A DNA stretch of 64,000 bases. It comes from Selenomonadaceae bacterium (GTDB taxonomy: Bacteria; Bacillota; Negativicutes; Selenomonadales; Selenomonadaceae). Below the pieces are notes generated by a model. The model ran no database searches. It saw only the letters and a list, made by a program, of their open reading frames with translations, and had not been told where the DNA came from. Below, one piece after another: positions 1-64,000 of the stretch. Position numbers and translations under genes: made by a program. The first letter of the stretch is position 1. Every line of letters starts with the position of its first letter. The stretch covers positions 124,001 to 188,000 of the forward strand of contig JAFWWC010000002.1 in the NCBI GenBank assembly GCA_017518105.1. The letters run 5' to 3'.

Positions 1-1152
1 GAAAAATAATTCCGTGGAGCCGCCGCCGTCCAAGTTAATCGCCTCTACCGCCCCGAAACTGTCCTTGAGAATCCGCGCCCACTCGGTGAGCGTGCAACCT
101 TTGCTGTGAGCTTGCCGCCCGTCGACGACTGCAAAGATATAATCGCCGTATTGCGTGATGCCCACTGCCGAACGCGGCGCACGTCCGATGCGAATATCAT
201 TGGGGAATTGCTCGGCGTCCGCAGTAACGTAAATTTCACCGTCCTTAACGAGAGTGGGACCCGCGCCGACGATATGGATTGCCTCGTTGAAGTCTTCGCC
301 GTGCTCCACGTTAATATAATCCTCGTCGAAAATCATCGCGTCGCCGACGTAAACGCCCCTGAAAGCCTCCGCCGCCGCTCCGTGAACGCTGACGATAAAT
401 CCGTTCGGAGGAATGTAGTTGTTGCCCTTGTCGCGGAAGATATTCACAACCACGCCGTCCTGCACTACGAATTCCACGCCGAAATTATTCGTGCCAGTCG
501 TCGCACCCTGCCAGCCGTTATAGACGATGACGGAATCGGGATTGCGTTCACAGTTTACGCCGTCGACTACGACTTCTTCCCCATTGAATTGCAAGACGCC
601 CCGATAACTCTGCCGCGCAAAAATCGTGGAGCCGTCCGCCCTGATTCCAATCGCCGAGCGGATAAAGTAAGTTGTGCCCGCCGTCAGCCCGTCAATTTTT
701 GTATTGCCTAAGATAACTCCGTTGGTCGCGAAGTAGCTTGCGTTAATCGTGGCGATTGCGTCGGGCGAATTCATCTGCGAAACTGTCGCACGTCCCGGAA
801 TTTGATTCTTAGCGACGACGGGGCGCAGTTGATATTTCTCGTGGTCGGCGATAATCGCAAACGCCATCACTCCATCTTTATGGTAAACCAAAAACTCCAA
901 GCCCTCGCCGTCATCTACGGGCGGCGGCTCAACGGTTTGCGGCGGCTCTTGTCCTTCTTCATAAACTGGCGGGTCGTGATATGCGGGGTCTAGCGGTGGA
1001 TGTTTTATTTCTTCTTCTGGCGTTGTAAATGGTTCTTCAACTGATTTTGGCTCGGAAGATTCTTCTGGCAAATTTTTTTTAGCCCAAGCTAAGCTCGGCG
1101 ACGTTAAGAAAAATATTCCTGCCGTCAACAGCGCGGCAACTTTCTTTATCAT
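1..1152 (-). CDS. Secreted phosphodiester glycosidase (NAGPA-domain) protein, 3' end cut off
   Basis: The frame is open from the ATG at 1150-1152 to the window edge (384 codons), so the C-terminus is missing. It begins MIKK followed by a hydrophobic stretch ending SLAWA, a typical signal peptide; residues 25-65 are a Pro/Glu-rich linker. The rest matches the phosphodiester glycosidase (NAGPA) fold: near the visible end it reads AINLDGGGSTELFF, the family's LDGGGS active-site motif. The family removes or exposes sugar phosphodiesters; in bacteria it is often a spore, capsule or cell-wall protein of unknown substrate. GAGGAG lies 8 bases before the ATG. The gene follows the two tRNA-Val genes and their terminator. 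Location in the cell envelope is inferred from the signal peptide. Confidence 0.85.
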   Translation of the reverse strand, partial: MIKKVAALLTAGIFFLTSPSLAWAKKNLPEESSEPKSVEEPFTTPEEEIKHPPLDPAYHDPPVYEEGQEPPQTVEPPPVDDGEGLEFLVYHKDGVMAFAIIADHEKYQLRPVVAKNQIPGRATVSQMNSPDAIATINASYFATNGVILGNTKIDGLTAGTTYFIRSAIGIRADGSTIFARQSYRGVLQFNGEEVVVDGVNCERNPDSVIVYNGWQGATTGTNNFGVEFVVQDGVVVNIFRDKGNNYIPPNGFIVSVHGAAAEAFRGVYVGDAMIFDEDYINVEHGEDFNEAIHIVGAGPTLVKDGEIYVTADAEQFPNDIRIGRAPRSAVGITQYGDYIFAVVDGRQAHSKGCTLTEWARILKDSFGAVEAINLDGGGSTELFF

Positions 1153-1223
1153 GAAACTTACTCCTCAAAAAATATTTATTGTCTGCCTATTCTGCCGCCG
1201 TGAAAGAAATTCCTTCACAGCAG

Positions 1224-1256
1224 AAAAAAAGTTACCTCCCGAATTTGGGAGGCAAC
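1224..1256 (-). terminator. Rho-independent terminator after the tRNA-Val pair
   Basis: A 10-bp stem (gttacctccc / gggaggcaac, one G-U pair) with a 6-base loop is followed on the minus strand by seven T. It ends the two-tRNA transcript and separates it from the glycosidase gene. Confidence 0.9.
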
Positions 1257-1276
1257 TTGTAATTTCGTATTAAGCG

Positions 1277-1352
1277 TGGTGCTCGCTGAGGGACTCGAAC
1301 CCACGACTTCCTCCATGTGACGGAGATACTCTACCAGCTGAGTTAAGCGAGC
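1277..1352 (-). tRNA. tRNA-Val (CAC)
   Basis: A 76-base cloverleaf with encoded CCA. The acceptor stem is GCTCGCT/AGCGAGC, the T loop contains GGTTCGAGTCC, and the anticodon stem TCTCC/GGAGG encloses the loop GTCACAT, giving anticodon CAC (codon GUG). It is transcribed after the tRNA-Val(GAC) gene from the same promoter. Confidence 0.9.
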
Positions 1353-1366
1353 CCTAGAAAATCAAA

Positions 1367-1443
1367 TGGTGGGGCTGACAGAACTCGAATCTGTGACCTC
1401 CTCGATGTCAACGAGGCACTCTAACCATCTGAGCTACAACCCC
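1367..1443 (-). tRNA. tRNA-Val (GAC)
   Basis: A 77-base cloverleaf with encoded CCA. Acceptor stem GGGGTTG/CAGCCCC; anticodon stem CCTCG/CGAGG with loop TTGACAT gives anticodon GAC (codon GUC, also GUU by wobble). It is first in a two-tRNA transcript. Confidence 0.93.
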
Positions 1444-1466
1444 ACGTCTTTATCAAGACAGGCGCA

Positions 1467-1495
1467 ATTATAACCGCTGCGGTTTAAGCTGTCAA
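1467..1495 (-). promoter_or_regulatory. Consensus sigma-70 promoter of the tRNA-Val pair
   Basis: On the minus strand TTGACA (1490-1495) and TATAAT (1467-1472) are separated by exactly 17 bases, a perfect consensus. The -10 box is about 24 bases before the tRNA-Val(GAC) gene. It sits directly behind the rplL stop codon. Confidence 0.9.
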
Positions 1496-1505
1496 GAAAA
1501 ACTTT

Positions 1506-1880
1506 TTACTTAATCTCGACCGTCGCGCCGACTTCTTCGAGTTTTGCCTTAAGAGCTTCAGCGTCAGCCTTCGAGATTTTCTCTTTGACCGGAGCGGGTG
1601 CGCCGTCGACGAGAGCTTTTGCTTCCTTAAGTCCAAGACCAGTTGCCTCGCGGACTGCCTTGATGACTTTAATTTTCTCTTGACCGACATTGGCAAGGAT
1701 AACGTCGAATTCGGTTTTCTCCTCTTCGGGTTCAGCTGCCGCTGCCGCAGGACCTGCCGCCGCTACTGCTACCGGAGCCGCCGCACTCACGCCGAATTTC
1801 TCTTCCATAGCTTTGACCAGTTCGCTCAGTTCCAAAACCGTCATGCTTTCAATCGCTTGCATAATTTCTTCTTTAGTCAT
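1506..1880 (-). CDS. rplL: 50S ribosomal protein L7/L12
   Basis: The 124-residue product has the normal L7/L12 length and architecture: an N-terminal dimerisation helix ([20 protein letters not shown]), an Ala/Pro-rich hinge at about residues 37-53, and the C-terminal factor-binding domain containing [20 protein letters not shown]. It forms the flexible stalk that recruits EF-Tu, EF-G and IF2. It is the last gene of the rpmG-secE-nusG-rplKAJL run, 42 bases after rplJ. L7/L12 is needed in several copies per ribosome. No strong terminator follows; the next signal is the tRNA promoter. Confidence 0.98.
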
Positions 1881-1922
1881 TATATTTCAGCCTCCATTTT
1901 CTAAACAAAAACTTCACACGGA

Positions 1923-2480
1923 TTACGCCGCTTCCTTTTCCTTCTTCTCGCGAATAGCATCGACGACGCCGACGAAATTGCGAATAACAGCACTCAAGAC
2001 GCCCACGCAGTTTGCAATCGGAGCGTTCATGCTGCCCAGGAGTTTAGCGACGAGTTGTTCACGGCTCGGCAAGTTCGCCAGAGCTTTAACGCCTGCCATG
2101 TCGATAACTTTGCCTTCGACCATGCCAACCTTAATCGTCAAAATGCCGGGGTCTTCAAGCTTGTTCTTCTTCATGAAGTCGCAGATAACCTTCGCCGGAG
2201 CGACCGCGTCTTCAGCGGAGAATGCCATCGCCGTTGTGCCTTCAAGGTGGGAATCAAGACCTTCAATGCCCGCCTGCTTAGCCGCGATACGGAGCATGGT
2301 GTTTTTGACTACTTTATATTGAACGCCCGCCGCACGGAGCTCGCGACGCAGTTGGGTATCAGTCGCCACGTTTAAACCTCTGTAGCTCGTGATGACGACG
2401 CCTTTAGCAGAAGTCAGCCAGCCTTTAATCTCGGCGACGACCGCCTCTTTTTTGGGTGTAACCTTACTCGTAACTGCCAT
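1923..2480 (-). CDS. rplJ: 50S ribosomal protein L10
   Basis: L10 anchors L7/L12 dimers to the ribosome. The chosen start at 2480 (MAVTSK) has GGAGG 8 bases upstream and gives 185 residues, close to the usual 165-180; an upstream in-frame start would lengthen it by 31 residues and run into the leader RNA. Recognisable parts are the N-terminal rRNA-binding domain (KGVVITSYRGL, VVKNTMLRIAA) and a C-terminal helix that binds L7/L12. The gene is preceded by a leader with attenuator (2481-2615), the site at which L10/L7-L12 excess represses its own synthesis in Firmicutes. The last residues are Lys/Glu rich and end in Ala-Ala. Confidence 0.97.
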   Translation of the reverse strand: MAVTSKVTPKKEAVVAEIKGWLTSAKGVVITSYRGLNVATDTQLRRELRAAGVQYKVVKNTMLRIAAKQAGIEGLDSHLEGTTAMAFSAEDAVAPAKVICDFMKKNKLEDPGILTIKVGMVEGKVIDMAGVKALANLPSREQLVAKLLGSMNAPIANCVGVLSAVIRNFVGVVDAIREKKEKEAA

Positions 2481-2615
2481 AAATTTCACCTCCCCACACA
2501 AAGTAAAAATCCTTCGACCACACAGACCGAAGGAAACTTTAACGTCAAAGTTGCTTTCGACCTGAGCAAGCACTTTAATCGGCGTGCCGAACTTGCCGTC
2601 TATGGTCTGAGATAT
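2481..2615 (-). promoter_or_regulatory. L10 leader (autoregulatory attenuator of rplJL)
   Basis: The rplA-rplJ gap holds two mutually exclusive structures on the minus strand. CAGACC (2604-2609) can pair with GGTCTG (2523-2528), while the latter lies in the loop/arm of a terminator hairpin (2511-2533) followed by T5. The placement fits the known Firmicute L10 leader, in which L10(L12)4 binding favours termination. Assignment to that family is by position and structure; a covariance-model search was not possible. Confidence 0.8.
2504..2533 (-). terminator. Attenuator hairpin in the L10 leader
   Basis: CCTTCG...CGAAGG stem (2528-2533 with 2511-2516) and a loop containing GTCTG, followed by ATTTTTA. 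It lies 24 bases upstream of the rplJ start, where it can cut off rplJL but not rplKA. Confidence 0.8.
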
Positions 2616-2621
2616 TCAGTT

Positions 2622-3302
2622 TTAGATTTGAATCGGGACGCCCGGCCCCATCGCCGCCGCCAACGTGATTGAACGGATGTATTGCCCCTTCGCCGCCGCT
2701 GGTTTGACACGGATTAACGTATCGATAAGCGTCTGATAGTTTTCCTTGAGCTTGTCTTCCTCGAAAGACTTTTTGCCAATCGGGCAGTGAATGTTGCCTT
2801 GCTTGTCGGTGCGGTACTCGACCTTACCAGCTTTTTGCTCGCCGATAGCCTTAGCAATGTCGTTGGTTACGGTGCCGAGCTTCGGGTTAGGCATAAGTCC
2901 ACGCGGACCTAAGAGCTTACCTAAACGACCGATAATGCGCATCATGTCGGGTGTAGCGACTGCCACGTCGAAATCAAACCAGCCGCCTTGAATCTTCGCG
3001 ACCAAATCATCTGTGCCGACGTAATCCGCGCCTGCCGCTTCAGCCTCTTTAGCCTTCTCGCCCGCGACAAATGCCAGAACTCTTTTTGTCTTGCCAATGC
3101 CGTTTGGAAGGACGATTGCGCCGCGAACCTGTTGGTCAGCGTATTTCGGGTCGACGCCCAAGCGCACATGCAATTCAATCGTCTCATCGAACTTAGCCGT
3201 TGCGGTTTTCTTTACTAAAGCAACAGCTTCGTCGGCGGTGTAGAACTTCCCGTTCTCGACTAAGGCTTGAGCCTCGCGGAATCTTTTGCTTTGCTTTGCC
3301 AT
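2622..3302 (-). CDS. rplA: 50S ribosomal protein L1
   Basis: The 226-residue product is the usual L1 length. It contains the hallmark block [20 protein letters not shown] and, towards the end, TKQ-type RNA-contact sequence; the N-terminus is rich in basic residues ([11 protein letters not shown]). L1 builds the mobile L1 stalk at the ribosomal E site and in many bacteria represses translation of the L11 operon. It lies 49 bases after rplK and its stop is followed immediately by the L10 leader. GGAGG precedes the ATG. Confidence 0.98.
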
Positions 3303-3351
3303 TAAATTTCCTCCTTGCGGTACAAACGATTAACTCTCCCGCCTTGCCTGC

Positions 3352-3777
3352 TTAAGCGACAATCTCAATTCCCATGCTACGCGCTGTGCCTTCAATCATA
3401 CGCGTTGCCGCCTCGACTGAACCAGCATTGAGGTCTTTCATCTTGAGTTCGGCAATTTCTTGAGCTTTAGCGCGGGGCAGTTTAGCGACTTTGTTTTTGT
3501 TGGGTTCGCCCGAAGCCTTTTCAATGCCCGCCGCCTTTTTCAAAAGGACTGCCGCCGGCGGTGTCTTGGTTATGAACGTGAAGGAACGGTCTTCATAAAC
3601 CGAAATTTCGACGGGGATAATCAAGCCTGCCTGCTGTGCTGTGCGGTCGTTGAACTCCTTAACGAACGCCATGATATTGACGCCCGCTTGACCGAGTGCC
3701 GGACCGACTGGCGGCGCAGGGGTTGCCTTACCCGCTGGAACTTGAAGCTTGACGACTTTGGTAACTTTCTTTGCCAT
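3352..3777 (-). CDS. rplK: 50S ribosomal protein L11
   Basis: 141 residues, exactly the normal length. The N-terminal motif [20 protein letters not shown] and the C-terminal RNA-binding stretch ending [10 protein letters not shown] are clear. L11 binds the GTPase-associated centre of 23S rRNA and is required for RelA-type stringent signalling where that exists. It follows nusG by 21 bases with an AAAGGAGGTGCAC ribosome site, so transcription is continuous with nusG. Confidence 0.98.
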
Positions 3778-3798
3778 TAGTGCACCTCCTTTCAGTAA

Positions 3799-4347
3799 TT
3801 AAAGCTTTTCAACTTGGCTAACGTCTAAATCAACGGGCATATCCTCAACCAGAACTTTAAGGCGTTGTTTCTCCGCGTCGATTGATTTAATCGTTGCGAG
3901 CCGATTCTCAAAGATGCCGTCGATAATGCGCACGTTGTCATTGACATTAAAGCCGAGGGTGTCATCAACGACGCGACCTTCAATCAGCTCTGTCAAAATT
4001 CTTTGGGCTTCTTCTTCGCTTAGCGGAATAGGATCTTTTTCGGAGCCGACAAAGCCCGTAACACCTTGCGTATTGCGAACGACGAACCACGAATTATTAT
4101 CGACAATCATATCAACAAGGACGTAGCCGGGGAAAACTTTTTTCTTGACGATGCGACGTCTTCCGTCCTTGAATTCGGATTCATCACGCATTGGCACGAT
4201 AACATCAAAGATAACGTTTTCGAGACCTTGCGCAGCGATTTTGCTTTCAAGAGTAGCTTTGACCTTCTTTTCATAGCCAGAAAAAGTATGAACGACGTAC
4301 CAAGCACGTCCAGAAACACGTTCCGAGCTAGTTACTTTTTTATCCAT
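3799..4347 (-). CDS. nusG: Transcription termination/antitermination protein NusG
   Basis: 182 residues. The NGN domain is recognisable (RAWYVVHTFSGYEKKV, KVFPGYVLVDM), and a KOW-like region follows from about residue 130 (NDNVRIIDGIFENRLATIKS). NusG binds RNA polymerase beta-prime and links it to Rho or the ribosome. The KOW loop is divergent: the usual GPF...G and FGR-TPVEL signatures read GIFENR and VEDMPVDLDV here. The gene sits between secE (14 bases upstream) and rplK, the standard position. Function is secure; the KOW divergence suggests altered Rho or NusE contact, which is inference. Confidence 0.95.
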   Translation of the reverse strand: MDKKVTSSERVSGRAWYVVHTFSGYEKKVKATLESKIAAQGLENVIFDVIVPMRDESEFKDGRRRIVKKKVFPGYVLVDMIVDNNSWFVVRNTQGVTGFVGSEKDPIPLSEEEAQRILTELIEGRVVDDTLGFNVNDNVRIIDGIFENRLATIKSIDAEKQRLKVLVEDMPVDLDVSQVEKL

Positions 4348-4361
4348 TGTAACTTTTCCTT

Positions 4362-4565
4362 TCAGCCGAGAATCAGGCGGAACAGCTTAGCAAAAGCCGT
4401 ATCGCAACTCCAAATCAGCACACAGACGATTACAACCGCAAGCCCCACGACGCCTGTATAAGAGACGAGTTCTTTATTGGTTGGCCAGGAGACTTTTTTT
4501 AGTTCGGTGCGGACTTCCCGGATAAATTGAATGACGCCCTTTTTTTCGTCCTTTTGCTCCGACAT
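4362..4565 (-). CDS. secE: Preprotein translocase subunit SecE
   Basis: A 67-residue, single-membrane-span SecE of the short Firmicute type. The cytoplasmic N-terminal half has the conserved amphipathic segment FIREVRTELKKVSWPTNKEL, and one hydrophobic helix follows (residues about 36-58). SecE clamps the SecY channel. Its ATG overlaps the rpmG stop codon by one base, implying translational coupling. It is followed by nusG. Confidence 0.96.
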   Translation of the reverse strand: MSEQKDEKKGVIQFIREVRTELKKVSWPTNKELVSYTGVVGLAVVIVCVLIWSCDTAFAKLFRLILG

Positions 4566-4714
4566 TATTTGGTTTCCTTATGCAGGGTGTGCTTCTTGCA
4601 GAAACGGCAATACTTCTTCATTTCGATTCGGTCTGGAGTATTCTTTTTGTTTTTGTTTGTCCTGTAGTTGCGGTTCTTGCATTCAGTACAAGACAAGGTG
4701 ATGTTCGTCCTCAT
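4565..4714 (-). CDS. rpmG: 50S ribosomal protein L33
   Basis: A 49-codon gene, read directly from the minus strand: [20 protein letters not shown], then [29 protein letters not shown]. It is a zinc-binding L33, as shown by the two pairs CTEC and CRFC; this is the C+ form that needs zinc. AGGAGG lies 7 bases before the ATG. It is the first protein gene of the secE-nusG-rplKAJL transcript and comes 26 bases after the hairpin that follows the tRNA cluster. Confidence 0.95.
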
Positions 4715-4740
4715 GATTCGTCCTCCTGTTTATTAATTGA

Positions 4741-4760
4741 ATAAGCCCCTTTTCAGGGGC
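4741..4760 (-). terminator. Hairpin between the tRNA cluster and rpmG
   Basis: GCCCCT-GAAA-AGGGGC on the minus strand, followed by TTATTCAATT, a poor T tract. It probably gives only partial termination, because no other good promoter is visible before rpmG and the ribosomal operon may depend on read-through from the tRNA promoter. Confidence 0.6.
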
Positions 4761-4772
4761 GTTAATCTCAAG

Positions 4773-4849
4773 TGGTAGCGGCGACTGGATTTGAACCAGT
4801 GACACTCCGGGTATGAACCGAATGCTCTAGCCAACTGAGCTACGCCGCC
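4773..4849 (-). tRNA. tRNA-Met (CAT), elongator
   Basis: 77 bases with encoded CCA. The anticodon loop TTCATAC gives CAT. Acceptor stem GGCGGCG/CGCCGCT and the D-stem sequence resemble known Firmicute elongator tRNA-Met rather than the lysidine tRNA-Ile2, but the latter cannot be fully excluded by eye. Confidence 0.88.
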
Positions 4850-4851
4850 GC

Positions 4852-4927
4852 TGGAGCTGATGACCAGGATTGAACTGGTGACCTTATCCTTACCAAGGAT
4901 ACGCTCTACCGACTGAGCTACATCAGC
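4852..4927 (-). tRNA. tRNA-Thr (GGT)
   Basis: 76 bases with encoded CCA. Acceptor stem GCTGATG/CATCAGC; anticodon stem TATCC/GGATA with loop TTGGTAA, anticodon GGT. Two bases separate it from each neighbouring tRNA, so the three are cut from one transcript. Confidence 0.93.
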
Positions 4928-4929
4928 GT

Positions 4930-5005
<76 letters not shown>

Positions 5006-5040
5006 ACTCTTGTCATGAACACTTGCCCACAACACCGCGC

Positions 5041-5069
5041 ATGTTACCATACGCTTTTAATTTTGTCAA
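5041..5069 (-). promoter_or_regulatory. Promoter of the tRNA-fMet/Thr/Met cluster
   Basis: TTGACA (5064-5069) and TAACAT (5041-5046) are 17 bases apart on the minus strand, about 36 bases before the tRNA-fMet gene. Through leakage past the 4741-4760 hairpin it may also feed the rpmG-rplL operon. Confidence 0.85.
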
Positions 5070-5143
5070 TAAAAACTTTCTAGCAGGATATTACTAGTTA
5101 TTGGATTGTCAAACATGTGTTACATTGGCTAAGTAGCGTAGCA

Positions 5144-5533
5144 TTATTGATTTATAATATCGCGCTTGTTCTGCGGAGTAAGTTTTCTAGATTTTTTGCT
5201 GATTTCCTTAAGACTGTTTGTGAATACAGTCATTATTGCCCTATTGAGCTTACTACCGTCAAGGTTTACGTTGGTTGCAATTCGATAGTAGTTTTGAAAT
5301 CCAATATCCACTAAATTGTATTTCCGAATCTCTTCCAGCATATTTTTTCAGTCTAGATCTGGCAATTCGTTTAATCTGGGAGGCAAGAGCGTCTTTATGT
5401 TTTACAACTGTTTGTCTCTGATGTGAGATTTAACGACCTTTTTACCGCCTTTGGAACGAGTTTTAATTTTAAAACCGAGGAAAGGGGCATTAGATTTGTG
5501 AAAGTTTCGCCGTTCTTTGTCCTCTAATACAGC
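5144..5533 (-). pseudogene. Decayed group II intron reverse transcriptase/maturase, C-terminal part
   Basis: Three overlapping pieces of one reading frame survive. The upstream piece reads NFHKSNAPFLGFKIK, like the FLGF motif that closes the palm of group II intron RTs. An in-frame TAA lies at 5402-5404 and a TGA at 5348-5350; around the first stop another frame (HKDALASQIKRIARS) looks more coding, so there is also a frameshift. The last 65 codons contain IGFQNYYRIAT and LNRAIMTVFTNSL, resembling the maturase domain signature G-x-x-NYY-x-x-AT. The N-terminal RT motifs and intron ribozyme ends are not visible. The block is more AT-rich than its neighbours. Family call is from motif memory, not alignment. 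Confidence 0.6.
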
Positions 5534-5573
5534 TCATTGTAGATATTTTCATTTCTCTATTCCCATTATTGGA

Positions 5574-5612
5574 TAAAAAAATAGAGCCCGCCCTCAAGAC
5601 GAACCCTCAAAA
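5574..5612 (-). terminator. Terminator after rpsT
   Basis: On the minus strand a GU-rich stem GTTCGTC-TTGA-GGGCGGGC, extendable outward, is followed by TATTTTTTT. It lies directly behind the rpsT stop codon. Confidence 0.75.
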
Positions 5613-5616
5613 AATT

Positions 5617-5892
5617 TTAAGCCGTGACTGCGTTGACTTTTAAAGTGAGCTTTGACTTTTTGCGAGCGGCGGCGTTCTTATGAATCGTATTGTTAGCCGC
5701 TGCTTGGTCGATAGCCTTATGAGCCGCTGGGAGAAGTTTTTTAGCCTCTGCCGCGTCGCCCGCCGCTACTGCCGCCAAGACGAGCTTTTGCGCCTTCTTC
5801 ATGCGTGTTTTCTCGAAGATATTACGGGCGCGGCGTTTGGCGTCAACTCTCATGCTTTTAATCGAGGATTTGATATTCGGCAAGTCATTCAC
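5617..5892 (-). CDS. rpsT: 30S ribosomal protein S20
   Basis: 91 residues, highly basic, helical, with the family start (LPNIKSSIKSMRVDAKRRARN) and the conserved AIDQAAANNTIHKNAAARKKS block. S20 binds 16S rRNA early in 30S assembly. GGAGGTGA lies just upstream of the ATG. The gene has its own promoter (5921-5949) and terminator, so it is monocistronic. Confidence 0.97.
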   Translation of the reverse strand: MNDLPNIKSSIKSMRVDAKRRARNIFEKTRMKKAQKLVLAAVAAGDAAEAKKLLPAAHKAIDQAAANNTIHKNAAARKKSKLTLKVNAVTA

Positions 5893-5920
5893 CTCCTTAA
5901 AGATTTTTTAAAGCTGTGGC

Positions 5921-5949
5921 AGTGTATCATAGCGCGATTTAAATTGCAA
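5921..5949 (-). promoter_or_regulatory. rpsT promoter
   Basis: TTGCAA (5944-5949) and TACACT (5921-5926) with a 17-base spacer on the minus strand, about 30 bases before the rpsT start. The same TTGCAA -35 box recurs before typA and before the receiver gene at 60.4 kb. Confidence 0.8.
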
Positions 5950-5955
5950 GGGAAA

Positions 5956-6738
5956 TTACATTGGCGCGAGCAACAGATACGCCGAAACTAGAGCCAAAGC
6001 AACGAACAATCCCGCGAAGACGTTCCGTTTAAATCTCAAGTCTTTGCCGACGGTCTCCAAGTCTGCCGCACGTGCTTTGACAAAGAAAAATATCGCCGCC
6101 GCCAAAAGTAATAGCTCAACTGCCGCCGTCAACGCAACTTTATCTAGGTGCCAGAGCTTAAAGCGAGCCTGCATGAACTTTTCTCCGCCGTGGAGCAATA
6201 CTGGAGCCAGATTCCATTTTAGGAACTTGCCGTCACTTTCGACCATGTCGGCGTTGTGGCTGTCGGCGGGATAGGGCAGTTGGATTGTAAAATCGAACTC
6301 GACAGTATTAAACGCCGTCTGCGTCATGAAGTCGGCTTCGGGCGGAAGGTTCAGCGGCGGGTTCATCCAATAAAAGTCAAAGTCGTACATGTCGAAGAAC
6401 CAGCCCTTGCGTCGAGAAACGCCCTTGTTCTTGCCGGGGTTAGCCTTGTGCAAATCGCCAGCAGACTTTGCGAACGTCTCCACGTCGGGATAAGTTTTCT
6501 TGAATTCGTAGCCGCGCAAGTTGCCTTCGACAATGGCATTGGCTTTCAAGTCGGGATTAGTCCGTTCGTTGGTAGCCTTCCACTCTTCAATCTGCCGAAT
6601 CACAAGCGGATTGCCGATGAACTTGCTGTGCTGAATAACCGAGCCTTCTTTTGTGATTATCAAGTCGAAGTCCGCCTGAAAGCAGCCCGCGCACGTCAAG
6701 CAGACAAGACTTAGCACGGCGATAAAAATCCTTTGCAT
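5956..6738 (-). CDS. LppM-like lipoprotein with two C-terminal membrane helices
   Basis: 260 residues. The N-terminus is a signal peptide ending CAGC (Cys19), a plausible but imperfect lipobox. The middle (QADFDLIITKEGSV..., then a KWNLAPVLLHGG segment) resembles the LppM/DUF3153 family: beta-rich extracytoplasmic domains that follow a lipobox in Firmicutes and Actinobacteria. Two hydrophobic helices occur at about 199-220 and 236-257. Its ATG abuts the putP stop codon exactly, so the two genes are co-transcribed and probably coupled. Function unknown; mycobacterial LppM affects phagosome traffic, which need not apply here. Confidence 0.65.
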   Translation of the reverse strand: MQRIFIAVLSLVCLTCAGCFQADFDLIITKEGSVIQHSKFIGNPLVIRQIEEWKATNERTNPDLKANAIVEGNLRGYEFKKTYPDVETFAKSAGDLHKANPGKNKGVSRRKGWFFDMYDFDFYWMNPPLNLPPEADFMTQTAFNTVEFDFTIQLPYPADSHNADMVESDGKFLKWNLAPVLLHGGEKFMQARFKLWHLDKVALTAAVELLLLAAAIFFFVKARAADLETVGKDLRFKRNVFAGLFVALALVSAYLLLAPM

Positions 6739-8217
6739 TTAAATCTTGCTCTCCCCGACCTTGTCGAACGTCTCCAAAATCTCGCGTTCGGGTTCGGCGT
6801 CGAACTTGCTGACGAGGTAAATTGCAATCAGCGCGAAGACGAAGCCCGGAACGATTTCATATAGCCCGAAGAGTGCAAGTTGTTTCCAAACAAGCACAGT
6901 GACGCCGCCGACGATTATCCCAGCGATGACGCCGCGACGGGTCGTGCGTTTCCAAAACAGGCTCATAAGCAACGCCGGACCAAATGCCGCGCCGAAGCCC
7001 GCCCAAGCATAAGCCACCATGTCGAGGATAAAACTATCGGGATTGAAGCCGAGGAACACCGCGATTGACGCGATGATTAAGACGGAGGCACGCGATATCC
7101 AAACCAGCTCCGCTTGGTCGGCGTCTTTACGGAGCAAAGTCTTGTAGAAGTCTTGCGCGAAAGCCGACGCCGCGACCAATAACTGACTTGACGCCGTGGA
7201 CATGATAGCCGCGAGCACTGCGCTTAACATTAAGCCGGCGATTATCGGCGGGAACAGCTGATTCGTCATGACTAGGAAGACAGTTTCGGCGTTGGTGCCT
7301 TCAAGCGGTGTCGTTAGGTAGACTGTGCCGACCATGCCGATTGCGACCGCCGCCGCTAAGCTCAAGATAACCCAAGTCATTGCGATGCGCGTTGCTTGCG
7401 GTAATTCACTCGTGGACTTAATCGCCATGAACCTAACTAAAATATGCGGCTGTCCGAAGTAACCGATACCCCATGCCAAAAGCGAGATTAATTCAATCGC
7501 GCCCATAGTCGAGCCGTCAGGTTTAGTCAGCGGTTGGAGCATCGACTCTTTGTAAGCGGAGATAGCCGAGACCGTATCGCCGAAGCCGCCCAAACTCATT
7601 GCCGCGCAGGTCGGAACGATTAGGATTGCAAAGAACATCATCACGCCTTGGATAAAGTCCGTGCGACTGACAGCGAGGAATCCGCCAATCAGCGTATAGA
7701 AGACGACCGAGCCTGCGCCGAGAAAGATTGCGTATTGGAAGGGCATACCAAAGACCGTTTCAAAGAGCTTGCCCGCCGCCACGAAGCCCGACGACGTGTA
7801 CAGGATAAAAAATATCAGGATAAAGATTGCCGGAACGATTCGCAGAAGGTTGCTCGTGTCGTGGTAGCGGTTCTGCAAGAATTCGGGGAGCGTCAACGAG
7901 TTGCCCGCAAGTTCAGTATATCGCCTGAGACGAGCCGCCACGAATTGCCAGTTAGCCCACGTGCCGATTGCAATGCCGATAGCAATCCAGCCCGCATTGA
8001 GTCCGGCGAGATATGCGAAGCCCGGCACGCCCATAAGCATCCAGCCGCTCATATCGGACGCCTCCGCACTAAGCGACGTGACCCACGCGCCGAGCTTGCG
8101 GTTGCCTAGGAAGTAATCGCTCATGTTCTTCGTGCGCCGGTAGTAGTAAACGCCAATCGCCATCATCAAGCCGATATACAGCACGAAGGCGTTGATAATC
8201 ATTACATCATTAGTCAA
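6739..8217 (-). CDS. putP: Sodium/proline symporter
   Basis: 492 residues with about 13 hydrophobic segments, the normal length for PutP of the SSSF family. Typical early motifs are present (YYRRTKNMSDYFLGNRKLG, LSAEASDMSGWMLMG), the second containing the Asp and Ser residues known to shape the Na+ site in E. coli PutP, and RFMAIKSTSEL matches the family loop. It imports proline with sodium. The start is a TTG at 8217 with AGGAG about 12 bases upstream; an ATG six codons in has no ribosome site. A promoter lies at 8248-8276. The lipoprotein gene follows with no gap. Confidence 0.93.
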   Translation of the reverse strand: MTNDVMIINAFVLYIGLMMAIGVYYYRRTKNMSDYFLGNRKLGAWVTSLSAEASDMSGWMLMGVPGFAYLAGLNAGWIAIGIAIGTWANWQFVAARLRRYTELAGNSLTLPEFLQNRYHDTSNLLRIVPAIFILIFFILYTSSGFVAAGKLFETVFGMPFQYAIFLGAGSVVFYTLIGGFLAVSRTDFIQGVMMFFAILIVPTCAAMSLGGFGDTVSAISAYKESMLQPLTKPDGSTMGAIELISLLAWGIGYFGQPHILVRFMAIKSTSELPQATRIAMTWVILSLAAAVAIGMVGTVYLTTPLEGTNAETVFLVMTNQLFPPIIAGLMLSAVLAAIMSTASSQLLVAASAFAQDFYKTLLRKDADQAELVWISRASVLIIASIAVFLGFNPDSFILDMVAYAWAGFGAAFGPALLMSLFWKRTTRRGVIAGIIVGGVTVLVWKQLALFGLYEIVPGFVFALIAIYLVSKFDAEPEREILETFDKVGESKI

Positions 8218-8247
8218 ACAAAATCATCTCCTCTCTATAACCGCGCC

Positions 8248-8276
8248 ATTATAACCGCTTATTCGGCAGCCCGCAA
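8248..8276 (-). promoter_or_regulatory. putP promoter
   Basis: TTGCGG (8271-8276), 17 bases, TATAAT (8248-8253) on the minus strand. It overlaps the last codons of speE. Confidence 0.75.
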
Positions 8277-9110
8277 GGTTTTTATAACGTAGCTGGGCAG
8301 GGCGAAGGCTCCCGCGTGAATTTTCGTGTTGTAGTAATTCGTCTGCAGGTTAAGCGAGTTCCAGCGGGCAAAGTTGACATCGTGGGTCGGGTGAAACTTC
8401 TTCGACGCAAACCCGAATAGCCATTGCCCCGCCGGATACGTGGGAATGTGAATCTGATAGACGCGCACGACTGGAAAGGACGTTGCAAGGCGTTTATGTG
8501 CTCGTTGCATGGCGGCGGCGTCCAAGGAGTAAAACGGATTCTCGTGCTGATTAATCATGATTCCGCCTGCGTGCAAGGCGTTAAAGCAGTTGCCGTAAAA
8601 TTCTTTGGTAAAAAGCCCTTCGCCCACGCCGAATGGGTCAGTTGAGTCTACGATAATCAAATCGTACTCGTTGGCTTTGCGGCGAATGAACTTCAGCCCG
8701 TCAGCAAAAAAGATTTCGACGCGGGGATTATCGAGGCAAGCGGCAGTTTGCGGAATAAATTTCTTGCAGGCACGCACGACCGTTTCATCAATCTCCACGA
8801 GGTCAATCTTCTCTATCGTGTCGTATTTGAGAAGCTCACGTGCCGAGCCGCCGTCGCCGCCGCCGACAAGTAAAACCTTTTTGACGTCTGGATTAACGCA
8901 CAACGGGACGTGCGTAATCATCTCGTGATAAATGAACTCGTCGCGTTCGGTTATCATGATTCGCCCGTCGAGGACAAGTATCCGCCCAAATTCCGCCGAG
9001 TCAAAAATATCTACGCGTTGAAACTCGCTGACTTCGCTGAACAGTTGCTTATCGACCTTCAACGAGAAGCGGACGTTAGGCGTGTGTTGCTCGCTGAACC
9101 AAAGCTCCAT
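8259..9110 (-). CDS. speE: Spermidine synthase (polyamine aminopropyltransferase)
   Basis: 283 residues, normal length. The S-adenosylmethionine-derived substrate site is shown by VLLVGGGDGGSARELLKY and the catalytic Asp by DLIIVDSTDPFGVGEGLF. It transfers aminopropyl from decarboxylated S-adenosylmethionine to putrescine. The start MELWFSEQHT is typical of bacterial SpeE. A related step, the decarboxylase at 9728-11200, is 0.6 kb away on the same strand, separated by two small plus-strand genes. No speD or agmatine-processing gene is visible in the window. Confidence 0.95.
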   Translation of the reverse strand: MELWFSEQHTPNVRFSLKVDKQLFSEVSEFQRVDIFDSAEFGRILVLDGRIMITERDEFIYHEMITHVPLCVNPDVKKVLLVGGGDGGSARELLKYDTIEKIDLVEIDETVVRACKKFIPQTAACLDNPRVEIFFADGLKFIRRKANEYDLIIVDSTDPFGVGEGLFTKEFYGNCFNALHAGGIMINQHENPFYSLDAAAMQRAHKRLATSFPVVRVYQIHIPTYPAGQWLFGFASKKFHPTHDVNFARWNSLNLQTNYYNTKIHAGAFALPSYVIKTLRAAE

Positions 9111-9158
9111 TTAAAAACCTCCTGACATGTGATAAAATATTTTAAAGGAGTGATTGAC

Positions 9159-9533
9159 ATGAGTGAAGATAGAAATTTCCGATACGAGGAACTAATCCTA
9201 AACGAATTGCGCGATTTAAAAACTGAAGTGCGCGATACTCGAAAGGAATTAAATCAACGCATGGACAGAATCGAAAATCGCCAAGACAAGCTCGAAGCTA
9301 AGCTTGAAGCTCTCGATAAGAAGGTTGATTCCAAAATTGAAGCTCTCGATAAGAAGGTTGATTCCAAAATTGATAAGCTCGAATTTAAGCTGGAAGAGAC
9401 ACGCAAGGAACTTAAAGCCGCCGTGGAAAATTCGCAGAAGGAAATTCATTCTTCGACGCGCCACAGCCAAACTTTAACGGCAACGATTGTAAGTATTGTC
9501 GTCGTCGTTATTTATTCCGTTTTGACGCATTGA
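9159..9533 (+). CDS. Small coiled-coil protein with C-terminal membrane anchor
   Basis: The start at 9159 has AAAGGAGTG 7 bases upstream; an in-frame ATG at 9129 lacks one. The product (124 residues) is nearly all charged coiled coil (repeats of Leu-Glu-x-Lys type) containing an exact 11-residue duplication EALDKKVDSKI, and ends in one hydrophobic helix finishing VVVVIYSVLTH. It is thus a cytoplasmic coiled coil anchored by its tail. A second gene of the same design (57429-57776) ends VTVIYSVLTR. Divergent from speE and 4 bases before another coiled-coil gene. Such proteins are often listed as hypothetical; no function can be assigned. Confidence 0.8.
   Translation: MSEDRNFRYEELILNELRDLKTEVRDTRKELNQRMDRIENRQDKLEAKLEALDKKVDSKIEALDKKVDSKIDKLEFKLEETRKELKAAVENSQKEIHSSTRHSQTLTATIVSIVVVVIYSVLTH
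9306..9371 (+). repeat. Two exact 33-bp tandem repeats inside the coiled-coil gene
   Basis: 9306-9338 and 9339-9371 are identical and encode EALDKKVDSKI twice. The unit is 11 codons, so copy-number change keeps the frame and alters coiled-coil length. A degenerate third copy precedes it (KLEAKL). Confidence 0.95.
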
Positions 9534-9537
9534 AATC

Positions 9538-9741
9538 ATGAACGACATCAAATCTAGGATACGAGAGCTACGCGCCGAGCAACGAGACCGCGAACGCTAC
9601 AATAAAAATGTGCGCGAACAAATCGAACGGGAGGAACGCAAGCTGATTCTAATGGATAGGGAAATGGAAAAGATTCGGCAAGACATTCGCGACCTCAAAA
9701 GCACGATACGTTATCTGCGGGAAAACTTTACGTCGTCATGA
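9538..9741 (+). CDS. Small charged coiled-coil protein
   Basis: 67 residues, almost wholly Arg/Glu/Lys/Asp and predicted to be one coiled coil (RELRAEQRDRERYNKNVREQ onward). No membrane segment or Cys. It starts 4 bases after the preceding coiled-coil gene's stop, so the two are probably translated together. Its last 14 bases overlap the 3' end of the convergent decarboxylase gene. Ribosome site is weak. It may assist or bind its anchored neighbour; that is inference only. Confidence 0.6.
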   Translation: MNDIKSRIRELRAEQRDRERYNKNVREQIEREERKLILMDREMEKIRQDIRDLKSTIRYLRENFTSS

Positions 9742-11200
9742 CTTGCAAGCGTCTAATCGTCATGTCTTCGGGTCCGGTAATCTGGCAGCCCTTGCGCTTA
9801 GCGTAGCGGATATAATCTAAAATCTCGCGGGTGATTCTCTCGCCCGGCGCAAGTATCGGAATGCCTGGAGGATAGCACATCAAAAATTCCGCCGCCGTCT
9901 TGCCTACAGTCTCTTTAAGCGGCAGGGAAATTTTATCGGCGTAGAAGGCGTCCTTGGGGGCGGCGTCTACAATCGGGTCAATGTACTCGACCTTCATCAG
10001 CCGTGACGGGTCTTTGCGATAAATCCTTTTTATGTCCGCCAACGCACTTACGAGCCGTTCAATATCCTTGACACGGTCGCCGACGGAAACATAAGCCAAA
10101 ACGTTTGCAATATCTCCGAACTCAAGCTGAATGTCGTATTCGTCGCGGAGAATGTCATAGACCTCAACACCCGCCAAACCAACCGCCCGCGTGAAGATTG
10201 AAAGCTTCGTTACGTCGAAATCGTAAACCGCGCCGCCGTCAGTCAGCTCCTTGCCATAAGCATACCAGCCGCCTAAGAAATTAATCTCGTCGCGGGCGTA
10301 TTCGACCAACTCAATCACCTTGTCGAAGATTTCAGAACCGCGCAAAGCCAAGTTCCGTCTCGAAATGTCCAAGCTTGCCATGAGCAGATAAGAACCGCTC
10401 GTGGACTGCGTGAGGTTTATAATCTGATGAACATAGCCGGCGTTGATGTCCTTGCCCGTCAACAGCAATGAACTTTGCGTAAGCGAGCCGCCGGACTTGT
10501 GCATAGAGACCGCAGCCATATCCGCGCCGACCGACATTGCCGAAGGTGGAAGCTTATCGCTGAAATAAAAATGCGTGCCGTGCGCCTCGTCCGCAAGAAG
10601 TTTCATGCCGTGCGCGTGGGCGACTTCGGTTATCGTCTTAATGTCGGAGCAAATCCCGTAGTAAGTCGGATTGTTTATCAAAACGGCTTTGGCGTCGGGA
10701 TTATTTTTTATGGCGGCGATGACTTCCTCGACCTTCATGCCCAAAGATATTCCTAAGCGTTCGTCGACTTGCGGATTGACGTAGACGGGCACGGCTCCGC
10801 AAAGAATCAGCGCGTTAATCGCCGAGCGGTGGACGTTTCGCGGCAGAATTATCTTATCGCCAGGCTTGCACGTGGAAAGAATCATCGCTTGCACCGCCGA
10901 AGTCGTCCCGCCAATCATAAAGAAACTATGTGCCGCCCCGAACGCCTCCGCCGCTAAAATCTCCGCGTCCCGAATCACGCTGACTGGGTGGCAAAGATTA
11001 TCCAGCGGCTTCATCGAATTGACATCGACATCAAGGCACGCTTGCCCCAAGAAGTCCGCAAGCTCCCGATTGCCGCGTCCGCGTTTATGTCCAGGCACGT
11101 CGAAGGGAACCAGCCTTGCCGCCTTCATCTTAGTCAACGCCTCCAGTATCGGGGCGCGGTCTTGCGTTAAGTATTCGTCTCTCAAATTTATCACCCGCAT
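9728..11200 (-). CDS. speA: Orn/Lys/Arg decarboxylase, SpeA type (fold I)
   Basis: 490 residues, the length of the short Firmicute arginine/lysine decarboxylases. The PLP site is SMHKSGGSLTQSSLLL with the Schiff-base Lys in HKS; LADEAHGTHF supplies the Asp that binds the pyridine nitrogen and His-Gly-Thr-His. The C-terminal FLMCYPPGIPILAPGERI block is characteristic. It makes a polyamine precursor (agmatine or cadaverine/putrescine; substrate cannot be read from sequence). The start at 11200 has no ribosome site: the upstream region is the sepF terminator. A TTG or GTG a few codons inside is possible. A paralogue is at 51941-53350. Confidence 0.9.
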   Translation of the reverse strand: MRVINLRDEYLTQDRAPILEALTKMKAARLVPFDVPGHKRGRGNRELADFLGQACLDVDVNSMKPLDNLCHPVSVIRDAEILAAEAFGAAHSFFMIGGTTSAVQAMILSTCKPGDKIILPRNVHRSAINALILCGAVPVYVNPQVDERLGISLGMKVEEVIAAIKNNPDAKAVLINNPTYYGICSDIKTITEVAHAHGMKLLADEAHGTHFYFSDKLPPSAMSVGADMAAVSMHKSGGSLTQSSLLLTGKDINAGYVHQIINLTQSTSGSYLLMASLDISRRNLALRGSEIFDKVIELVEYARDEINFLGGWYAYGKELTDGGAVYDFDVTKLSIFTRAVGLAGVEVYDILRDEYDIQLEFGDIANVLAYVSVGDRVKDIERLVSALADIKRIYRKDPSRLMKVEYIDPIVDAAPKDAFYADKISLPLKETVGKTAAEFLMCYPPGIPILAPGERITREILDYIRYAKRKGCQITGPEDMTIRRLQVMTT

Positions 11201-11202
11201 TA

Positions 11203-11238
11203 AATAAAAAGCAGGCGACCTTTTACAGTGCCCGCTTT
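11203..11238 (-). terminator. Terminator between sepF and speA
   Basis: On the minus strand AAAGCGGGC pairs with GCCTGCTTT and is followed by TTATTTAATG, where the ATG is the annotated speA start. The hairpin therefore also controls or shields speA translation initiation. Confidence 0.8.
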
Positions 11239-11274
11239 TTACTATTAAGTTTGATTAGCCTTAGTCCTCGCCCC

Positions 11275-11910
11275 TCAATTATAACGACGCATTGGAATTC
11301 TTGCGGCGGCACTCTCATAATCAATGCCCGGCGGAACGTACAGAACGATTTTGCTTGAAACCATTTCCGCCCGCCCGTCAATCATGTAGACAGCACCGAT
11401 AACGAAATCGCCGATACGTTGCTGTTCGATTTCGTCCACGCCCTCGAAATTCACGATAACTGCGTTGTGCTTTAAAAGGTCGTCGGCTATCTGCTTAACT
11501 TGGTCGTCGTACTTTGTCGGGGCGTAGATTTTCATTGTGAGCTGAGGAGTTTTAACGACTGCTAGGCTCGGTCTTACGGAAGGATCCGAAGTGTTACTGT
11601 TGTAAGCCTCGTAACGGACGCCGCCCATACTCGTTACGCCGTTATCAGCTGTGCTAACCATGCCGCCCGTATGCGTGAACTTCATCGACCCGTTGCCGAA
11701 GTTCTGTCCAACGCCTATTGCTTGCTTGTCCGCCTGGAAAGTCTGCGGGGCAGGCTGTGCAGGTTGTTGCTTAGGTTCCTGCGTGGTCTTAGGTTCTTCT
11801 GCTTTGGCTTCGGCTTTCTTAGTCTCCTTGATGTCTTCTTCGTCGTCTTGTGGCGGCTCCAGCGGCATGATTATATCCGTAAGTTTCCTTATCCAGTCCA
11901 TCACTATCAT
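11275..11910 (-). CDS. sepF: Cell division protein SepF
   Basis: The C-terminal SepF domain is clear (LTMKIYAPTKYDDQVKQIAD, AVIVNFEGVDEIEQQRIGDF, GAVYMIDG, VLYVPPGIDYES). SepF binds FtsZ and tethers it to the membrane through an N-terminal amphipathic helix (MDWIRKLTDIIMPL). Between them is a long Glu/Lys/Pro/Gln-rich linker (about residues 20-65). The start at 11910 has GGAAGG 9 bases upstream; an in-frame TTG six codons earlier is less likely. The 211-residue length is above the usual 150 because of the linker. A terminator follows. Confidence 0.93.
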   Translation of the reverse strand: MIVMDWIRKLTDIIMPLEPPQDDEEDIKETKKAEAKAEEPKTTQEPKQQPAQPAPQTFQADKQAIGVGQNFGNGSMKFTHTGGMVSTADNGVTSMGGVRYEAYNSNTSDPSVRPSLAVVKTPQLTMKIYAPTKYDDQVKQIADDLLKHNAVIVNFEGVDEIEQQRIGDFVIGAVYMIDGRAEMVSSKIVLYVPPGIDYESAAARIPMRRYN

Positions 11911-12013
11911 ACAATATCGCCCTTCCAATAATTTCTTTGCTCTTTTGTAAGCGCGCCCATTTTATCATAGCATTTTACAATTTGCAAAGGGTTTTTCAAG
12001 TTTTTTTCAGGCG

Positions 12014-12733
12014 TCAATAAAAATCTTTGAGCTTAGCAGAGCAAGTCGGGTGGCGGAGCTTGCGCAATGCCTTTGCCTCGACTGTCCTGACGCTATCGCC
12101 GCTGACTTTGAACATTTTAGCGACCTCGTCCGTTGTGCGTGATTTGCCGTCTTCCAAACCGAACCTTAGCGATAAAACTTTTCTCTCGTGCGGCGTCAAC
12201 GTGTTCAAAACTTCGCCGAGCAGTTCATTCATCTGCAAATAATTCAAGTGGTCAAAGTGCGTGGGCGTTTTGCTGTCCTCTACTAAGTCCGCCAACGTCA
12301 AACCCTCGATGAAGTCGCCCTCGACCGCGAATTTATCTTTATCCGTATAAGTCCTCTCGTCAATCGGCGTATCAAGCGAAACCGGCGCGGTTGCTTCCAT
12401 TTCACGCAAGCCACGGACAATCGCTTTCTCGATGCATTCCTCCGCGTACTCGATAAAAGACTCTGAACCCTTCGTGGCGAACTTCTTAGCCGCCGTCATC
12501 AGTCCGATATTGCCTTCTTGAATCAAATCCGAGAACGAAACGCCGTAATCAGTATAATTCCGCGCAATGTTGACGACCAGCCGCAAGTTTGCGTTGACTA
12601 AATCCATTTGCGCATCTTCGTCGCCGTCCGCCGCCCTAAGTAGCAACGTATGGAACTCTTGAGCACTTAGCAACGGTATCTGCCGCACTTCCTCAAGATA
12701 TATTTTCACGTCCTCCGAAAATTCATTCCCCAT
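12014..12733 (-). CDS. RpoD-like sigma factor with divergent region 2
   Basis: 239 residues. Region 1.2 (YLEEVRQIPLLS), region 2.1-2.2 (ANLRLVVNIARNYTD, FSDLIQEGNIGLMTAAKKF) and domain 4 (LTPHERKVLSLRFGLEDG, EAKALRKLRHP, LKDFY) match primary sigma factors, which they resemble more than stress sigmas. Region 2.3-2.4, normally YATWWIRQAI, reads EYAEECIEKAIVRGL, so the melting Trp residues are missing. Domain 3 is shortened. The HTH reads VSGDSVRTVEAKAL rather than VTRERIRQIEAKAL. It is an alternative sigma factor of unknown regulon or a modified one; the true RpoD must be elsewhere. Starts 75 bases after typA. Confidence 0.8.
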   Translation of the reverse strand: MGNEFSEDVKIYLEEVRQIPLLSAQEFHTLLLRAADGDEDAQMDLVNANLRLVVNIARNYTDYGVSFSDLIQEGNIGLMTAAKKFATKGSESFIEYAEECIEKAIVRGLREMEATAPVSLDTPIDERTYTDKDKFAVEGDFIEGLTLADLVEDSKTPTHFDHLNYLQMNELLGEVLNTLTPHERKVLSLRFGLEDGKSRTTDEVAKMFKVSGDSVRTVEAKALRKLRHPTCSAKLKDFY

Positions 12734-12808
12734 AGCTTACACCGCCTTTATCAAAGAATTTTTTTCTGTGTTCGATAAGGCGGCGGTCAAATCCTTCACG
12801 CTCAGCAA

Positions 12809-14626
12809 TTATTTTCGTGCATTCTTGGCTAAACGTCCGCGGGTCGTGCGGTCTAGGATTGCTTTGCGCAGGCGTATGCTCTTTGGCGTGACTTCTACTA
12901 ACTCATCATCGTTAATATATTCCATTGCCTGTTCCAAACTCATGAAACGCGGCGGCACAAGCCTAATTGCCTCGTCAGAGTTGCTCGCTCGGATATTCGT
13001 CTGGTGTTTTTGCTTGCAAGGGTTAATATCAATGTCCATCTCGCGGGAATTCTCGCCAACTATCATGCCTTCATAAACTTTTTGCCCCGGCTCAATGAAC
13101 ATGACGCCTCTATCCTGCAAATTGAATATTCCGTAGCCTGTAGTCTCTCCTTGCTCGAATGCAACCAGACTTCCGCGACTGCGTCCAGGAATATCGCCTT
13201 TATATGGCTCGTAACCGTGGAAAACGTGATTCATTATCCCGTTGCCCCGCGTCGACGTTAAAAGCTCCGACCTAAACCCGATAAGACCTCGCGCAGGGAT
13301 TAAAAAGTTCAGCCGCATATAGCCCGCAACGTTTTGCATGTTCTTTAGCTCCGCTTTGCGGCGTCCTAAGCTTTCCATGACGGTGCCCATATAATCTTGC
13401 GACACTTCTACTGTTAAATTTTCTATCGGCTCGTATTTTTGCCCGTTGATTAGCTTGTAGACGACTTCGGGCTTGCCAATTTGCATTTCGTAGCCTTCGC
13501 GGCGCATCGTCTCAATCAAAATCGATAAATGCAGCTCGCCACGCCCGCTAACTTTAAAAACGTCCGCTGAATCCGTTTCTTCTACACGCAAGGCAACATT
13601 TGTTTGCGCCTCTTTGAAAAGTCTGTCGCGTATGTGGCGGCTCGTGAGGTATTGTCCCTCTTTTCCCGCGAATGGACTTGTATTAACCCCAAAAGTCACA
13701 CTCAAGGTCGGCTCATCAACGCGAATACTCGGTAAAGCCTCTGGATGTTCGGCATCGGCAACCGTATCTCCGATTGAAACTTCACTTAAACCAGTCAACG
13801 CGACAATTTCCCCCATTTGCGCTTCAGGAGTCTCAACTCGGTTCAATCCGTCGTATGTGAAGACTTTTCCTACCTTAGCCTTCTTCATGCCGTGTTCGCT
13901 AATCATCGCAATCGTCTCGCCCGAACGAATTTTGCCGCGTTGCACTCGACCTATAGCAATTTTCCCGACGTAATCATCAGCCTCAAGCGTCGTGACGACT
14001 AATTGCAACGGCGCGTCCAATTCTCCGGCGGGCGGCGGTATTTCCTTAAGTATCGTTTCCATTAGCGGCTGTAAATTGTGGCTTTCGTCGTGAATGTCTA
14101 GCTTTGCAATGCCCTGCTTAGCCGCCGTATAGATTACTGGGAAGTCTAATTGCTCGTCGTCGGCGTCTAGCTCCATAAATAGTTCTAAAACTTCGTCGTA
14201 AACCTCATCTACGCGAGCTTCGGGGCGGTCTATCTTGTTTATCACGACTATTGGCTTTAATTTATGCTCCAGTGCCTTGCGAAGGACGTATTTTGTTTGC
14301 GGCATGGGTCCTTCAAAGGCATCGACGAGTAAAAGTACGCCGTCGACCATATTAAGCACTCGTTCGACCTCTCCGCCAAAATCCGCGTGCCCTGGCGTGT
14401 CGACTATGTTAATTTTGACGCCCTTATAAATAATCGCCGTGTTTTTGGATAGAATCGTAATGCCGCGTTCGCGTTCCAGGTCGCCTGAGTCCATGACGCG
14501 TTCGGCTACCTGTTCATTCTTGCGGAAAATATGACTTTGCTTAAGCATTGCATCAACCAGCGTAGTTTTGCCGTGGTCTACGTGCGCTATGATTGCTATG
14601 TTCCTGCGTTCGGAATTTACTCCCAT
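12809..14626 (-). CDS. typA: Ribosome-associated GTPase TypA/BipA
   Basis: 605 residues, full length. GTPase motifs: [10 protein letters not shown] (G1), RGITI (G2), DTPGHADF (G3), NKIDRP (G4). The rest follows the BipA plan of elongation-factor domains and the BipA-specific C-terminus. It acts on the ribosome at low temperature or stress. Promoter TTGCAA-17-TATAAT (14654-14682); GGAGG precedes the ATG. The sigma-factor gene follows on the same strand. Confidence 0.97.
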
Positions 14627-14653
14627 TTTATTGCCTCCTTTTTGAACTTCGCT

Positions 14654-14682
14654 ATTATACGTTCAATTATTTTCCCTTGCAA
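14654..14682 (-). promoter_or_regulatory. typA promoter
   Basis: TTGCAA (14677-14682), 17 bases, TATAAT (14654-14659) on the minus strand, 28 bases before the start codon. Confidence 0.82.
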
Positions 14683-14683
14683 C

Positions 14684-14711
14684 AAAAAAAATCCCGCCTC
14701 ATCATCGGGAT
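14684..14711 (-). terminator. Terminator after the RTX remnant
   Basis: ATCCCG-ATGATGAGG-CGGGAT followed by eight T on the minus strand. The same ATCCCGCC...CGGGAT hairpin type recurs at 16.6 and 19.2 kb. Confidence 0.8.
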
Positions 14712-14730
14712 TAAATTTTTCCGCTAAGTT

Positions 14731-15099
14731 TTATTGCTTTTTGAGTTTAGAACCGCTGATTGCGTAAGTGTCTTTATCAATGTGGAAGGTCGTTGCGGTG
14801 AATTCTTTAAAAGTAATGGAGCCGCTGTCGAATGTAAGCGTAACAGTGCCTTTCGACTTACTATAAGACGAGGTGAACGACAAATTATCTATCGTGAGCG
14901 TGTCGCCGTCCTCAAATCCGTAAATAATGTCTTTGCCGTCGCCTTTGGCATAATAAAACTTGTCAGAACCCGCATCGCCCCATAAAGTATCGTTTCCGGT
15001 GCCGCCCCACAGTGAATCATTGCCAGTGCTGCCTTTTATGCAGTCATTACCTGAACCACCATACAATTTATCATTGCCGGAGCCGCCACTTTTTAGTCG
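14731..15099 (-). pseudogene. C-terminal remnant of an RTX (type I secreted) protein
   Basis: About 120 codons are open after a TAG at 15100-15102. They contain the calcium-binding nonapeptide repeats GGSGNDKLYGGSGND and GGTGNDTLWGDAGSD, then the beta-rich post-repeat segment typical of the C-terminal type I secretion signal (KDIIYGFEDGDTL) ending KLKKQ. No ATG with a ribosome site exists, the N-terminal part is missing, and the sequence starts right where the next gene (stop at 15104) ends. So this is the tail of a large RTX adhesin or enzyme, left after deletion or rearrangement. A new start at the internal TTG is possible but unlikely. Confidence 0.8.
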
Positions 15100-15103
15100 C
15101 TAC

Positions 15104-15538
15104 TCAAATTCGTTCAAAGTAATTCATTAAATATCTTGCGACTTCATGGCTATTATTTTGATTAGCGAGAATATAATCTAAAATGCTTTTGAAAAAGAAA
15201 GCGGCAACTGGAATATAATATCCTTTGATTTCAGCGGGACAATTTACTGATAAAGAAATGTAAATGGATTTAAAATCATCTAAAGTTGCATTATATTTGT
15301 CAACGGTTTTTTTCTGATGCTCATTTGTGATGCAAAAAGCATAAAGCTCATTAGAAATGATTTCATATTTACTCGGCTGACTAAAAGCTTTGTTTAAATC
15401 ACTATAATCTGTCGGTTCTTGAGCTAACCTTGAAAGTCTTGACATAAGTCGATGTGCTTCGATAAATTTACGGTTTACAAAAGTTCTATACAAAAAAAAT
15501 ATCACAACGAGTAATAGCAAAATCAATAAAAAATCCAA
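15104..15538 (-). CDS. Small membrane-anchored protein of unknown function
   Basis: 144 residues. Residues 2-17 form one hydrophobic helix (FLLILLLLVVIFFLYR) after which the rest looks cytoplasmic, with one Cys in CITNEHQ and one in SVNCPAE. No family recognised. It starts 19 bases before the end of the Uma2 gene and lies in the low-GC island. A ribosome site AGGAGG is just upstream, overlapping the Uma2-gene end. Real coding is likely because its length, start and ribosome site fit. Confidence 0.65.
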   Translation of the reverse strand: MDFLLILLLLVVIFFLYRTFVNRKFIEAHRLMSRLSRLAQEPTDYSDLNKAFSQPSKYEIISNELYAFCITNEHQKKTVDKYNATLDDFKSIYISLSVNCPAEIKGYYIPVAAFFFKSILDYILANQNNSHEVARYLMNYFERI

Positions 15539-15557
15539 TTAAAAAGCCTCCTAACTA

Positions 15558-16139
15558 TTATTCAAAGTACCAACCGAAAATATTTCTGATTTTGACCTTA
15601 AAGCCGTCCAAAACGTCAACTGGTATCTCCATTTCAATTTTAGCGCGTTCGTCTTCGGAAATTTGTAGTAATTCGTCATCGCTCCAATTTTCATATTGTC
15701 CGCCGAGTTCATATTTGCCGTCGCGAAGCAGATAAACATCAATATTTTCTCTCCACGGGTCGATAATCCAATATTCGCGGACTCCGTTGCGTTCATAAAC
15801 GTCTTTTTTTATGCCAACGTCTCGTTTCATGGTTGAGCGCGAAAAAATTTCTGCAACCATATCCGGGACGCCATTTAGTGTCGCATTTTTATCTGCGAAT
15901 AACTTTTTGGCATTTTCCGCGCTGACAAAGATAAAATCAGGGCGAAATAAACTGCCGTCGGGGAAGTGAACATCAAAATTATCTGCAAAAGCCATTCCGA
16001 GCCTTTTTATACTGGCATAAGTGCCAATGAGTTTGATTAAATTAGCAGTAACATTAACATGCCTCATTCCGGGACTTGGTGCCATAATTTTTTCCCCCTC
16101 GATAAGCTCATAATCATCGCGAGTATCGAAAGCAAGCAT
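15558..16139 (-). CDS. Uma2-family (DUF820) restriction-endonuclease-like protein
   Basis: 193 residues, the usual Uma2 size. The PD-(D/E)xK-like core is visible: GSLFRPDFIFVS with the first Asp, MVAEIFSRST (Glu/Ser), then DVGIKKDVYERNGVREYWIIDP, the hallmark GVxEYWxxDP of the family. Uma2 proteins are widespread and abundant in cyanobacteria and some Firmicutes; their substrate is unproven. Nuclease activity is suggested by the fold only. AGGAGG precedes the start. Confidence 0.85.
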   Translation of the reverse strand: MLAFDTRDDYELIEGEKIMAPSPGMRHVNVTANLIKLIGTYASIKRLGMAFADNFDVHFPDGSLFRPDFIFVSAENAKKLFADKNATLNGVPDMVAEIFSRSTMKRDVGIKKDVYERNGVREYWIIDPWRENIDVYLLRDGKYELGGQYENWSDDELLQISEDERAKIEMEIPVDVLDGFKVKIRNIFGWYFE

Positions 16140-16296
16140 AAAACCGCCTCCTAACTAAAAATAAATCGACATCGACAAAATTTTTGCCTTGAATACCTCC
16201 TTTGAGACTGAAGAGCTAAGAAAACAAAACTTTCAAGCCAATTATCCCATGCTACGACCGATTGTCAAGGATTTTAGTAAAAATTTTTGTTTGAGA

Positions 16297-16396
16297 GGAA
16301 TTTTACGGCTTGAGAATGATTTTGGAGCTGTGAAACTGATTTTGGAGCTTGAAAACGGTTTTGAGGCTTCAAAAACGGTTTTGAGGGGCGATTTTA
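16297..16396. repeat. Degenerate 20-bp tandem repeats
   Basis: Five units of exactly 20 bp: the clearest are 16317-16336, 16337-16356 and 16357-16376, sharing (T/G)G(A/T)TTTTG(A/G)(A/G)G... with AAAC ends. Each starts with gattttgg or ggttttga. A 20-bp unit cannot keep a reading frame, so the plus-strand ORF across it is not credible. They lie in a 450-base stretch (16140-16590) with no gene. Confidence 0.8.
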
Positions 16397-16407
16397 GATG
16401 CAAATGG

Positions 16408-16431
16408 AAAAATCCAGAATATCGGATTTTT
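16408..16431. repeat. AAAAATCC palindrome, copy 1
   Basis: AAAAATCC-AGAATATC-GGATTTTT is a 24-bp inverted repeat. A near-identical copy (AGAATACG loop) lies at 16501-16524, and a half-site GGATTTTT at 16537-16544. They could be weak terminators or protein sites. Confidence 0.75.
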
Positions 16432-16465
16432 AAAAATGGTAAATGGCGTCATTACGCGAAACAAC

Positions 16466-16489
16466 AAAAAAAGCCCCTGTTCAGGGCTT
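16466..16489 (-). terminator. Terminator in the repeat region
   Basis: On the minus strand AGCCCTG-AA-CAGGGGCT followed by seven T. It is the second terminator behind the aminotransferase gene. Confidence 0.75.
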
Positions 16490-16500
16490 GAGATGGGCTG

Positions 16501-16524
16501 AAAAATCCAGAATACGGGATTTTT
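16501..16524. repeat. AAAAATCC palindrome, copy 2
   Basis: AAAAATCC-AGAATACG-GGATTTTT. See 16408-16431. Confidence 0.75.
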
Positions 16525-16553
16525 ATCCGAAATACCGGATTTTTCAGTTGGGC

Positions 16554-16580
16554 AAAAAAAATCCCGCCACATTGACGGGA
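16554..16580 (-). terminator. Terminator after the aminotransferase gene
   Basis: CCCG-TCAATGTGG-CGGG followed by eight T on the minus strand, 11 bases behind the stop codon. Confidence 0.8.
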
Positions 16581-16590
16581 AGAAAAATTT

Positions 16591-17811
16591 TTATTTCATG
16601 GCGCGGAGGATTTTTTCTGCGACGCCGTGCATTTTCCTAAACGAAGTCGAACAAGCCGCGACCCTAACGCCCAACTTCAGCGGCACCGCAAAGATTAAAT
16701 CGTCGTGGAGCTTCTGACAGACGACGGCGGGATTGTCGGCGGGCACTGCGATAAAGAATCCGCCCTTATACGGCACGACACGCAATCCGCAAGCCTTAGC
16801 CTCGTCAACGAAAACATCTGCGCGGCGTTTGACCATCTCATAAAGGGCTGTGCGTTCATTTTCGTAAGTCGGCAACAAATTTTTATCGGCGGCGAGCTTA
16901 ACGAGCAACGCTTGCGCCCCGCGATTGATATTCGACCACGTGGCACGGCATGAATACTTGCTAACGTCTTTGAACTCGTCGATAACCTTTGAATTGGCGG
17001 AAATACCGATTAAAGCTCCCGTCCGTTGCCCGTAAAGCGTAAAACTTTTCGACATGCTGAACGAAATCATCACGAACAGATTATCCGGAAGGTCGCTAAA
17101 CTTCTTCATAAAAGCTCGCGTGGAATTTTTTTCGCCGGCGAAGTCAATGTAAGCAATATCGACGAGCAGAGAAATCTTTTTGCCGGTAGAAGTCTGCGCT
17201 TTGAGCACGTCGAGGACTTTATCCCATTCATCGTTGCTTAGGGCGTAGCCCGTGGGGTTATGTGCGGGCGAATTGATAATCACGAGCAAAGAATTTTGTT
17301 TTTTCAAGAGGGCGTCGACCTTAACCGCAAAATCGCTGATATTGAAGTTCAAAGCGTCGTCGAAGAGCTTAAAAGTCTCCAAACGCTTGCCAGTCTCGTT
17401 GCAAATCAAATCATACGTTCCCCAACGCCAATCGTGAGTTAAAACGGCGTCGCCGCGTTCAGCGTAGTTTGCAATGGCGTGATGAATCGCTCCGGTGCCG
17501 CCAGAAGTCGCCACAGCTCCAAAAAATCCGTCAGGTTTGTTTTCGGCGAAGGTTAAATCAATTACGGCGTCCAAATAAGCGGGCAAACCGGAAATCGGCG
17601 CGTAGCTAACCAACTCATCGAATTCCATAGCGCGAAAAACTTTTTCGACGGTCGGGAGCGTCGCGAGCTTGCCTTCTTCGTCGAGAACAACGCCGATTGT
17701 CGCGTTAGTAACTTTTTCTGCCCCGTGAAGTTTTATTGCCTCGTTGCAAGCCTGGTTCGCGTCGAAAATTGCGTCTTTTAACTTTCTACCCGCCGCATGT
17801 GTTGCTGTCAT
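16591..17811 (-). CDS. Class I/II (aromatic/aspartate) aminotransferase
   Basis: 406 residues from the ATG at 17811, which has GGGAGG 10 bases upstream; an in-frame ATG further out would add 25 residues without signal. PLP-fold signs: SGGTGAIHHAIANYAE, SPAHNPTG (conserved Asn-Pro-x-Gly), DIAYIDF (Asp of the pyridine site), and SFSMSKSFTLYGQRTG with the Schiff-base Lys, like the SxSK...R of aspartate aminotransferases. The final Arg for substrate carboxylate is not separately confirmed. Substrate not known. It has its own terminator, and tnpB lies upstream. Confidence 0.85.
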   Translation of the reverse strand: MTATHAAGRKLKDAIFDANQACNEAIKLHGAEKVTNATIGVVLDEEGKLATLPTVEKVFRAMEFDELVSYAPISGLPAYLDAVIDLTFAENKPDGFFGAVATSGGTGAIHHAIANYAERGDAVLTHDWRWGTYDLICNETGKRLETFKLFDDALNFNISDFAVKVDALLKKQNSLLVIINSPAHNPTGYALSNDEWDKVLDVLKAQTSTGKKISLLVDIAYIDFAGEKNSTRAFMKKFSDLPDNLFVMISFSMSKSFTLYGQRTGALIGISANSKVIDEFKDVSKYSCRATWSNINRGAQALLVKLAADKNLLPTYENERTALYEMVKRRADVFVDEAKACGLRVVPYKGGFFIAVPADNPAVVCQKLHDDLIFAVPLKLGVRVAACSTSFRKMHGVAEKILRAMK

Positions 17812-17901
17812 ATTTAAAAAGCCTCCCAAAATTTTTTCCGCGCCGATTATATCAGCTTGCGGGCGTTTAGCAAGTTTTCCGGGCATGTATTCAGGTATTC
17901 A

Positions 17902-18000
17902 TTGACAAACTCCCCACGATGGCGGGGGATTCTGCTATCAACAATACTTGCCCAAAAATTTAGGTCTTACGGTATCTCCTGCAAGGGTCGTTGCCCCAAC
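17902..18000 (-). ncRNA. IS200/IS605 right end: tnpB 3' tail and candidate omega-RNA scaffold
   Basis: From the last tnpB codons to GTTTGTCAA this 99-base segment is about 86% identical to 55918-56016. Shared blocks are CACCGTAAGAC, TAAATTTTT, CAAGT-TTG, GATAGCA and TCGTGGGGAGTTTGTCAA, with a CCCC/GGGG stem near the end. In IS605 elements the RNA scaffold that guides TnpB overlaps the tnpB 3' end and stops at the right end, followed by the guide; here the following bases are 17901 downward. Assignment is by homology between the two copies and known TnpB biology. Confidence 0.7.
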
Positions 18001-19092
18001 CCTTCTTGCAAAATGTTTATTGCCGCGTTTCTGTCTCGGTCGTGTTCCACGCCGCATTTCGGGCATTTCCATTTGCGAATCCTTAAATCTTTTACTTGCG
18101 GATTCTTTTCTCCGCAGTAATGGCATATCTGACTTGACGCAAAATATCTCTCCACTTCAATTACAACCGTCCCGAATTTGCTTGCCTCGTACCTTAATAT
18201 TTTCACGAAGTCACTAAAGCCCAAATCTAAAATTTTTCTGCCCCAAAGTCTTTGCATTCCTTTTACGTTCAAATTTTCAATGCAAATCGTGTCGTACTCA
18301 AGGCAAAGTCTTCGCGCCAATTTGAAGTGGAAATCGTGCCGCCGATTCGTCGTCTTCTTATACACTCTTGCAAGATTCAACCGCGCTCGTCGTCTGTTAT
18401 TTGAGCCTTTGCACTTGCGCGACAATTCCCGCGACGCTTTGGCTATCAGCTTTGAACTGTTCGAGAAAAACAGCGGGCTTGTTATGTCTTTTCCGTCCGA
18501 TGCCGTTAAAAACTTTTTTAATCCGAAGTCGAAACCGACGCTTTGACCTGTTCGCGTTTCTACTTCAAAATTTTTGGCGTCCGTCACCAAGTAAACGTAA
18601 ATATCGCCCAAAACTGTCCCGCTTTATCGTCACTGTCTTAATTTTTCCACTAATCCGCCGTGACTGAAAGTATTTGTATCTTTGCCCGTTGATTGTAATC
18701 GTACGGTTGTCTTCATCTAGTTTCCAACCCGTTTGTTTGAGTGTGAACGATTTATAACGTTTTACTTTTTTGAATTTCGGCGGCGAACAGCGAATTTTAC
18801 GGTTTAAATTTCCGAAATACAAATCAAAGGCTTTGTTGATTCTTTCTACAACATCTTGCACTGCTTGTGAGCCGAATTCCAAAAGATATTTGAACTTCGC
18901 GATTTTCTTTAGCTTAGTCAAATGTTTTTTGAGCTTGTTTTGATTTAAAAACTTGCCAAACAATTTGTAGTAGCGATTGTGGAGGGCAATGCAATGATTA
19001 TACGTCAAAGCCGCCGCATTTATCTGCATGTGGAGTTTGGCGTTGTGTTCCGACTTATAGAGTTTGAAACAAAATGTCTTCATTGCATTCAT
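17967..19092 (-). pseudogene. tnpB: IS605 OrfB/TnpB transposon-encoded RNA-guided nuclease, frameshifted
   Basis: Two frames join into one TnpB of about 370 residues. The N part (to 18565) contains the helical domain and RDSFGRY; the C part carries the RuvC residues: GFDFGLKKFL (Asp), CIENLNVKGM (Glu), DRDRNAAINI (Asp), and the zinc ribbon CHYC...CPKC. The break is at 18599-18601: removing one T from the run TATTTACG restores RYYVYLVTD, the usual TnpB reading. So one inserted base disables an otherwise intact gene. No tnpA (Y1) gene is next to it. The start (MKTFCFKL) follows AGGGGGATG. Left-end hairpin at 19136-19159. Confidence 0.85.
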
Positions 19093-19135
19093 CCCCCTGT
19101 TACACAGTTTAGCATTAAAAAAACAAAAACAACGT

Positions 19136-19159
19136 GCGCCTTATATACTCTTACGGCGC
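19136..19159. repeat. Left-end inverted repeat of the tnpB element
   Basis: GCGCC...GGCGC (5-bp stem, 14-base loop) lies 44 bases before the tnpB start, where IS605 family elements carry the left-end hairpin recognised by TnpA. Confidence 0.5.
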
Positions 19160-19165
19160 GGATGA

Positions 19166-19190
19166 TAAAAAATCCCGCCTTTCGACGGGA
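19166..19190 (-). terminator. Terminator of the atp operon
   Basis: TCCCGTC-GAAA-GGCGGGA followed by six T on the minus strand, 10 bases behind the atpC stop codon. Confidence 0.88.
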
Positions 19191-19199
19191 AAAAGTATT

Positions 19200-19628
19200 T
19201 CAGCCCATGTGAACGCCTTTAACCAGAAGACGAGCCTTAGCTCTGGCGAGTGCCGCCTCTGCTCTGTCAATATCAATGTCTTCGTGGGCTTTTGGCGACT
19301 GTTTATAAGCTGTGACACGTTCATTAGCGCGTTGATAAGCAGATTTCGCCCGCTCAACGTCAATATCGTCAGGAATTTCCGCCGCGTCCGCTAGGATTGT
19401 AATTTTATCGGGCGTGACCTCCATAAAGCCGCCGCTGATAAAAAGTTTCGTCTCACCGCCGCCTTCCTTAATGCGCATTGCGTGCGGGATAAGCTCCGTC
19501 AAAAGATTTGCGTGCTTGGGCAAGATTCCCAGCTCCCCGACAATCGAACGGGTGATTAGCATGTTAATATCTTTTGCGTAGACTTCGCCTTTGTCGGGCG
19601 TGGCAACCTCAAGCAGGATTGTGGCCAT
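19200..19628 (-). CDS. atpC: ATP synthase epsilon subunit
   Basis: 142 residues: N-terminal beta-sandwich (LLEVATPDKGEVYAKDINML, GELGILPKHANLLTELIP, FISGGFMEV) and C-terminal helical hairpin (IDVERAKSAYQRANERV...). Epsilon couples the rotor and can inhibit ATP hydrolysis by extending its helices. It is the last gene of the operon, 3 bases after atpD. Length is normal for Firmicutes. Confidence 0.97.
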   Translation of the reverse strand: MATILLEVATPDKGEVYAKDINMLITRSIVGELGILPKHANLLTELIPHAMRIKEGGGETKLFISGGFMEVTPDKITILADAAEIPDDIDVERAKSAYQRANERVTAYKQSPKAHEDIDIDRAEAALARAKARLLVKGVHMG

Positions 19629-19631
19629 AAA

Positions 19632-21047
<1,416 letters not shown>

Positions 21048-21056
21048 TCAACTCCT

Positions 21057-22175
21057 TTATTCAAGCGCGTTGGCACCGCCGACAATCTCGTTAATCTCGT
21101 TGGTGATGCCCGCCTGCCTGACTTTGTTGTAGAAGAGATTGAGCCTGCCGACGAGTTCTTGCGCGTTGTCAGTGGCGTTGCTCATTGCGTTCATTCTGGA
21201 GGACAGCTCCGACGCCGCCGAGTGAAGCATTGCGCCGTAAATTCTCGTGGCAATTCTGCGTGGCATGAACTTATCCAACAGCGACACGACGTCCGGCTCG
21301 TAAATGTATTCCTCTTTGAGATTCGCGCTTGCCTTTGCGTAGTCGTCAGTGACAATCGGGAGCAACGTCACGTCGTCGGGCACGCAACTTATCGCCGACT
21401 TGAACTGAGTATAAATCAAAGTCACGTCGATAATCTCGCCGCTCGCGAACCGTTCCATGACCAAATCGGTAATCTCTTTGGCGTACTTGTATTGCGGACG
21501 CTCGCTTATGCCGTGATAGCTTTTGATGATATTATAGCCGCGTTGCTTAAAATGAGTGGTCGCCTTCCTGCCGACCGTGATAAGTTCGATTCCGTCAATG
21601 TAAGCCGCGTCGTTGTATTCGCGGGCAACGGAGACATTGGTACGGGAATCCGCGCCGCCTTGACGAGCCGCCGCCTTAGCCACGGAGCCTGTAGCAGTCA
21701 TTTGACGCTGTTGCTTTGGAGTCCGTTTACCCGCCGGCTTAATGCCCTTTAGCGCGTCGAAATTTTTCTTGTGGAAGTTCTCGTCGTCGCCGTCATCATC
21801 AAGGGAAGTGCTTGCCTCGGTGCCGTCGTACTCAATCGTATCGTGCGCCGACTTGAAGACGTTGCTTGCAAAAGAACCCGCCAGCCCCTTATCCGACGCA
21901 ATGACGATAAACAAGAACTTTCCCGCGCCCTCCTGTTGTTCAGCAATGAGTTCGTCGCGTGTCTTTATGAACGGGTGCTCGTACTCTTGCCCGCGCATTT
22001 GAGACATAACCCGCCGCATGATTTCCTTAGTCTTGGCGACGTAGGGGACGTTCGACAGCAGAGCATCACGCGCCGCATTGAACCTCGAACGCGCTATCAT
22101 GTCCATGGCGTTGGTTATCTTCTGGATGTTCTTGACGCTTTTAATCCGGCGGCGTATGTGTTGTAAATTTGCCAT
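21057..22175 (-). CDS. atpG: ATP synthase gamma subunit with a large insertion
   Basis: 372 residues against the usual 285-290. N-terminal coiled coil (IRRRIKSVKNIQKITNAMDMIA) and C-terminal helix (RIYGAMLHSAASELSSRMNAM, NKVRQAGITNEINEIVGGA) are well conserved, and ASDKGLAGSF marks the central domain. Between NVFKS (about residue 108) and LITVGRK (about 199) there are about 65 residues more than usual. The extra piece has an acidic part (LDDDGDDENF), a basic Lys/Gln/Arg part and an Ala-rich part; no Cys pair. It is not the redox loop of chloroplast gamma, which sits later. No frameshift is seen on either side. Confidence 0.95.
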   Translation of the reverse strand: MANLQHIRRRIKSVKNIQKITNAMDMIARSRFNAARDALLSNVPYVAKTKEIMRRVMSQMRGQEYEHPFIKTRDELIAEQQEGAGKFLFIVIASDKGLAGSFASNVFKSAHDTIEYDGTEASTSLDDDGDDENFHKKNFDALKGIKPAGKRTPKQQRQMTATGSVAKAAARQGGADSRTNVSVAREYNDAAYIDGIELITVGRKATTHFKQRGYNIIKSYHGISERPQYKYAKEITDLVMERFASGEIIDVTLIYTQFKSAISCVPDDVTLLPIVTDDYAKASANLKEEYIYEPDVVSLLDKFMPRRIATRIYGAMLHSAASELSSRMNAMSNATDNAQELVGRLNLFYNKVRQAGITNEINEIVGGANALE

Positions 22176-22188
22176 TTACGCCACCGCC

Positions 22189-23712
22189 TCATTCCGCAAC
22201 CTTGTAGGTGACTGTCTCTTTAAACTCGGTGATTGCCGCCTTCATCTCAGCCTCAAGTGCGTCGTCAAGTTTCTTCTTCTCCGCAATCTTTTTGCCGATG
22301 TCGGGATGATTAGCGTGCATGAACTTGATAAAGTCATTGTGGAAGGTTACGACTTTGTCAACGGGAATATCAGCCAAGAAACCTTTAACCGCCGTGTAAA
22401 TCGTCAAGACTTGGTCTTCAACGGCAAGCGGCGAGTACTGCGACTGCTTAAGCGTCTCAACCATGCGTGCGCCGCGGTCGAGTTGAGCCTTAGTCGCCTT
22501 GTCGAGGTCGGAGCCGAATTGCGCGAACGCCGCCAGCTCTCTGTACTGCGCAAGGTCAAGACGCATTGTGCCCGCAACTTGTTTCATTGCTTTAATCTGT
22601 GCACTGCCGCCGACGCGAGAGACACTCAAGCCAACGCTGATTGCCGGACGAATGCCGCTGTAGAAAGAGTCGGTCTCAAGCATGATTTGCCCGTCCGTAA
22701 TTGAGATAACGTTTGTGGGAATGTAAGCGGAAACGTCGCCCGCCTGAGTCTCGATAATCGGCAAAGCAGTAATGGAGCCTGCGCCGAGTCTGTCGCTTAA
22801 CTTCGCGGCGCGTTCCAAAAGTCTGGAGTGCAGATAGAAAACGTCGCCGGGATATGCTTCACGACCCGGAGGACGCCTCAACAGCAAGGACATTGCACGA
22901 TAAGCCGCCGCGTGCTTAGTCAAGTCGTCGTAAATGCAAAGGCAGTGTCCGTGCTTCTCGTACATGAAGTATTCCGCCATAGTGACGCCCGAATACGGCG
23001 CGAGGTATTGGAGCGGGGCAGAGTCAGCAGCCGTAGCCGCAACGACGATTGAATATTCCATTGCGCCATGGTCTTCCAACGTCTTGACGACGCGGGCAAC
23101 TGTCGACGCCTTCTGACCAATCGCCACGTAGACGCAGATACAGTTTTGACCCTTCTGGTTAATGATGGTGTCGATGGCGATAGCCGATTTGCCAATGCCG
23201 CGGTCGCCGATAATCAATTCGCGCTGACCACGACCAATCGGCACTAGTGCATCGATTGCCTTTAAGCCCGTCTGCAACGGCTCATGAACTGATTTCCTGT
23301 CCGCAATGCCAGGAGCCTTGAACTCAACGGGACGAGCCTTAGTCGTTTGAATCGGTCCCTTGCCGTCAATCGGACGACCGAGAGCATCAACGACGCGCCC
23401 AATCATATTTTCGCCGACCGGAACCTGCATAATCTTGCCCGTGCGTTTAACGGTGTGACCTTCTTTAATTTCGTTGTCGCGACCGAGGATAACCGCACCG
23501 ACGTTATCTTGCTCAAGGTTAAGGACGAGACCAAAAATATCGTCGCCGAAGTCGAGCAACTCGCCCGACATAGCCTTATCTAGCCCGTGAATGTGCGCAA
23601 TGCCGTCGCCAATCTCAATGACCGTGCCGACCTCGTCAACATTCAAGTCAACGTTGTAATTCTTAATCTGTTCCTTAATTATGGCAGTGATTTCATCTGG
23701 ATTTATCTTCAT
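22189..23712 (-). CDS. atpA: ATP synthase alpha subunit
   Basis: 507 residues. The non-catalytic nucleotide site's P-loop reads GDRGIGKSA (residues 169-177) where nearly all alpha subunits have GDRQTGKTA: Gln and Thr are replaced by Gly and Ile, and the next Thr by Ser. The visible [14 protein letters not shown] and C-terminal helices match the family. Alpha alternates with beta in F1. 13 bases before atpG. Confidence 0.98.
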
Positions 23713-23727
23713 ATTTGTTTCGTCACC

Positions 23728-24279
23728 TCAAATTCCTATCGAATTGACTGACAAAGAGTTTTGCAAGGCGCGTAGGCGACCGGCAGCTGAACCGTCGATT
23801 CGCTTATCGCCAATCTTTAAAATGAGTCCGCCCAAAATCGAAGCGTCCTTATGAGTGCGAACTTTGACCTTGCGTCCCGTCAGCGTCGTGAGCTTTTTGA
23901 TAAGCGCGTCTTGTTGTTTCTTGCTTAGGGTAAAAGCCGTTGTCACGTCCGCGATTAAAATTCCCTGCTCCTTGTTCTTCAGCGATGTAAAAATGTCGTG
24001 AATCTCCTTGAAGACGCCGATACGTTTCTTATCCACGAGGAGCATTAGGAAGTTCATGACGGTTGCGGAGATTTCTTTATCGAACGCCCGCTTGAGTAAA
24101 TCTTTCTTGGCTTGCTGAGGGACAAGCGGATTTTGGAAGAACTTCACGGCTTCTGGAATATCGAAGACATCAGCGCGAATCCTGCTTAAGTCTTTGTCGT
24201 AGCCGTCAAGGTTGTTCTCGTCCTTAGCAATCTCGAAAATCGCCGTGGCATATTTGGAGGCAAGCTGAATGTTAAGCAC
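23728..24279 (-). CDS. atpH: ATP synthase delta subunit
   Basis: 183 residues: helical N-domain (KYATAIFEIAKDENNLDGYDKDL) and the C-terminal family signature (VRTHKDASILGGLILKIGDKRIDGS). It binds the top of F1 and the b stator. 15 bases before atpA, 9 after atpF. Confidence 0.96.
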   Translation of the reverse strand: MLNIQLASKYATAIFEIAKDENNLDGYDKDLSRIRADVFDIPEAVKFFQNPLVPQQAKKDLLKRAFDKEISATVMNFLMLLVDKKRIGVFKEIHDIFTSLKNKEQGILIADVTTAFTLSKKQQDALIKKLTTLTGRKVKVRTHKDASILGGLILKIGDKRIDGSAAGRLRALQNSLSVNSIGI

Positions 24280-24288
24280 GTTGCCACC

Positions 24289-24789
24289 TCATTTCATATC
24301 CGCGAACATGTTCTTATCAAGCTTGGAAATAAAATCGTTGACGAGCTTGTCGTTCTCTTTGGTGTCGAGGTTTTTGGAAACGACCTTGCCAGCCGCCGCC
24401 AAACTAAGCGTGACGATTTGCGATTTCATTTCCTCAAAGGCGCGGTTGCGTTCGTTCTCAATCTCGGCTTGCGCAGTCTGCTTCATGCGTTCGATTTCCT
24501 TGCGCGTCTCGGCTACTGCGGCGTCGTGTTCTTGACGGGCGGTTACGTTTGCTTTCTCGACGATGGCTTGAGCTTTCTTTTGCGCGTCGGCGAGCTGTGC
24601 TTTGTATTGCGTCAAGGTCTGTTCGGCGGCTTTTTTATCGGCGTCCGCTTGTTCTAAGTCGTTGCGGATTTTGTCCGAGCGTTGTTGAAGGAGCCGCGCC
24701 ACTGGTTTATAAGCAACCGCACGCAAGATGACGACCAGAATTAAGAAGTTGAGAATTTGCGCGAGAATCGTTGCGTTAATTTCAATCAA
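24289..24789 (-). CDS. atpF: ATP synthase b subunit
   Basis: 166 residues: one membrane helix (ILAQILNFLILVVILRAVAY), then a long charged coiled coil reaching F1 (RSDKIRNDLEQADADKKAAEQTL and so on), ending near MFADMK. It is the peripheral stalk. Length and layout are typical for a homodimeric b. Confidence 0.97.
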   Translation of the reverse strand: MIEINATILAQILNFLILVVILRAVAYKPVARLLQQRSDKIRNDLEQADADKKAAEQTLTQYKAQLADAQKKAQAIVEKANVTARQEHDAAVAETRKEIERMKQTAQAEIENERNRAFEEMKSQIVTLSLAAAGKVVSKNLDTKENDKLVNDFISKLDKNMFADMK

Positions 24790-24828
24790 AACAAATCACC
24801 CCTTTAAGTGCGCCTCTCGCGTTGCGCA

Positions 24829-25077
24829 TTAAAGAAGCGGGTTGGCGTAGAGCATGATGAGTGCTACGACCGTTGCGATAATCGCCATAGCCTCGATTAA
24901 GCCGACGGAGATAAGCGTATTGGTGAAGAGCGTATTTTTGGCTTCGGGCTGACGGGTGATGCCGTCGATGAATTTGCTGGTAACAAGACCGTCACCGACG
25001 CCCGCGCCGATTGCCGCCAAGCCCATAGTAATACCTGCTCCCAAAAGTGCTGCTGCTACCATAATCGCATGTTCCAT
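24829..25077 (-). CDS. atpE: ATP synthase c subunit with two membrane carboxylates
   Basis: 82 residues, two helices joined by RQPEAK. Glu62 (in GLIEAMAI) is the ion-carrying carboxylate. The position corresponding to Gln32 of Ilyobacter tartaricus carries Asp29 (GVGDGLV), so each hairpin has two acids. Known examples of a two-carboxylate motif (Fusobacterium nucleatum) couple Na+; however, the residue after Glu62 is Ala, not Ser/Thr as in classic Na+ binders. H+ or Na+ specificity cannot be read from this. Confidence 0.97.
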   Translation of the reverse strand: MEHAIMVAAALLGAGITMGLAAIGAGVGDGLVTSKFIDGITRQPEAKNTLFTNTLISVGLIEAMAIIATVVALIMLYANPLL

Positions 25078-25107
25078 GTTAATAAATCCTCCTTAGACAT
25101 AAAAAAA

Positions 25108-25785
25108 TTATTCTTCGGCGTGGTCTTCCCTTACAGCGTTTGCAAGGTAAGCCATGCTAAGCATTGTGAAGATAACCGCTTGCACACAGCTGATAAAGAT
25201 ACTGAACGCCAGCCACGCGACCGACGGTATCGGCATCCAAATCGGCATGAGCTTAAGCAAGACGATGATTAGGATTTCGCCCGCGAGAATGTTTCCGAAT
25301 AGACGGAAGGCAAGCGTTATCGGCTTTGCGATTTCTTCAATCATGTTGATGATTACGAAGACCGGCGTTGGTTGGAAGAAGTGCGCGATGTAATGACCGC
25401 CCTTGAAATACAAGCCGAGACAGTGGACGAGCACCACGACTAACAGCGCAAGCCCCAGCGTCGTGTTTAGGTCGTTAGTCGGCGACGCCATGAGCGGCAC
25501 CAGTCCGATTAAGTTGCTCGCAAGCAAGAACATAAACAGCCCGACGATTAGCGGGGCAAGACTTCTGCCGCGGCGACCCATCATTGCATCGATTTGACTG
25601 TGGAGCCATTCGATAATCATCTCGACGAAGATTTGCCAGCCTTGCGGGACGACCTTTAAGTTTCGTGTGGCAAGGCACGCGACCGCAATCACGATTATCA
25701 TTGCTAGCCACGTCATTTTTAGCGTCTCCCAGTTGAACGTCAAGCCGAGGAAAGTTATCGTCTCGCGGACACCAATTTCATGCAT
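25108..25785 (-). CDS. atpB: ATP synthase a subunit
   Basis: 225 residues. Membrane helices and the conserved block FRLFGNILAGEI with the essential Arg in the stator half-channel are clear. An upstream ATG in another frame stops quickly; ATG at 25785 follows GGAGGTGA. The c-subunit gene follows after 30 bases. Forms the proton/sodium path with the c ring. Confidence 0.96.
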   Translation of the reverse strand: MHEIGVRETITFLGLTFNWETLKMTWLAMIIVIAVACLATRNLKVVPQGWQIFVEMIIEWLHSQIDAMMGRRGRSLAPLIVGLFMFLLASNLIGLVPLMASPTNDLNTTLGLALLVVVLVHCLGLYFKGGHYIAHFFQPTPVFVIINMIEEIAKPITLAFRLFGNILAGEILIIVLLKLMPIWMPIPSVAWLAFSIFISCVQAVIFTMLSMAYLANAVREDHAEE

Positions 25786-25847
25786 ACATTCACCTCCTTT
25801 GCTTAAGACTTTCGAGCGGGCATCCCACCCCCTTTATCTCATGCGCA

Positions 25848-25856
25848 ATCATATCA
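25848..25856 (-). promoter_or_regulatory. Extended -10 promoter before atpB
   Basis: TGATATGAT (TGn-TATGAT) on the minus strand about 63 bases before atpB. The -35 is weak. It could supply the operon beside transcription from upstream of atpI. Confidence 0.45.
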
Positions 25857-25892
25857 CGCGCAGATTTTTTTTCTGTGATAAAAGTCTCCGGG

Positions 25893-26288
25893 CTAAAACT
25901 TTCTTTTGACCTCGGAGCGAGCCAGGACAAATAGCGTTACTAAGTAGAATACACCGAAGGACACAGCCGCCGCTAAGAATAATTCCGTAGCGATATGCAC
26001 GGCGACCGCCAAGACTGCGAAAACCATTCCGAGCCGCAGGAGCAATCCGACTAACATAATCTTCTTAGCTTGAGGCGCGGGCGAGTTCGCGGCGGCTTCT
26101 AATCGGGCGGCGGTCGACAGCCAATAAAAAAAATTCAACAACGCACCGATTAGAACTGCTCCGCACAACTTGAGCTGCCCCGCTGAAATTAATTGCATCG
26201 ATAAGACTGCCGTGACTCCTAGAAAAATTTTCCACTCTTTGATAAAAACGCTAAGTACCTGTCTCATGCAAGCACACTTCGACGCCAT
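25893..26288 (-). CDS. atpI: ATP synthase subunit I-like protein (AtpI/Unc1 family)
   Basis: 131 residues with four hydrophobic segments (about 15-37, 39-59, 75-98, 99-119), charged ends, and position ahead of atpB: both fit the AtpI family, which helps assemble the c ring or brings in Mg2+ in some bacteria. Sequence is poorly conserved in the family, so the name is from topology and place. ATG at 26288 follows AGGAAAGGG. Confidence 0.7.
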   Translation of the reverse strand: MASKCACMRQVLSVFIKEWKIFLGVTAVLSMQLISAGQLKLCGAVLIGALLNFFYWLSTAARLEAAANSPAPQAKKIMLVGLLLRLGMVFAVLAVAVHIATELFLAAAVSFGVFYLVTLFVLARSEVKRKF

Positions 26289-26341
26289 AACCGTTTTCCC
26301 TTTCCTGCGAAAAAAATTTTGTCGACGCTAAAAAACATTAA

Positions 26342-26350
26342 TGCTATAAT
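26342..26350 (+). promoter_or_regulatory. Extended -10 promoter of the lpx operon
   Basis: TGCTATAAT (TGn-TATAAT) 33 bases before the lpxC start. A TTGTCG upstream is 20 bases away, too far for a standard -35. Confidence 0.7.
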
Positions 26351-26382
26351 AAGCGGGAATTTTTCTGAAAGGGGGCTAAGTC

Positions 26383-27213
26383 TTGCAGAGACAAAGGACT
26401 CTGAAGAGCAACGTTTCTTGCGTCGGCGTCGGATTGCATTCGGGCAAAGAGGTTCGCCTTGAGCTTAAGTCTGCCGACGTGGACAGCGGGATAATTTTTA
26501 TGAGGACAGATTTACCTAACCGCCCAAAGATTCACGCGACCGCCGCCAACGTCACGGCAACTCTTCGGGCGACGACTCTTGAGGAAGGCGGCGCAAAAGT
26601 TTTCACGATTGAACACCTTATGAGCGCGTTAAATGCTTGCGGCGTCGATAACTGCCTGATTGCAATCAACGCGGAAGAACCGCCCGTCCTTAGCGGCAAC
26701 TCGATTGACTTCTTTAAGATGATTAAGGCGGCGGGCGTCGTCGAGCAGAACAAGGAACGCAAAATTATTCGCGTCGAAAAAATTTACCGCGTCGACGGCG
26801 AGGAGGGCAAGCGGTTCGTTATGGCTGTGCCCTATGACGGTTTCCGCGTGAGTTTCGTTTCAGTCAATCCGCATCCGCTTATCGGAATTCAGTACGGCGA
26901 CTACGAGATAACCAAAGACATTTACGAACGCGAAATTGCGCCGGCTCGGACGATTGCTTACGAGAAAGAGATTGACACGTTAAGGGCAATGGGCTTGGGG
27001 CTGGGCGGCACGTTTGAAAATGTCATCGTTTACAACGACGAGGGCTGGCTGAACAAATTAAATTATCCCGATGAACTCGTTCGCCACAAGATTTTGGACG
27101 TTATAGGGGACATGAGGCTTGCGGGAATTTTGAAATGTCATATCGTGGCGTCGGCTTCGGGTCATGCCCTTAACACTCAGCTTGCGAAGAAAATTTACGC
27201 GGACTTCAATTAA
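26383..27213 (+). CDS. lpxC: UDP-3-O-acyl-N-acetylglucosamine deacetylase
   Basis: 276 residues, with TTG start (QRQRTLKSNVSCVGVGLHSG, the usual LpxC N-terminus) after GAAAGGGGG. Zn ligands: His in EHLMSAL (first), His in HKILDVIGD with its Asp; NxIDF motif reads SIDFFKM. LpxC does the committed step of lipid A synthesis: removes acetate from the sugar nucleotide in the cytoplasm. First gene of the lpx run. Presence shows that the organism makes lipopolysaccharide despite Firmicute-like gene layout. Confidence 0.97.
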   Translation: MQRQRTLKSNVSCVGVGLHSGKEVRLELKSADVDSGIIFMRTDLPNRPKIHATAANVTATLRATTLEEGGAKVFTIEHLMSALNACGVDNCLIAINAEEPPVLSGNSIDFFKMIKAAGVVEQNKERKIIRVEKIYRVDGEEGKRFVMAVPYDGFRVSFVSVNPHPLIGIQYGDYEITKDIYEREIAPARTIAYEKEIDTLRAMGLGLGGTFENVIVYNDEGWLNKLNYPDELVRHKILDVIGDMRLAGILKCHIVASASGHALNTQLAKKIYADFN

Positions 27214-27226
27214 AGGAGCGATATAG

Positions 27227-27667
27227 ATGGTATTGGAAATCGAAGACATTATGAAAATATTGCCGCACCGCCCGCCAATGCTCTTGGTGGACAGAATCCT
27301 AGAAATCGACCCGTTCCAGTCGGCGACGGGCTTAAAAAATATCACAATGAACGAGCCGCAATTCGCCGGACATTTCCCAGGGCACCCGATAATGCCGGGC
27401 GTGTTGCTTCTTGAGGCAATGGCACAAGTCGGCGGCGTGGCTATGCTCTATCCCGAAGAACACCGCGGGAAAATTGCGCTCTTCGGCGGCATGGACAACA
27501 TCAAATTTAAAAAGATGGTCGTGCCTGGCGATACGCTCATAACGAAGGCGGAGATTGTAAAAGTGCGCGGGCTATTCGGCGTGCTCCACACGGACGCTTA
27601 CGTTGATGATAAACTCGTTGCCGTAGCGGATTTTACTTTCGCGCTCAGAGGAAGAAATGAACTCTAA
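27227..27667 (+). CDS. fabZ: 3-hydroxyacyl-ACP dehydratase
   Basis: 146 residues: the hotdog fold is shown by LPHRPPMLLVDRILE at the start and by GHFPGHPIMPGVLLLEAMAQ, which carries the active His and Glu. It dehydrates 3-hydroxyacyl-ACP in fatty acid synthesis, the competitor of lipid A for the same acyl precursor. Between lpxC and lpxA as in most LPS-bearing bacteria. AAAGGAG precedes the ATG. Confidence 0.97.
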   Translation: MVLEIEDIMKILPHRPPMLLVDRILEIDPFQSATGLKNITMNEPQFAGHFPGHPIMPGVLLLEAMAQVGGVAMLYPEEHRGKIALFGGMDNIKFKKMVVPGDTLITKAEIVKVRGLFGVLHTDAYVDDKLVAVADFTFALRGRNEL

Positions 27668-27691
27668 ATGTGCTGTTCAGAGGTAAATGGA

Positions 27692-28531
27692 ATGATTAAA
27701 TTTGAAAGCAATGGAGAATTCGTCACCAAAGGCGGCACGAACATTCACCCAAGCGCGGTCGTCTCTGAAAGTGCTCGGCTCGGAGAAAACGTCACGATTG
27801 GACCCTATTGCGTGATTGGCGACGAGGTCGAGATTGGCGACGGTTCGATTATCGGTCCGCATGCAGTCATCGAGAAGTGGACGAGCCTTGGCAGGGAATG
27901 CAGGGTTTATCAATTCGCGTCGGTGGGTGCCGCACCGCAAGATTTAAAATTCAAAGGCGAACGCAGCTTTACAATCATAGGCGACCGGACGACAATCCGC
28001 GAAGGCGCGACGATTCATCGGGCGACGGGTGAGGATAATGAAACTCGGATTGGCAATGACTGCTTGCTTATGGCTTATATTCACGTGGCGCACAACTGCA
28101 CGCTCGGCAATCACGTCATCATGAGCAACCTAGCAAGCTGTGCGGGTCATGCCACCGTTGAGGATAGAGTTGTTATCGGCGGCATGGCGGGCGTTCATCA
28201 GTTCGTTAAGATTGGACGCAATGCGATGGTCGGCGGCATGAGCAAGCTCGTCCAAGACGTGGTGCCTTATACAATCGTTGACGGACACCCCGCCAAAGTC
28301 GTCGGCTTAAACAACGTCGGAATATCGCGGGCGGGCGTTCCCCTTGAAAGTCGGCGGCTGATTAAAAAGGCGTATAAGATTCTCTATCGTTCGGGCTTGA
28401 GCTTGCCGGAGGCTATCGCGGTCATTGAGCAGGAGGTTGACTCTTGCGAGGAGGTCGAACACTTCCTTAGGTTCTTGCGTAATGCTGAACGCGGCATTTG
28501 TCGTGAACGTCGAGACTTTGAAGATAAATAA
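27692..28531 (+). CDS. lpxA: UDP-N-acetylglucosamine acyltransferase
   Basis: 279 residues from the ATG at 27692, which has AGAGG 9 bases upstream; an in-frame start 8 codons earlier overlaps the fabZ end. The left-handed beta helix is evident from hexapeptide-like repeats (HPSAVV, IGPYCVIG, IGDGSIIG...). The catalytic His lies in YIHVAHNC, where the family has the same sequence. It adds the 3-O-acyl chain in the first lipid A step. C-terminus is helical as in LpxA. Confidence 0.96.
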   Translation: MIKFESNGEFVTKGGTNIHPSAVVSESARLGENVTIGPYCVIGDEVEIGDGSIIGPHAVIEKWTSLGRECRVYQFASVGAAPQDLKFKGERSFTIIGDRTTIREGATIHRATGEDNETRIGNDCLLMAYIHVAHNCTLGNHVIMSNLASCAGHATVEDRVVIGGMAGVHQFVKIGRNAMVGGMSKLVQDVVPYTIVDGHPAKVVGLNNVGISRAGVPLESRRLIKKAYKILYRSGLSLPEAIAVIEQEVDSCEEVEHFLRFLRNAERGICRERRDFEDK

Positions 28532-28544
28532 CGGAGGTCATAAT

Positions 28545-29348
28545 ATGGAAAGGCTAGGGATATTGGCGGGAGCAGGCAAGTTGCCAGTCGAATGCGCACG
28601 CGCCGCCCAACAGCTCGGCTACGAAGTCTACGCCGTTGGACTTCTTGCCAGCAGTGATACGCAAATCGCGCAGTTCGCCAAGGATTATCAATTCATCAGC
28701 GTTGCACAACTTGAGGCGATATTGAACTACCTAAAGCAAAACCAAATTCAAAAGGTCACGATGATTGGCAAGGTCACCAAGGAGCTTTTGTTCAACGGCG
28801 CAGTGCAACCCGATGCGCGTATGTTGCAACTTATCATGAGCTTGCCAGATAGAAAAGACGATACGATTATGATAGCGTTTGTGCGCGAGCTTGCTAAATC
28901 AGGTATTCAAACCTTCGACCAAACTAAGCTGATTAGAAAGCTCATGCCGCACAGAGGGACAATCACCCAACGCGAGCCGACTGAACAGGAGCGGCAAGAC
29001 ATGGAATTTGGTTTCCGCATTGCTAAGGAACTCGGACGCTTTGACATTGGGCAGACGGTCGTCGTCAAAAATCGGGCGGTAATGGCTCTTGAGGCTATCG
29101 AGGGAACGGACGCTTGCATTGAGCGCGGCGGACTTTTGGCTTGTGGCGGGGCAGTCGTCGCGAAAGTCTCTAAGCCGCAACAGGATAATCGCTTCGACGT
29201 GCCGACAGTCGGCTATCACACGGTCGAGAATATGGCTAAGGTCGGGGCAGTGGCTTTGGCTATCGAGGCGGGCAAAACTCTTCTAGTTGAGCGCGAACAG
29301 ATGGTTTCCTTCGCAGACGCCAAGGGAATTTCAATCGTCGCGATGTGA
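28545..29348 (+). CDS. lpxI: UDP-2,3-diacylglucosamine pyrophosphatase LpxI (DUF1009)
   Basis: 267 residues beginning MERLGILAGAGKLPVECA, the canonical LpxI N-terminus. Other matches are GKVTKELLF and, towards the C-terminus, VVKNRAVMALEAIEGTD and GAVVAKVSKPQQDNRFDVPTVG, which contains the Asp known to be needed in Caulobacter LpxI. It cuts UDP-diacylglucosamine to lipid X, the role of LpxH in enteric bacteria. ATG at 28545 follows CGGAGGTC. The next expected gene, lpxB, is not present here; a dipeptidase follows with a small overlap. Confidence 0.95.
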   Translation: MERLGILAGAGKLPVECARAAQQLGYEVYAVGLLASSDTQIAQFAKDYQFISVAQLEAILNYLKQNQIQKVTMIGKVTKELLFNGAVQPDARMLQLIMSLPDRKDDTIMIAFVRELAKSGIQTFDQTKLIRKLMPHRGTITQREPTEQERQDMEFGFRIAKELGRFDIGQTVVVKNRAVMALEAIEGTDACIERGGLLACGGAVVAKVSKPQQDNRFDVPTVGYHTVENMAKVGAVALAIEAGKTLLVEREQMVSFADAKGISIVAM

Positions 29349-29353
29349 GCGTC

Positions 29354-30910
29354 ATGAAAAAATTTGTCGACGCCTCGGCTTGTACGATTATGCTTGTGAC
29401 TAAGGGCGCGTCGGCTGATGGTAGCGTTTTCGTCACGCACACCAACGACGGCTTCGGCAGCGACCCTAACGTTGTCTTCGTGCCCGCGAGAAATCATAAG
29501 CGCGGAAGTCTTCGCCCCGTCTATCCGAGTTCCGCCGCTTACGACGAGTTGCCCGAATACAACTGCTTTAACGTTCCGCACCTTGTCGCACCCGAACGCG
29601 GCGACGCTCATCATCACCCCGGCAAGCCCGCGACCAAGGCGATTGGTTATATTCCCGAAGTCGAACACACCTACGCTTATATCGACGCTGATTACTCCGT
29701 CATGAACGAACACGGCTTGATGCTCGGCGAGTGCACTGACCGTAGCGCACATTTACCGGAGTTTCAGTATAAAGAGGGCGGCGGGATATTCTATTCGGCG
29801 GAGCTGGGACGCGTTGCCTTGGAACGATGCAAGACTGCTCGTGAGGCGATTAATTTAATGGGCGCGTTGATTGACGAGTACGGGCTTTACGGCACGGCGG
29901 AGACTTTGTTTGTTGCGGATAAGGACGAGGGCTGGATTTTTGAAATGCAACCGACGCCTTCGGGCAAGGGCGGCTTTTGGATTGCGGAGAAAATTCCAGA
30001 CGGGCATTTCTCTATTGCGGCGAATCAGCTTAGGATACGCGCCATACGCGAGGGCGACCCGAATCAAATCTTTAATCCGAACTTGCCGCAGATGTTGGAG
30101 GAGGTCGGCTGGACGGCTTACGACGCGCAAGGCAATTTGGATTGGGTTAAGTCTCTGCACGCCGACGAATGGAATCATCCGTATTACTCAATGCGGCGGG
30201 TGTGGCGTGGGCTTAGTACGGTTGCCCCGTCAATGAACTTGTCGCCCGTCGTCAGCGATTGGGACTCCGATTATTATCCGCTGAGCGTGCGCCCCGACAA
30301 GAAGTTGACGCTTAACGACTTGATGAGCTTGCACCGCGATTATTATCAGGATACGGAGTTTGACCAGTCGGCTAGCAAGTTCGCGGGGCTGTACGGTTCG
30401 CCATATCATTACGAGAACGAGAAACGGACTGAACGCGCTATCCTCTCCGCCAAGACGAGTTATTCATACGTCGCGCAAGTCAATGACAAGTTGCCCGCGC
30501 CAGTCTGTTGGGTGTCGATTAACACGCCGCTTGAAAATCCCTACGTGCCATTCACCGTGGCGAAGATGCCCGACGCTTATCATCATGCCTTGCGGGACAC
30601 TTACGACGCCTCGAAGATGTTCTGGGCGTCAAGTCAGGTCATGGCTCTGGCGCAGGGTTATTGGAACGTGATGAGCCCGATTGTTGCGGAGGCAGTCGAA
30701 GAATCGGAGTGCAACTCCCTTAAGCTCGTCGAAGAGTCGCTTAACCTGTCCAAAGATAAATTCGCCGCGACCTTGAATAAAAATGCCGTCAAAGTCTTCG
30801 AGGACTGGAAAAGGCTCGGCGTACAGCTTTTGATTCAGTATGACGGCGGGGCGGGCGTGAAGTACGACGAAAGACACTTGCCCGCCTCCGAAGCCCCGAC
30901 TAAGTATTGA
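29354..30910 (+). CDS. C69-family peptidase (dipeptidase)
   Basis: 518 residues. The N-terminus reads MKKFVDASACTIMLVTKGAS, with the Cys of the N-terminal nucleophile (peptidase family C69: dipeptidase A, secernin-like) near position 10; the family requires removal of the leader to expose it. Further on, GSVFVTHTNDG (Asp/Ser-rich loop) and EVEHTYAYIDADYSVMNEHGL match the family. It hydrolyses dipeptides in the cytoplasm or, if exported, outside; no classic signal peptide is seen. An alternative GTG start at 29345 overlaps lpxI; neither has a clear ribosome site. Confidence 0.88.
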   Translation: MKKFVDASACTIMLVTKGASADGSVFVTHTNDGFGSDPNVVFVPARNHKRGSLRPVYPSSAAYDELPEYNCFNVPHLVAPERGDAHHHPGKPATKAIGYIPEVEHTYAYIDADYSVMNEHGLMLGECTDRSAHLPEFQYKEGGGIFYSAELGRVALERCKTAREAINLMGALIDEYGLYGTAETLFVADKDEGWIFEMQPTPSGKGGFWIAEKIPDGHFSIAANQLRIRAIREGDPNQIFNPNLPQMLEEVGWTAYDAQGNLDWVKSLHADEWNHPYYSMRRVWRGLSTVAPSMNLSPVVSDWDSDYYPLSVRPDKKLTLNDLMSLHRDYYQDTEFDQSASKFAGLYGSPYHYENEKRTERAILSAKTSYSYVAQVNDKLPAPVCWVSINTPLENPYVPFTVAKMPDAYHHALRDTYDASKMFWASSQVMALAQGYWNVMSPIVAEAVEESECNSLKLVEESLNLSKDKFAATLNKNAVKVFEDWKRLGVQLLIQYDGGAGVKYDERHLPASEAPTKY

Positions 30911-30919
30911 AGCGACGAC

Positions 30920-32098
30920 ATGATTAACGCTGAACTTTCCGCGTTGATTGGTGACGTGCTTGGACTGGGCGTGATTGTTTTCAAGGACGGGCGCGAGGTC
31001 TACAGCTACTTTGGCGGACGACGACACCTTGCCCCCGATAAGCCGATGACTCGCAGGACGTTGCTTAGGGCGGCAAGTCTGTCGAAGATGTTCACGGTCT
31101 TTGCTATCATGCAACTCATCGAACACGGCAAGTTAAACCTAGGCGACGACGTGAGCAATCATCTTGGCTTTGAGCTACGCAATCCAAATTTCCCCGACGT
31201 GCCAATAACGTTTGAGATGCTAGCCGACCACACGTCCTCTTTGCGCGACGGGCTGATTTATTCCCTGCCGCCGCATTGCAAGCTTGAGGAGTTCTTCACG
31301 GCGGACGGCAACCACTTCGCCAAAACGGAGCCTGGCAAGTACTTCCACTACTGCAATCTGAACTACGGCGTACTCGGCACGGTCATTGAACGCATTTCGG
31401 GCGAACGCTTCGACCTTTATCAGCAGGAACATATCCTTAAACCGCTGGGCATTAGTGGCGGCTACGTCGTCAGCAACTTCGACGCGGAAACTTTTGCTCG
31501 GCTCGGCACGCTTTATCAGCCGGACGGTCATGGCGGTTGGGTTGCGACGATTGACGATTACGAAACTCCGCCGCCGAAAAATTTTATCCGCGTGCAGAAT
31601 CCCTACGCCCCCGCCGCTTATGGCTCGTTCGACGTGGGCAACTACGTTATCGGCACGAACGCTACAATATTTTCTCCGGCGGGCGGCTTGCGACTTTCCC
31701 TTGAAGACCTCGCCAAAGCTCTGCAACTTCTTATGAATCGCGGCAAGCCCCTTATCAGCCAAGAATCCTTCGACGCGATGATTACTCCGCATTGGACATT
31801 TGACGGGACTAACGGCTACACGTTCGGCGGCGTTATGGAGAATTACGGCTTGGGCACGTACCAAATCGGCGGCACGAGTAAAGGGCGGCTTTGCAAGGAT
31901 TGCGCGGTTGATTTAATCGGGCACAGCGGCGAAGCGTTCGGAATGATTTCGGGCTTGTACTTCGTTCCCAACACTCAAAGCGGCGCGGCGTTCATGATTA
32001 ACGGGGCGACGCTCGCGGCGGGCAAGTTCAGCGCGTGCTATCTTCTTGAAGAAGGCGTGATGAATCCCGTTTGCAAATATATTTTCGGGAGTGGTTGA
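30920..32098 (+). CDS. Beta-lactamase-fold serine hydrolase
   Basis: 392 residues of the class C beta-lactamase/PBP4*/esterase family. The catalytic SxxK is in AASLSKMFTVF, the Tyr motif in YCNLNYG (Tyr-x-Asn type) and the third motif probably HSGEAFG, where the family has HxG/KTG. No signal peptide, so it is cytoplasmic or unconventional; substrates can be D-amino peptides or esters. It lies 9 bases after the C69 peptidase; the two genes are likely co-expressed, perhaps for peptide or D-amino peptide use. Confidence 0.85.
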   Translation: MINAELSALIGDVLGLGVIVFKDGREVYSYFGGRRHLAPDKPMTRRTLLRAASLSKMFTVFAIMQLIEHGKLNLGDDVSNHLGFELRNPNFPDVPITFEMLADHTSSLRDGLIYSLPPHCKLEEFFTADGNHFAKTEPGKYFHYCNLNYGVLGTVIERISGERFDLYQQEHILKPLGISGGYVVSNFDAETFARLGTLYQPDGHGGWVATIDDYETPPPKNFIRVQNPYAPAAYGSFDVGNYVIGTNATIFSPAGGLRLSLEDLAKALQLLMNRGKPLISQESFDAMITPHWTFDGTNGYTFGGVMENYGLGTYQIGGTSKGRLCKDCAVDLIGHSGEAFGMISGLYFVPNTQSGAAFMINGATLAAGKFSACYLLEEGVMNPVCKYIFGSG

Positions 32099-32099
32099 T

Positions 32100-32777
32100 A
32101 TGAGATTGCCGCAATGTGAATTACCTTCGACGGGCGGACAAGAAATTTTATTCGTAAGTGGAGGACGACTTCCGAGCCGCCAATTTTTTTTGAGCATAGC
32201 GAACGGGCGGAAGATTATTTGCGTCGACAAGGGCATTGAGCTTTGCAAGGCGTGCGGCGTCGTTCCAAACTTTTTAATCGGCGACTTCGACAGCGCGAAT
32301 CAATCTGCAGTCTCTTGGGCGCGGGCTAATAATATTCCCGTCGAACGATACCCCGCCGACAAGGACTTCACTGACACGCAACTTGCCCTAAACCGAGCGG
32401 CTGAACTTTTCGGAGAGCACACCGCGATTTTGACTGGTTGCTTTGGCGGACGCGTCGACCACCTCTACAGCACGATTCACACCTGCGCGACTTTGAATAG
32501 GGCGATTGTCCTAGCCGATGAACGCGAGATTATTTTTTATCTGCACGGCGGCGAAGAGGCTACGATAAAATTTTTTAAGACGCCGTTTGCCGTGTCCTTA
32601 TTGCCCATGACGAGTGCTTGCCGAGGAGTCACGACGAAAAATCTGCATTGGGAACTGGACGGCGCGACTTTGACGCAAAACTTTCCGAACGCGACGAGCA
32701 ATCGCATTGAGCGCGACGAAATTTTTATCAGCGTCGGAGGCGGCGTGTTAGCTGTCTACCTTTGCTTTGCCGAATAA
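32100..32777 (+). CDS. thiN: Thiamine pyrophosphokinase
   Basis: 225 residues from the ATG at 32100, with GGGAGTGG upstream overlapping the previous gene's end. The N-domain has CVDKGIELCKACGVVP and LIGDFDSAN, the Mg-binding acidic motif, then YPADKDFTDTQLAL, both diagnostic for TPK. It converts thiamine and ATP to thiamine diphosphate. The C-terminal domain is beta-rich as expected. Convergent with glgA. Confidence 0.92.
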   Translation: MRLPQCELPSTGGQEILFVSGGRLPSRQFFLSIANGRKIICVDKGIELCKACGVVPNFLIGDFDSANQSAVSWARANNIPVERYPADKDFTDTQLALNRAAELFGEHTAILTGCFGGRVDHLYSTIHTCATLNRAIVLADEREIIFYLHGGEEATIKFFKTPFAVSLLPMTSACRGVTTKNLHWELDGATLTQNFPNATSNRIERDEIFISVGGGVLAVYLCFAE

Positions 32778-32809
32778 AAAAATCCGACGAGGTTAAGCCC
32801 CGCCGGATT
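32774..32809 (-). terminator. Shared terminator between thiN and glgA
   Basis: AATCCGGCGGGG-CTTAA-CCTCGTCGGATT followed by T7 on the minus strand (ends the glg operon). On the plus strand there is no good T tract. Confidence 0.88.
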
Positions 32810-32827
32810 CGTGGTCAATCTTTAATC

Positions 32828-34276
32828 TCAGCTGTTTATCAGTTTCTTGTAAAGTTCAATGTACTCGTGCGCGGAATTCTTCCAGCTGTAGTCGCTATTC
32901 ATGGCATTGGAGGAAATCTGCAACCAAACTTCAAACTGCGCGTAGGTCGAGAGCGCACGCTTTAGGGCGTACATCATCTCATGGGCGTTGTAGTTCGAGA
33001 AGACAAAGCCGTTGCCCTGTTTGGTGTACTTGTCGTATTGCTGAACGGTATCTTTCAAGCCGCCAGTTTCACGGACGACCGGAGCTGCACCATAGCGCAT
33101 GGCGATTAGCTGACCAATTCCGCAAGGTTCATAGTTACTCGGCATAAGGAAAATATCGGACGAGGCGTAAATCCTCTGCGCCAGTTCATTCGAGAAATAA
33201 ATATTCGCCGAGACTTTCTGCGGGTATCTCCACGCCAGCCCCTTGAACCAATCCTCATAGACCTTATCGCCTGTGCCCAAAAGAACAAATTGGAAGTCCT
33301 CATGCTGCAAGAGTTCGTCCATCATGCGCACAACCAGGTCGAGACCCTTAGCCGCAACCAGACGAGTAATCATAGAGACAATCGGAATCTTTCTGCCCTG
33401 CGGAAGCCCAAGAAGCTCCTGCAGTTTAATTTTATTCTCGCACTTTTTATCGAACGCGGCGTAGGCGTCGGAGGCGTCATAGTTCACGAACAAATCTTTA
33501 TCAGTCGCGGGATTGAACTTGTCGTAGTCAATGCCGTTGACAATGCCGTACAAATCATCTTTGCGGCTACGCAGGAGCCCGTCGAGGTGTTCGCCGAAGT
33601 ATTCGTATTGAATCTCCTGAGCATAAGTCTTGCTGACGGTCGAGACGTAATCGGCGTAGATGATGCCGCCCTTCATGAAGTTGACCGCGTCATAGAACTC
33701 AAGGTCACCATTGTTGAAATATTTCCAGTCGAGTCCCAATACGTCGCCCATTATGTCTTTGGTGAAGACGCCTTGATACTTCAGGTTGTGGATGGTGTAC
33801 AGCGTCTTGATATTTTCGTAGCGTTCGTCGCCTTGGTGTTCAAGCTTAAGCAGGACGGGAACCAAGCCGGCGTGCCAGTCGTTAGCGTTGATGACGTCGG
33901 GCCAGAAGTCTATCGCGGGCAAGCAATTCAGAACTGCACGGCTGAAGAACGAATAACGCTCCGCGTCGTCGTCATAACCGTAGAGTCCTTCGCGGGCAAA
34001 ATATTCCTCGTTGTCCACGAAATAATAAATCACGCCGTCGAGTTCATACTTGTCTATGCCGACGTACTTCGTGCGCCATGAAACTGGTATCGTCCCGTCG
34101 TACAAGTGCTCCATGCCTTCGCGATATTTCTCGCCAATCTTGCTGAACTTCGGCAGAATTACGCGAACATCTACGCCTTGCTCCTTGAGTGCTTTTGGGA
34201 GCGAACCCGCTACATCAGCCAAACCGCCCGTCTTAATAAACGGTACCGCCTCAGACGCCACATATAGTACTTTCAT
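32828..34276 (-). CDS. glgA: Glycogen synthase (ADP-glucose)
   Basis: 482 residues, GT5 family. KVLYVASEAVPFIKTGGLADV is the ADP-glucose-binding N-terminal signature, and near the C-terminus SNYEPCGIGQLIAMRYGAAPV has the E-x7-E retaining GT motif. It elongates alpha-1,4-glucan. Last gene of the glgC-glgD-glgP-glgB-glgA operon, 52 bases after glgB. Confidence 0.97.
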   Translation of the reverse strand: MKVLYVASEAVPFIKTGGLADVAGSLPKALKEQGVDVRVILPKFSKIGEKYREGMEHLYDGTIPVSWRTKYVGIDKYELDGVIYYFVDNEEYFAREGLYGYDDDAERYSFFSRAVLNCLPAIDFWPDVINANDWHAGLVPVLLKLEHQGDERYENIKTLYTIHNLKYQGVFTKDIMGDVLGLDWKYFNNGDLEFYDAVNFMKGGIIYADYVSTVSKTYAQEIQYEYFGEHLDGLLRSRKDDLYGIVNGIDYDKFNPATDKDLFVNYDASDAYAAFDKKCENKIKLQELLGLPQGRKIPIVSMITRLVAAKGLDLVVRMMDELLQHEDFQFVLLGTGDKVYEDWFKGLAWRYPQKVSANIYFSNELAQRIYASSDIFLMPSNYEPCGIGQLIAMRYGAAPVVRETGGLKDTVQQYDKYTKQGNGFVFSNYNAHEMMYALKRALSTYAQFEVWLQISSNAMNSDYSWKNSAHEYIELYKKLINS

Positions 34277-34328
34277 TTCAATAACTCCCTCCTGTTTTCT
34301 CTTGTTGTTGGGAAAAAATTTTTTTAGT

Positions 34329-36227
34329 TTAATCCGCCGCCTGCCTTAGGTATATCGTTGCTAACGGCGCGATTCTCACCTTGATTGAGTGACTTCGATT
34401 TTGATAACCCTTTTCCTCTGCCTCTATTACTCCATTTCTTATCCCCTTGCCCCCGTACTCTTCCAAATCTGTGTTAAACACTTCCTCATATTTTCCTGCT
34501 GACGGAACCCCAATTCGATATTCTTCTTGTCCTTTGGCACTGAAGTTGCTTAGTACTATCAAATACTCCGAGCCGTCTTCTGCCTTGCGCAGGAACGTTA
34601 TTATGCTGTTTTCGTTGTCGTTACTCTCTATCCACTGGAAACCGTTCTTATCGAAGTCCACCTGCCAAAGAGCTTTGTTATCCAGATAGAATTTGTTCAA
34701 CGCCCGCGTATATTTTTTCAGCCGCCTATGCATTTCGTATTCTTCGATTAGGAACCAATCTAAGCTTGCTTCTTCGTTCCATTCGATGAACTGCCCGAAC
34801 TCGCCGCCCATAAACAGGAGCTTCTTGCCAGGGTGCGCCATCCAGTAGCCAAAGAAACATCTTAAGCCCGCGAACTTTTCCCAGTAATCGCCGGGCATTT
34901 TCTCTATCAAAGACCGCTTGCCGTGGACTACCTCATCATGACTTAGCGGCAGGATAAAATTCTCCGCGAACGCATACATGAACGAGAATGTTACTTTGTC
35001 TTGATTCCACTTGCGATATTTCGGCTCTAGGCTCATATACTCTAGCATGTCATTCATCCAGCCCATATTCCACTTGTAGTTGAAGCCCATGCCCCCCATA
35101 TAAACCGGCTTGGAGATGAGCGGCCATGCCGTTGACTCTTCTGCCATCATCAACGCTTGCGGGTGATACTTGAAGACAGTCTCGTTGAGTTTCTTTAGGA
35201 AGTCCACTGCCTCAAGATTGCCCGTGTCGCCGTAGCGATTCGGTGTCCATTCGCCCTCCGAGCGTCCAAAATTAAGATACAACATATTCGCCACGCCGTC
35301 AATTCTTAAGCCGTCAATGTGGAATTCTTCAAACCAGAACAGCGCATTTGAGATGAGGAAACTTTGAACTTCCGTCCGCCCGTAGTCGAAATTGATTGTA
35401 CCCCAGCCGCGATTCTCTGAAAGTTGCGGGTTGTCCGATTCGTAAAGATTGACGCCGTCGAAGGTGCGCAAGCCATGTTCATCTTTGCAGAAGTGCCCCG
35501 GAACCCAATCCATTATCACACCGATATTATTTTTGTGCGCAGTCTCGACGAGGTAGCGGAAATCATTCGGCTCGCCATAACGGCTCGTCACTGCATAATA
35601 GCCAGTCGTCTGATAGCCCCAAGATTTGTCTAGCGGGTGCTCTGTCAGCGGCAGGAACTCTATATGCGTGTAGTTCATTTCCTTGACGTATGCAATCAAC
35701 TTGTCGGCTAGCTCCCGATAACTCAAATAATCGTTGTCGGCGTTGCGTTGCCATGACCCCGCGTGCACCTCGTAAATCAACATCGGGTGCGAATAAGACG
35801 ATTGACGCTTTTTACGTTCTACCCACTCATTATCTTGCCAATCGTAGCCTTCGAGGTCGTAGATTTTCGAGGCGGTGTTCGGGCGTTTCTCTGCCCAAAA
35901 TCCGTAGGGGTCGTCTTTTAGGATATGCGCCGTGGAGTTGGGCGGAAGGATTGCGTATTTGTAGAGGTCGCCTACCTTTAGTCCTTCGATAAACGTTTCC
36001 CAAATCTCGCCGTCTTCCAGTCGAATCATACTATTAACGCGGGTATCCCAGTTGTTGAAGTCGCCGACCACACTGACCGACTTAGCATGCGGAGCCCAAA
36101 CTGCAAAACGCACGCCCCTTTTGCCGTCGCGGGTAAGGAAGTGAGCACCCATCATTTCATAAGCCCGATAATTAGTCCCTTGGTGAAAGAGATATAGGGC
36201 GTATTCACTCAAATTGGATGTTATCAT
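34329..36227 (-). CDS. glgB: 1,4-alpha-glucan branching enzyme
   Basis: 632 residues from the ATG at 36227, with GGAGG 8 bases upstream; the ORF continues upstream but has no signal. An N-terminal CBM48 (GAHFLTRDGKRGVRFAVWAP, VSVVGDFNNW) is followed by a GH13 barrel with the family motifs DWVPGHF, DGLRIDGVAN (nucleophile Asp), MAEESTAW (acid Glu) and LSHDEVVHG. It makes alpha-1,6 branches. N-terminus is shorter than in E. coli GlgB, as in many Firmicutes. Confidence 0.97.
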   Translation of the reverse strand: MITSNLSEYALYLFHQGTNYRAYEMMGAHFLTRDGKRGVRFAVWAPHAKSVSVVGDFNNWDTRVNSMIRLEDGEIWETFIEGLKVGDLYKYAILPPNSTAHILKDDPYGFWAEKRPNTASKIYDLEGYDWQDNEWVERKKRQSSYSHPMLIYEVHAGSWQRNADNDYLSYRELADKLIAYVKEMNYTHIEFLPLTEHPLDKSWGYQTTGYYAVTSRYGEPNDFRYLVETAHKNNIGVIMDWVPGHFCKDEHGLRTFDGVNLYESDNPQLSENRGWGTINFDYGRTEVQSFLISNALFWFEEFHIDGLRIDGVANMLYLNFGRSEGEWTPNRYGDTGNLEAVDFLKKLNETVFKYHPQALMMAEESTAWPLISKPVYMGGMGFNYKWNMGWMNDMLEYMSLEPKYRKWNQDKVTFSFMYAFAENFILPLSHDEVVHGKRSLIEKMPGDYWEKFAGLRCFFGYWMAHPGKKLLFMGGEFGQFIEWNEEASLDWFLIEEYEMHRRLKKYTRALNKFYLDNKALWQVDFDKNGFQWIESNDNENSIITFLRKAEDGSEYLIVLSNFSAKGQEEYRIGVPSAGKYEEVFNTDLEEYGGKGIRNGVIEAEEKGYQNRSHSIKVRIAPLATIYLRQAAD

Positions 36228-36255
36228 AAAACTGCCTCCCTCCCGCGCAAGCAAG

Positions 36256-38721
36256 TTATTGGATCTTACAAGGCTTGATATTCCAAATCTCAGCGGCGTA
36301 TTCGTCAATCGTCCTATCGGAAGAGAATCTGCCGGAGTTGGCGATATTCATAGCCGCCGAACGGAGCCAACCGAAGCGGTCAGCATAGCGGGCATATATC
36401 TCGCTGTGGGCGTCGATGTAGGCGTTGAAGTCCTTTAGGATAAAGAACTCGTCGTTGCCTTGAATCAAATAATCCCTAAGCGAATGGAAATTACCGTAAG
36501 TGCCGTCCGTTAGCCTATCGACGACCAGCCGTGCGTTCGGATTGCTCGTGTATTCGTTCCACGCGCTATATGTTCCTTTTTCGTAATAGGACAAGACTTC
36601 TCCTGCCTTGAGTCCAAAAATAACTATGTTATCGTCGCCGACTGCCTCGCGTATCTCGACGTTGGCGCCGTCAAGCGTTCCAAGGGTGATAGCCCCGTTC
36701 ATCATGAACTTCATATTGCCCGTGCCAGAAGCCTCTTTGGAAGCTGTGGAAATCTGTTCGGAAACGTCCGCCGCAGGATAAACAATCTCGCCAATAGATA
36801 CGCCAAAGTTCTCTATGAAGACCACCTTTAGACGCCCGTCTATCGCAGTGTCGTTGTTAATCTTGTCGGCTATGGCATTGATGAGGCGTATGGTCTCCTT
36901 GGCGATATAGTAGCCAGCTGCAGCCTTGCCCCCAAATAGATACGTCGTCGGGAGCGGCTTATAACTGGGGTCGTGCTTCAATTTGTCGTACTGCCACATG
37001 ATATGCAATGCGTTCATGAGCTGCCGCTTATAAGAGTGAATCCGCTTTACCTGTATGTCGAAGATTGTTTTCGGGTCAATCTCCAGCCCCTGATGTTTTT
37101 TTATGAAAGCCGCTAAGTCCGTTTTGCGAAGAAGCTTTATCTCGTCAAGCTCCTCAAGTACCTTCCGGTCGTCGACGGATTCGTTAAAAAGGTCGAGTTG
37201 CTCAGGGTGCCTATGCCAAACCCTAGAGCGGATTGTGCGGTCGATAAGGTCGGCAAGCTCCGGATTATTGCCCATAAGCCAGCGACGATGAGTGATGCCG
37301 TTGGTCTTGTTATTGAACATGCGCGGCCAATACTCGTAGAAGTCATGAAGGGTCGTGGATTTGAGAATGTCCGAGTGAATGCGAGCGACGCCGTTTACGC
37401 TGTGCGAACCCACGATTGCCAGCCGCGCCATATGCACTTCGCCGTTCTCGATTATCGACATCGCACGGAGCTTTTCCACGTTGTTAGGATAACGCGCCTT
37501 GACGTATTCGAGATGGCGGCGGTTGACCTCGTCGATGACCATATAGATACGCGGCAGGAGCGTTTTGAACATATCGACCGGCCACTTCTCCAAGGCTTCG
37601 GGCATAATGGTGTGGTTAGTGTAAGCGACGACGTTGCGGGTAATAGTCCAAGCCTCGTTCCACTCGAGGTTGTGTTCGTCGACGAGGATGCGCATGAGTT
37701 CGGCGACGCAAAGAGCGGGGTGGGTGTCGTTAATGTGAATGGCGATTTTCTTATCGAGGGCGCGGATATTGCCACCGGCGCGGACGTAGTGGCGGATAAT
37801 GGATTGAGTACCGGCCGAGACGAGGAAGTATTCCTGAATGAGTCTCATGCGCTTACCGTCGTTAGAGGAGTCGTCGGGGTAGAGATATTCGGTAATGGAT
37901 TCGACGAAGTGGCGGTACTCATTTTTAGCGCGCATCTGCTCATGAGTGAGCATGCCATAATCGGAGAAGTCGCGATTAACCTCGGCATTCCACAGGCGGA
38001 GCGTATTAACGGTCTTATTATGATAACCGACAATCGGCACGTCATAGGGCACAGCCATAACAGTCATTGCGTTTTCGTGCACGAGCTTTAGCGAGCCGTC
38101 GGGCTGTTCCTTCATGTAAGCGTTGCCATTGAACTTGACGTTTATCGACTTGTCAGGCTTGCGGAACTCCCAGGCGAAGCCGTCGCGGAGCCAGTTATCG
38201 GGAATTTCGACCTGTTGCCCTTGAATAATCTTCTGCTCAAAGAGTCCGTATTGATAGCGAATACTGCAACCATGACCGGGCAGACGATGCGCCGCCAAAG
38301 AATCGATAAAGCACGCCGCCAGACGCCCTAAGCCACCATTGCCGAGCCCAGCGTCCGGTTCTTCCTCAAAGATTTCGTCAAGGTTCAAGTCGAGGTCTTC
38401 GAGGACTTCGCGGAACGCTTCATCAATGCCGATGTTAATCAAGTTCGACTTGAGGAGCCGCCCCATCAAGAATTCAATCGAGAAGTAATAAACCTGCTTC
38501 TCTTGCCTGTCCATGTAAGCTTTGTTCGTCTTAATCCAGTTTTCGGAGATGAACTGTTTGGCGACCGCCGCGACCGTCTTGTAAATCTCGTTCATGGGCA
38601 GTTCTTTGATGTCGCGTCCGAACATGATATGCGCCGAGCTGATGAACCGCGACTTGAGTGCTTCCTTGAGTCTTTCGTACTCTTTGCTGTGTGCCGTCTT
38701 GCTTATGTTGTCCCTTGCCAA
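36256..38721 (-). CDS. glgP: Glycogen phosphorylase
   Basis: 821 residues. The PLP-binding block is EASGTGNMKFMMNGA with its Lys, then TLGTLDGANVEI, both family-specific. The start is TTG at 38721 with AAGGAGGAA 6 bases upstream. It releases glucose-1-phosphate from glycogen. It has its own promoter (38767-38795), so degradation and synthesis genes share an operon but can be tuned separately. Confidence 0.97.
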   Translation of the reverse strand: MARDNISKTAHSKEYERLKEALKSRFISSAHIMFGRDIKELPMNEIYKTVAAVAKQFISENWIKTNKAYMDRQEKQVYYFSIEFLMGRLLKSNLINIGIDEAFREVLEDLDLNLDEIFEEEPDAGLGNGGLGRLAACFIDSLAAHRLPGHGCSIRYQYGLFEQKIIQGQQVEIPDNWLRDGFAWEFRKPDKSINVKFNGNAYMKEQPDGSLKLVHENAMTVMAVPYDVPIVGYHNKTVNTLRLWNAEVNRDFSDYGMLTHEQMRAKNEYRHFVESITEYLYPDDSSNDGKRMRLIQEYFLVSAGTQSIIRHYVRAGGNIRALDKKIAIHINDTHPALCVAELMRILVDEHNLEWNEAWTITRNVVAYTNHTIMPEALEKWPVDMFKTLLPRIYMVIDEVNRRHLEYVKARYPNNVEKLRAMSIIENGEVHMARLAIVGSHSVNGVARIHSDILKSTTLHDFYEYWPRMFNNKTNGITHRRWLMGNNPELADLIDRTIRSRVWHRHPEQLDLFNESVDDRKVLEELDEIKLLRKTDLAAFIKKHQGLEIDPKTIFDIQVKRIHSYKRQLMNALHIMWQYDKLKHDPSYKPLPTTYLFGGKAAAGYYIAKETIRLINAIADKINNDTAIDGRLKVVFIENFGVSIGEIVYPAADVSEQISTASKEASGTGNMKFMMNGAITLGTLDGANVEIREAVGDDNIVIFGLKAGEVLSYYEKGTYSAWNEYTSNPNARLVVDRLTDGTYGNFHSLRDYLIQGNDEFFILKDFNAYIDAHSEIYARYADRFGWLRSAAMNIANSGRFSSDRTIDEYAAEIWNIKPCKIQ

Positions 38722-38766
38722 GTGTATTCCTCCTTTTGCTACAAGATTAGCGTATTTCTGCGTGTC

Positions 38767-38795
38767 ATTTTATCAAACAGAAAAAAACTTGGCAA
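38767..38795 (-). promoter_or_regulatory. Internal promoter of the glg operon (before glgP)
   Basis: TTGCCA (38790-38795), 17 bases, TAAAAT (38767-38772) on the minus strand, about 45 bases before the TTG start of glgP. Confidence 0.8.
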
Positions 38796-38816
38796 CATTG
38801 ATTGAAATTAAATCAC

Positions 38817-38870
38817 AGCAAACGGCGAATCCTTACGCCAAGGCAACCCCTAGGTAAAAATTCGCCGCTG
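38817..38870 (-). other. Structured RNA element between glgD and glgP
   Basis: On the minus strand CAGCGGCGAA (38870-38861) pairs with TTCGCC...GCTG (38829-38817), enclosing TTAC/GTAA and a second small stem around a GGTTG loop. No T tract follows, so it is not a standard terminator. It sits just before the glgP promoter and after glgD: it may protect the upstream mRNA's 3' end. No known riboswitch recognised. Confidence 0.5.
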
Positions 38871-38895
38871 ATGTCATTGCTTAACTTTCAATGCT

Positions 38896-40005
38896 TTAAA
38901 TTCTTGCTTTCTTCTTGACAATGTAAGGATAGTTTTCCGCGCCTTTGAGCCAGCGATTTTTCGTGATGATAACTTCCTTATCGCAGATGACGTTTTCGAC
39001 GCGAGCACCCTCTTGAACGTCGCAACGTTGCATGAGGATAGAATCTTTGACGACTGCGCCTTTGCCGACGATGACGCCGCGGAAGAGTATGCTGTTTTCG
39101 ACGGTGCCGCGAATTTCACAGCCATTAGCGATAAGCGAATTTTTAACGTTGGCAGTTTCTTTATACTGAACGGGGACTTCGTCCTTAACTTTTGTAAAAA
39201 TCGGGCGGTCGTTGTTCATGAAGAGTTCTTCCCAAACTTCGGGCTTGAGGCAGTCGCGGTTGGCTTCGTAATATTCCATCGTCGAATTGATATGGGCAAC
39301 GTAGCCTTCGTGCTTGTACGCGCTGATTTTGAATTCACCCGCATGACGAATCAAGGCATCAAGGAGGAAGTCTTGCCCGCCGCGTTCATAGGTCGAACGA
39401 ACGAGATAAGCGAACGTCGGAACGGGCATGAGGTATGCGCCCATAACGTCCTTTTGTCCCTTTTTGATTGCAGGAACTTCGGCGAGGTCAGTTACGATAC
39501 CGTTGGTGCTGGTTTCGATAACGACGCTCTTGCCGTCGCGGTCGGTCTGCGCCTTGGAATAAACCATTGTAATATCCGCGCCGCTCTTCTTGTGGAAGTC
39601 TACGACGTTTTCAAAGTCGATGTTGTAAATGTAGCTGGCGTTGGTCAAGAGGACGTATTGTCTGCCGCTGAGTTCTGCGAAGTCGAGGTTGGCGTAAATG
39701 TCCTTGAGGTCGCCCTTGCGTGAATCGTTATCGGGCAGAGCCGCGGGCAGATAGGTCAAGCCGTCACGACGACGAGCCAAATCCCAATCTTTACCGGAGC
39801 GGATATGGTCGAGGACTGCGCGGGAGAAATCGGGCAGAAGGAGACCGACTGCGCTTATCCCCGAATTAACCATGTTAGAAATAGCGAAGTCCACGAGACG
39901 ATAGCGACCTGCAAAGGGCAGAGCCTCAACCGCACGAGTCGCCGCCAGCTCTCTAATCAGACTGTTGCCTTCCTGAAGATTTATGATCCCCACTACTTGT
40001 TTCAA
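38896..40005 (-). CDS. glgD: ADP-glucose pyrophosphorylase, GlgD subunit
   Basis: 369 residues of the GlgD type found in Firmicutes beside GlgC. N-terminal nucleotidyltransferase domain starts MKQVVGIINLQEGNSLIREL, where the GGxGxRL glycine loop of active GlgC is replaced, so GlgD is thought to be regulatory. C-terminal beta helix follows (VENSILFRGVIVGKGAVV...). It pairs with GlgC to raise activity. 36 bases after glgC. Confidence 0.95.
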   Translation of the reverse strand: MKQVVGIINLQEGNSLIRELAATRAVEALPFAGRYRLVDFAISNMVNSGISAVGLLLPDFSRAVLDHIRSGKDWDLARRRDGLTYLPAALPDNDSRKGDLKDIYANLDFAELSGRQYVLLTNASYIYNIDFENVVDFHKKSGADITMVYSKAQTDRDGKSVVIETSTNGIVTDLAEVPAIKKGQKDVMGAYLMPVPTFAYLVRSTYERGGQDFLLDALIRHAGEFKISAYKHEGYVAHINSTMEYYEANRDCLKPEVWEELFMNNDRPIFTKVKDEVPVQYKETANVKNSLIANGCEIRGTVENSILFRGVIVGKGAVVKDSILMQRCDVQEGARVENVICDKEVIITKNRWLKGAENYPYIVKKKARI

Positions 40006-40041
40006 TTCAAAGCACCTCCTGAAGTGCAGACGATTTCCAAA

Positions 40042-41190
40042 TTAAGCGTTGGTATTGTTCGCACCGACGACAGCGGCTTCGGGAACGACGAAAATTTCGC
40101 CTTCCTTGCCTTCGACCCTTGCGCCCGATTTGATGACTGCGTCTTGAGCGATAATCGCATAGTTGACGATTGCGCCCTCTTCGATAACCGCCGACGGCAG
40201 GACAACCGAGTTGGTGACCTTCGCGCCTTTGCCGACGCGCACGCCCTGGAAGATAACGCACTTATCGACGTCGCCTTCAATCTTCGCGCCCTCGTTAATC
40301 ATGGACTGCTTAACGGAAGCATACGGTCCGACGAAATGTGGCGGCAGTGACGGGTTGGACGAGAAAACTTTTTGGTCGCCCTTGAGGTCGAACGGCGGCT
40401 GGTCTTGGAGAAGATCCATATTTGCCTGCCAGAGACTTTCAATCGTTCCGACATCTTTCCAATAGCCGTCAAAAGCATAAGAGAACATGCGCGAGCCGTC
40501 CGCGAGCATTTTCGGAATCAAGTCGTTGCCAAAGTCGTGCGTCGAATCTTCCTTAACGCCGTCTTCTTCGAGGTACTTCTTAAGGAAAGGTTTCGAGAAA
40601 ATGTAAATGCCCATCGAGGCGAGATTGGATTTGGGTTCTTTCGGTTTTTCTTGGAACTCGGTAATGCGTCCAGTCTCTTTATCGGTGACCATGATACCGA
40701 AGCGCGGAGCCTCTTCCCACGGAACCTCGAAGACGCCGATTGTAACGTCAGCATTGTTCATCTTGTGAGCTTTGAGCATCCACGAATAATCCATGGTGTA
40801 GATATGGTCGCCGGAGAGAATCAGGACGTAATCGGGGTCGGCAAGGTCGATGAAGTTGAGATTCTGATAGATAGCGTCCGCCGTGCCGCGATACCAATCC
40901 GCGCCCTTTTCGCGAGCATAAGGAGGAAGAATGAACACGCCGCCGCCCGTGCGGTCGAGATCCCACGAGCTACCGCTACCCAGATAGTTATGAAGTTCGA
41001 GCGGCTTGTATTGAGTGAGCACGCCAACTTTTTCGATACCCGAATTTGCACAGTTAGAAAGCGGGAAGTCGATTATGCGATACTTTCCGCCGAACGGAAC
41101 TGCCGGCTTCGCAACGGTTTTCGTCAAGGCCTTGAGGCGGCTACCCTGCCCGCCGGCCAATATCATTGCCAAGCACTCTGTCTTTCTCAT
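40042..41190 (-). CDS. glgC: Glucose-1-phosphate adenylyltransferase, GlgC subunit
   Basis: 382 residues from the ATG at 41190, with GGGGGG 9 bases upstream; an ORF extension upstream is not coding. [16 protein letters not shown] is the catalytic glycine loop, [15 protein letters not shown] follows as in all GlgC, and the Asp in [13 protein letters not shown] is the metal ligand. It makes ADP-glucose for GlgA, the committed step. First gene of the glg operon. A short hairpin (GAAGC-CTT-GCTTC) lies in its leader. Confidence 0.97.
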
Positions 41191-41318
41191 AGAATAATCC
41201 CCCCTGAACGAAATACAACCTTCAACACTTCCGAAGCAAGGCTTCATTGGCTCTGCATTTCTACGCACCGTTATTTTTTCCTGCCAAAACTTTCAGAAAA
41301 AATTATTTCTCAACAGAC

Positions 41319-41346
41319 AAAAAAATCCCCTCCGATTTGGAAGGGA
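41319..41346 (-). terminator. Terminator behind the GT8 pseudogene
   Basis: CCCTTC-CAAATC-GGAGGG followed by T7 on the minus strand; ends upstream of the glgC leader. Confidence 0.75.
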
Positions 41347-41356
41347 ATAAAATTTT

Positions 41357-42546
41357 TTACATAGCATCAATCAACGATCCCGAACCAAGAGGATAACCTT
41401 GAGCACTTGATAAAATTTCCCAGCCTCTAACGAAATCTTTGTCTAAAGCAAAGCTTTCCTTGCTTAGCAAATCGAAGGGAAAATTCTTCTTAAGAAATTT
41501 TTGTGTCATTATAAAGAAAACGCATTTGCCTTGAGAAAGTTTCATTGCGTCGATTAGATTTTGAATGGAGTCTTCGTTTTCGGCAAGGATAATTAATTCA
41601 TCTTCACATATCAAGAAATATTTTTTCATAGAATCAAAGGAACGTGCCTTACCAGAAAGAGTAGCGGAAAGCTTTGCTGTTTTACTATGCAAATAGTTGT
41701 AGGTTGCTGAAAATCTCTCGTAAAGCCTACCGATGACATCCGCGTTGAGCCATGGCGTTTTAGCGAAACACTCCTTCCACAGTCGGTTTAAATCATCGTT
41801 CATGTTAATATGCAACGTTTCTCCCAAACCAATATAATGATAAAATTTTTCCCCCAGAGTATCTCGCCTCTTCCATGGAGTACCTCCTGTATCACGATTG
41901 AACTTTGACGGCAACATTACAGCATTTGCTGAGAAACAGTAGTTAAGAAGAGCTGGATCTGGTCATCTAAGATGTTGAGGATTTTCTTCAAAGAACTTCA
42001 GTCCAATAGCTATAATATCTTCTTTGCCGCGCAAAACTCTCAAGTTCATTAATATCACGCCTGAGTTAAAATAATCCTCGTCTCTTACAATTCCTCTGAG
42101 ACTTATGAGTGGAAAACGAACAACCCAAAGAGGTTTATCTTCCAAGTCGATTTGCTAAAGTTCGTTTATATCCAGATTAACGATAATGTCGACGTCGAAG
42201 TAAATTGCCTTTTCTATATCCTTCGGCAGAACAAAAGGAATAAACACTTGATAAAATGCACCTATTGTAAATCTGCTTTTATCAGCATTTGGAAACCCTT
42301 GATAAATTGCCTTAATTCTATCCGCGCAGAGCCCCTCGACATTATAAAACTCTATGAGCTGATTATACCGTTCAGCGATGCAAATAAATTTCTCGCGGTT
42401 GTCTTGCGTCAACGTATTGTCGTGTAAAATTTGGATATAAATTGACTGGGGAGGTTGCAATTTTCAAAGATTGAAAACATAGCTGTATCCGCGAACTTTG
42501 CATAACGTCCCGTCTTATCTTTAAAACAAAAGCAAACATGAATCAT
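41357..42546 (-). pseudogene. GT8-family glycosyltransferase, decayed
   Basis: One reading path of about 395 codons can be followed with three breaks. It starts at 42546 (MIHVCFCFKDKTGRYAKFAD); a one-base deletion in a C run near 42467 shifts the frame to PQSIYIQILHDN; the DxD motif is AIYFDVDIIVN; an in-frame TAG is at 42155-42157 and a TGA at 41963-41965. After each stop the same frame goes on with GT8-like sequence (DEDYFNSGVILMNLRVLR, then PDPALLNYCFSANAVMLP). Region is lower in GC than its neighbours. Such enzymes add sugars to LPS or surface glycans. It is dead unless stops are read through. Confidence 0.85.
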
Positions 42547-42655
42547 ATCCTGATTAAAGGAAGTACTTATGGACGCTCTCTACCTTATATCAGGTATCTC
42601 AGTCTGACGAAGGAATTAGCCGTCGTTCTCGTTGTTTGACTGCTGAATCATGGAA

Positions 42656-44725
42656 TCACTCCTTCTTTAGTTGTCGAGAAAAGATTTGCAGTATTACAAT
42701 CAACACCGCGCCGATAATCGTTCCTGGGATTAAGCCGTCGAGTCCACGCATAAACGACATAAAGATTGGTGTGCGCATGTGAGCGAACGTCTCAACCATG
42801 GAGCTTTGACCAATCGTAGCCGCCATGACCAACGCAAAGCAAATCATCTTCGGAAACTTCTTTAGGAAGGCTGTCATTGCCAACATAAACGCGGGGTGCC
42901 CGAAGAAAATTTCTTTCGAGCGTGGGCGGGCGTAAAAGACTTGCTCAAGCAGGGCACGGATTTTTATTTCCAGCCCCGAAACCGGCATCCCCGAAGTATG
43001 TCCGCTCCTTGCAATCAAGACTACGAACGCGCCGAACACAATCATTAACGCTAGCAATGCTTTGACGCTGACGGATTTGTTGAGGAGCTCTTTTATCTGC
43101 TGAGTGGCGGGGACGTTCTGTCTTACCTCGTCGACGATATTAAACCTCTGCAGGAACGCCACGCCAACCAATACGAGCGGCAAAACGAACGTCAGCTTTA
43201 TGCCGCGGAATATTTCAAACTCCAAGAAATACGACACGTCCGATAACGCGCCCGACAGGTACGCCGCGCCCGTCATCGACATTACGCCCGTAACGAGCAG
43301 TGCAAAGCCTGAAATCCAAATCAGTTGCAACGTCGACAAGTTATCTTTGAGCCGCATTGCCCGGTTCTGTACGCGGATTTTGTATTGAATCACTCGGAGC
43401 AGGTCGAGTTGCCAGATTATCGCTAAGGCTGGAAATAAGTTTGCACTCATGAACGCCGCTAGCAGTCTGACCTTGCCGCCCGCGCCCATTAGGATTGGTG
43501 CCGCCGCAATGATAGCTAACACGATAAATAATTGCAGTTGGAAGCGTCGATTGCGATTGAACCGCCGCGAGATTAACGACAAGTACAAGACGCCCGCCGC
43601 CACGACTCCGATTATCACCAAAGCCCGAAGGATAACGTTAGGATAGTAATTGTCGAAGGTGCTTGCCTTGCCGAAAGTAAAGCCGTCGTGTTCAAGGACA
43701 TCATGCACTGCGCGGAAGTATTTCAAATTCGTTTCAAGCAAAGTCATTTCGGGTTCGGGCTTCTCGTAAATACGCAGAAGGTTGATTCGGATATTGCGTT
43801 CCCTGTCCGTGGTCGACCAACGATTAATCGCCGTGGGCATATCAAGCTTAGGTTGCTCGTCCTTTGGAATTGCGTAGAGGCGTGCGACGTGATTTTTGCC
43901 GATTTTGTTTGCTAAGTAGTCCATGCCCAGTTGCGGATAAAATTTCAGCTGCGTGAAATGTTCAATCACTCCGAAGGTCAGATTGCGTTGCTTGAAGTGG
44001 CTCGCCGTCAGGTCAAGAAAATTCGACGCGCCCAGAACCTCCGGACCGTCGAAGACAATTTCTGATATTGGATAGTGTTCAATCCTGCTGAAGAAGAATT
44101 GCACGTTCTCGGCGGTGCACTTATTGAAGTTCATCGGGCGGGCAAGGATATTAAATCCTGCGGCGCGAGCCTTGTTCATCTCGTCGTGCGGCAAGCCCAA
44201 AGGCATTTTCATTAGCTCGCCGAACTGCGCTTTGACCTCGATAACCTCAATCCCGCCGACGGAAAAAATTTTAACGCGGTTCTCGCCCAGCCGCTGAATA
44301 AGTGCTTCCTTAGTGTCGTAATAACTTTCCAAGTCGCCGCCAATAACGTAAACCCACTTCGGAGAAATTAGGTCAAATTCAATCGTCTGCCGCCAAAGGT
44401 CATTGTTAAGCGTGCCGCTCTGATAGTTCGCTAAGATTTCACTGCCCGCCAAAGCGAAAACTTTTCCTGAACGGGCAAGCTCCTCAAGCGACGAATCATA
44501 AATTGCAAGAGACGTTATGCCCGCCTCCTTGACTTGCTTTAAAACGTCGTCTAGCTCCAGTCCTTCGCGCTCGGCGAGGTCAACGATATTTTGATAGTCA
44601 ACCGCCATATCAACCTGCATGTTCTCCGACTCGACGAAATATCTTTGCCCGGCGATAATCAGCGCGGCGAACAGTCCAATGCAGATGACGATTACAAGCG
44701 TCCTGTTGTAAGTAAATTTCTTCAT
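42656..44725 (-). CDS. DUF5693 membrane protein
   Basis: 689 residues. N-terminal helix (LVIVICIGLFAALIIAG), an extracytoplasmic alpha/beta domain (about 40-330) that resembles a deacetylase-type barrel, and then at least eight membrane helices (from about 365). This layout matches DUF5693, found in Firmicutes and often near sporulation or envelope genes; function unknown. It starts 3 bases after the LmeA-like gene and ends the prfB-lmeA-DUF5693 run. An envelope glycan role is inference. Confidence 0.75.
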   Translation of the reverse strand: MKKFTYNRTLVIVICIGLFAALIIAGQRYFVESENMQVDMAVDYQNIVDLAEREGLELDDVLKQVKEAGITSLAIYDSSLEELARSGKVFALAGSEILANYQSGTLNNDLWRQTIEFDLISPKWVYVIGGDLESYYDTKEALIQRLGENRVKIFSVGGIEVIEVKAQFGELMKMPLGLPHDEMNKARAAGFNILARPMNFNKCTAENVQFFFSRIEHYPISEIVFDGPEVLGASNFLDLTASHFKQRNLTFGVIEHFTQLKFYPQLGMDYLANKIGKNHVARLYAIPKDEQPKLDMPTAINRWSTTDRERNIRINLLRIYEKPEPEMTLLETNLKYFRAVHDVLEHDGFTFGKASTFDNYYPNVILRALVIIGVVAAGVLYLSLISRRFNRNRRFQLQLFIVLAIIAAAPILMGAGGKVRLLAAFMSANLFPALAIIWQLDLLRVIQYKIRVQNRAMRLKDNLSTLQLIWISGFALLVTGVMSMTGAAYLSGALSDVSYFLEFEIFRGIKLTFVLPLVLVGVAFLQRFNIVDEVRQNVPATQQIKELLNKSVSVKALLALMIVFGAFVVLIARSGHTSGMPVSGLEIKIRALLEQVFYARPRSKEIFFGHPAFMLAMTAFLKKFPKMICFALVMAATIGQSSMVETFAHMRTPIFMSFMRGLDGLIPGTIIGAVLIVILQIFSRQLKKE

Positions 44726-44728
44726 GAT

Positions 44729-45442
44729 TTAATTCCGCGTCGCCGTGACGAACGTTTCACCCTCCCGCATTTCGACCGTCCTGAATTGCATACCGAACGG
44801 CATTTTAACTCGTTCCGTCAGATTGAAATCGTGCAGGAATTTATCGAGATTGACGCGGCGCAGGACAGCGTTTTCAATGTTAAGTGTGTTCATTTGGAAG
44901 TAAAGGTCGCCATCGCGGGCAACAATCTTTCCGCCGATTTGAACATCCGCTTCACGTCCGAGGATTTTAATCTTGCCAGCCGCTCGAATCTCTTCAGGCT
45001 TCATGACGACTTGCGGGTCTTTCAACTGGTCAACCTTCTGCGCTAAGAAATCTCTTAAAGCGTCCTCCGTGATGATGCCGCTAAGTTCCAGACTGCCAGC
45101 CGACTTCAAGACGAGATTGGTACGCTCATCACGGCTTATGCCGTCCGTCGGAAAGAGAAGCTCTTTAACGTCAATGTGAATCGTCGTGCCGTCCAGCACC
45201 GCCTGCTTTAGTTGAAGGTCGCCAATGGTGGCGTTGTCGGCTGTGCAGTGAATCTTATCGACGTAGCCCAAAGAAATCTTTGCACTCGGCAGGGCGTCCA
45301 GCGTCAAGGTAACCTCCTGCGCCTTCGTCAGCTGAATGACTTTATCCTTAAGATAGTTCGTCAAGGCACGCGGCACAGCGAATTGAGCAAAGGCTCCAAC
45401 TGCTATCAACAGGACGACTATCACGGCTAAAAATTTTTTCAT
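44729..45442 (-). CDS. LmeA-like (DUF2993) phospholipid-binding protein
   Basis: 237 residues from the ATG at 45442, with AGGTAT upstream; an extended ORF start is unlikely. Signal peptide (FLAVIVVLLIAVGAFAQFA), then a beta-rich domain typical of DUF2993/LmeA, which binds phospholipids outside the cytoplasmic membrane; LmeA of mycobacteria supports mannosyl-lipid synthesis. It sits 10 bases after prfB and just before DUF5693; both are envelope proteins, so they may act together. Confidence 0.75.
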   Translation of the reverse strand: MKKFLAVIVVLLIAVGAFAQFAVPRALTNYLKDKVIQLTKAQEVTLTLDALPSAKISLGYVDKIHCTADNATIGDLQLKQAVLDGTTIHIDVKELLFPTDGISRDERTNLVLKSAGSLELSGIITEDALRDFLAQKVDQLKDPQVVMKPEEIRAAGKIKILGREADVQIGGKIVARDGDLYFQMNTLNIENAVLRRVNLDKFLHDFNLTERVKMPFGMQFRTVEMREGETFVTATRN

Positions 45443-45452
45443 CGTTGATACC

Positions 45453-46560
45453 TCAAATCTTGACATTAGCTTTGGCGGCAAGGAAAGCGCGTATAAACGG
45501 GTCAATCTCTCCGTCCATGACAGCTTGAACGTTGCCGGTTTCCTCACCCGTGCGAAGGTCTTTAACAAGCTTGTATGGTTGGAAGACGTAGGAACGGATT
45601 TGGCTACCCCATTCAATCTTCTTTAAGTCGCCCTCAAGCCCGGCAATCTCCTGCTCCTTCTTCTCAAGCTCAAGCTCAAAAAGTTTAGCACGGAGCATCT
45701 TTAAGCAACGCTCGCGGTTTTGAATCTGAGACCGCTCGTTTTGACATTGAACGACGATACCCGTCGGGATATGGGTCATGCGCACGGCGGAGGACGTTTT
45801 ATTGATATGCTGACCGCCCGCGCCGCTCGCCCTGTACGTGTCAACGCGAACGTCCGCCATATTTATATCGACCTCGACCGCGTCATCAATCTCCGGCATG
45901 ATGTCGCACGCGCTGAACGACGTATGACGCCGCGCATTTGAATCGAACGGCGAAATCCTAACCAAACGATGAATTCCCTTTTCCGACTTCAAGTAGCCGT
46001 AAGCGTTGTGACCTTTGACGAAGACCGTAGCCGACTTAACGCCCGCCTCGTCGCCGGGGAGCAAGTCAACCGTCTCGACTTCGAAGCCGTGCCGCTCCGC
46101 CCAACGAACATACATGCGCAGGAGCATTTGCGTCCAGTCTTGAGCCTCGGTGCCGCCCGCGCCCGCGTGCAACGTCAAGATTGCGTTGTTTGCGTCGTAG
46201 GGTTCGCTTAGCATTATCTCCAGCCGCAAGTTTTCCAAGCCGTCCTCGATTGCTTTTATCTCTGCGGCAATGTCCGCCTCCTGCGAAAGGTCTTCTTCCT
46301 CTAATGCCAGCTCCAAGAGTATTTGCGCGTCGTCGAATTTCGCCACGAGATTTTTATAAGTCTCAATGCCTGACTTAACATCGTTGAGTTCTTGGGTTAT
46401 CTTCTGTGCGACGTCGGGGTTGTCCCAGAAAGTCGGCTCGCCCATCTTGTATTCAAGCTCGGCGATTTTCTCTTCCTTGCGAGCTATGTCAAAGTGAATT
46501 CCCCATTTCGTTCAGCTTGTCGCGCAGAGCTACCAACTCCGCCTTCCTATCCTCAAGCAT
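45453..46560 (-). CDS. prfB: Peptide chain release factor 2, with programmed +1 frameshift
   Basis: The gene begins at 46560 (MLEDRKAELVALRDKLNEMG). After 23 codons an in-frame TGA (46489-46491) occurs in CTT-TGA-C, the universal RF2 shift site; +1 shift gives LDIARKEEKIAEL and then the 330-codon main frame. GGQ motif: ASGAGGQHINKTSSAV. GGGG lies 7 bases before the CTT, as the internal Shine-Dalgarno that helps the shift. RF2 ends translation at UGA/UAA and lowers its own synthesis through this site. Translation total is about 368 residues. Confidence 0.97.
46488..46494 (-). other. prfB frameshift site (CTTTGAC)
   Basis: CTT codon 23 followed by TGA and C, preceded by GGGG. Shift of the ribosome by one base to CTT-GAC continues translation. 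RF2 shortage slows stop reading and favours the shift. Confidence 0.95.
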
Positions 46561-46575
46561 TAAATCACATCCTTT

Positions 46576-48279
46576 TTAGTTTATTTGAGGTCTTTGCCCT
46601 TGTAAATAAATCTCGTCATCTTTCAGCCAAAATGTCTGCGTGTAGTCGAATTTTTTTGTATCCGTCTCAGCAGAATTGATAGGCTCCAATTTAATTTGAA
46701 TTGCGCTTAGCTTTTGCCCGTGGGAATAGATTGCCTCACCGTTTTTAGCCCACGGCGTCCACGTGCCGTCGAACTTATGTATACGGTAGAGGATATCGAA
46801 TTCCTTTGCTCCCTTCTCGTCAAGCCGAACTCTCATGCCGTAAATTGATTTTGCTTTGCCAGTCGTGCCTGCTATTTCGGGAAACGTTACTTCCTGAGAC
46901 CAGCCTTCCGCTTCGTCGTAATACACCGAATAAAAGACTTTATGACCAGGAAAATTTATTTTAACGGCTTGAATGTCGAATTTGTCCTCTAGAAAGCCGC
47001 TTATTTGCTCTTCGAACTGACATGTGCTCCAGCCTTTACGCCCGACATGCGTCTGATAGCTGAGCGTCGGCTGGAACGTCTCCCAACCTTTCGGCATACC
47101 ACAACCTTTAATCAAATCTTCGCGCCGCTTGAGCTGTGAAATGAAGTCTTCCAGCACAGGATCGTAATATTCCTTTGCTTTTTGATTAATATTAAGCCCT
47201 CTTCCTAGACCATCTTTAACGTATTGCAGGAAGTTCTTGAAGTCCTCCTCGTCGTACCCGATCCATTTGTCGCCGAATAAACGTTTCAATTGCTCACTGA
47301 TTATGTAAAAAGAAGTACCAAATAAACTAAGGGTCGAATCTATGTAGTTGGCATTAACCGAATTAACTTGATTGACTGCCAGCTGAAAATAATTTGTAGC
47401 AGTATTTGCAAGACGAGGAATAAAAATTGCTTCCGTGCCGTCGCGCAGGAAAAGAGAATTATGCGAAGCGGAACCAAGAGTGGAGGCAAAACTTTCGCAG
47501 TTTATCAACCAATTCAGTTGTTCGTCGAGTGTGAGATTCTCTGGCTGGATTATCTCGTAACCCTTAGATTTGAAGTATTCAGCGAGCCTATCTTCACCCA
47601 TTTGCCTTAAGCCGTGAAAATAATAAAACTTCTTGTTGGCGACAGGTATTCTATTTTTCATAGCAAAATCTCTTATACGATTAATTGATTCGCGATATTC
47701 GGCAGTAAATTTTCCAATTGCAAAAGAACTGTTCGGCAGAATAATTTTATCAAATTCCGTTGGTTCGGTTATAAGTCTGAGATTATCAACGTCGACCTCC
47801 AAAATCTCCAATAATCGCCTGAAACTTTTATAGCTTTCAAGAGTGAAGATTTCTCTTTTGGTGCAGAGAAGATACACCAGCGGACAATTTTTAAACTGGT
47901 TCATGAGTTCGCTTTTTAAAAACCAAATCCGCTGAATACCATCGGTGATAGCGTGACCCCACGTACTATGAAACATTCCAAGATAAATGACTGTCTCAGA
48001 ACTATGTTGAATTGATTCTGGGGGGGGGGTATAAGCTTGACCAGCACCAGAGTTTACAAAACTTCTTCGAAGATAATTTCCGCTTCCATCTACGATACCA
48101 CCAAATCCCCAACCGTCTTGAGAATATTTACCGTCAATCGTCTTTTTATATGGAAGGATAGTTCCGTTGTTTACTACTTCAAATCCTAACTTCTCGTCTT
48201 TCTCGTCTAAAAAAAGACTTTTGTCTAAGTAATTTTTTACGGCATCAGTAGGGTTATAAAGATATTCAACATTAACCAT
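46576..48279 (-). CDS. GT61-family glycosyltransferase with C-terminal ChW-type repeats, contains a C10 tract
   Basis: 567 residues. Residues about 1-330 show the GT61 (DUF563) plan (GMFHSTWGHAITDGIQRIWF, YFHGLRQMGEDRLAEYF, LTLDEQLNWLINCESFASTLGSASHN). The C-terminal 180 residues carry ChW-like blocks (VGRKGWSTCQFEEQISG, GWSQEVTFPEIAGTTGKA, WTPWAKNGEAIYSHGQKL), found in clostridial surface proteins. It adds a sugar, probably to surface glycan. The coding strand has ten consecutive C at 48029-48020 (residues T-P-P-P), a slippage tract that could switch the gene off. Here it is in frame. Confidence 0.85.
   Translation of the reverse strand: MVNVEYLYNPTDAVKNYLDKSLFLDEKDEKLGFEVVNNGTILPYKKTIDGKYSQDGWGFGGIVDGSGNYLRRSFVNSGAGQAYTPPPESIQHSSETVIYLGMFHSTWGHAITDGIQRIWFLKSELMNQFKNCPLVYLLCTKREIFTLESYKSFRRLLEILEVDVDNLRLITEPTEFDKIILPNSSFAIGKFTAEYRESINRIRDFAMKNRIPVANKKFYYFHGLRQMGEDRLAEYFKSKGYEIIQPENLTLDEQLNWLINCESFASTLGSASHNSLFLRDGTEAIFIPRLANTATNYFQLAVNQVNSVNANYIDSTLSLFGTSFYIISEQLKRLFGDKWIGYDEEDFKNFLQYVKDGLGRGLNINQKAKEYYDPVLEDFISQLKRREDLIKGCGMPKGWETFQPTLSYQTHVGRKGWSTCQFEEQISGFLEDKFDIQAVKINFPGHKVFYSVYYDEAEGWSQEVTFPEIAGTTGKAKSIYGMRVRLDEKGAKEFDILYRIHKFDGTWTPWAKNGEAIYSHGQKLSAIQIKLEPINSAETDTKKFDYTQTFWLKDDEIYLQGQRPQIN
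48020..48029 (-). repeat. C10 homopolymer inside the GT61 gene
   Basis: Ten G on the plus strand (ten C in coding sense), reading A-C10-A as ACC CCC CCC CCA. Gain or loss of one C would cut the protein after about 90 residues. Confidence 0.95.
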
Positions 48280-48292
48280 AAAAACTTCCTCC

Positions 48293-49531
48293 TTAAAATT
48301 TAGACATAATCTTAGCGTTCTCTGCGGCTGATAAGCTCGGCGAAAATTTCTTCAATGCGGTCAAGGTGTTCTCGAAGGTGTCAGCTAAAACCAACTCGAC
48401 GCGCCCGCCCAAAAGCCTCTTCGCCTGTTTGAAAACCAAGCGATAATCGGGACTGGACGACACTAAGACATAACTCGACGCCAAATCCGAATGAGCCGCC
48501 CCAATTATCTCCGCCAAGGAAGGCGACGACTCCTCCGAACCCGCAACCAAGATTGAGGCTCCCGCGTCTTGAAGTTTCTGTGCTTCGACTGAATCCTTAG
48601 CTACGGCAAGGGCGGCGACTTTCATTATGGCTTCGTGGAAAGGCAAGGCGTGTACTTCGCTCATGTTGATTATCTTGACCTCTGACAGCGGCCCCCAACC
48701 GATTGCTTGCTCCAAAGTCGTGCCGACGTGATCTGTGTGCAGATGAATATCCAAGCCGCCGTGCGCCCGTTCGACGATTGAAAAGCTACTGAAGTCCCGC
48801 ATTTGCCGTTCAAGCTCTGGCAAGTTCGCCTTAGGATTCTTTACACGCAGGCGCACGCAATACGGTCGCACCAAATCGTTGCGCGGGTCGGGCATGTTCT
48901 TATGCGTCCCCAAACCGAGCGACAGACTCACGGCGGGCGATACAAAGTTTCCGTCGATTCCCTTCAAGCATCCTTTCAAGAAACTGAGCATGATATTTGC
49001 GCCCGCGTCGTTGAGACCGATTACCTCGACTGCCGCCTCGCCCGATTGAATTGCCTTGTACAAAATCTCGACTATTGGCACGCCGTCCCGCACTGCGTGA
49101 TAGGCTCCCTTTGCTACCGCCTTTGCCACGGAGATAAATGGGCTTTCCGGTTCTTCTGGGATAAGTCTTTGCGCGTAGAGTATTCCGTATTGGAAAGCCT
49201 TGCCGAACTCCGAACCCGTCGCGTCGTACTTGCCGACAAGCCCCGCACTTATTCCGCGAAACATCTGCGCAAGGACAACGCCCGCATTGCCACGAGCCCC
49301 GAAGACCGCCGCCGTTGAAACCCTGCGAGCCAGTCCGCCGATTGAATCATCTTTGGCATCGGCAAGGGGCATGACCGCCGCCCCCATCGTCCGCAAGATA
49401 TGTGTGCCCGCTAACGTCCCTGCACCGCTTAGACCGTTTATCGTTTCGTACTCCAAAAGAAATTCACTGTACGCGCCGGCTACCATGCGCTTGAAGTCTC
49501 CGCCTGTTATTACTTCTCTGCTTCCAGTCAT
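48293..49531 (-). CDS. DAK2/FakA-type kinase homologue lacking the DGDTG motif
   Basis: 412 residues. N-terminal DAK2-like domain followed by a DegV-like second domain, as in FakA (fatty acid kinase, YloV). GARGNAGVVLAQMFRG matches the family, and GLNDAGANIMLSFLKG the second part. But where FakA has FPVPDGDTGTNM, this protein has INGLSGAGTLAGTHIL (residues 31-46), so the Mg-ATP aspartates are gone. Either the enzyme is inactive (regulatory) or works differently. It is divergent from the FtsA-like gene. Confidence 0.8.
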   Translation of the reverse strand: MTGSREVITGGDFKRMVAGAYSEFLLEYETINGLSGAGTLAGTHILRTMGAAVMPLADAKDDSIGGLARRVSTAAVFGARGNAGVVLAQMFRGISAGLVGKYDATGSEFGKAFQYGILYAQRLIPEEPESPFISVAKAVAKGAYHAVRDGVPIVEILYKAIQSGEAAVEVIGLNDAGANIMLSFLKGCLKGIDGNFVSPAVSLSLGLGTHKNMPDPRNDLVRPYCVRLRVKNPKANLPELERQMRDFSSFSIVERAHGGLDIHLHTDHVGTTLEQAIGWGPLSEVKIINMSEVHALPFHEAIMKVAALAVAKDSVEAQKLQDAGASILVAGSEESSPSLAEIIGAAHSDLASSYVLVSSSPDYRLVFKQAKRLLGGRVELVLADTFENTLTALKKFSPSLSAAENAKIMSKF

Positions 49532-49622
49532 GTTTACACCGCCTTTTTTACATCGCTTGAAAGGATTATCCCCTTAATTCGCGAAGTAAACGCAATAACC
49601 TTTAATGCAAGGAGAAAATTTT

Positions 49623-51944
49623 ATGGCAGATAAAATCATTGACGAGGAGCTCAAACCGCGACGCGGACGACCTAGGAAAGATGATAGTACTAAACGCGGA
49701 CGACCAAAGAAAGTTTCAACCGAGATAAAGCCTAAGCGCGAACGACGGAAGATTGATTACAAGACGGACGGCAAAGAGAAAATTTTTGCCTTGGACATAG
49801 GAACGCGTTCGGTTATCGGGATTGTCGCTGAACAAGACGACGACGGGCAAATGAAAATTATCGCGACGCATAGGCTGGAGCACACAAGCCGCGCTATGTT
49901 GGACGGGCAGATACATGACGTGCCGCAGGTCGCCGAAGTCATCATACGCGTTAAAAATTTTTTGGCGGAGCAAGTCGGCGAACTCAAAAGCGCGGCAATA
50001 GCGGCGGCGGGTCGTGCCTTATACACCATGACTGCCGAGGCAACTCAAGAAATCAACGGCGTCATCACCGATGAGATTCAAAGCTCTCTGAACTTTGCCG
50101 CTGTTCAACTTGCTCAAGCTCAGCTAACGAACGAGAAGAAGATTGACGCTAAGATTTATTATTGCGTCGGCTTCAGCATCATAAGTTACGAGCTTGACGG
50201 CATCAGACTTAAAAGTTTGGTTGGGCAACGCGGCAAGATTGCTAAGACAAAAGTTATCGCGACGTTCCTGCCGCGGCAAGTCGTCGACTCAATGCAGACT
50301 GCCTTGCACTATGCCGGACTTGAGGTCAGAGCTTTGACATTGGAGCCGATAGCCGCAATCAATGTCCTTGTCCCGCCGAGTATGCGTCATCTTAATATCG
50401 TCCTTGTCGACGTGGGCGCGGGCACCTCTGACGTTGCGATAACCAAGAACGGTTCAGTTATTGCTTATGGCATGGTACCTTTGGCGGGCGATGAAGTCAC
50501 CGAGGCAATCAGTCAACGGTTCCTGCTCGATTTCAATGTAGCCGAGGAGATTAAGCGCAAGGCGACTAACGGGGAAGGCGCGACCTTCAATGACATTCTC
50601 GGACGCCCCTACGACTTGACGGCGGAAGAAATTCTCATGCCGATTAATGAACACGTCGTGATGATTGCCAACGCCATTGCCCGAACGATTCTGGAACTAA
50701 ACGGCAACGACCCACCGCAAGCACTGTTACTGGTCGGGGGCGGCGCATTGAGTCCAAACTTAAATAAACTCGTCGCCGAAGCCTTGAACATGCCCGCAGA
50801 CCATGTAGCCGTTCGCAAGCCCGATAGGGTCGAAGGCATTAAGAACATTCCCGCCGCCTTGCAATCGCCCGACGCCGCCACCCCGCTTGGTATTCTCAAG
50901 GTTGCGTCCACGGATACTTTCCACTTCTTCAACGTGACGATTAACGGGCAGGAGATTAACCTATTCCACTTCCGCGAGCTGACTGTTGGCGACGCTATCT
51001 TGAGTGCGGGCATTGATTACAAGAAGTTCAACGGCAAGCCGGGACTGGGCGTGGGCATTACTCTTAACGGCGAGAAGAAATTTTTTGCGGGAACGATGGG
51101 AACTCTTGCTAAGATTTTTGTCAACGACAAGCCCGCGACATTGGAGACGCCGCTTGAAGACAACTGCCGCATAACGATTGAGGCGGGCGAGGACGGAGTA
51201 AGTGCGCAAATTAAAATCGACGACATCATAGCAATCGAGCCGACCTTTACAGTCACGGTTAATGGCAAAGAATTTTCCGTTGCGCCAAAGCTCCTAGTCA
51301 ATGATGAAGTCAGCTTGCCGAGCCGCACGCTTTTAGACGGCGACGATCTAAACACGAAGACCAAGCGGACTGTCGGCGAACTCCTAAGGCTTGCGAACTA
51401 TCCGCCCGCCGGCAAGAAGATTCATTACACGCTGAACGGCAGCAAGGCTCACTACACCTGCACGCCAGACATTTACCTAAACGGCGACCGCGCAGACGTT
51501 TCTGACGTTCCCAAGGCGGGCGATGCGATTGAATACGTTGCCAACGACGCTATCAAAGTCGGCGAGATTATCAAGGACGAGAGCCGAGCCAACGCCGTGA
51601 AGATTTTCTACAACGGCAAAGAGTACAAGATACCGACGGCTACGACGATTCTTTTAAGCGTCAATGGGCGCGTCTCGACCGAAAATACGATTGTTGAGGA
51701 CGGCGCGGAGATTGTCTACGAACGCGAGGAAAAAATTTTCGTCATGGTCAGCGATGCCCTGCTTGCCGTCAATTTCAAACCGCCGCCCGCCAAAAGCCGC
51801 ATGAGTTTTGTAATCAAGGTCAATGGCGTGCCCGTCGAGTTCGCAGACCCCGTTAAAAGCGGCGACAAGTTGGAAGTCATCTTGAAGACCCCCGACGGCT
51901 TAGAGTTCAAACCTCTTGACGATTTGGAAATGCCTGTTCGTTAG
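49623..51944 (+). CDS. FtsA-like ATPase with N-terminal AT-hooks
   Basis: 773 residues from the ATG at 49623, AAGGAG 9 bases upstream. After a basic tail with two AT-hook cores (GRP at 15-17 and 26-28), an actin-fold domain starts at about 53: ALDIGTRSVIGIVAE (phosphate 1), VDVGAGTSDVAITKNG (phosphate 2), LLLVGGGALSPNLNKLV (adenosine). Residues about 420-773 are a long beta-rich region (ubiquitin-like repeats such as VNGKEFSVAPKLLVND). Firmicutes often have such extended FtsA paralogues, related to division or pilus assembly. The gene ends 4 bases into the next (convergent) gene. Confidence 0.85.
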   Translation: MADKIIDEELKPRRGRPRKDDSTKRGRPKKVSTEIKPKRERRKIDYKTDGKEKIFALDIGTRSVIGIVAEQDDDGQMKIIATHRLEHTSRAMLDGQIHDVPQVAEVIIRVKNFLAEQVGELKSAAIAAAGRALYTMTAEATQEINGVITDEIQSSLNFAAVQLAQAQLTNEKKIDAKIYYCVGFSIISYELDGIRLKSLVGQRGKIAKTKVIATFLPRQVVDSMQTALHYAGLEVRALTLEPIAAINVLVPPSMRHLNIVLVDVGAGTSDVAITKNGSVIAYGMVPLAGDEVTEAISQRFLLDFNVAEEIKRKATNGEGATFNDILGRPYDLTAEEILMPINEHVVMIANAIARTILELNGNDPPQALLLVGGGALSPNLNKLVAEALNMPADHVAVRKPDRVEGIKNIPAALQSPDAATPLGILKVASTDTFHFFNVTINGQEINLFHFRELTVGDAILSAGIDYKKFNGKPGLGVGITLNGEKKFFAGTMGTLAKIFVNDKPATLETPLEDNCRITIEAGEDGVSAQIKIDDIIAIEPTFTVTVNGKEFSVAPKLLVNDEVSLPSRTLLDGDDLNTKTKRTVGELLRLANYPPAGKKIHYTLNGSKAHYTCTPDIYLNGDRADVSDVPKAGDAIEYVANDAIKVGEIIKDESRANAVKIFYNGKEYKIPTATTILLSVNGRVSTENTIVEDGAEIVYEREEKIFVMVSDALLAVNFKPPPAKSRMSFVIKVNGVPVEFADPVKSGDKLEVILKTPDGLEFKPLDDLEMPVR

Positions 51945-53350
51945 GCGACGACCTTTATCGTTGCTAAGGTTGAATCACCCATGCCGATGACGTGTCCTTG
52001 AGCCTGGCGAATCATCTCGACGACTTGCGCGGAAATTTCTTCGCCAGGCATGAGTAGCGGTATCCCTGGCGGATAGAACGTCACCTCCTCGGCGCAAACT
52101 TTCCCGACGGCTTCAATCAATGGGACGACCTCGGAGGGCAGGTAGAAAGTTTCACGCGGGCTGAGTTTGGCAACGGTGATTCCCTTCGGCAACAGGGGCG
52201 GCAAGATTTTTTTCGGCGTGCGTCGCGGCAAATGTCTTAGGGCGTTGAGGAGTCGGGAGATTGTCTCGGCGTCGTCAGCGAAGGTCACTAAGAACAGAAG
52301 ATTCGCCGTGTCAGACAGCTCACATTGAACGCGGAGTTCGCGACGCAAAATCTCTTCCGCCTCCTGCCCTGTTAGCCCCAAGCCTTGAACGTTCACAGTA
52401 ATTTTTGTCGGGTCTAGGTTCGTGCCTTCAAAGACTTTAAGCCCGAAAAAATTTTTTATCTCTGCACGGAGCCGCTTTGATAGCTCGACTGCCGCGCAGA
52501 TTTTTTTTTGTCCGTCGAGTTGCATTTGAAGTCGGGCAATGTCTAAAGACGCAAGTAGTAGTTGATTGGGGCTGGTCGTCTGCAGGAGGCTTGCCGCCCG
52601 CTTAACCCGTTCAACGTCTAGGAAATCTTTTCTTAACATGAGCATTGAACTTTGAGTTAAGGAGCCTAGGATTTTATGCGTCGATTGCGCGGCGAGGTCG
52701 GCTCCTGCCTCCATTGCTGAAGGTGGTAGCTCGTCGCAGAAAGTCAGATGCGCCCCGTGAGCCTCGTCGATTAAAAGAATCATGCCAGCCGCGTGTACGA
52801 GCTTAGCAATCCTAGGCAAGTCCGCCGCCACGCCATAATAGTTCGGAGAAACTAACAGCACCGCCCGCGCTTGCGGGAATTTTTTTATGGCGCGTTCAAT
52901 CGTCTCGACGCTGACATTGAGCGGCAGATTAAATTCGTCGTCGAAGTCCACGGGCAAGAAGATTGGAGTTGCGCCCGATAAGATTAGCCCCGCGATAACT
53001 GACCAATGAGCATTGCGGGGAATCATCACCAAATCGCCCGCCTCGAGCGTCCCGAATAACATTGCTTGCACTGCGGAGGTTGTGCCGTTTACCATGAAAA
53101 GACACTCGTCCGCGTGCCACAGCCTAGCAGCGAGGTCTTGAGCCTCCTTTATGCAAGAGTGCGGCGCGTGCAGGTCATCAAGCTCCTCCATTAGTGAAAC
53201 TTCTTGCCGTAGTCCTTCCACCGTCAAAAGTTCGCGCAAAAGTTCATGTGCTCCGCGTCCTTGTTTGTGCCCTGGCGTGTGGAAGGGTATCACTCCGTCC
53301 GCCGAATATCTTTTCATTGCCGCCGCGATTGGTGCGCTGAAATTTTCCAC
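51941..53350 (-). CDS. Orn/Lys/Arg decarboxylase, second paralogue
   Basis: 469 residues, the same fold-I PLP family as the 9728-11200 protein. Motifs: HTPGHKQGRG at the start, IDEAHGAHLTF, QSTHKILGSLTQSS with the Schiff-base Lys, and EVTFYPPGIPLLMPGEEI near the end. Compared with the first paralogue the Lys site has HKI against HKS and the protein is 21 residues shorter. Substrate is unknown (Arg, Lys or Orn). It is divergent from PBP2, sharing a short intergenic region. Confidence 0.9.
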   Translation of the reverse strand: MENFSAPIAAAMKRYSADGVIPFHTPGHKQGRGAHELLRELLTVEGLRQEVSLMEELDDLHAPHSCIKEAQDLAARLWHADECLFMVNGTTSAVQAMLFGTLEAGDLVMIPRNAHWSVIAGLILSGATPIFLPVDFDDEFNLPLNVSVETIERAIKKFPQARAVLLVSPNYYGVAADLPRIAKLVHAAGMILLIDEAHGAHLTFCDELPPSAMEAGADLAAQSTHKILGSLTQSSMLMLRKDFLDVERVKRAASLLQTTSPNQLLLASLDIARLQMQLDGQKKICAAVELSKRLRAEIKNFFGLKVFEGTNLDPTKITVNVQGLGLTGQEAEEILRRELRVQCELSDTANLLFLVTFADDAETISRLLNALRHLPRRTPKKILPPLLPKGITVAKLSPRETFYLPSEVVPLIEAVGKVCAEEVTFYPPGIPLLMPGEEISAQVVEMIRQAQGHVIGMGDSTLATIKVVA

Positions 53351-53369
53351 TTTTAATTTCTCCTTCGCA

Positions 53370-53378
53370 TGATATAAT
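53370..53378 (+). promoter_or_regulatory. Extended -10 promoter of mrdA
   Basis: TGATATAAT (TGn-TATAAT) 39 bases before the GTG start. It lies between the divergent decarboxylase and mrdA genes. Confidence 0.65.
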
Positions 53379-53416
53379 TCCGTTGATTATAAAGACTTAG
53401 CAGGAGGACTTCAAAC

Positions 53417-55231
53417 GTGATAGACAACTCGAACAATGGAGAGGAATATATCGGGCGACTAAAACCGCTGGCAGTTATGGCGACGCTTATCATTGCGATA
53501 TTGATTGCGCGGGTCGGCTATCTGCAACTCTATGACGGCGAATACTACGCACACCTAGCCGACGGCAACCGCATAAGGATTATCCCGACAATGGCTCCGC
53601 GTGGCACCTTCTACGATAGAAACGGTCAACTGCTCGTCACGAACCGTCCAGGCTTCAGCGTCTCACTCTTGCCTTTGACCGAACCCATTAAGCCCGAAGT
53701 CGTCGAACGCGTTTCCAAACTCCTAAACGTTCCCATCGAAGAGATTCAGCAAAGGATTTCCGTTCACTCCGGCTTCGACCCAATACGCATTCGCCCCGAC
53801 GTTTCTCAAGACATCGTAACGATTATCGAGGAGCAAAAGGACTTGTATCCAGGCGTTGTCATAGAAGTTCAGCCGATTAGGAACTACTACCTAAAGCAGG
53901 AGGGCGCACATACGTTCGGATATGTCAGCGAGATTTCCGACGCCGAACTTGAGACTAAAAAGGAAGAGGGCTACAAGTCCGGAGACATCATCGGCAAGTT
54001 CGGCTTGGAGCGCGTCTACGATAAGGAGATACGCGGCGAGAACGGCGGCGAGCAAGTTGAAGTCGACGTGGCGGGCAAGCCCGTACAAATCCTCGGCAAG
54101 AAGGAGCCTAAGCCCGGCTACGACCTAATCTTGACGATTGACCGTGATTTACAAATGGCGGCGGAGGCGGCTGTCGATAACATGTTGGCTCAGTTGAGTT
54201 GTCACGCGGCGGCGGCGGTCGTCCTTAATCCTCAGACGGGCGAAGTCTTAGCTCTGGTTAGTCGTCCCGCTTTCGACCCGAACCTTTTTGCTCACGGTAT
54301 ATCAACCAAGGATTGGAATGCAATCAACAACAACCCCTATCACCCGATGGACAACAAAGCGATAACTGGCGAATACCCGCCTGGCTCCACGTTTAAAATC
54401 GTAACTGGCACGGCGGCTTTGGCATCGGGGCGCGTCGCCCCTGACGAACTAATCTTTGACGGCGGAACGCATTGGCTTGTTCCAAAAGGCAACGCGGGCG
54501 GCGAGGCTCTCGGCTGGCTCGACTTCCACGCGGCGTTAAGTCACTCCGATAACGTTTACTTCTATGAATGCGGCAATCGTTTGGGGGCTGACCTTCTGGA
54601 AAGTTATGCTCGTATGTTTGGTCTCGGCTCCGTCACGGGGATTGATTTGCCTTACGAGTCTCCGGGGCTTGCCGATTGGAAAGAATACAAGTGGGATGTC
54701 TATCACGATGAGTTTTATTTGTCGGAGATAATGGACGCGGCGATTGGGCAAGGCTTTAACCTCGTGACGCCACTTCAAGCTGCAATGGTCATGGGCGAGA
54801 TTGCTGCAAACGGCAAACGTTATAAGCCGCACCTCGTTAGGCAAATCGTCACGCAGGATAAAGAAGTTATCAAAGACTTTACGCCCGAACTCGTCGGCGA
54901 ACTGCAAGTGGAGCCTTGGGTTATCGAACTGGTTCAAGCGGGCTTGCATGATGTCACAGTCAACGGCACGGCGGCAAGGAACTTTATCGGCTTCCCCTAT
55001 GACATTGCGGGCAAGACTGGCACGGCGGAGAATTCGCAGGGCACTGACCACGGTTGGTTCGTCGGCTACGGTCCTTTTGACAATCCGGCAATCAGCGTGG
55101 CGGTTATCGTCGAGCAAGGCGGCTTCGGGGCAAGTTCGGCAGTTCCAATCGGTCGGCAGATAATGGAGGCGGCTTTTAATCTCATGGTTCAACGCGGGGA
55201 AATGACTGCCCCTAATCAAGGAGGGAAATGA
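53417..55231 (+). CDS. mrdA: Penicillin-binding protein 2 (transpeptidase)
   Basis: 604 residues, GTG start after GCAGGAGGAC. One membrane anchor (about 12-33), a dimer/pedestal domain (MAPRGTFYDRNGQLLVTNR is the class B signature), then the transpeptidase: STFK (GSTFKIV), SDN (SHSDNVY) and KTG (GKTGTAEN). The class B PBP acts in elongasome cell-wall synthesis with RodA. No rodA gene in the window. The secreted protein gene at 55233 follows with a 1-base gap. Confidence 0.96.
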   Translation: MIDNSNNGEEYIGRLKPLAVMATLIIAILIARVGYLQLYDGEYYAHLADGNRIRIIPTMAPRGTFYDRNGQLLVTNRPGFSVSLLPLTEPIKPEVVERVSKLLNVPIEEIQQRISVHSGFDPIRIRPDVSQDIVTIIEEQKDLYPGVVIEVQPIRNYYLKQEGAHTFGYVSEISDAELETKKEEGYKSGDIIGKFGLERVYDKEIRGENGGEQVEVDVAGKPVQILGKKEPKPGYDLILTIDRDLQMAAEAAVDNMLAQLSCHAAAAVVLNPQTGEVLALVSRPAFDPNLFAHGISTKDWNAINNNPYHPMDNKAITGEYPPGSTFKIVTGTAALASGRVAPDELIFDGGTHWLVPKGNAGGEALGWLDFHAALSHSDNVYFYECGNRLGADLLESYARMFGLGSVTGIDLPYESPGLADWKEYKWDVYHDEFYLSEIMDAAIGQGFNLVTPLQAAMVMGEIAANGKRYKPHLVRQIVTQDKEVIKDFTPELVGELQVEPWVIELVQAGLHDVTVNGTAARNFIGFPYDIAGKTGTAENSQGTDHGWFVGYGPFDNPAISVAVIVEQGGFGASSAVPIGRQIMEAAFNLMVQRGEMTAPNQGGK

Positions 55232-55232
55232 C

Positions 55233-55619
55233 ATGCGGAAATTTTTGGCGGCAATTGTCTTGATGATTCTGTTCGCGTCGACAGCCCACGCCGAGATTAA
55301 AACTTACACGGGCTACGGCGAATACCTCATGACGGACGAGACTATTGACTATGCAAAGGAGCAAGCCGAGCTTTATGCTCAACGCGACGCCTTAGAAAAA
55401 GTTTGCGTCTTCGTCAAAGGGCAGTCGCTGATGATTGACAACGAACTAACCGACGACGAAGTTACGACGATAAGCGCGGGCGTCTTGCACGTGACGGACA
55501 CGAAGTTTTCATTGGACATGGACGAGGGCGGAATCTTAATAAAATCGTTCGTCACGGCTCAGATTGACACGGCGGAGCTTGAAAAATTGCTTGAGCAGGC
55601 GATTAAAGAGCGTCGTTAG
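55233..55619 (+). CDS. Secreted LPP20/FlgT-N-like protein
   Basis: 128 residues. Signal peptide (FLAAIVLMILFASTAHA), then a small domain with YAKEQAELYAQRDALEKVCVFVKGQS: this is the ALxxALxxV pattern of LPP20/FlgT N-terminal domains. No lipobox. GGAGG overlaps the mrdA 3' end. Probably periplasmic; function unknown, perhaps envelope support with PBP2. Confidence 0.65.
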   Translation: MRKFLAAIVLMILFASTAHAEIKTYTGYGEYLMTDETIDYAKEQAELYAQRDALEKVCVFVKGQSLMIDNELTDDEVTTISAGVLHVTDTKFSLDMDEGGILIKSFVTAQIDTAELEKLLEQAIKERR

Positions 55620-55654
55620 TCTGGTTGCAAATTTCGTTGTCAAGCGGCATAAAA

Positions 55655-55675
55655 CCCCTAACTTTAGCTAAGGGG
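55655..55675. repeat. Hairpin upstream of the IS605-type right end
   Basis: CCCCT...AGGGG with ACTTTAGC in the middle; such sequence is typical of IS605 left ends, although here the promoter for cydA sits between it and the right end. Could also be a terminator-like hairpin for mrdA. Confidence 0.4.
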
Positions 55676-55691
55676 GATATAAGCCGCACGA

Positions 55692-55720
55692 TTGAAAAAA
55701 ATATTTTACGCGTCTATAAT
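55692..55720 (+). promoter_or_regulatory. Promoter upstream of cydA
   Basis: TTGAAA (55692-55697), 17 bases, TATAAT (55715-55720). It lies 336 bases before cydA, so the mRNA would carry the IS605 remnant as a leader. Confidence 0.8.
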
Positions 55721-55917
55721 GTGGAAAACTTTTTTGATAAGAGGTGATAAGTAAAATTCGGGGACAGACCAAGCGTAAAAGGCAGTTCAAACTATGCCCG
55801 AAAAACTACTGCAGCAGTGGCCGAGCCTTTCGACTCCTGTCGCCCGCCACAACGCCTAGAGGGAGGGGCAAAGATTAGCTGTAATGGCGGCACTCCAGCG
55901 TAGGACAGATAGACTTT

Positions 55918-56016
55918 TTGGGTTGGGACAACGACCCATGCAGGAGACACCGTAAGACTTAAATTTTTAAGCAAGTGTTGAAGATAGCACAATCCCTTTC
56001 GTGGGGAGTTTGTCAA
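55918..56016 (+). ncRNA. Solo IS605 right end (candidate orphan omega-RNA scaffold)
   Basis: About 86% identical to the right end behind tnpB (17902-18000), including TAAATTTTT and TCGTGGGGAGTTTGTCAA. Its last tnpB-like codons are still readable (GLGQRPMQETP-stop), but no tnpB gene precedes it; 55740-55917 has no ORF that I can identify. The bases that follow 56016 would be the guide, close to the cydA ribosome site. Expression is possible from the promoter at 55692-55720. Confidence 0.65.
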
Positions 56017-56055
56017 GATTTAATAGGAGCCAACAACTAAAAAGGAAGTGATTTA

Positions 56056-57423
56056 ATGGACGCACTAATCCTATCGCGACTGCAGTTCGCAATCACAACT
56101 ATCTATCATTTCTTATTCGTTCCGGTGACTTTGGGCTTATCAATCTTCGTGGCACTGCTTGAGACGTGGTACATCAACAGCGGCAGTTACGAGGAGCGAG
56201 TCAAGCTTAAAAAGCTCGTGAAGTTCTTCGGGACAATCTTCCTGATTAACTTCGCAATGGGCGTTGTAACTGGTATCGTGCAAGAATTCCACTTCGGTAT
56301 GAACTGGTCGGAGTATGCACGCTTCATGGGCGACATCTTCGGAGCACCGCTCGCGCTTGAGGCTCTAACTGCCTTCTTTATCGAGTCGACGTTTATCGGG
56401 CTATGGATTTTCGGCTGGGACAAGCTAAGCGAGAAACTTCATTGCTTATGCATTTGGATTGTCGCTTTCGGTAGCAACTTGTCGGCGTTCTGGATTCTCG
56501 TGGCGAATTCTTTTATGCAACACCCCGTCGGCTATGCGATTGAAGACGGACGCGCAGTCATGAAGGATTTTGTTGAGCTAGTCACCAATCCTTATGTCGT
56601 CGGTGAATATTCTCATGCATTGTTCGCGGGAATTACCACTGGCGGCTTTTTAGTTATCGTCGTGAGTGCGTGGAAGATTGCAACTGACGAGGCGTCGCGG
56701 GAAATGTTTATCAGGACGATGCGCCGCGCAGTCCTCTACACGATGCTCGGCGTGCTCGGCGTCATGGGGTCGGGTCACATGCACGCGCAGTATCTTGCCG
56801 AAGCTAATCCAATGAAGCTTGCATCATTCGAGGCTTTATGGGAGACGGAGAACCCTGCGCCGTTCGCAGTCGTCGCTGACATCAATCAAGAGGCGGGACG
56901 CAACGATTTTGAAATTCTTATCCCGAAAATGTTCAGCTTTATGGTGCACAACTCTTTTAGCGGCGAAGTCAAAGGTATCAACGATTTGCAACGCGAAGCA
57001 GTCGAAAAATACGGGAGCGGCTATTACATTCCCAACGACGTGCGCGGCATGTTCTGGAGCTTTAGGGCTATGGTCGGTTCGGGCGGCGCGTTATTGCTTA
57101 TCGTCTTCGTGACGGGCGTTTTAGTCTTCTTCTGCCGAGATAAAATCCGCGAACATCTCTGTTGCCTTAAATTTATGCCGATACTGTTGCCGTTGCCATT
57201 TATCGCGAACTCTGCGGGCTGGTACATTGCCGAGGCGGGTCGTCAGCCGTGGATAGTCGTCGGCTTGCAGAAAACAGCTTTGGCAGTCAGCCCGAATCTA
57301 TCTGCGGGGGAGGTCTGGATAACGTTAATCGGCTTCACGGCAATTTATCTGTTCTTGGCAGTCTTAGCAGTCTTCGCGGCGGTCATGTTCATTCGGCGGA
57401 CTAAAATCACTTCTGAGGAGTGA
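56056..57423 (+). CDS. cydA: Cytochrome bd ubiquinol oxidase subunit I
   Basis: 455 residues, nine or so helices. Heme ligand His near the N-terminus (LQFAITTIYHFLFV), GRQPWIVVG (quinol binding and GRQPW signature) and Met/His for b558 are recognisable; the Q loop is the short type. It reduces oxygen to water at high affinity and makes a proton gradient. AAGGAAGTG precedes the ATG. Confidence 0.96.
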   Translation: MDALILSRLQFAITTIYHFLFVPVTLGLSIFVALLETWYINSGSYEERVKLKKLVKFFGTIFLINFAMGVVTGIVQEFHFGMNWSEYARFMGDIFGAPLALEALTAFFIESTFIGLWIFGWDKLSEKLHCLCIWIVAFGSNLSAFWILVANSFMQHPVGYAIEDGRAVMKDFVELVTNPYVVGEYSHALFAGITTGGFLVIVVSAWKIATDEASREMFIRTMRRAVLYTMLGVLGVMGSGHMHAQYLAEANPMKLASFEALWETENPAPFAVVADINQEAGRNDFEILIPKMFSFMVHNSFSGEVKGINDLQREAVEKYGSGYYIPNDVRGMFWSFRAMVGSGGALLLIVFVTGVLVFFCRDKIREHLCCLKFMPILLPLPFIANSAGWYIAEAGRQPWIVVGLQKTALAVSPNLSAGEVWITLIGFTAIYLFLAVLAVFAAVMFIRRTKITSEE

Positions 57424-57428
57424 TTACA

Positions 57429-57776
57429 ATGATTAACGCAGAAGAAAGAATTACAACAGTTGAAAGACGCGTTGATAATCTTGAAACTAAATTTGAAATG
57501 TTTATGCAGGAAATGCGCGACTTTAAAACTGAAATGCGCGACCGTGATAATCAGCGAGCAACTGAAATTATGGAAATGCGCCAAAAACATGATGCCGATA
57601 TGAAAGACATGAATCAACGTTTCTATGCAAAGATGGACGCTATGGACACAAAAATTGACGGAATAAGTAAGCACGTACAAAATTTGACGGTCGCGGCGAT
57701 TGTCGGTATCGGTGCGGCTGTTGCAGGAATTGGAGCGATTGCTGTAACGGTTATTTATTCAGTTTTGACCCGCTGA
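57429..57776 (+). CDS. Small coiled-coil protein with C-terminal anchor, inside the cyd operon
   Basis: 115 residues from the ATG at 57429, whose ribosome site (GAGGAGTG) lies over the cydA stop. Long charged coiled coil (VERRVDNLETKFEMFMQEMR...) rich in Met and Asp, then a Gly/Ala-rich hydrophobic helix (VAAIVGIGAAVAGIGAIAVTVIYSVLTR). The end VIYSVLTR nearly equals VIYSVLTH at 9159-9533. Between cydA and cydB, where CydX/CydS-type small subunits or none are usual. Function unknown. Confidence 0.8.
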   Translation: MINAEERITTVERRVDNLETKFEMFMQEMRDFKTEMRDRDNQRATEIMEMRQKHDADMKDMNQRFYAKMDAMDTKIDGISKHVQNLTVAAIVGIGAAVAGIGAIAVTVIYSVLTR

Positions 57777-57791
57777 AAGGGAGTGAGGATT

Positions 57792-58793
57792 ATGGATTTA
57801 AATATCGTCTGGTTTATCTTGATAACGGTGCTCTTCACGGGGTTTTTTATCCTTGAGGGCTTTGATTACGGCGTGGGCATGATGATGATTGGTCGTCCGA
57901 AGAATGAACGCTCGCAATTTGTCCGCGCAATCGGTCCCGTGTGGGACGGCAACGAAGTTTGGATGATTACGGCAGGCGGCGCGACTTTTGCGGCTTTTCC
58001 GCACGTCTACGCTACGATGTTCAGTACATTTTATCTTGCGCTGTTCCTGATGCTTCTGGCGTTGATTATGCGCGGCGTCGCCTTTGAATTGCGCGGCAAA
58101 CTTCAATATTCCGACTGGATTAACTTCTGGGACTTCGGAATCATGTTCGGAAGTCTCGTACCAGCTCTGCTCTGGGGCGTGGCGGTCGTGAATCTCCTTC
58201 GCGGCTTGCCAATTAACTACGAAATGCATTACGTCGGAACTTTCTTTGACCTGCTTAACCCGTGCGCACTCGTCGGAGGAATTTTCTTCGTGCTACTGTT
58301 CGCCTTCCACGGCGCAAACTTCTTAGCACTCAAAATCGCCGATAAAGCCCTTGTCGAAGACTTACAACGCAAAGCAACCTGTCTGGGCATTACGACCTTG
58401 ATTATTTACGTGATGTTCGCCGCCGTCGCCGCTGTCGATACTGATATTCTCGCAAAACTTAGCACGGTCATATTTTTAGGGATTTCGATTGGCGCGTTGA
58501 TTGCAAGTTGTGCGGCGGCTCATGCCGGCAACGCTTGCAAGGCTTTTATCTCCTCGACGCTCGGTATTGCTTTCCTAACGATTGGTTTCTTTAACGCTTT
58601 GTTCCCAAGATTGATGGTTTCGAGTATTTCGCCCGAATGGAGCCTAAACATTTACAACGCCGCCTCCACTCCCCACACTTTGACGCTTATGACGATTGCG
58701 GCTCTAATCTTCGTCCCGATTGTCCTTATCTATCAAGCTTGGTCTTACAAAATCTTCAAGGAACGTGTGACGGCTTCTGATGTTCACTATTAA
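57792..58793 (+). CDS. cydB: Cytochrome bd ubiquinol oxidase subunit II
   Basis: 333 residues from the ATG at 57792 (GAAAGGGAGTG upstream). Hydrophobic, N-terminus LFTGFFILEGFDYGVGMMM typical of CydB, then WDGNEVWMITAGGATFAAFP, a family signature. Its 3' end overlaps cydD by 14 bases. Confidence 0.95.
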   Translation: MDLNIVWFILITVLFTGFFILEGFDYGVGMMMIGRPKNERSQFVRAIGPVWDGNEVWMITAGGATFAAFPHVYATMFSTFYLALFLMLLALIMRGVAFELRGKLQYSDWINFWDFGIMFGSLVPALLWGVAVVNLLRGLPINYEMHYVGTFFDLLNPCALVGGIFFVLLFAFHGANFLALKIADKALVEDLQRKATCLGITTLIIYVMFAAVAAVDTDILAKLSTVIFLGISIGALIASCAAAHAGNACKAFISSTLGIAFLTIGFFNALFPRLMVSSISPEWSLNIYNAASTPHTLTLMTIAALIFVPIVLIYQAWSYKIFKERVTASDVHY

Positions 58794-60303
58794 ACCCGAA
58801 TCAAAAAAAATCCTCGGCGAAATTGTCCTCTGCAAAGTCGTCGAAGGATTTTTTATTTTGCTCGCGGCGGCGGCTCTGATTAAGTTCATCAACTCGCCGT
58901 CAGAAAAATTTTTATTGGCGACGTTCGGATTGTTCGCGGTCAGATTCATCTTATCGGGCATGACGGAAAGACTTTTCGCCCGCCTGTCAGTCAATGTCCA
59001 AACTTCCTTCCGAAATTCAATCCACGAACAGATTTTTATCAAAGAAACTCAAAGCGGCGAACTCCTAACGCTGATATTCGATACCGTTCAAAGTTTGGAC
59101 GACTTCTTCCTGAAGGTCGCGCCGCAAATCGCCTCCGCGATAGTCTTCCTGCCGATATTTTTTATTTGCGCGGCGTTCACCGATTTATTGACGGCTGGAA
59201 TCTTGCTCGTGACGCTGCCGATTGCCCCGCTTTTGTTATGGCTGATTGGCAAGGCTACCGCTGAAAAAAACGCTCGCGCATGGGCTGAACTCCAAAAATT
59301 AAACGCAGACTTCCGCGAATTACTATCCGCAATCACAACGCTTAAAATGTTCGGACGAATCGACGCGGGAGCTAAAAAAATTCATGAGGCGTCGCAAAAA
59401 TCATCGGCGGCAACTCTCGACGTGCTCAAATTGGCTTTCGTGTCGTCGTTCGCCCTAGAATTGATTACAACGTTGTCAATCGCATTGGTCGCTGTGACTT
59501 TGGGGCTTAGATTGGTCGCCGGCAGTGTCGAATTCCAAGCGGCGTTATTCTTGCTACTGCTCGCGCCCGAATTCTTCTTGCCAATAAGGAAATTTGGCGT
59601 AGCCTTCCACGTGATGATTTCGGCTCGCGAATCACTCGCACGACTGAAAACTTTTTTAGTTCATGCAGATAAAGTCGTTGGCTCCGCCGGGAAAATTTTA
59701 ATGCCGCCGTCAATTTCATTCGTCGACGTGACTTTTACTTATCCCAAAAAAAAATCGCCGGTACTTAGCGGCTTAAATTTGAAATTTTCTGCGGGAAAGG
59801 TCACGGCTTTAATCGGGGACTCCGGCGCGGGCAAATCGACAGTCTTAAAACTTCTGGCGGGTCTTTTAACACCGACGGCTGGCGAAATCTTCTGGAATGA
59901 CTTGCCGACCTCGCGAATGGAAAAAATTTCTATGCTGTCGAAGGTTTCCTACGTTCCGCAAGCCCCGCACCTATTCGACGCGCCTTTAATCAAGAATTTC
60001 ACAATGTTTGACACCCTCGACGCCGCCGAACTAAAAATTTTACTCGCCGAACTCAATTTACCACTCGATTTGAACTCGACGCAAAAACTTAGTCGCGGAC
60101 AACTCCAACGCCTCGGCTTGATTCGCGCCATATTAAAAAATTCGCCGATTATCCTACTCGACGAACCGACTGCCGGTCTTGATGAACTCACAGAGCAAAA
60201 AGTTATCAACTTGATAAAAAAAATATCGCCGCGCAGGACGATTATAATTGCAACTCACCGTTTAGCAGTCATCAACGCCGCCGACGAAGTAATTCAGCTT
60301 TAG
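58780..60303 (+). CDS. cydD: ABC transporter CydD-type (heterodimer partner missing)
   Basis: 507 residues: six-helix membrane domain (1-290) and ATPase (about 310-507) with Walker A GDSGAGKST, Walker B IILLDEPTAG; the ABC signature is LSRGQ rather than LSGGQ. CydDC exports glutathione/Cys and is needed to assemble cytochrome bd. Only one half is present: no cydC follows. Confidence 0.85.
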   Translation: MFTIKPESKKILGEIVLCKVVEGFFILLAAAALIKFINSPSEKFLLATFGLFAVRFILSGMTERLFARLSVNVQTSFRNSIHEQIFIKETQSGELLTLIFDTVQSLDDFFLKVAPQIASAIVFLPIFFICAAFTDLLTAGILLVTLPIAPLLLWLIGKATAEKNARAWAELQKLNADFRELLSAITTLKMFGRIDAGAKKIHEASQKSSAATLDVLKLAFVSSFALELITTLSIALVAVTLGLRLVAGSVEFQAALFLLLLAPEFFLPIRKFGVAFHVMISARESLARLKTFLVHADKVVGSAGKILMPPSISFVDVTFTYPKKKSPVLSGLNLKFSAGKVTALIGDSGAGKSTVLKLLAGLLTPTAGEIFWNDLPTSRMEKISMLSKVSYVPQAPHLFDAPLIKNFTMFDTLDAAELKILLAELNLPLDLNSTQKLSRGQLQRLGLIRAILKNSPIILLDEPTAGLDELTEQKVINLIKKISPRRTIIIATHRLAVINAADEVIQL

Positions 60304-60323
60304 CCCACTGAAACTAAAACCGT

Positions 60324-60352
60324 TTGCAAAAAGACAACGAAAGTTATACAAT
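60324..60352 (+). promoter_or_regulatory. Promoter of the double-receiver gene
   Basis: TTGCAA (60324-60329), 17 bases, TACAAT (60347-60352). About 77 bases before the ATG; the leader holds two small hairpins. Confidence 0.8.
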
Positions 60353-60354
60353 CC

Positions 60355-60392
60355 CTTAGCAAAAGGCTAAGATAGGATTTTAGTAAGCTAAA
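60355..60392 (+). other. Two hairpins in the leader of the receiver gene
   Basis: CTTAGC-AAAAG-GCTAAG (60355-60371) followed by TTTAG-TAAG-CTAAA (60379-60392). Arm 1 of the first can also pair partly with the CTAA of the second, so they can exchange. No match to a riboswitch that I know. Confidence 0.5.
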
Positions 60393-60428
60393 GTCTCGGC
60401 GTTTCTTGGAGGAGGTAAGGAGGCTGAA

Positions 60429-61406
60429 ATGGTAAGAAGAGGAACTTCAGATAGCAGAAACAGATTGGGCGGCGGACGAGTTTGCGCGGGTTGCGGTCGA
60501 CCGATAAAAGGCGGCTTGTATTGCGAACCTTGCCTAGAAAAATTTCGTGAGCGGGCAAAAGTCCAGGGCGAGCGCATGGAAACTCTTAAAAGCAACATAT
60601 TAAAGCGGGTCGCCGAGGGCAAGGACGAGAATTTAATCTTGATTGTCAACAGCGACGAACGCAACTTGAGCATAACAAAAATTGTTCTGGAACGTGGCTT
60701 GGCGGATTTTAAAATCCTCACAGCGAACAATCCTTTGACGGCGATTAATACGCTCGTCAGCCGCGAAATAAGTCTTGTCATCTTGGACGCGGATTACAAT
60801 GGGCTGGATATGTTGCGGCGCATTAGAGACGACGAACGCTTTAAGGGCGTGCCAGTTATGATGATGTCTAGTTCGACGCGGCGGGAGATTGTAGCGGACG
60901 TTTTTGCCCTCGGCGTGCAAGATTACGTTACGAAACCCTGCGCCCCGGCAGACTTAATCGGGCGTGTTAGTAAAGTTCTCAACATCAAAGAGGAAGCCGC
61001 GCCCGCCATTGAAACGAAACCGCAGAAGTCGTCCTTCCGTATCATGCTTATCGACGATGATATTTTCGACCTGAGGCAAGAGCGGGAACGGCTAAAGAAT
61101 CGTTTCCCCTGCCAAATCACCACGGCTCAAAGTGCGGCGGAGGGCATGAGGCTTTTGGAGCAAAACGGCGCGGACTTGGTGCTTGTAAGTTTGGATATGC
61201 CGTTCGTCAACGGATTGAAATTTTTATCGCTCGTCAACAGCAACACTAAGCTTAGCAATATCCCCGTGATAATCATGACGGACACGCGAGACTTTTCCGT
61301 TATCAGCGAGATTAACCGCTCGTCAGCGGCGGGGCACGTTCTCAAACCGAATATCCCAGAGGACGGACTTGCCTTTATCGAATCGAAGCTCCGCAATCTC
61401 AGATAA
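60429..61406 (+). CDS. Zinc-ribbon protein with tandem receiver domains
   Basis: 325 residues. A zinc ribbon (C19, C22, C32, C35) is followed by two CheY-like domains. The first (about 68-185) has Asp120 (VILDADYNG) and Lys in YVTKPC, but its acidic pocket reads NSDE in place of DDE. The second (about 203-325) has DDD (209-211) and Lys (LKPN), but the phospho-acceptor position is Ser254 (LVLVSLDMPF). GGAGG precedes the ATG. No output domain: probably a protein-protein adaptor. Confidence 0.85.
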   Translation: MVRRGTSDSRNRLGGGRVCAGCGRPIKGGLYCEPCLEKFRERAKVQGERMETLKSNILKRVAEGKDENLILIVNSDERNLSITKIVLERGLADFKILTANNPLTAINTLVSREISLVILDADYNGLDMLRRIRDDERFKGVPVMMMSSSTRREIVADVFALGVQDYVTKPCAPADLIGRVSKVLNIKEEAAPAIETKPQKSSFRIMLIDDDIFDLRQERERLKNRFPCQITTAQSAAEGMRLLEQNGADLVLVSLDMPFVNGLKFLSLVNSNTKLSNIPVIIMTDTRDFSVISEINRSSAAGHVLKPNIPEDGLAFIESKLRNLR

Positions 61407-61421
61407 TCGAGGTGAAGTCTT

Positions 61422-62654
61422 TTGGCGGCTGATAAGAATTTGTTTCTGTATGACGTGGCGATTGTCGCGATTTTGAAGAACGAGGGACATTATCTTAAAG
61501 AGTGGCTCGACTATCATTTGCTTGCTGGAGTCGACCACTTTTATCTTTATGATAACGAATCGACTGACGATTACTCCGAGATTATCGCGCCGTATGTCAG
61601 GGCGGGCTTGGTCACGAGCAAATATTTTCCGGGCGAGTCGATGCAGTTCGCCGCGTATGATGAGGCTGTTCGGGATTATCGGTTCGCATGTCGATATATG
61701 GCGTTCGTGGATTTGGACGAGTTCATTTATCCCAAGACAGCTCAGACTGTCGCGGAGGTCGTCGACGATATTTTATCGGGTGAAGAGACGGCGTCGGGCG
61801 TGGCGATTAATTGGTAGCTGTTCGGCTCGAATAAACAGAAGTCAGCGGATTACTCACGGGGCGTCTTGGAGAGGTTCACGCGGCGGGCAAAAAGTGATTG
61901 GGTCGTTCCCATTCCAAATCGCGACATACCCGGCGGCAATGCTCAAGTTAAGACAATCGCCAACCCGCGTAGAGTGAATTTCTTTACGAGCGCGCACTTC
62001 CCGATTTACTTCGAGGGCTATCACTCCGTCAACGAACGCGGCGGGCGGGTCGATAACTATTGCAATGAGCCAGTCACGGCGGAGAGGCTTGCGATTAATC
62101 ACTACCACGTTAAGAGCCGCGAGGAGCACCGGCAGAAGATTTTAAAGGGGCGGGCGGGCAAGCAGAGTACATATCTTGATGATTCGTGGTTCAAGATGTA
62201 CGACCGCAACGAAGTCTTCGACGAGGGCATATTGAGCTATCGCATTGCCCGTGAGGCGAATTTTTCTTTTGAGGAGGACAAAGCTAAGCTTGCGCGTCTG
62301 AAACGTGCCTTGACTAAAAATTTATCGGCGTGCGCATCGGGTGCTAAGTTACCTTTGGAGACTGCGTTGACTTGCCGAGCCTTGAGCACTTACCTTAACG
62401 AACAGATTTACGAGGAGGCGTCCCTTGCCGCGATATTTAAATCCCTAGACGGCATGAAACTTTCAGAGGCGCGGCTCCTTCTAAGCGACCTGCCGAACCT
62501 GTTAGCTTTGCCCTATCCTATCGCCGCTGACCTCGGAAAGGTTTCGATAAAAATCATTTCGTACCTAATGGACTTCATGCGCGAGCGGGAGCTTTGGCGG
62601 GACTATTCGGACTTGGATTATTTGCGGCGATTCCTAAGAACTTTAAGGAGTTGA
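61422..62654 (+). pseudogene. GT92-family (DUF23) glycosyltransferase interrupted by an in-frame TAG
   Basis: The reading frame runs from the TTG at 61422 (GAGGTG upstream) to TAG at 61815-61817 (after GVAINW) and goes on as LFGSNKQKSADYSRG... to the stop at 62654. The pieces match GT92: VAILKNEGHYLKEWLDYHLLAGVDHFYLYDNESTD, the DLDEF metal motif, then NHYHVKSREEHRQKI. The TAG replaces one codon in the family's IN-W-x-FGS; all else is intact, about 410 codons. Either a recent nonsense mutation or suppressed read-through. Its neighbours are the receiver gene (16 bases before) and coaX (5 bases after). Confidence 0.88.
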
Positions 62655-62658
62655 GACT

Positions 62659-63432
62659 TTGCTTTTAGTAATTGACATTGGAAACAGCAATATCGTTATG
62701 GGCACCTACAGCGGAAAAAATCTGATGAAGCATTGGAGAATCTCGACGGACAGACAGAAAACCGGCGACGAATACGGCATGTTGATTAATGACCTTTTCC
62801 ACTATCAGGGCGTGAAGATTTCTGACGTGAAGGACATAATTATTTCGTCGGTCGTGCCGCCAATGGTTGTGCCTATCGTGAAGATGTGCGAGCGTTATTT
62901 TAAGATTCGTCCGCTAGTGGTCGGACCAGGTATCAAGACGGGTATCAAGCTTAATTACGAAAACCCGCGGGCAATCGGGGCGGATAGGATTGTTAATGCC
63001 GTGGGAGCCTTCGAGCAATATGGCGGACCGCTGATTGTGATTGACATTGGCACGGCGACGACTTTTGATGTTGTCTCGGAGAAGGGCGACTTCCTCGGCG
63101 GAGTAATTGCGCCGGGCATCGTGGCTAGTGCGGATTCTCTGTTCAACTCGACGGCGAAACTTCCACGCATTGAACTTATTCCGCCCAAAAGTGTCATCGG
63201 GCACAACACAACGGCTTGTATGCAGTCGGGAATCATCTATGGCTACGTCGGGCAGATTGATACGATTGTAGAAAAGATTCGGGCGGAAATGGGCGCGGGT
63301 TGGCACGCAAAAGTTATCGCGACGGGCGGGCTTGCCAAGATGATTTACCGCGAGTCCAAGACGATTGACAAGATTGACCACTTCTTGACGCTTACTGGCT
63401 TGCGCGTCTTGCACGAGCGTAATTCCCAATGA
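62659..63432 (+). CDS. coaX: Type III pantothenate kinase
   Basis: 257 residues, TTG start with AAGGAGTTG upstream. LLVIDIGNSNIVMG (phosphate 1), VIDIGTATTFDVV (phosphate 2) and GADRIVNAVGA are family motifs. It phosphorylates pantothenate in CoA synthesis; type III is feedback-resistant and needs a monovalent cation. Stop overlaps the dus start (ATGA). Confidence 0.95.
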   Translation: MLLVIDIGNSNIVMGTYSGKNLMKHWRISTDRQKTGDEYGMLINDLFHYQGVKISDVKDIIISSVVPPMVVPIVKMCERYFKIRPLVVGPGIKTGIKLNYENPRAIGADRIVNAVGAFEQYGGPLIVIDIGTATTFDVVSEKGDFLGGVIAPGIVASADSLFNSTAKLPRIELIPPKSVIGHNTTACMQSGIIYGYVGQIDTIVEKIRAEMGAGWHAKVIATGGLAKMIYRESKTIDKIDHFLTLTGLRVLHERNSQ

Positions 63433-64000
63433 GCAACGTGACGTTGCATCCAGCGGTCGCGTCGAAGTCTCCGATAGTTCGTAGACAGTTCCCGCGCTCT
63501 GACGTTGTAGAAATCTTCCAAAAGCCAATCTTCCTTGCACCGATGGCGGGAGTCACGGATACGGCGTTCAGGGTTTTGGTTAGGGAGCTACTCGACAACG
63601 ACTTTAAAGGCTTGCTGATGTTTTCGGAAATGGTCAGCGCGGCGGGCGTCCACTATCGCAACGAGAAAACGCTAGCCATGCTTCGGACTGTCAAAGAGGA
63701 GCGACCAACGGCAATTCAAATCTTCGGCTCGGAACCGGCAATCTGCGCTGAGGCGGCGGCTTATGTCGAAGAACTCGGCTCGGCTACCGTCATTGATTTT
63801 AACTGCGGTTGCCCTGCGCCAAAGATTTTCAAGAACGGAGAAGGCTCCGCATTGATGAAGAACCCCGCGTTGCTAGAAAAGATTCTGTCCGCCATAAGAC
63901 GAGCCGTAAGCTTGCCCATAAGCGTAAAGATTCGGCTCGGTTGCAATGAGATTAACGCCGTGGAGGTCGCTAAGCGTGCTGAGGCGGCGGGCGTCGACTT
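63429..64000 (+). CDS. dus: tRNA-dihydrouridine synthase, 3' end cut off
   Basis: 190 codons visible: after a longer-than-usual N-terminus (about 35 residues), PIFLAPMAGVTDTAFRVL (FMN binding), FSEMVSAAGVHY, IQIFGSEP and DFNCGCPAPKIFKNGEGSALM with the catalytic Cys. Reduces uridine in tRNA D-loops. ATG overlaps the coaX TGA, as is common for coaX-dus in Firmicutes. Confidence 0.95.
   Translation, partial: MSNVTLHPAVASKSPIVRRQFPRSDVVEIFQKPIFLAPMAGVTDTAFRVLVRELLDNDFKGLLMFSEMVSAAGVHYRNEKTLAMLRTVKEERPTAIQIFGSEPAICAEAAAYVEELGSATVIDFNCGCPAPKIFKNGEGSALMKNPALLEKILSAIRRAVSLPISVKIRLGCNEINAVEVAKRAEAAGVD

Follow-up and report, generated by a model that had tools for sequence, protein, structure and literature searches.

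The gamma subunit of the ATP synthase encoded in the window, by which we mean the whole 64,000-nucleotide stretch of DNA analysed here, carries a 76-residue insertion (residues 116-191) in the loop that joins helix alphaA to strand beta2 in its Rossmann domain. The insertion is genuine sequence under purifying selection, and for this reason a functional role is plausible. We tentatively read it as an extension of the rotor foot that is specific to this lineage and maintained by selection, with a close rival in the tolerated growth of an exposed loop. The coordinates of all features are given in Table 1.

Table 1. Genes of the atp operon and parts of the gamma insert, with positions in the window
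Feature	Position	Strand	Evidence
atpG, ATP synthase F1 subunit gamma, 372 aa	21057..22175	-	ORF, PF00231, TIGR01146, Foldseek
atpB (a)	25108-25785	-	ORF list
atpE (c)	24829-25077	-	ORF list, PF00137
atpF (b)	24289-24789	-	ORF list
atpH (delta)	23728-24279	-	ORF list
atpA (alpha)	22189-23712	-	ORF list
atpD (beta), DELSEED region EELSDDD	19632..21041	-	ORF list, sequence comparison
atpC (epsilon), C-terminal helical domain intact, candidate partner	19200..19628	-	PF02823 + PF00401
76-residue insertion, residues 116-191, helix alphaA / strand beta2 of Rossmann domain	21603..21830	-	anchor spacing, alignments
Acidic segment, residues 119-132, predicted disordered	21780..21821	-	net charge, pLDDT
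Conserved motif ENFHKKNFDAL (132-142), predicted helix 135-142	21750..21782	-	dN/dS, AlphaFold
Basic Ala/Gly/Ser-rich variable middle, residues 143-182	21630..21749	-	net charge, dN/dS, pLDDT<50
Conserved acidic exit segment VAREYNDAAYIDG, residues 183-195	21591..21629	-	net charge, dN/dS
Companion insertion ahead of strand beta1, ~9 added residues (75-83), helix 73-82	21930..21959	-	spacing, AlphaFold

The atp operon is of the H+ type and, according to the ORF list, shows the standard gene order, with a single atpG between atpA and atpD and with atpA, atpH, atpF, atpE and atpB products of normal length. An adaptation to Na+ was discarded, as the Quinella enzyme is called H+-coupled in a published analysis (PMC9585023). 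Window gamma matched PF00231 with E=1.4e-85 and 288 bits (cut-off 39.9), in two stretches with a break before residue 194, and TIGR01146 with 280.2 bits (curated cut-off 194.45). AlphaFold secondary structure and Foldseek give the fold of gamma, a coiled coil plus a Rossmann-like domain, and the best Foldseek matches of the model were all gamma chains. The spacing between SNVFK and VGRK is 92 residues in window gamma versus 16 in nearly all other Selenomonadaceae. The earlier note had placed an insertion of about 65 residues at 21594-21839, which corresponds to gamma residues 113-194; the insertion is indeed there, while its size has to be raised to about 76 residues. Its description as in frame and normal in codon use also held, as GC3 is 0.61 in the insert against 0.69 in the core. 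A further insertion, which adds 9 residues at around 75-83 just before strand beta1, had been overlooked: the HP-to-SDKGL spacing is 26 instead of 17 residues, and the longer form occurs only in the main clade of insert-bearing proteins.

The same in-frame insert is present in more than 40 distinct proteins from independent rumen and gut MAGs, which dispels the concern that relatives might lack it. Among named records, the nearest are Quinella sp. 1Q5 (97%), 2Q5 and 1Q7, together with many rumen/gut Selenomonadaceae MAGs, and the sources include studies on goat, sheep, deer, reindeer and buffalo. As the insert-bearing proteins come from several host animals and different research groups, an assembly join inside atpG, also feared at first, is excluded. 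More broadly, the idea of an artefact or a non-translated element (an assembly join, an intein-like element or a translational bypass) draws on the unusual size of the insert only; set against the many independent MAGs, the coding-type conservation and the absence of border repeats, its probability is close to negligible. An intein or mobile element was rejected in particular because the insert is too short, varies in length, has borders without repeats and gave no Pfam match. We also set aside an origin by replication slippage, for the present sequence holds no direct repeats.

To place the gain, we built a gene tree of 98 gamma proteins with the insert columns removed, its root being arbitrary and its outer branches long. 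One clade (100/96) gathers all insert-bearing Quinella plus the divergent carriers L026, L157 and L077, and it is adjoined by the four same-genus genomes without the insert (G003, G032, G170 and G183). The simplest reading of these sequences is that the insert was gained once, on the stem of the Quinella clade that bears it, and was not lost in the sampled clade. Within the clade the insert amounts to some 58-81 extra residues. The alignment of Negativicutes gamma subunits that had been proposed in the earlier note thus gives a divided answer: the insert is conserved in the Quinella clade and is not class-wide, with independent insertions elsewhere.

The acidic, then basic and Ala-rich character ascribed to the insert was confirmed by the net charges of 43 sequences, with a median of -6 in the acidic segment, around 0 in the helix, +4 to +10 in the middle and -3 to -7 in the exit segment. 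This order (acidic, helix, basic Gly-Ser, acidic) is constant across the 43 sequences, and its broad outline persists in the divergent subclade, where the letters are mostly different. Two AlphaFold runs of gamma with different alignments both gave the helices 73-82 and 135-142, with pLDDT values of around 78-80. In both runs pLDDT fell below 50 at 121-128 and from 148/149 to 186/192, and most of the insert outside helix 135-142 is predicted to be disordered.

We then calculated Nei-Gojobori dN/dS over 40 distinct genes. The gamma core gave 0.04-0.07 and the insert around 0.25, values that are rough in absolute terms given a synonymous divergence of about 1.4, with a clear contrast between regions. 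The helix motif ENFHKKNFDAL (computed over residues 134-143) is as constrained as the core (0.06), residues 180-195 gave 0.18, and the variable middle, at 0.34, is weakly constrained. This last value, the predicted disorder and the variable length within the clade would suit an explanation nearly as likely as the one we favour, namely that a solvent-exposed foot loop grew by drift and was tolerated, a few residues at its ends having become structurally needed and the rest being an entropic tail without a regulatory role. Under such drift one would not look for a helix motif constrained like the core, a charge order kept through sequence turnover or the lack of any loss among the sampled genes of the main clade.

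A further point against drift is the gamma-specific acceleration that accompanied the gain. The stem branch takes up a share of the tree length of 0.118 in the gamma core (0.108 with the insert flanks masked), in comparison with 0.048 for alpha, 0.028 for beta, 0.053 for delta, 0.050 for b and 0.070 for epsilon; the intervals on these fractions, derived from ultrafast-bootstrap trees, are rough. On the branch of the gain, the evolutionary rate of the gamma core was thus roughly doubled, and no such rise was seen in alpha, beta, delta or b. This acceleration could alternatively reflect relaxed constraint. At otherwise conserved sites, the changes fixed in the clade number 8 in helix 1, one in the linker and 7 in the C-terminal helix, where four lie at the helix base (303-318). 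One more affects residue 193, which adjoins the insert, and the Rossmann strands of the insert-bearing clade have none.

Regarding the partner subunits, the DELSEED region of beta is the same as in insert-free relatives, and a matching change in it was therefore dismissed. Epsilon retains its C-terminal helical domain, as seen by PF00401 and in the sequences, so that a loop compensating for the loss of this domain was likewise discarded. As a separate observation, the tblastn match of window epsilon to the atpC genes of L061, L063 and L067 stops near residue 113 while the flanking sequence continues, and in these three the second C-terminal helix of epsilon may have diverged or be spaced differently.

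The insert loop presumably lies at the end of the Rossmann domain opposite the contact with beta DELSEED, a contact that we take to be made by the DKGLAG loop, as by its E. coli counterpart (Cys87). By Rossmann topology, the helix-to-strand loops would share the N-terminal edge of the sheet, opposite the DKGLAG loop. In the alignment, the insert replaces the loop that holds S109 of PS3 gamma (a Cys in 4xd7). This residue (S107, or S107C, in older numbering) has served for bead attachment with a minor effect on activity (PMC13272679), a point in favour of tolerated loop growth; no bead-site mutants under E. coli names were found in our literature search. In P. aeruginosa, the inhibitory helix of epsilon binds a cleft of gamma at residues 96-132, with the helix start there (PMC12796488). 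P. aeruginosa gamma residue 113 aligns with window gamma 196, and the cleft spans the insertion point.

Gamma inserts have been characterised in other lineages. The mycobacterial gamma loop (M. tuberculosis gamma 165-178), which suppresses ATP hydrolysis (PMC5874750, PMC11672644), resembles the window insert in being a lineage-specific Rossmann insert at a helix-to-strand loop, and by topology both would lie on the same sheet edge. It has 12-14 residues and follows the third Rossmann helix, whereas the window insert has 76 between alphaA and beta2; aligned to 8j0s, it falls at around 243-248 of window gamma, away from the insert. Moreover, epsilon is truncated in mycobacteria and intact in the window, and the function of the loop has been tested in mycobacteria, while the window insert is known from sequence. 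This loop and the epsilon-binding cleft of P. aeruginosa lie on or near the part of gamma that carries the insert. The redox loop of chloroplasts and cyanobacteria likewise interrupts the gamma Rossmann domain and has been linked in those organisms to the control of ATP hydrolysis. It is located after LLPL and before the C-terminal helix, and the alignment places the window insert in another loop, as the earlier note had held. The redox loop forms beta-hairpins that reach DELSEED, in contrast with the mostly disordered structure predicted here, and in plants it bears a Cys pair (CDxNGxC), while no insert-bearing protein has a Cys at 111-195, in line with the Cys-free insert described before. 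The wrong site and the missing Cys led us to reject the identity of the insert as a redox loop.

These comparisons bear on the suggestion, made in the earlier note, that a loop close to the rotor could act as a brake. In its mechanical form, the loop would reach the stator (the beta/alpha head or the peripheral stalk) and slow or block rotation as in chloroplast CF1. Chloroplast, cyanobacterial and mycobacterial gamma inserts do reduce ATP hydrolysis (PMC8106487, PMC6597759, PMC5874750), and a disordered tether of 76 residues could extend outwards. But the site differs from that of the chloroplast loop and lacks its Cys, DELSEED is unchanged, no corresponding acceleration is seen in b or delta, and beads at the same loop do not stop PS3 F1 (PMC13272679). 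We judge the brake improbable; a clash with beta in particular is unlikely, given the distance of the site from beta, the unchanged DELSEED and the tolerance of beads there. A weaker form, in which epsilon or the c-ring would mediate a modulation of ATP hydrolysis, is conceivable in view of the positions of the mycobacterial loop and of the P. aeruginosa cleft.

Long gamma loops are found elsewhere in the family and beyond. In Selenomonadaceae genus g27 (L152-L156), the alphaA-beta2 loop is longer by 22-51 residues, graded in number and unrelated in sequence to those of the window, an expansion independent of the Quinella insert. Other Bacillota families have inserts at exactly the same loop (L179-L181) or after LLP (L183); together, the g27 and L179-L181 inserts measure 22-61 residues and lie on separate tree branches. 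In genera g28, g34 and g50 (L139-L151) gamma is also very long (379-421 aa), although the additional ~95-130 residues, Ala/Glu/Lys-rich and then Pro-rich, lie after LLP at the chloroplast redox-loop site and not in the loop of the window; shorter post-LLP inserts occur in related genera (L160, L161). Outside Selenomonadaceae, large gamma inserts are rare: one of the 110 sampled class genomes has a large-insert gamma from a standard-scoring gene (G057, 340 aa, post-LLP site), and alphaA-beta2 inserts were detected in 3 of the 109 sampled phylum genomes. A description of the Quinella insert was not found in our literature search, with subscription papers outside its coverage, nor was one of the g28/g34/g50 inserts in the searchable papers. 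Independent, graded expansion at both loops also suits drift, and long loops at two sites in one family suggest easy tolerance, which counts against the reading that we favour.

That reading, which we hold tentatively, is that the insert is a selected extension of the rotor foot most likely tuning epsilon switching or foot/c-ring coupling. Both added pieces, helix 73-82 and the insert, would lie along the N-terminal sheet edge. Helix 135-142 would dock on the gamma foot and hold a charged tether beside the C-terminal hairpin of epsilon and the c-ring face. The tether could then set how readily epsilon adopts its inhibitory position, or adjust the coupling between foot and c-ring, and ATP hydrolysis would be limited in a fermenting anaerobe. 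In support of this we count the constraint on the insert and on its helix motif, the charge order kept in 43 sequences, the predicted helices, the single origin, the acceleration of the gamma core and the fixed changes in the lower part of the coiled coil, as well as the intact epsilon C-terminal domain, the P. aeruginosa cleft and the analogy with the mycobacterial loop. The predicted disorder of most of the insert, the weak constraint on its middle and the tolerance of the site to beads speak against it. A tether with segregated charges and a short conserved helix also looks like a binding motif, and the loop might bind something outside the enzyme (the membrane surface, another enzyme or a small molecule) and so localise or assemble the ATP synthase. 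We find this very unlikely: the insert has no Pfam match, permanent attachment is hard to reconcile with a loop that turns with the rotor, and we know of no binding partner.

A bolder version of the foot-docked reading, which we regard as doubtful, is that tether and docking helix together make up a new rotor-borne regulator of the epsilon switch or of c-ring coupling that evolved in Quinella. If true, and taken with the long inserts that sibling genera have at the chloroplast site, Selenomonadaceae would be a family in which rotor regulation evolved several times. Few parts of this universal machine are as constrained as gamma, and its characterised inserts in plants, cyanobacteria and mycobacteria control wasteful ATP hydrolysis. 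Here, dozens of species in a rumen genus that is abundant but uncultured have retained an insert of this size, and in related genera two gamma loops have expanded in parallel. Together, these inserts are a natural experiment that bears on which loops of the rotor are open to change and what such change serves.

Directly downstream of atpC, we also observed a gene for an IS605-type OrfB/TnpB transposase (17967-19092, minus strand). It is split into two overlapping ORFs, 17967-18611 (with OrfB_IS605 and Cas12f1-like TNB domains) and 18565-19092, and is apparently frameshifted.
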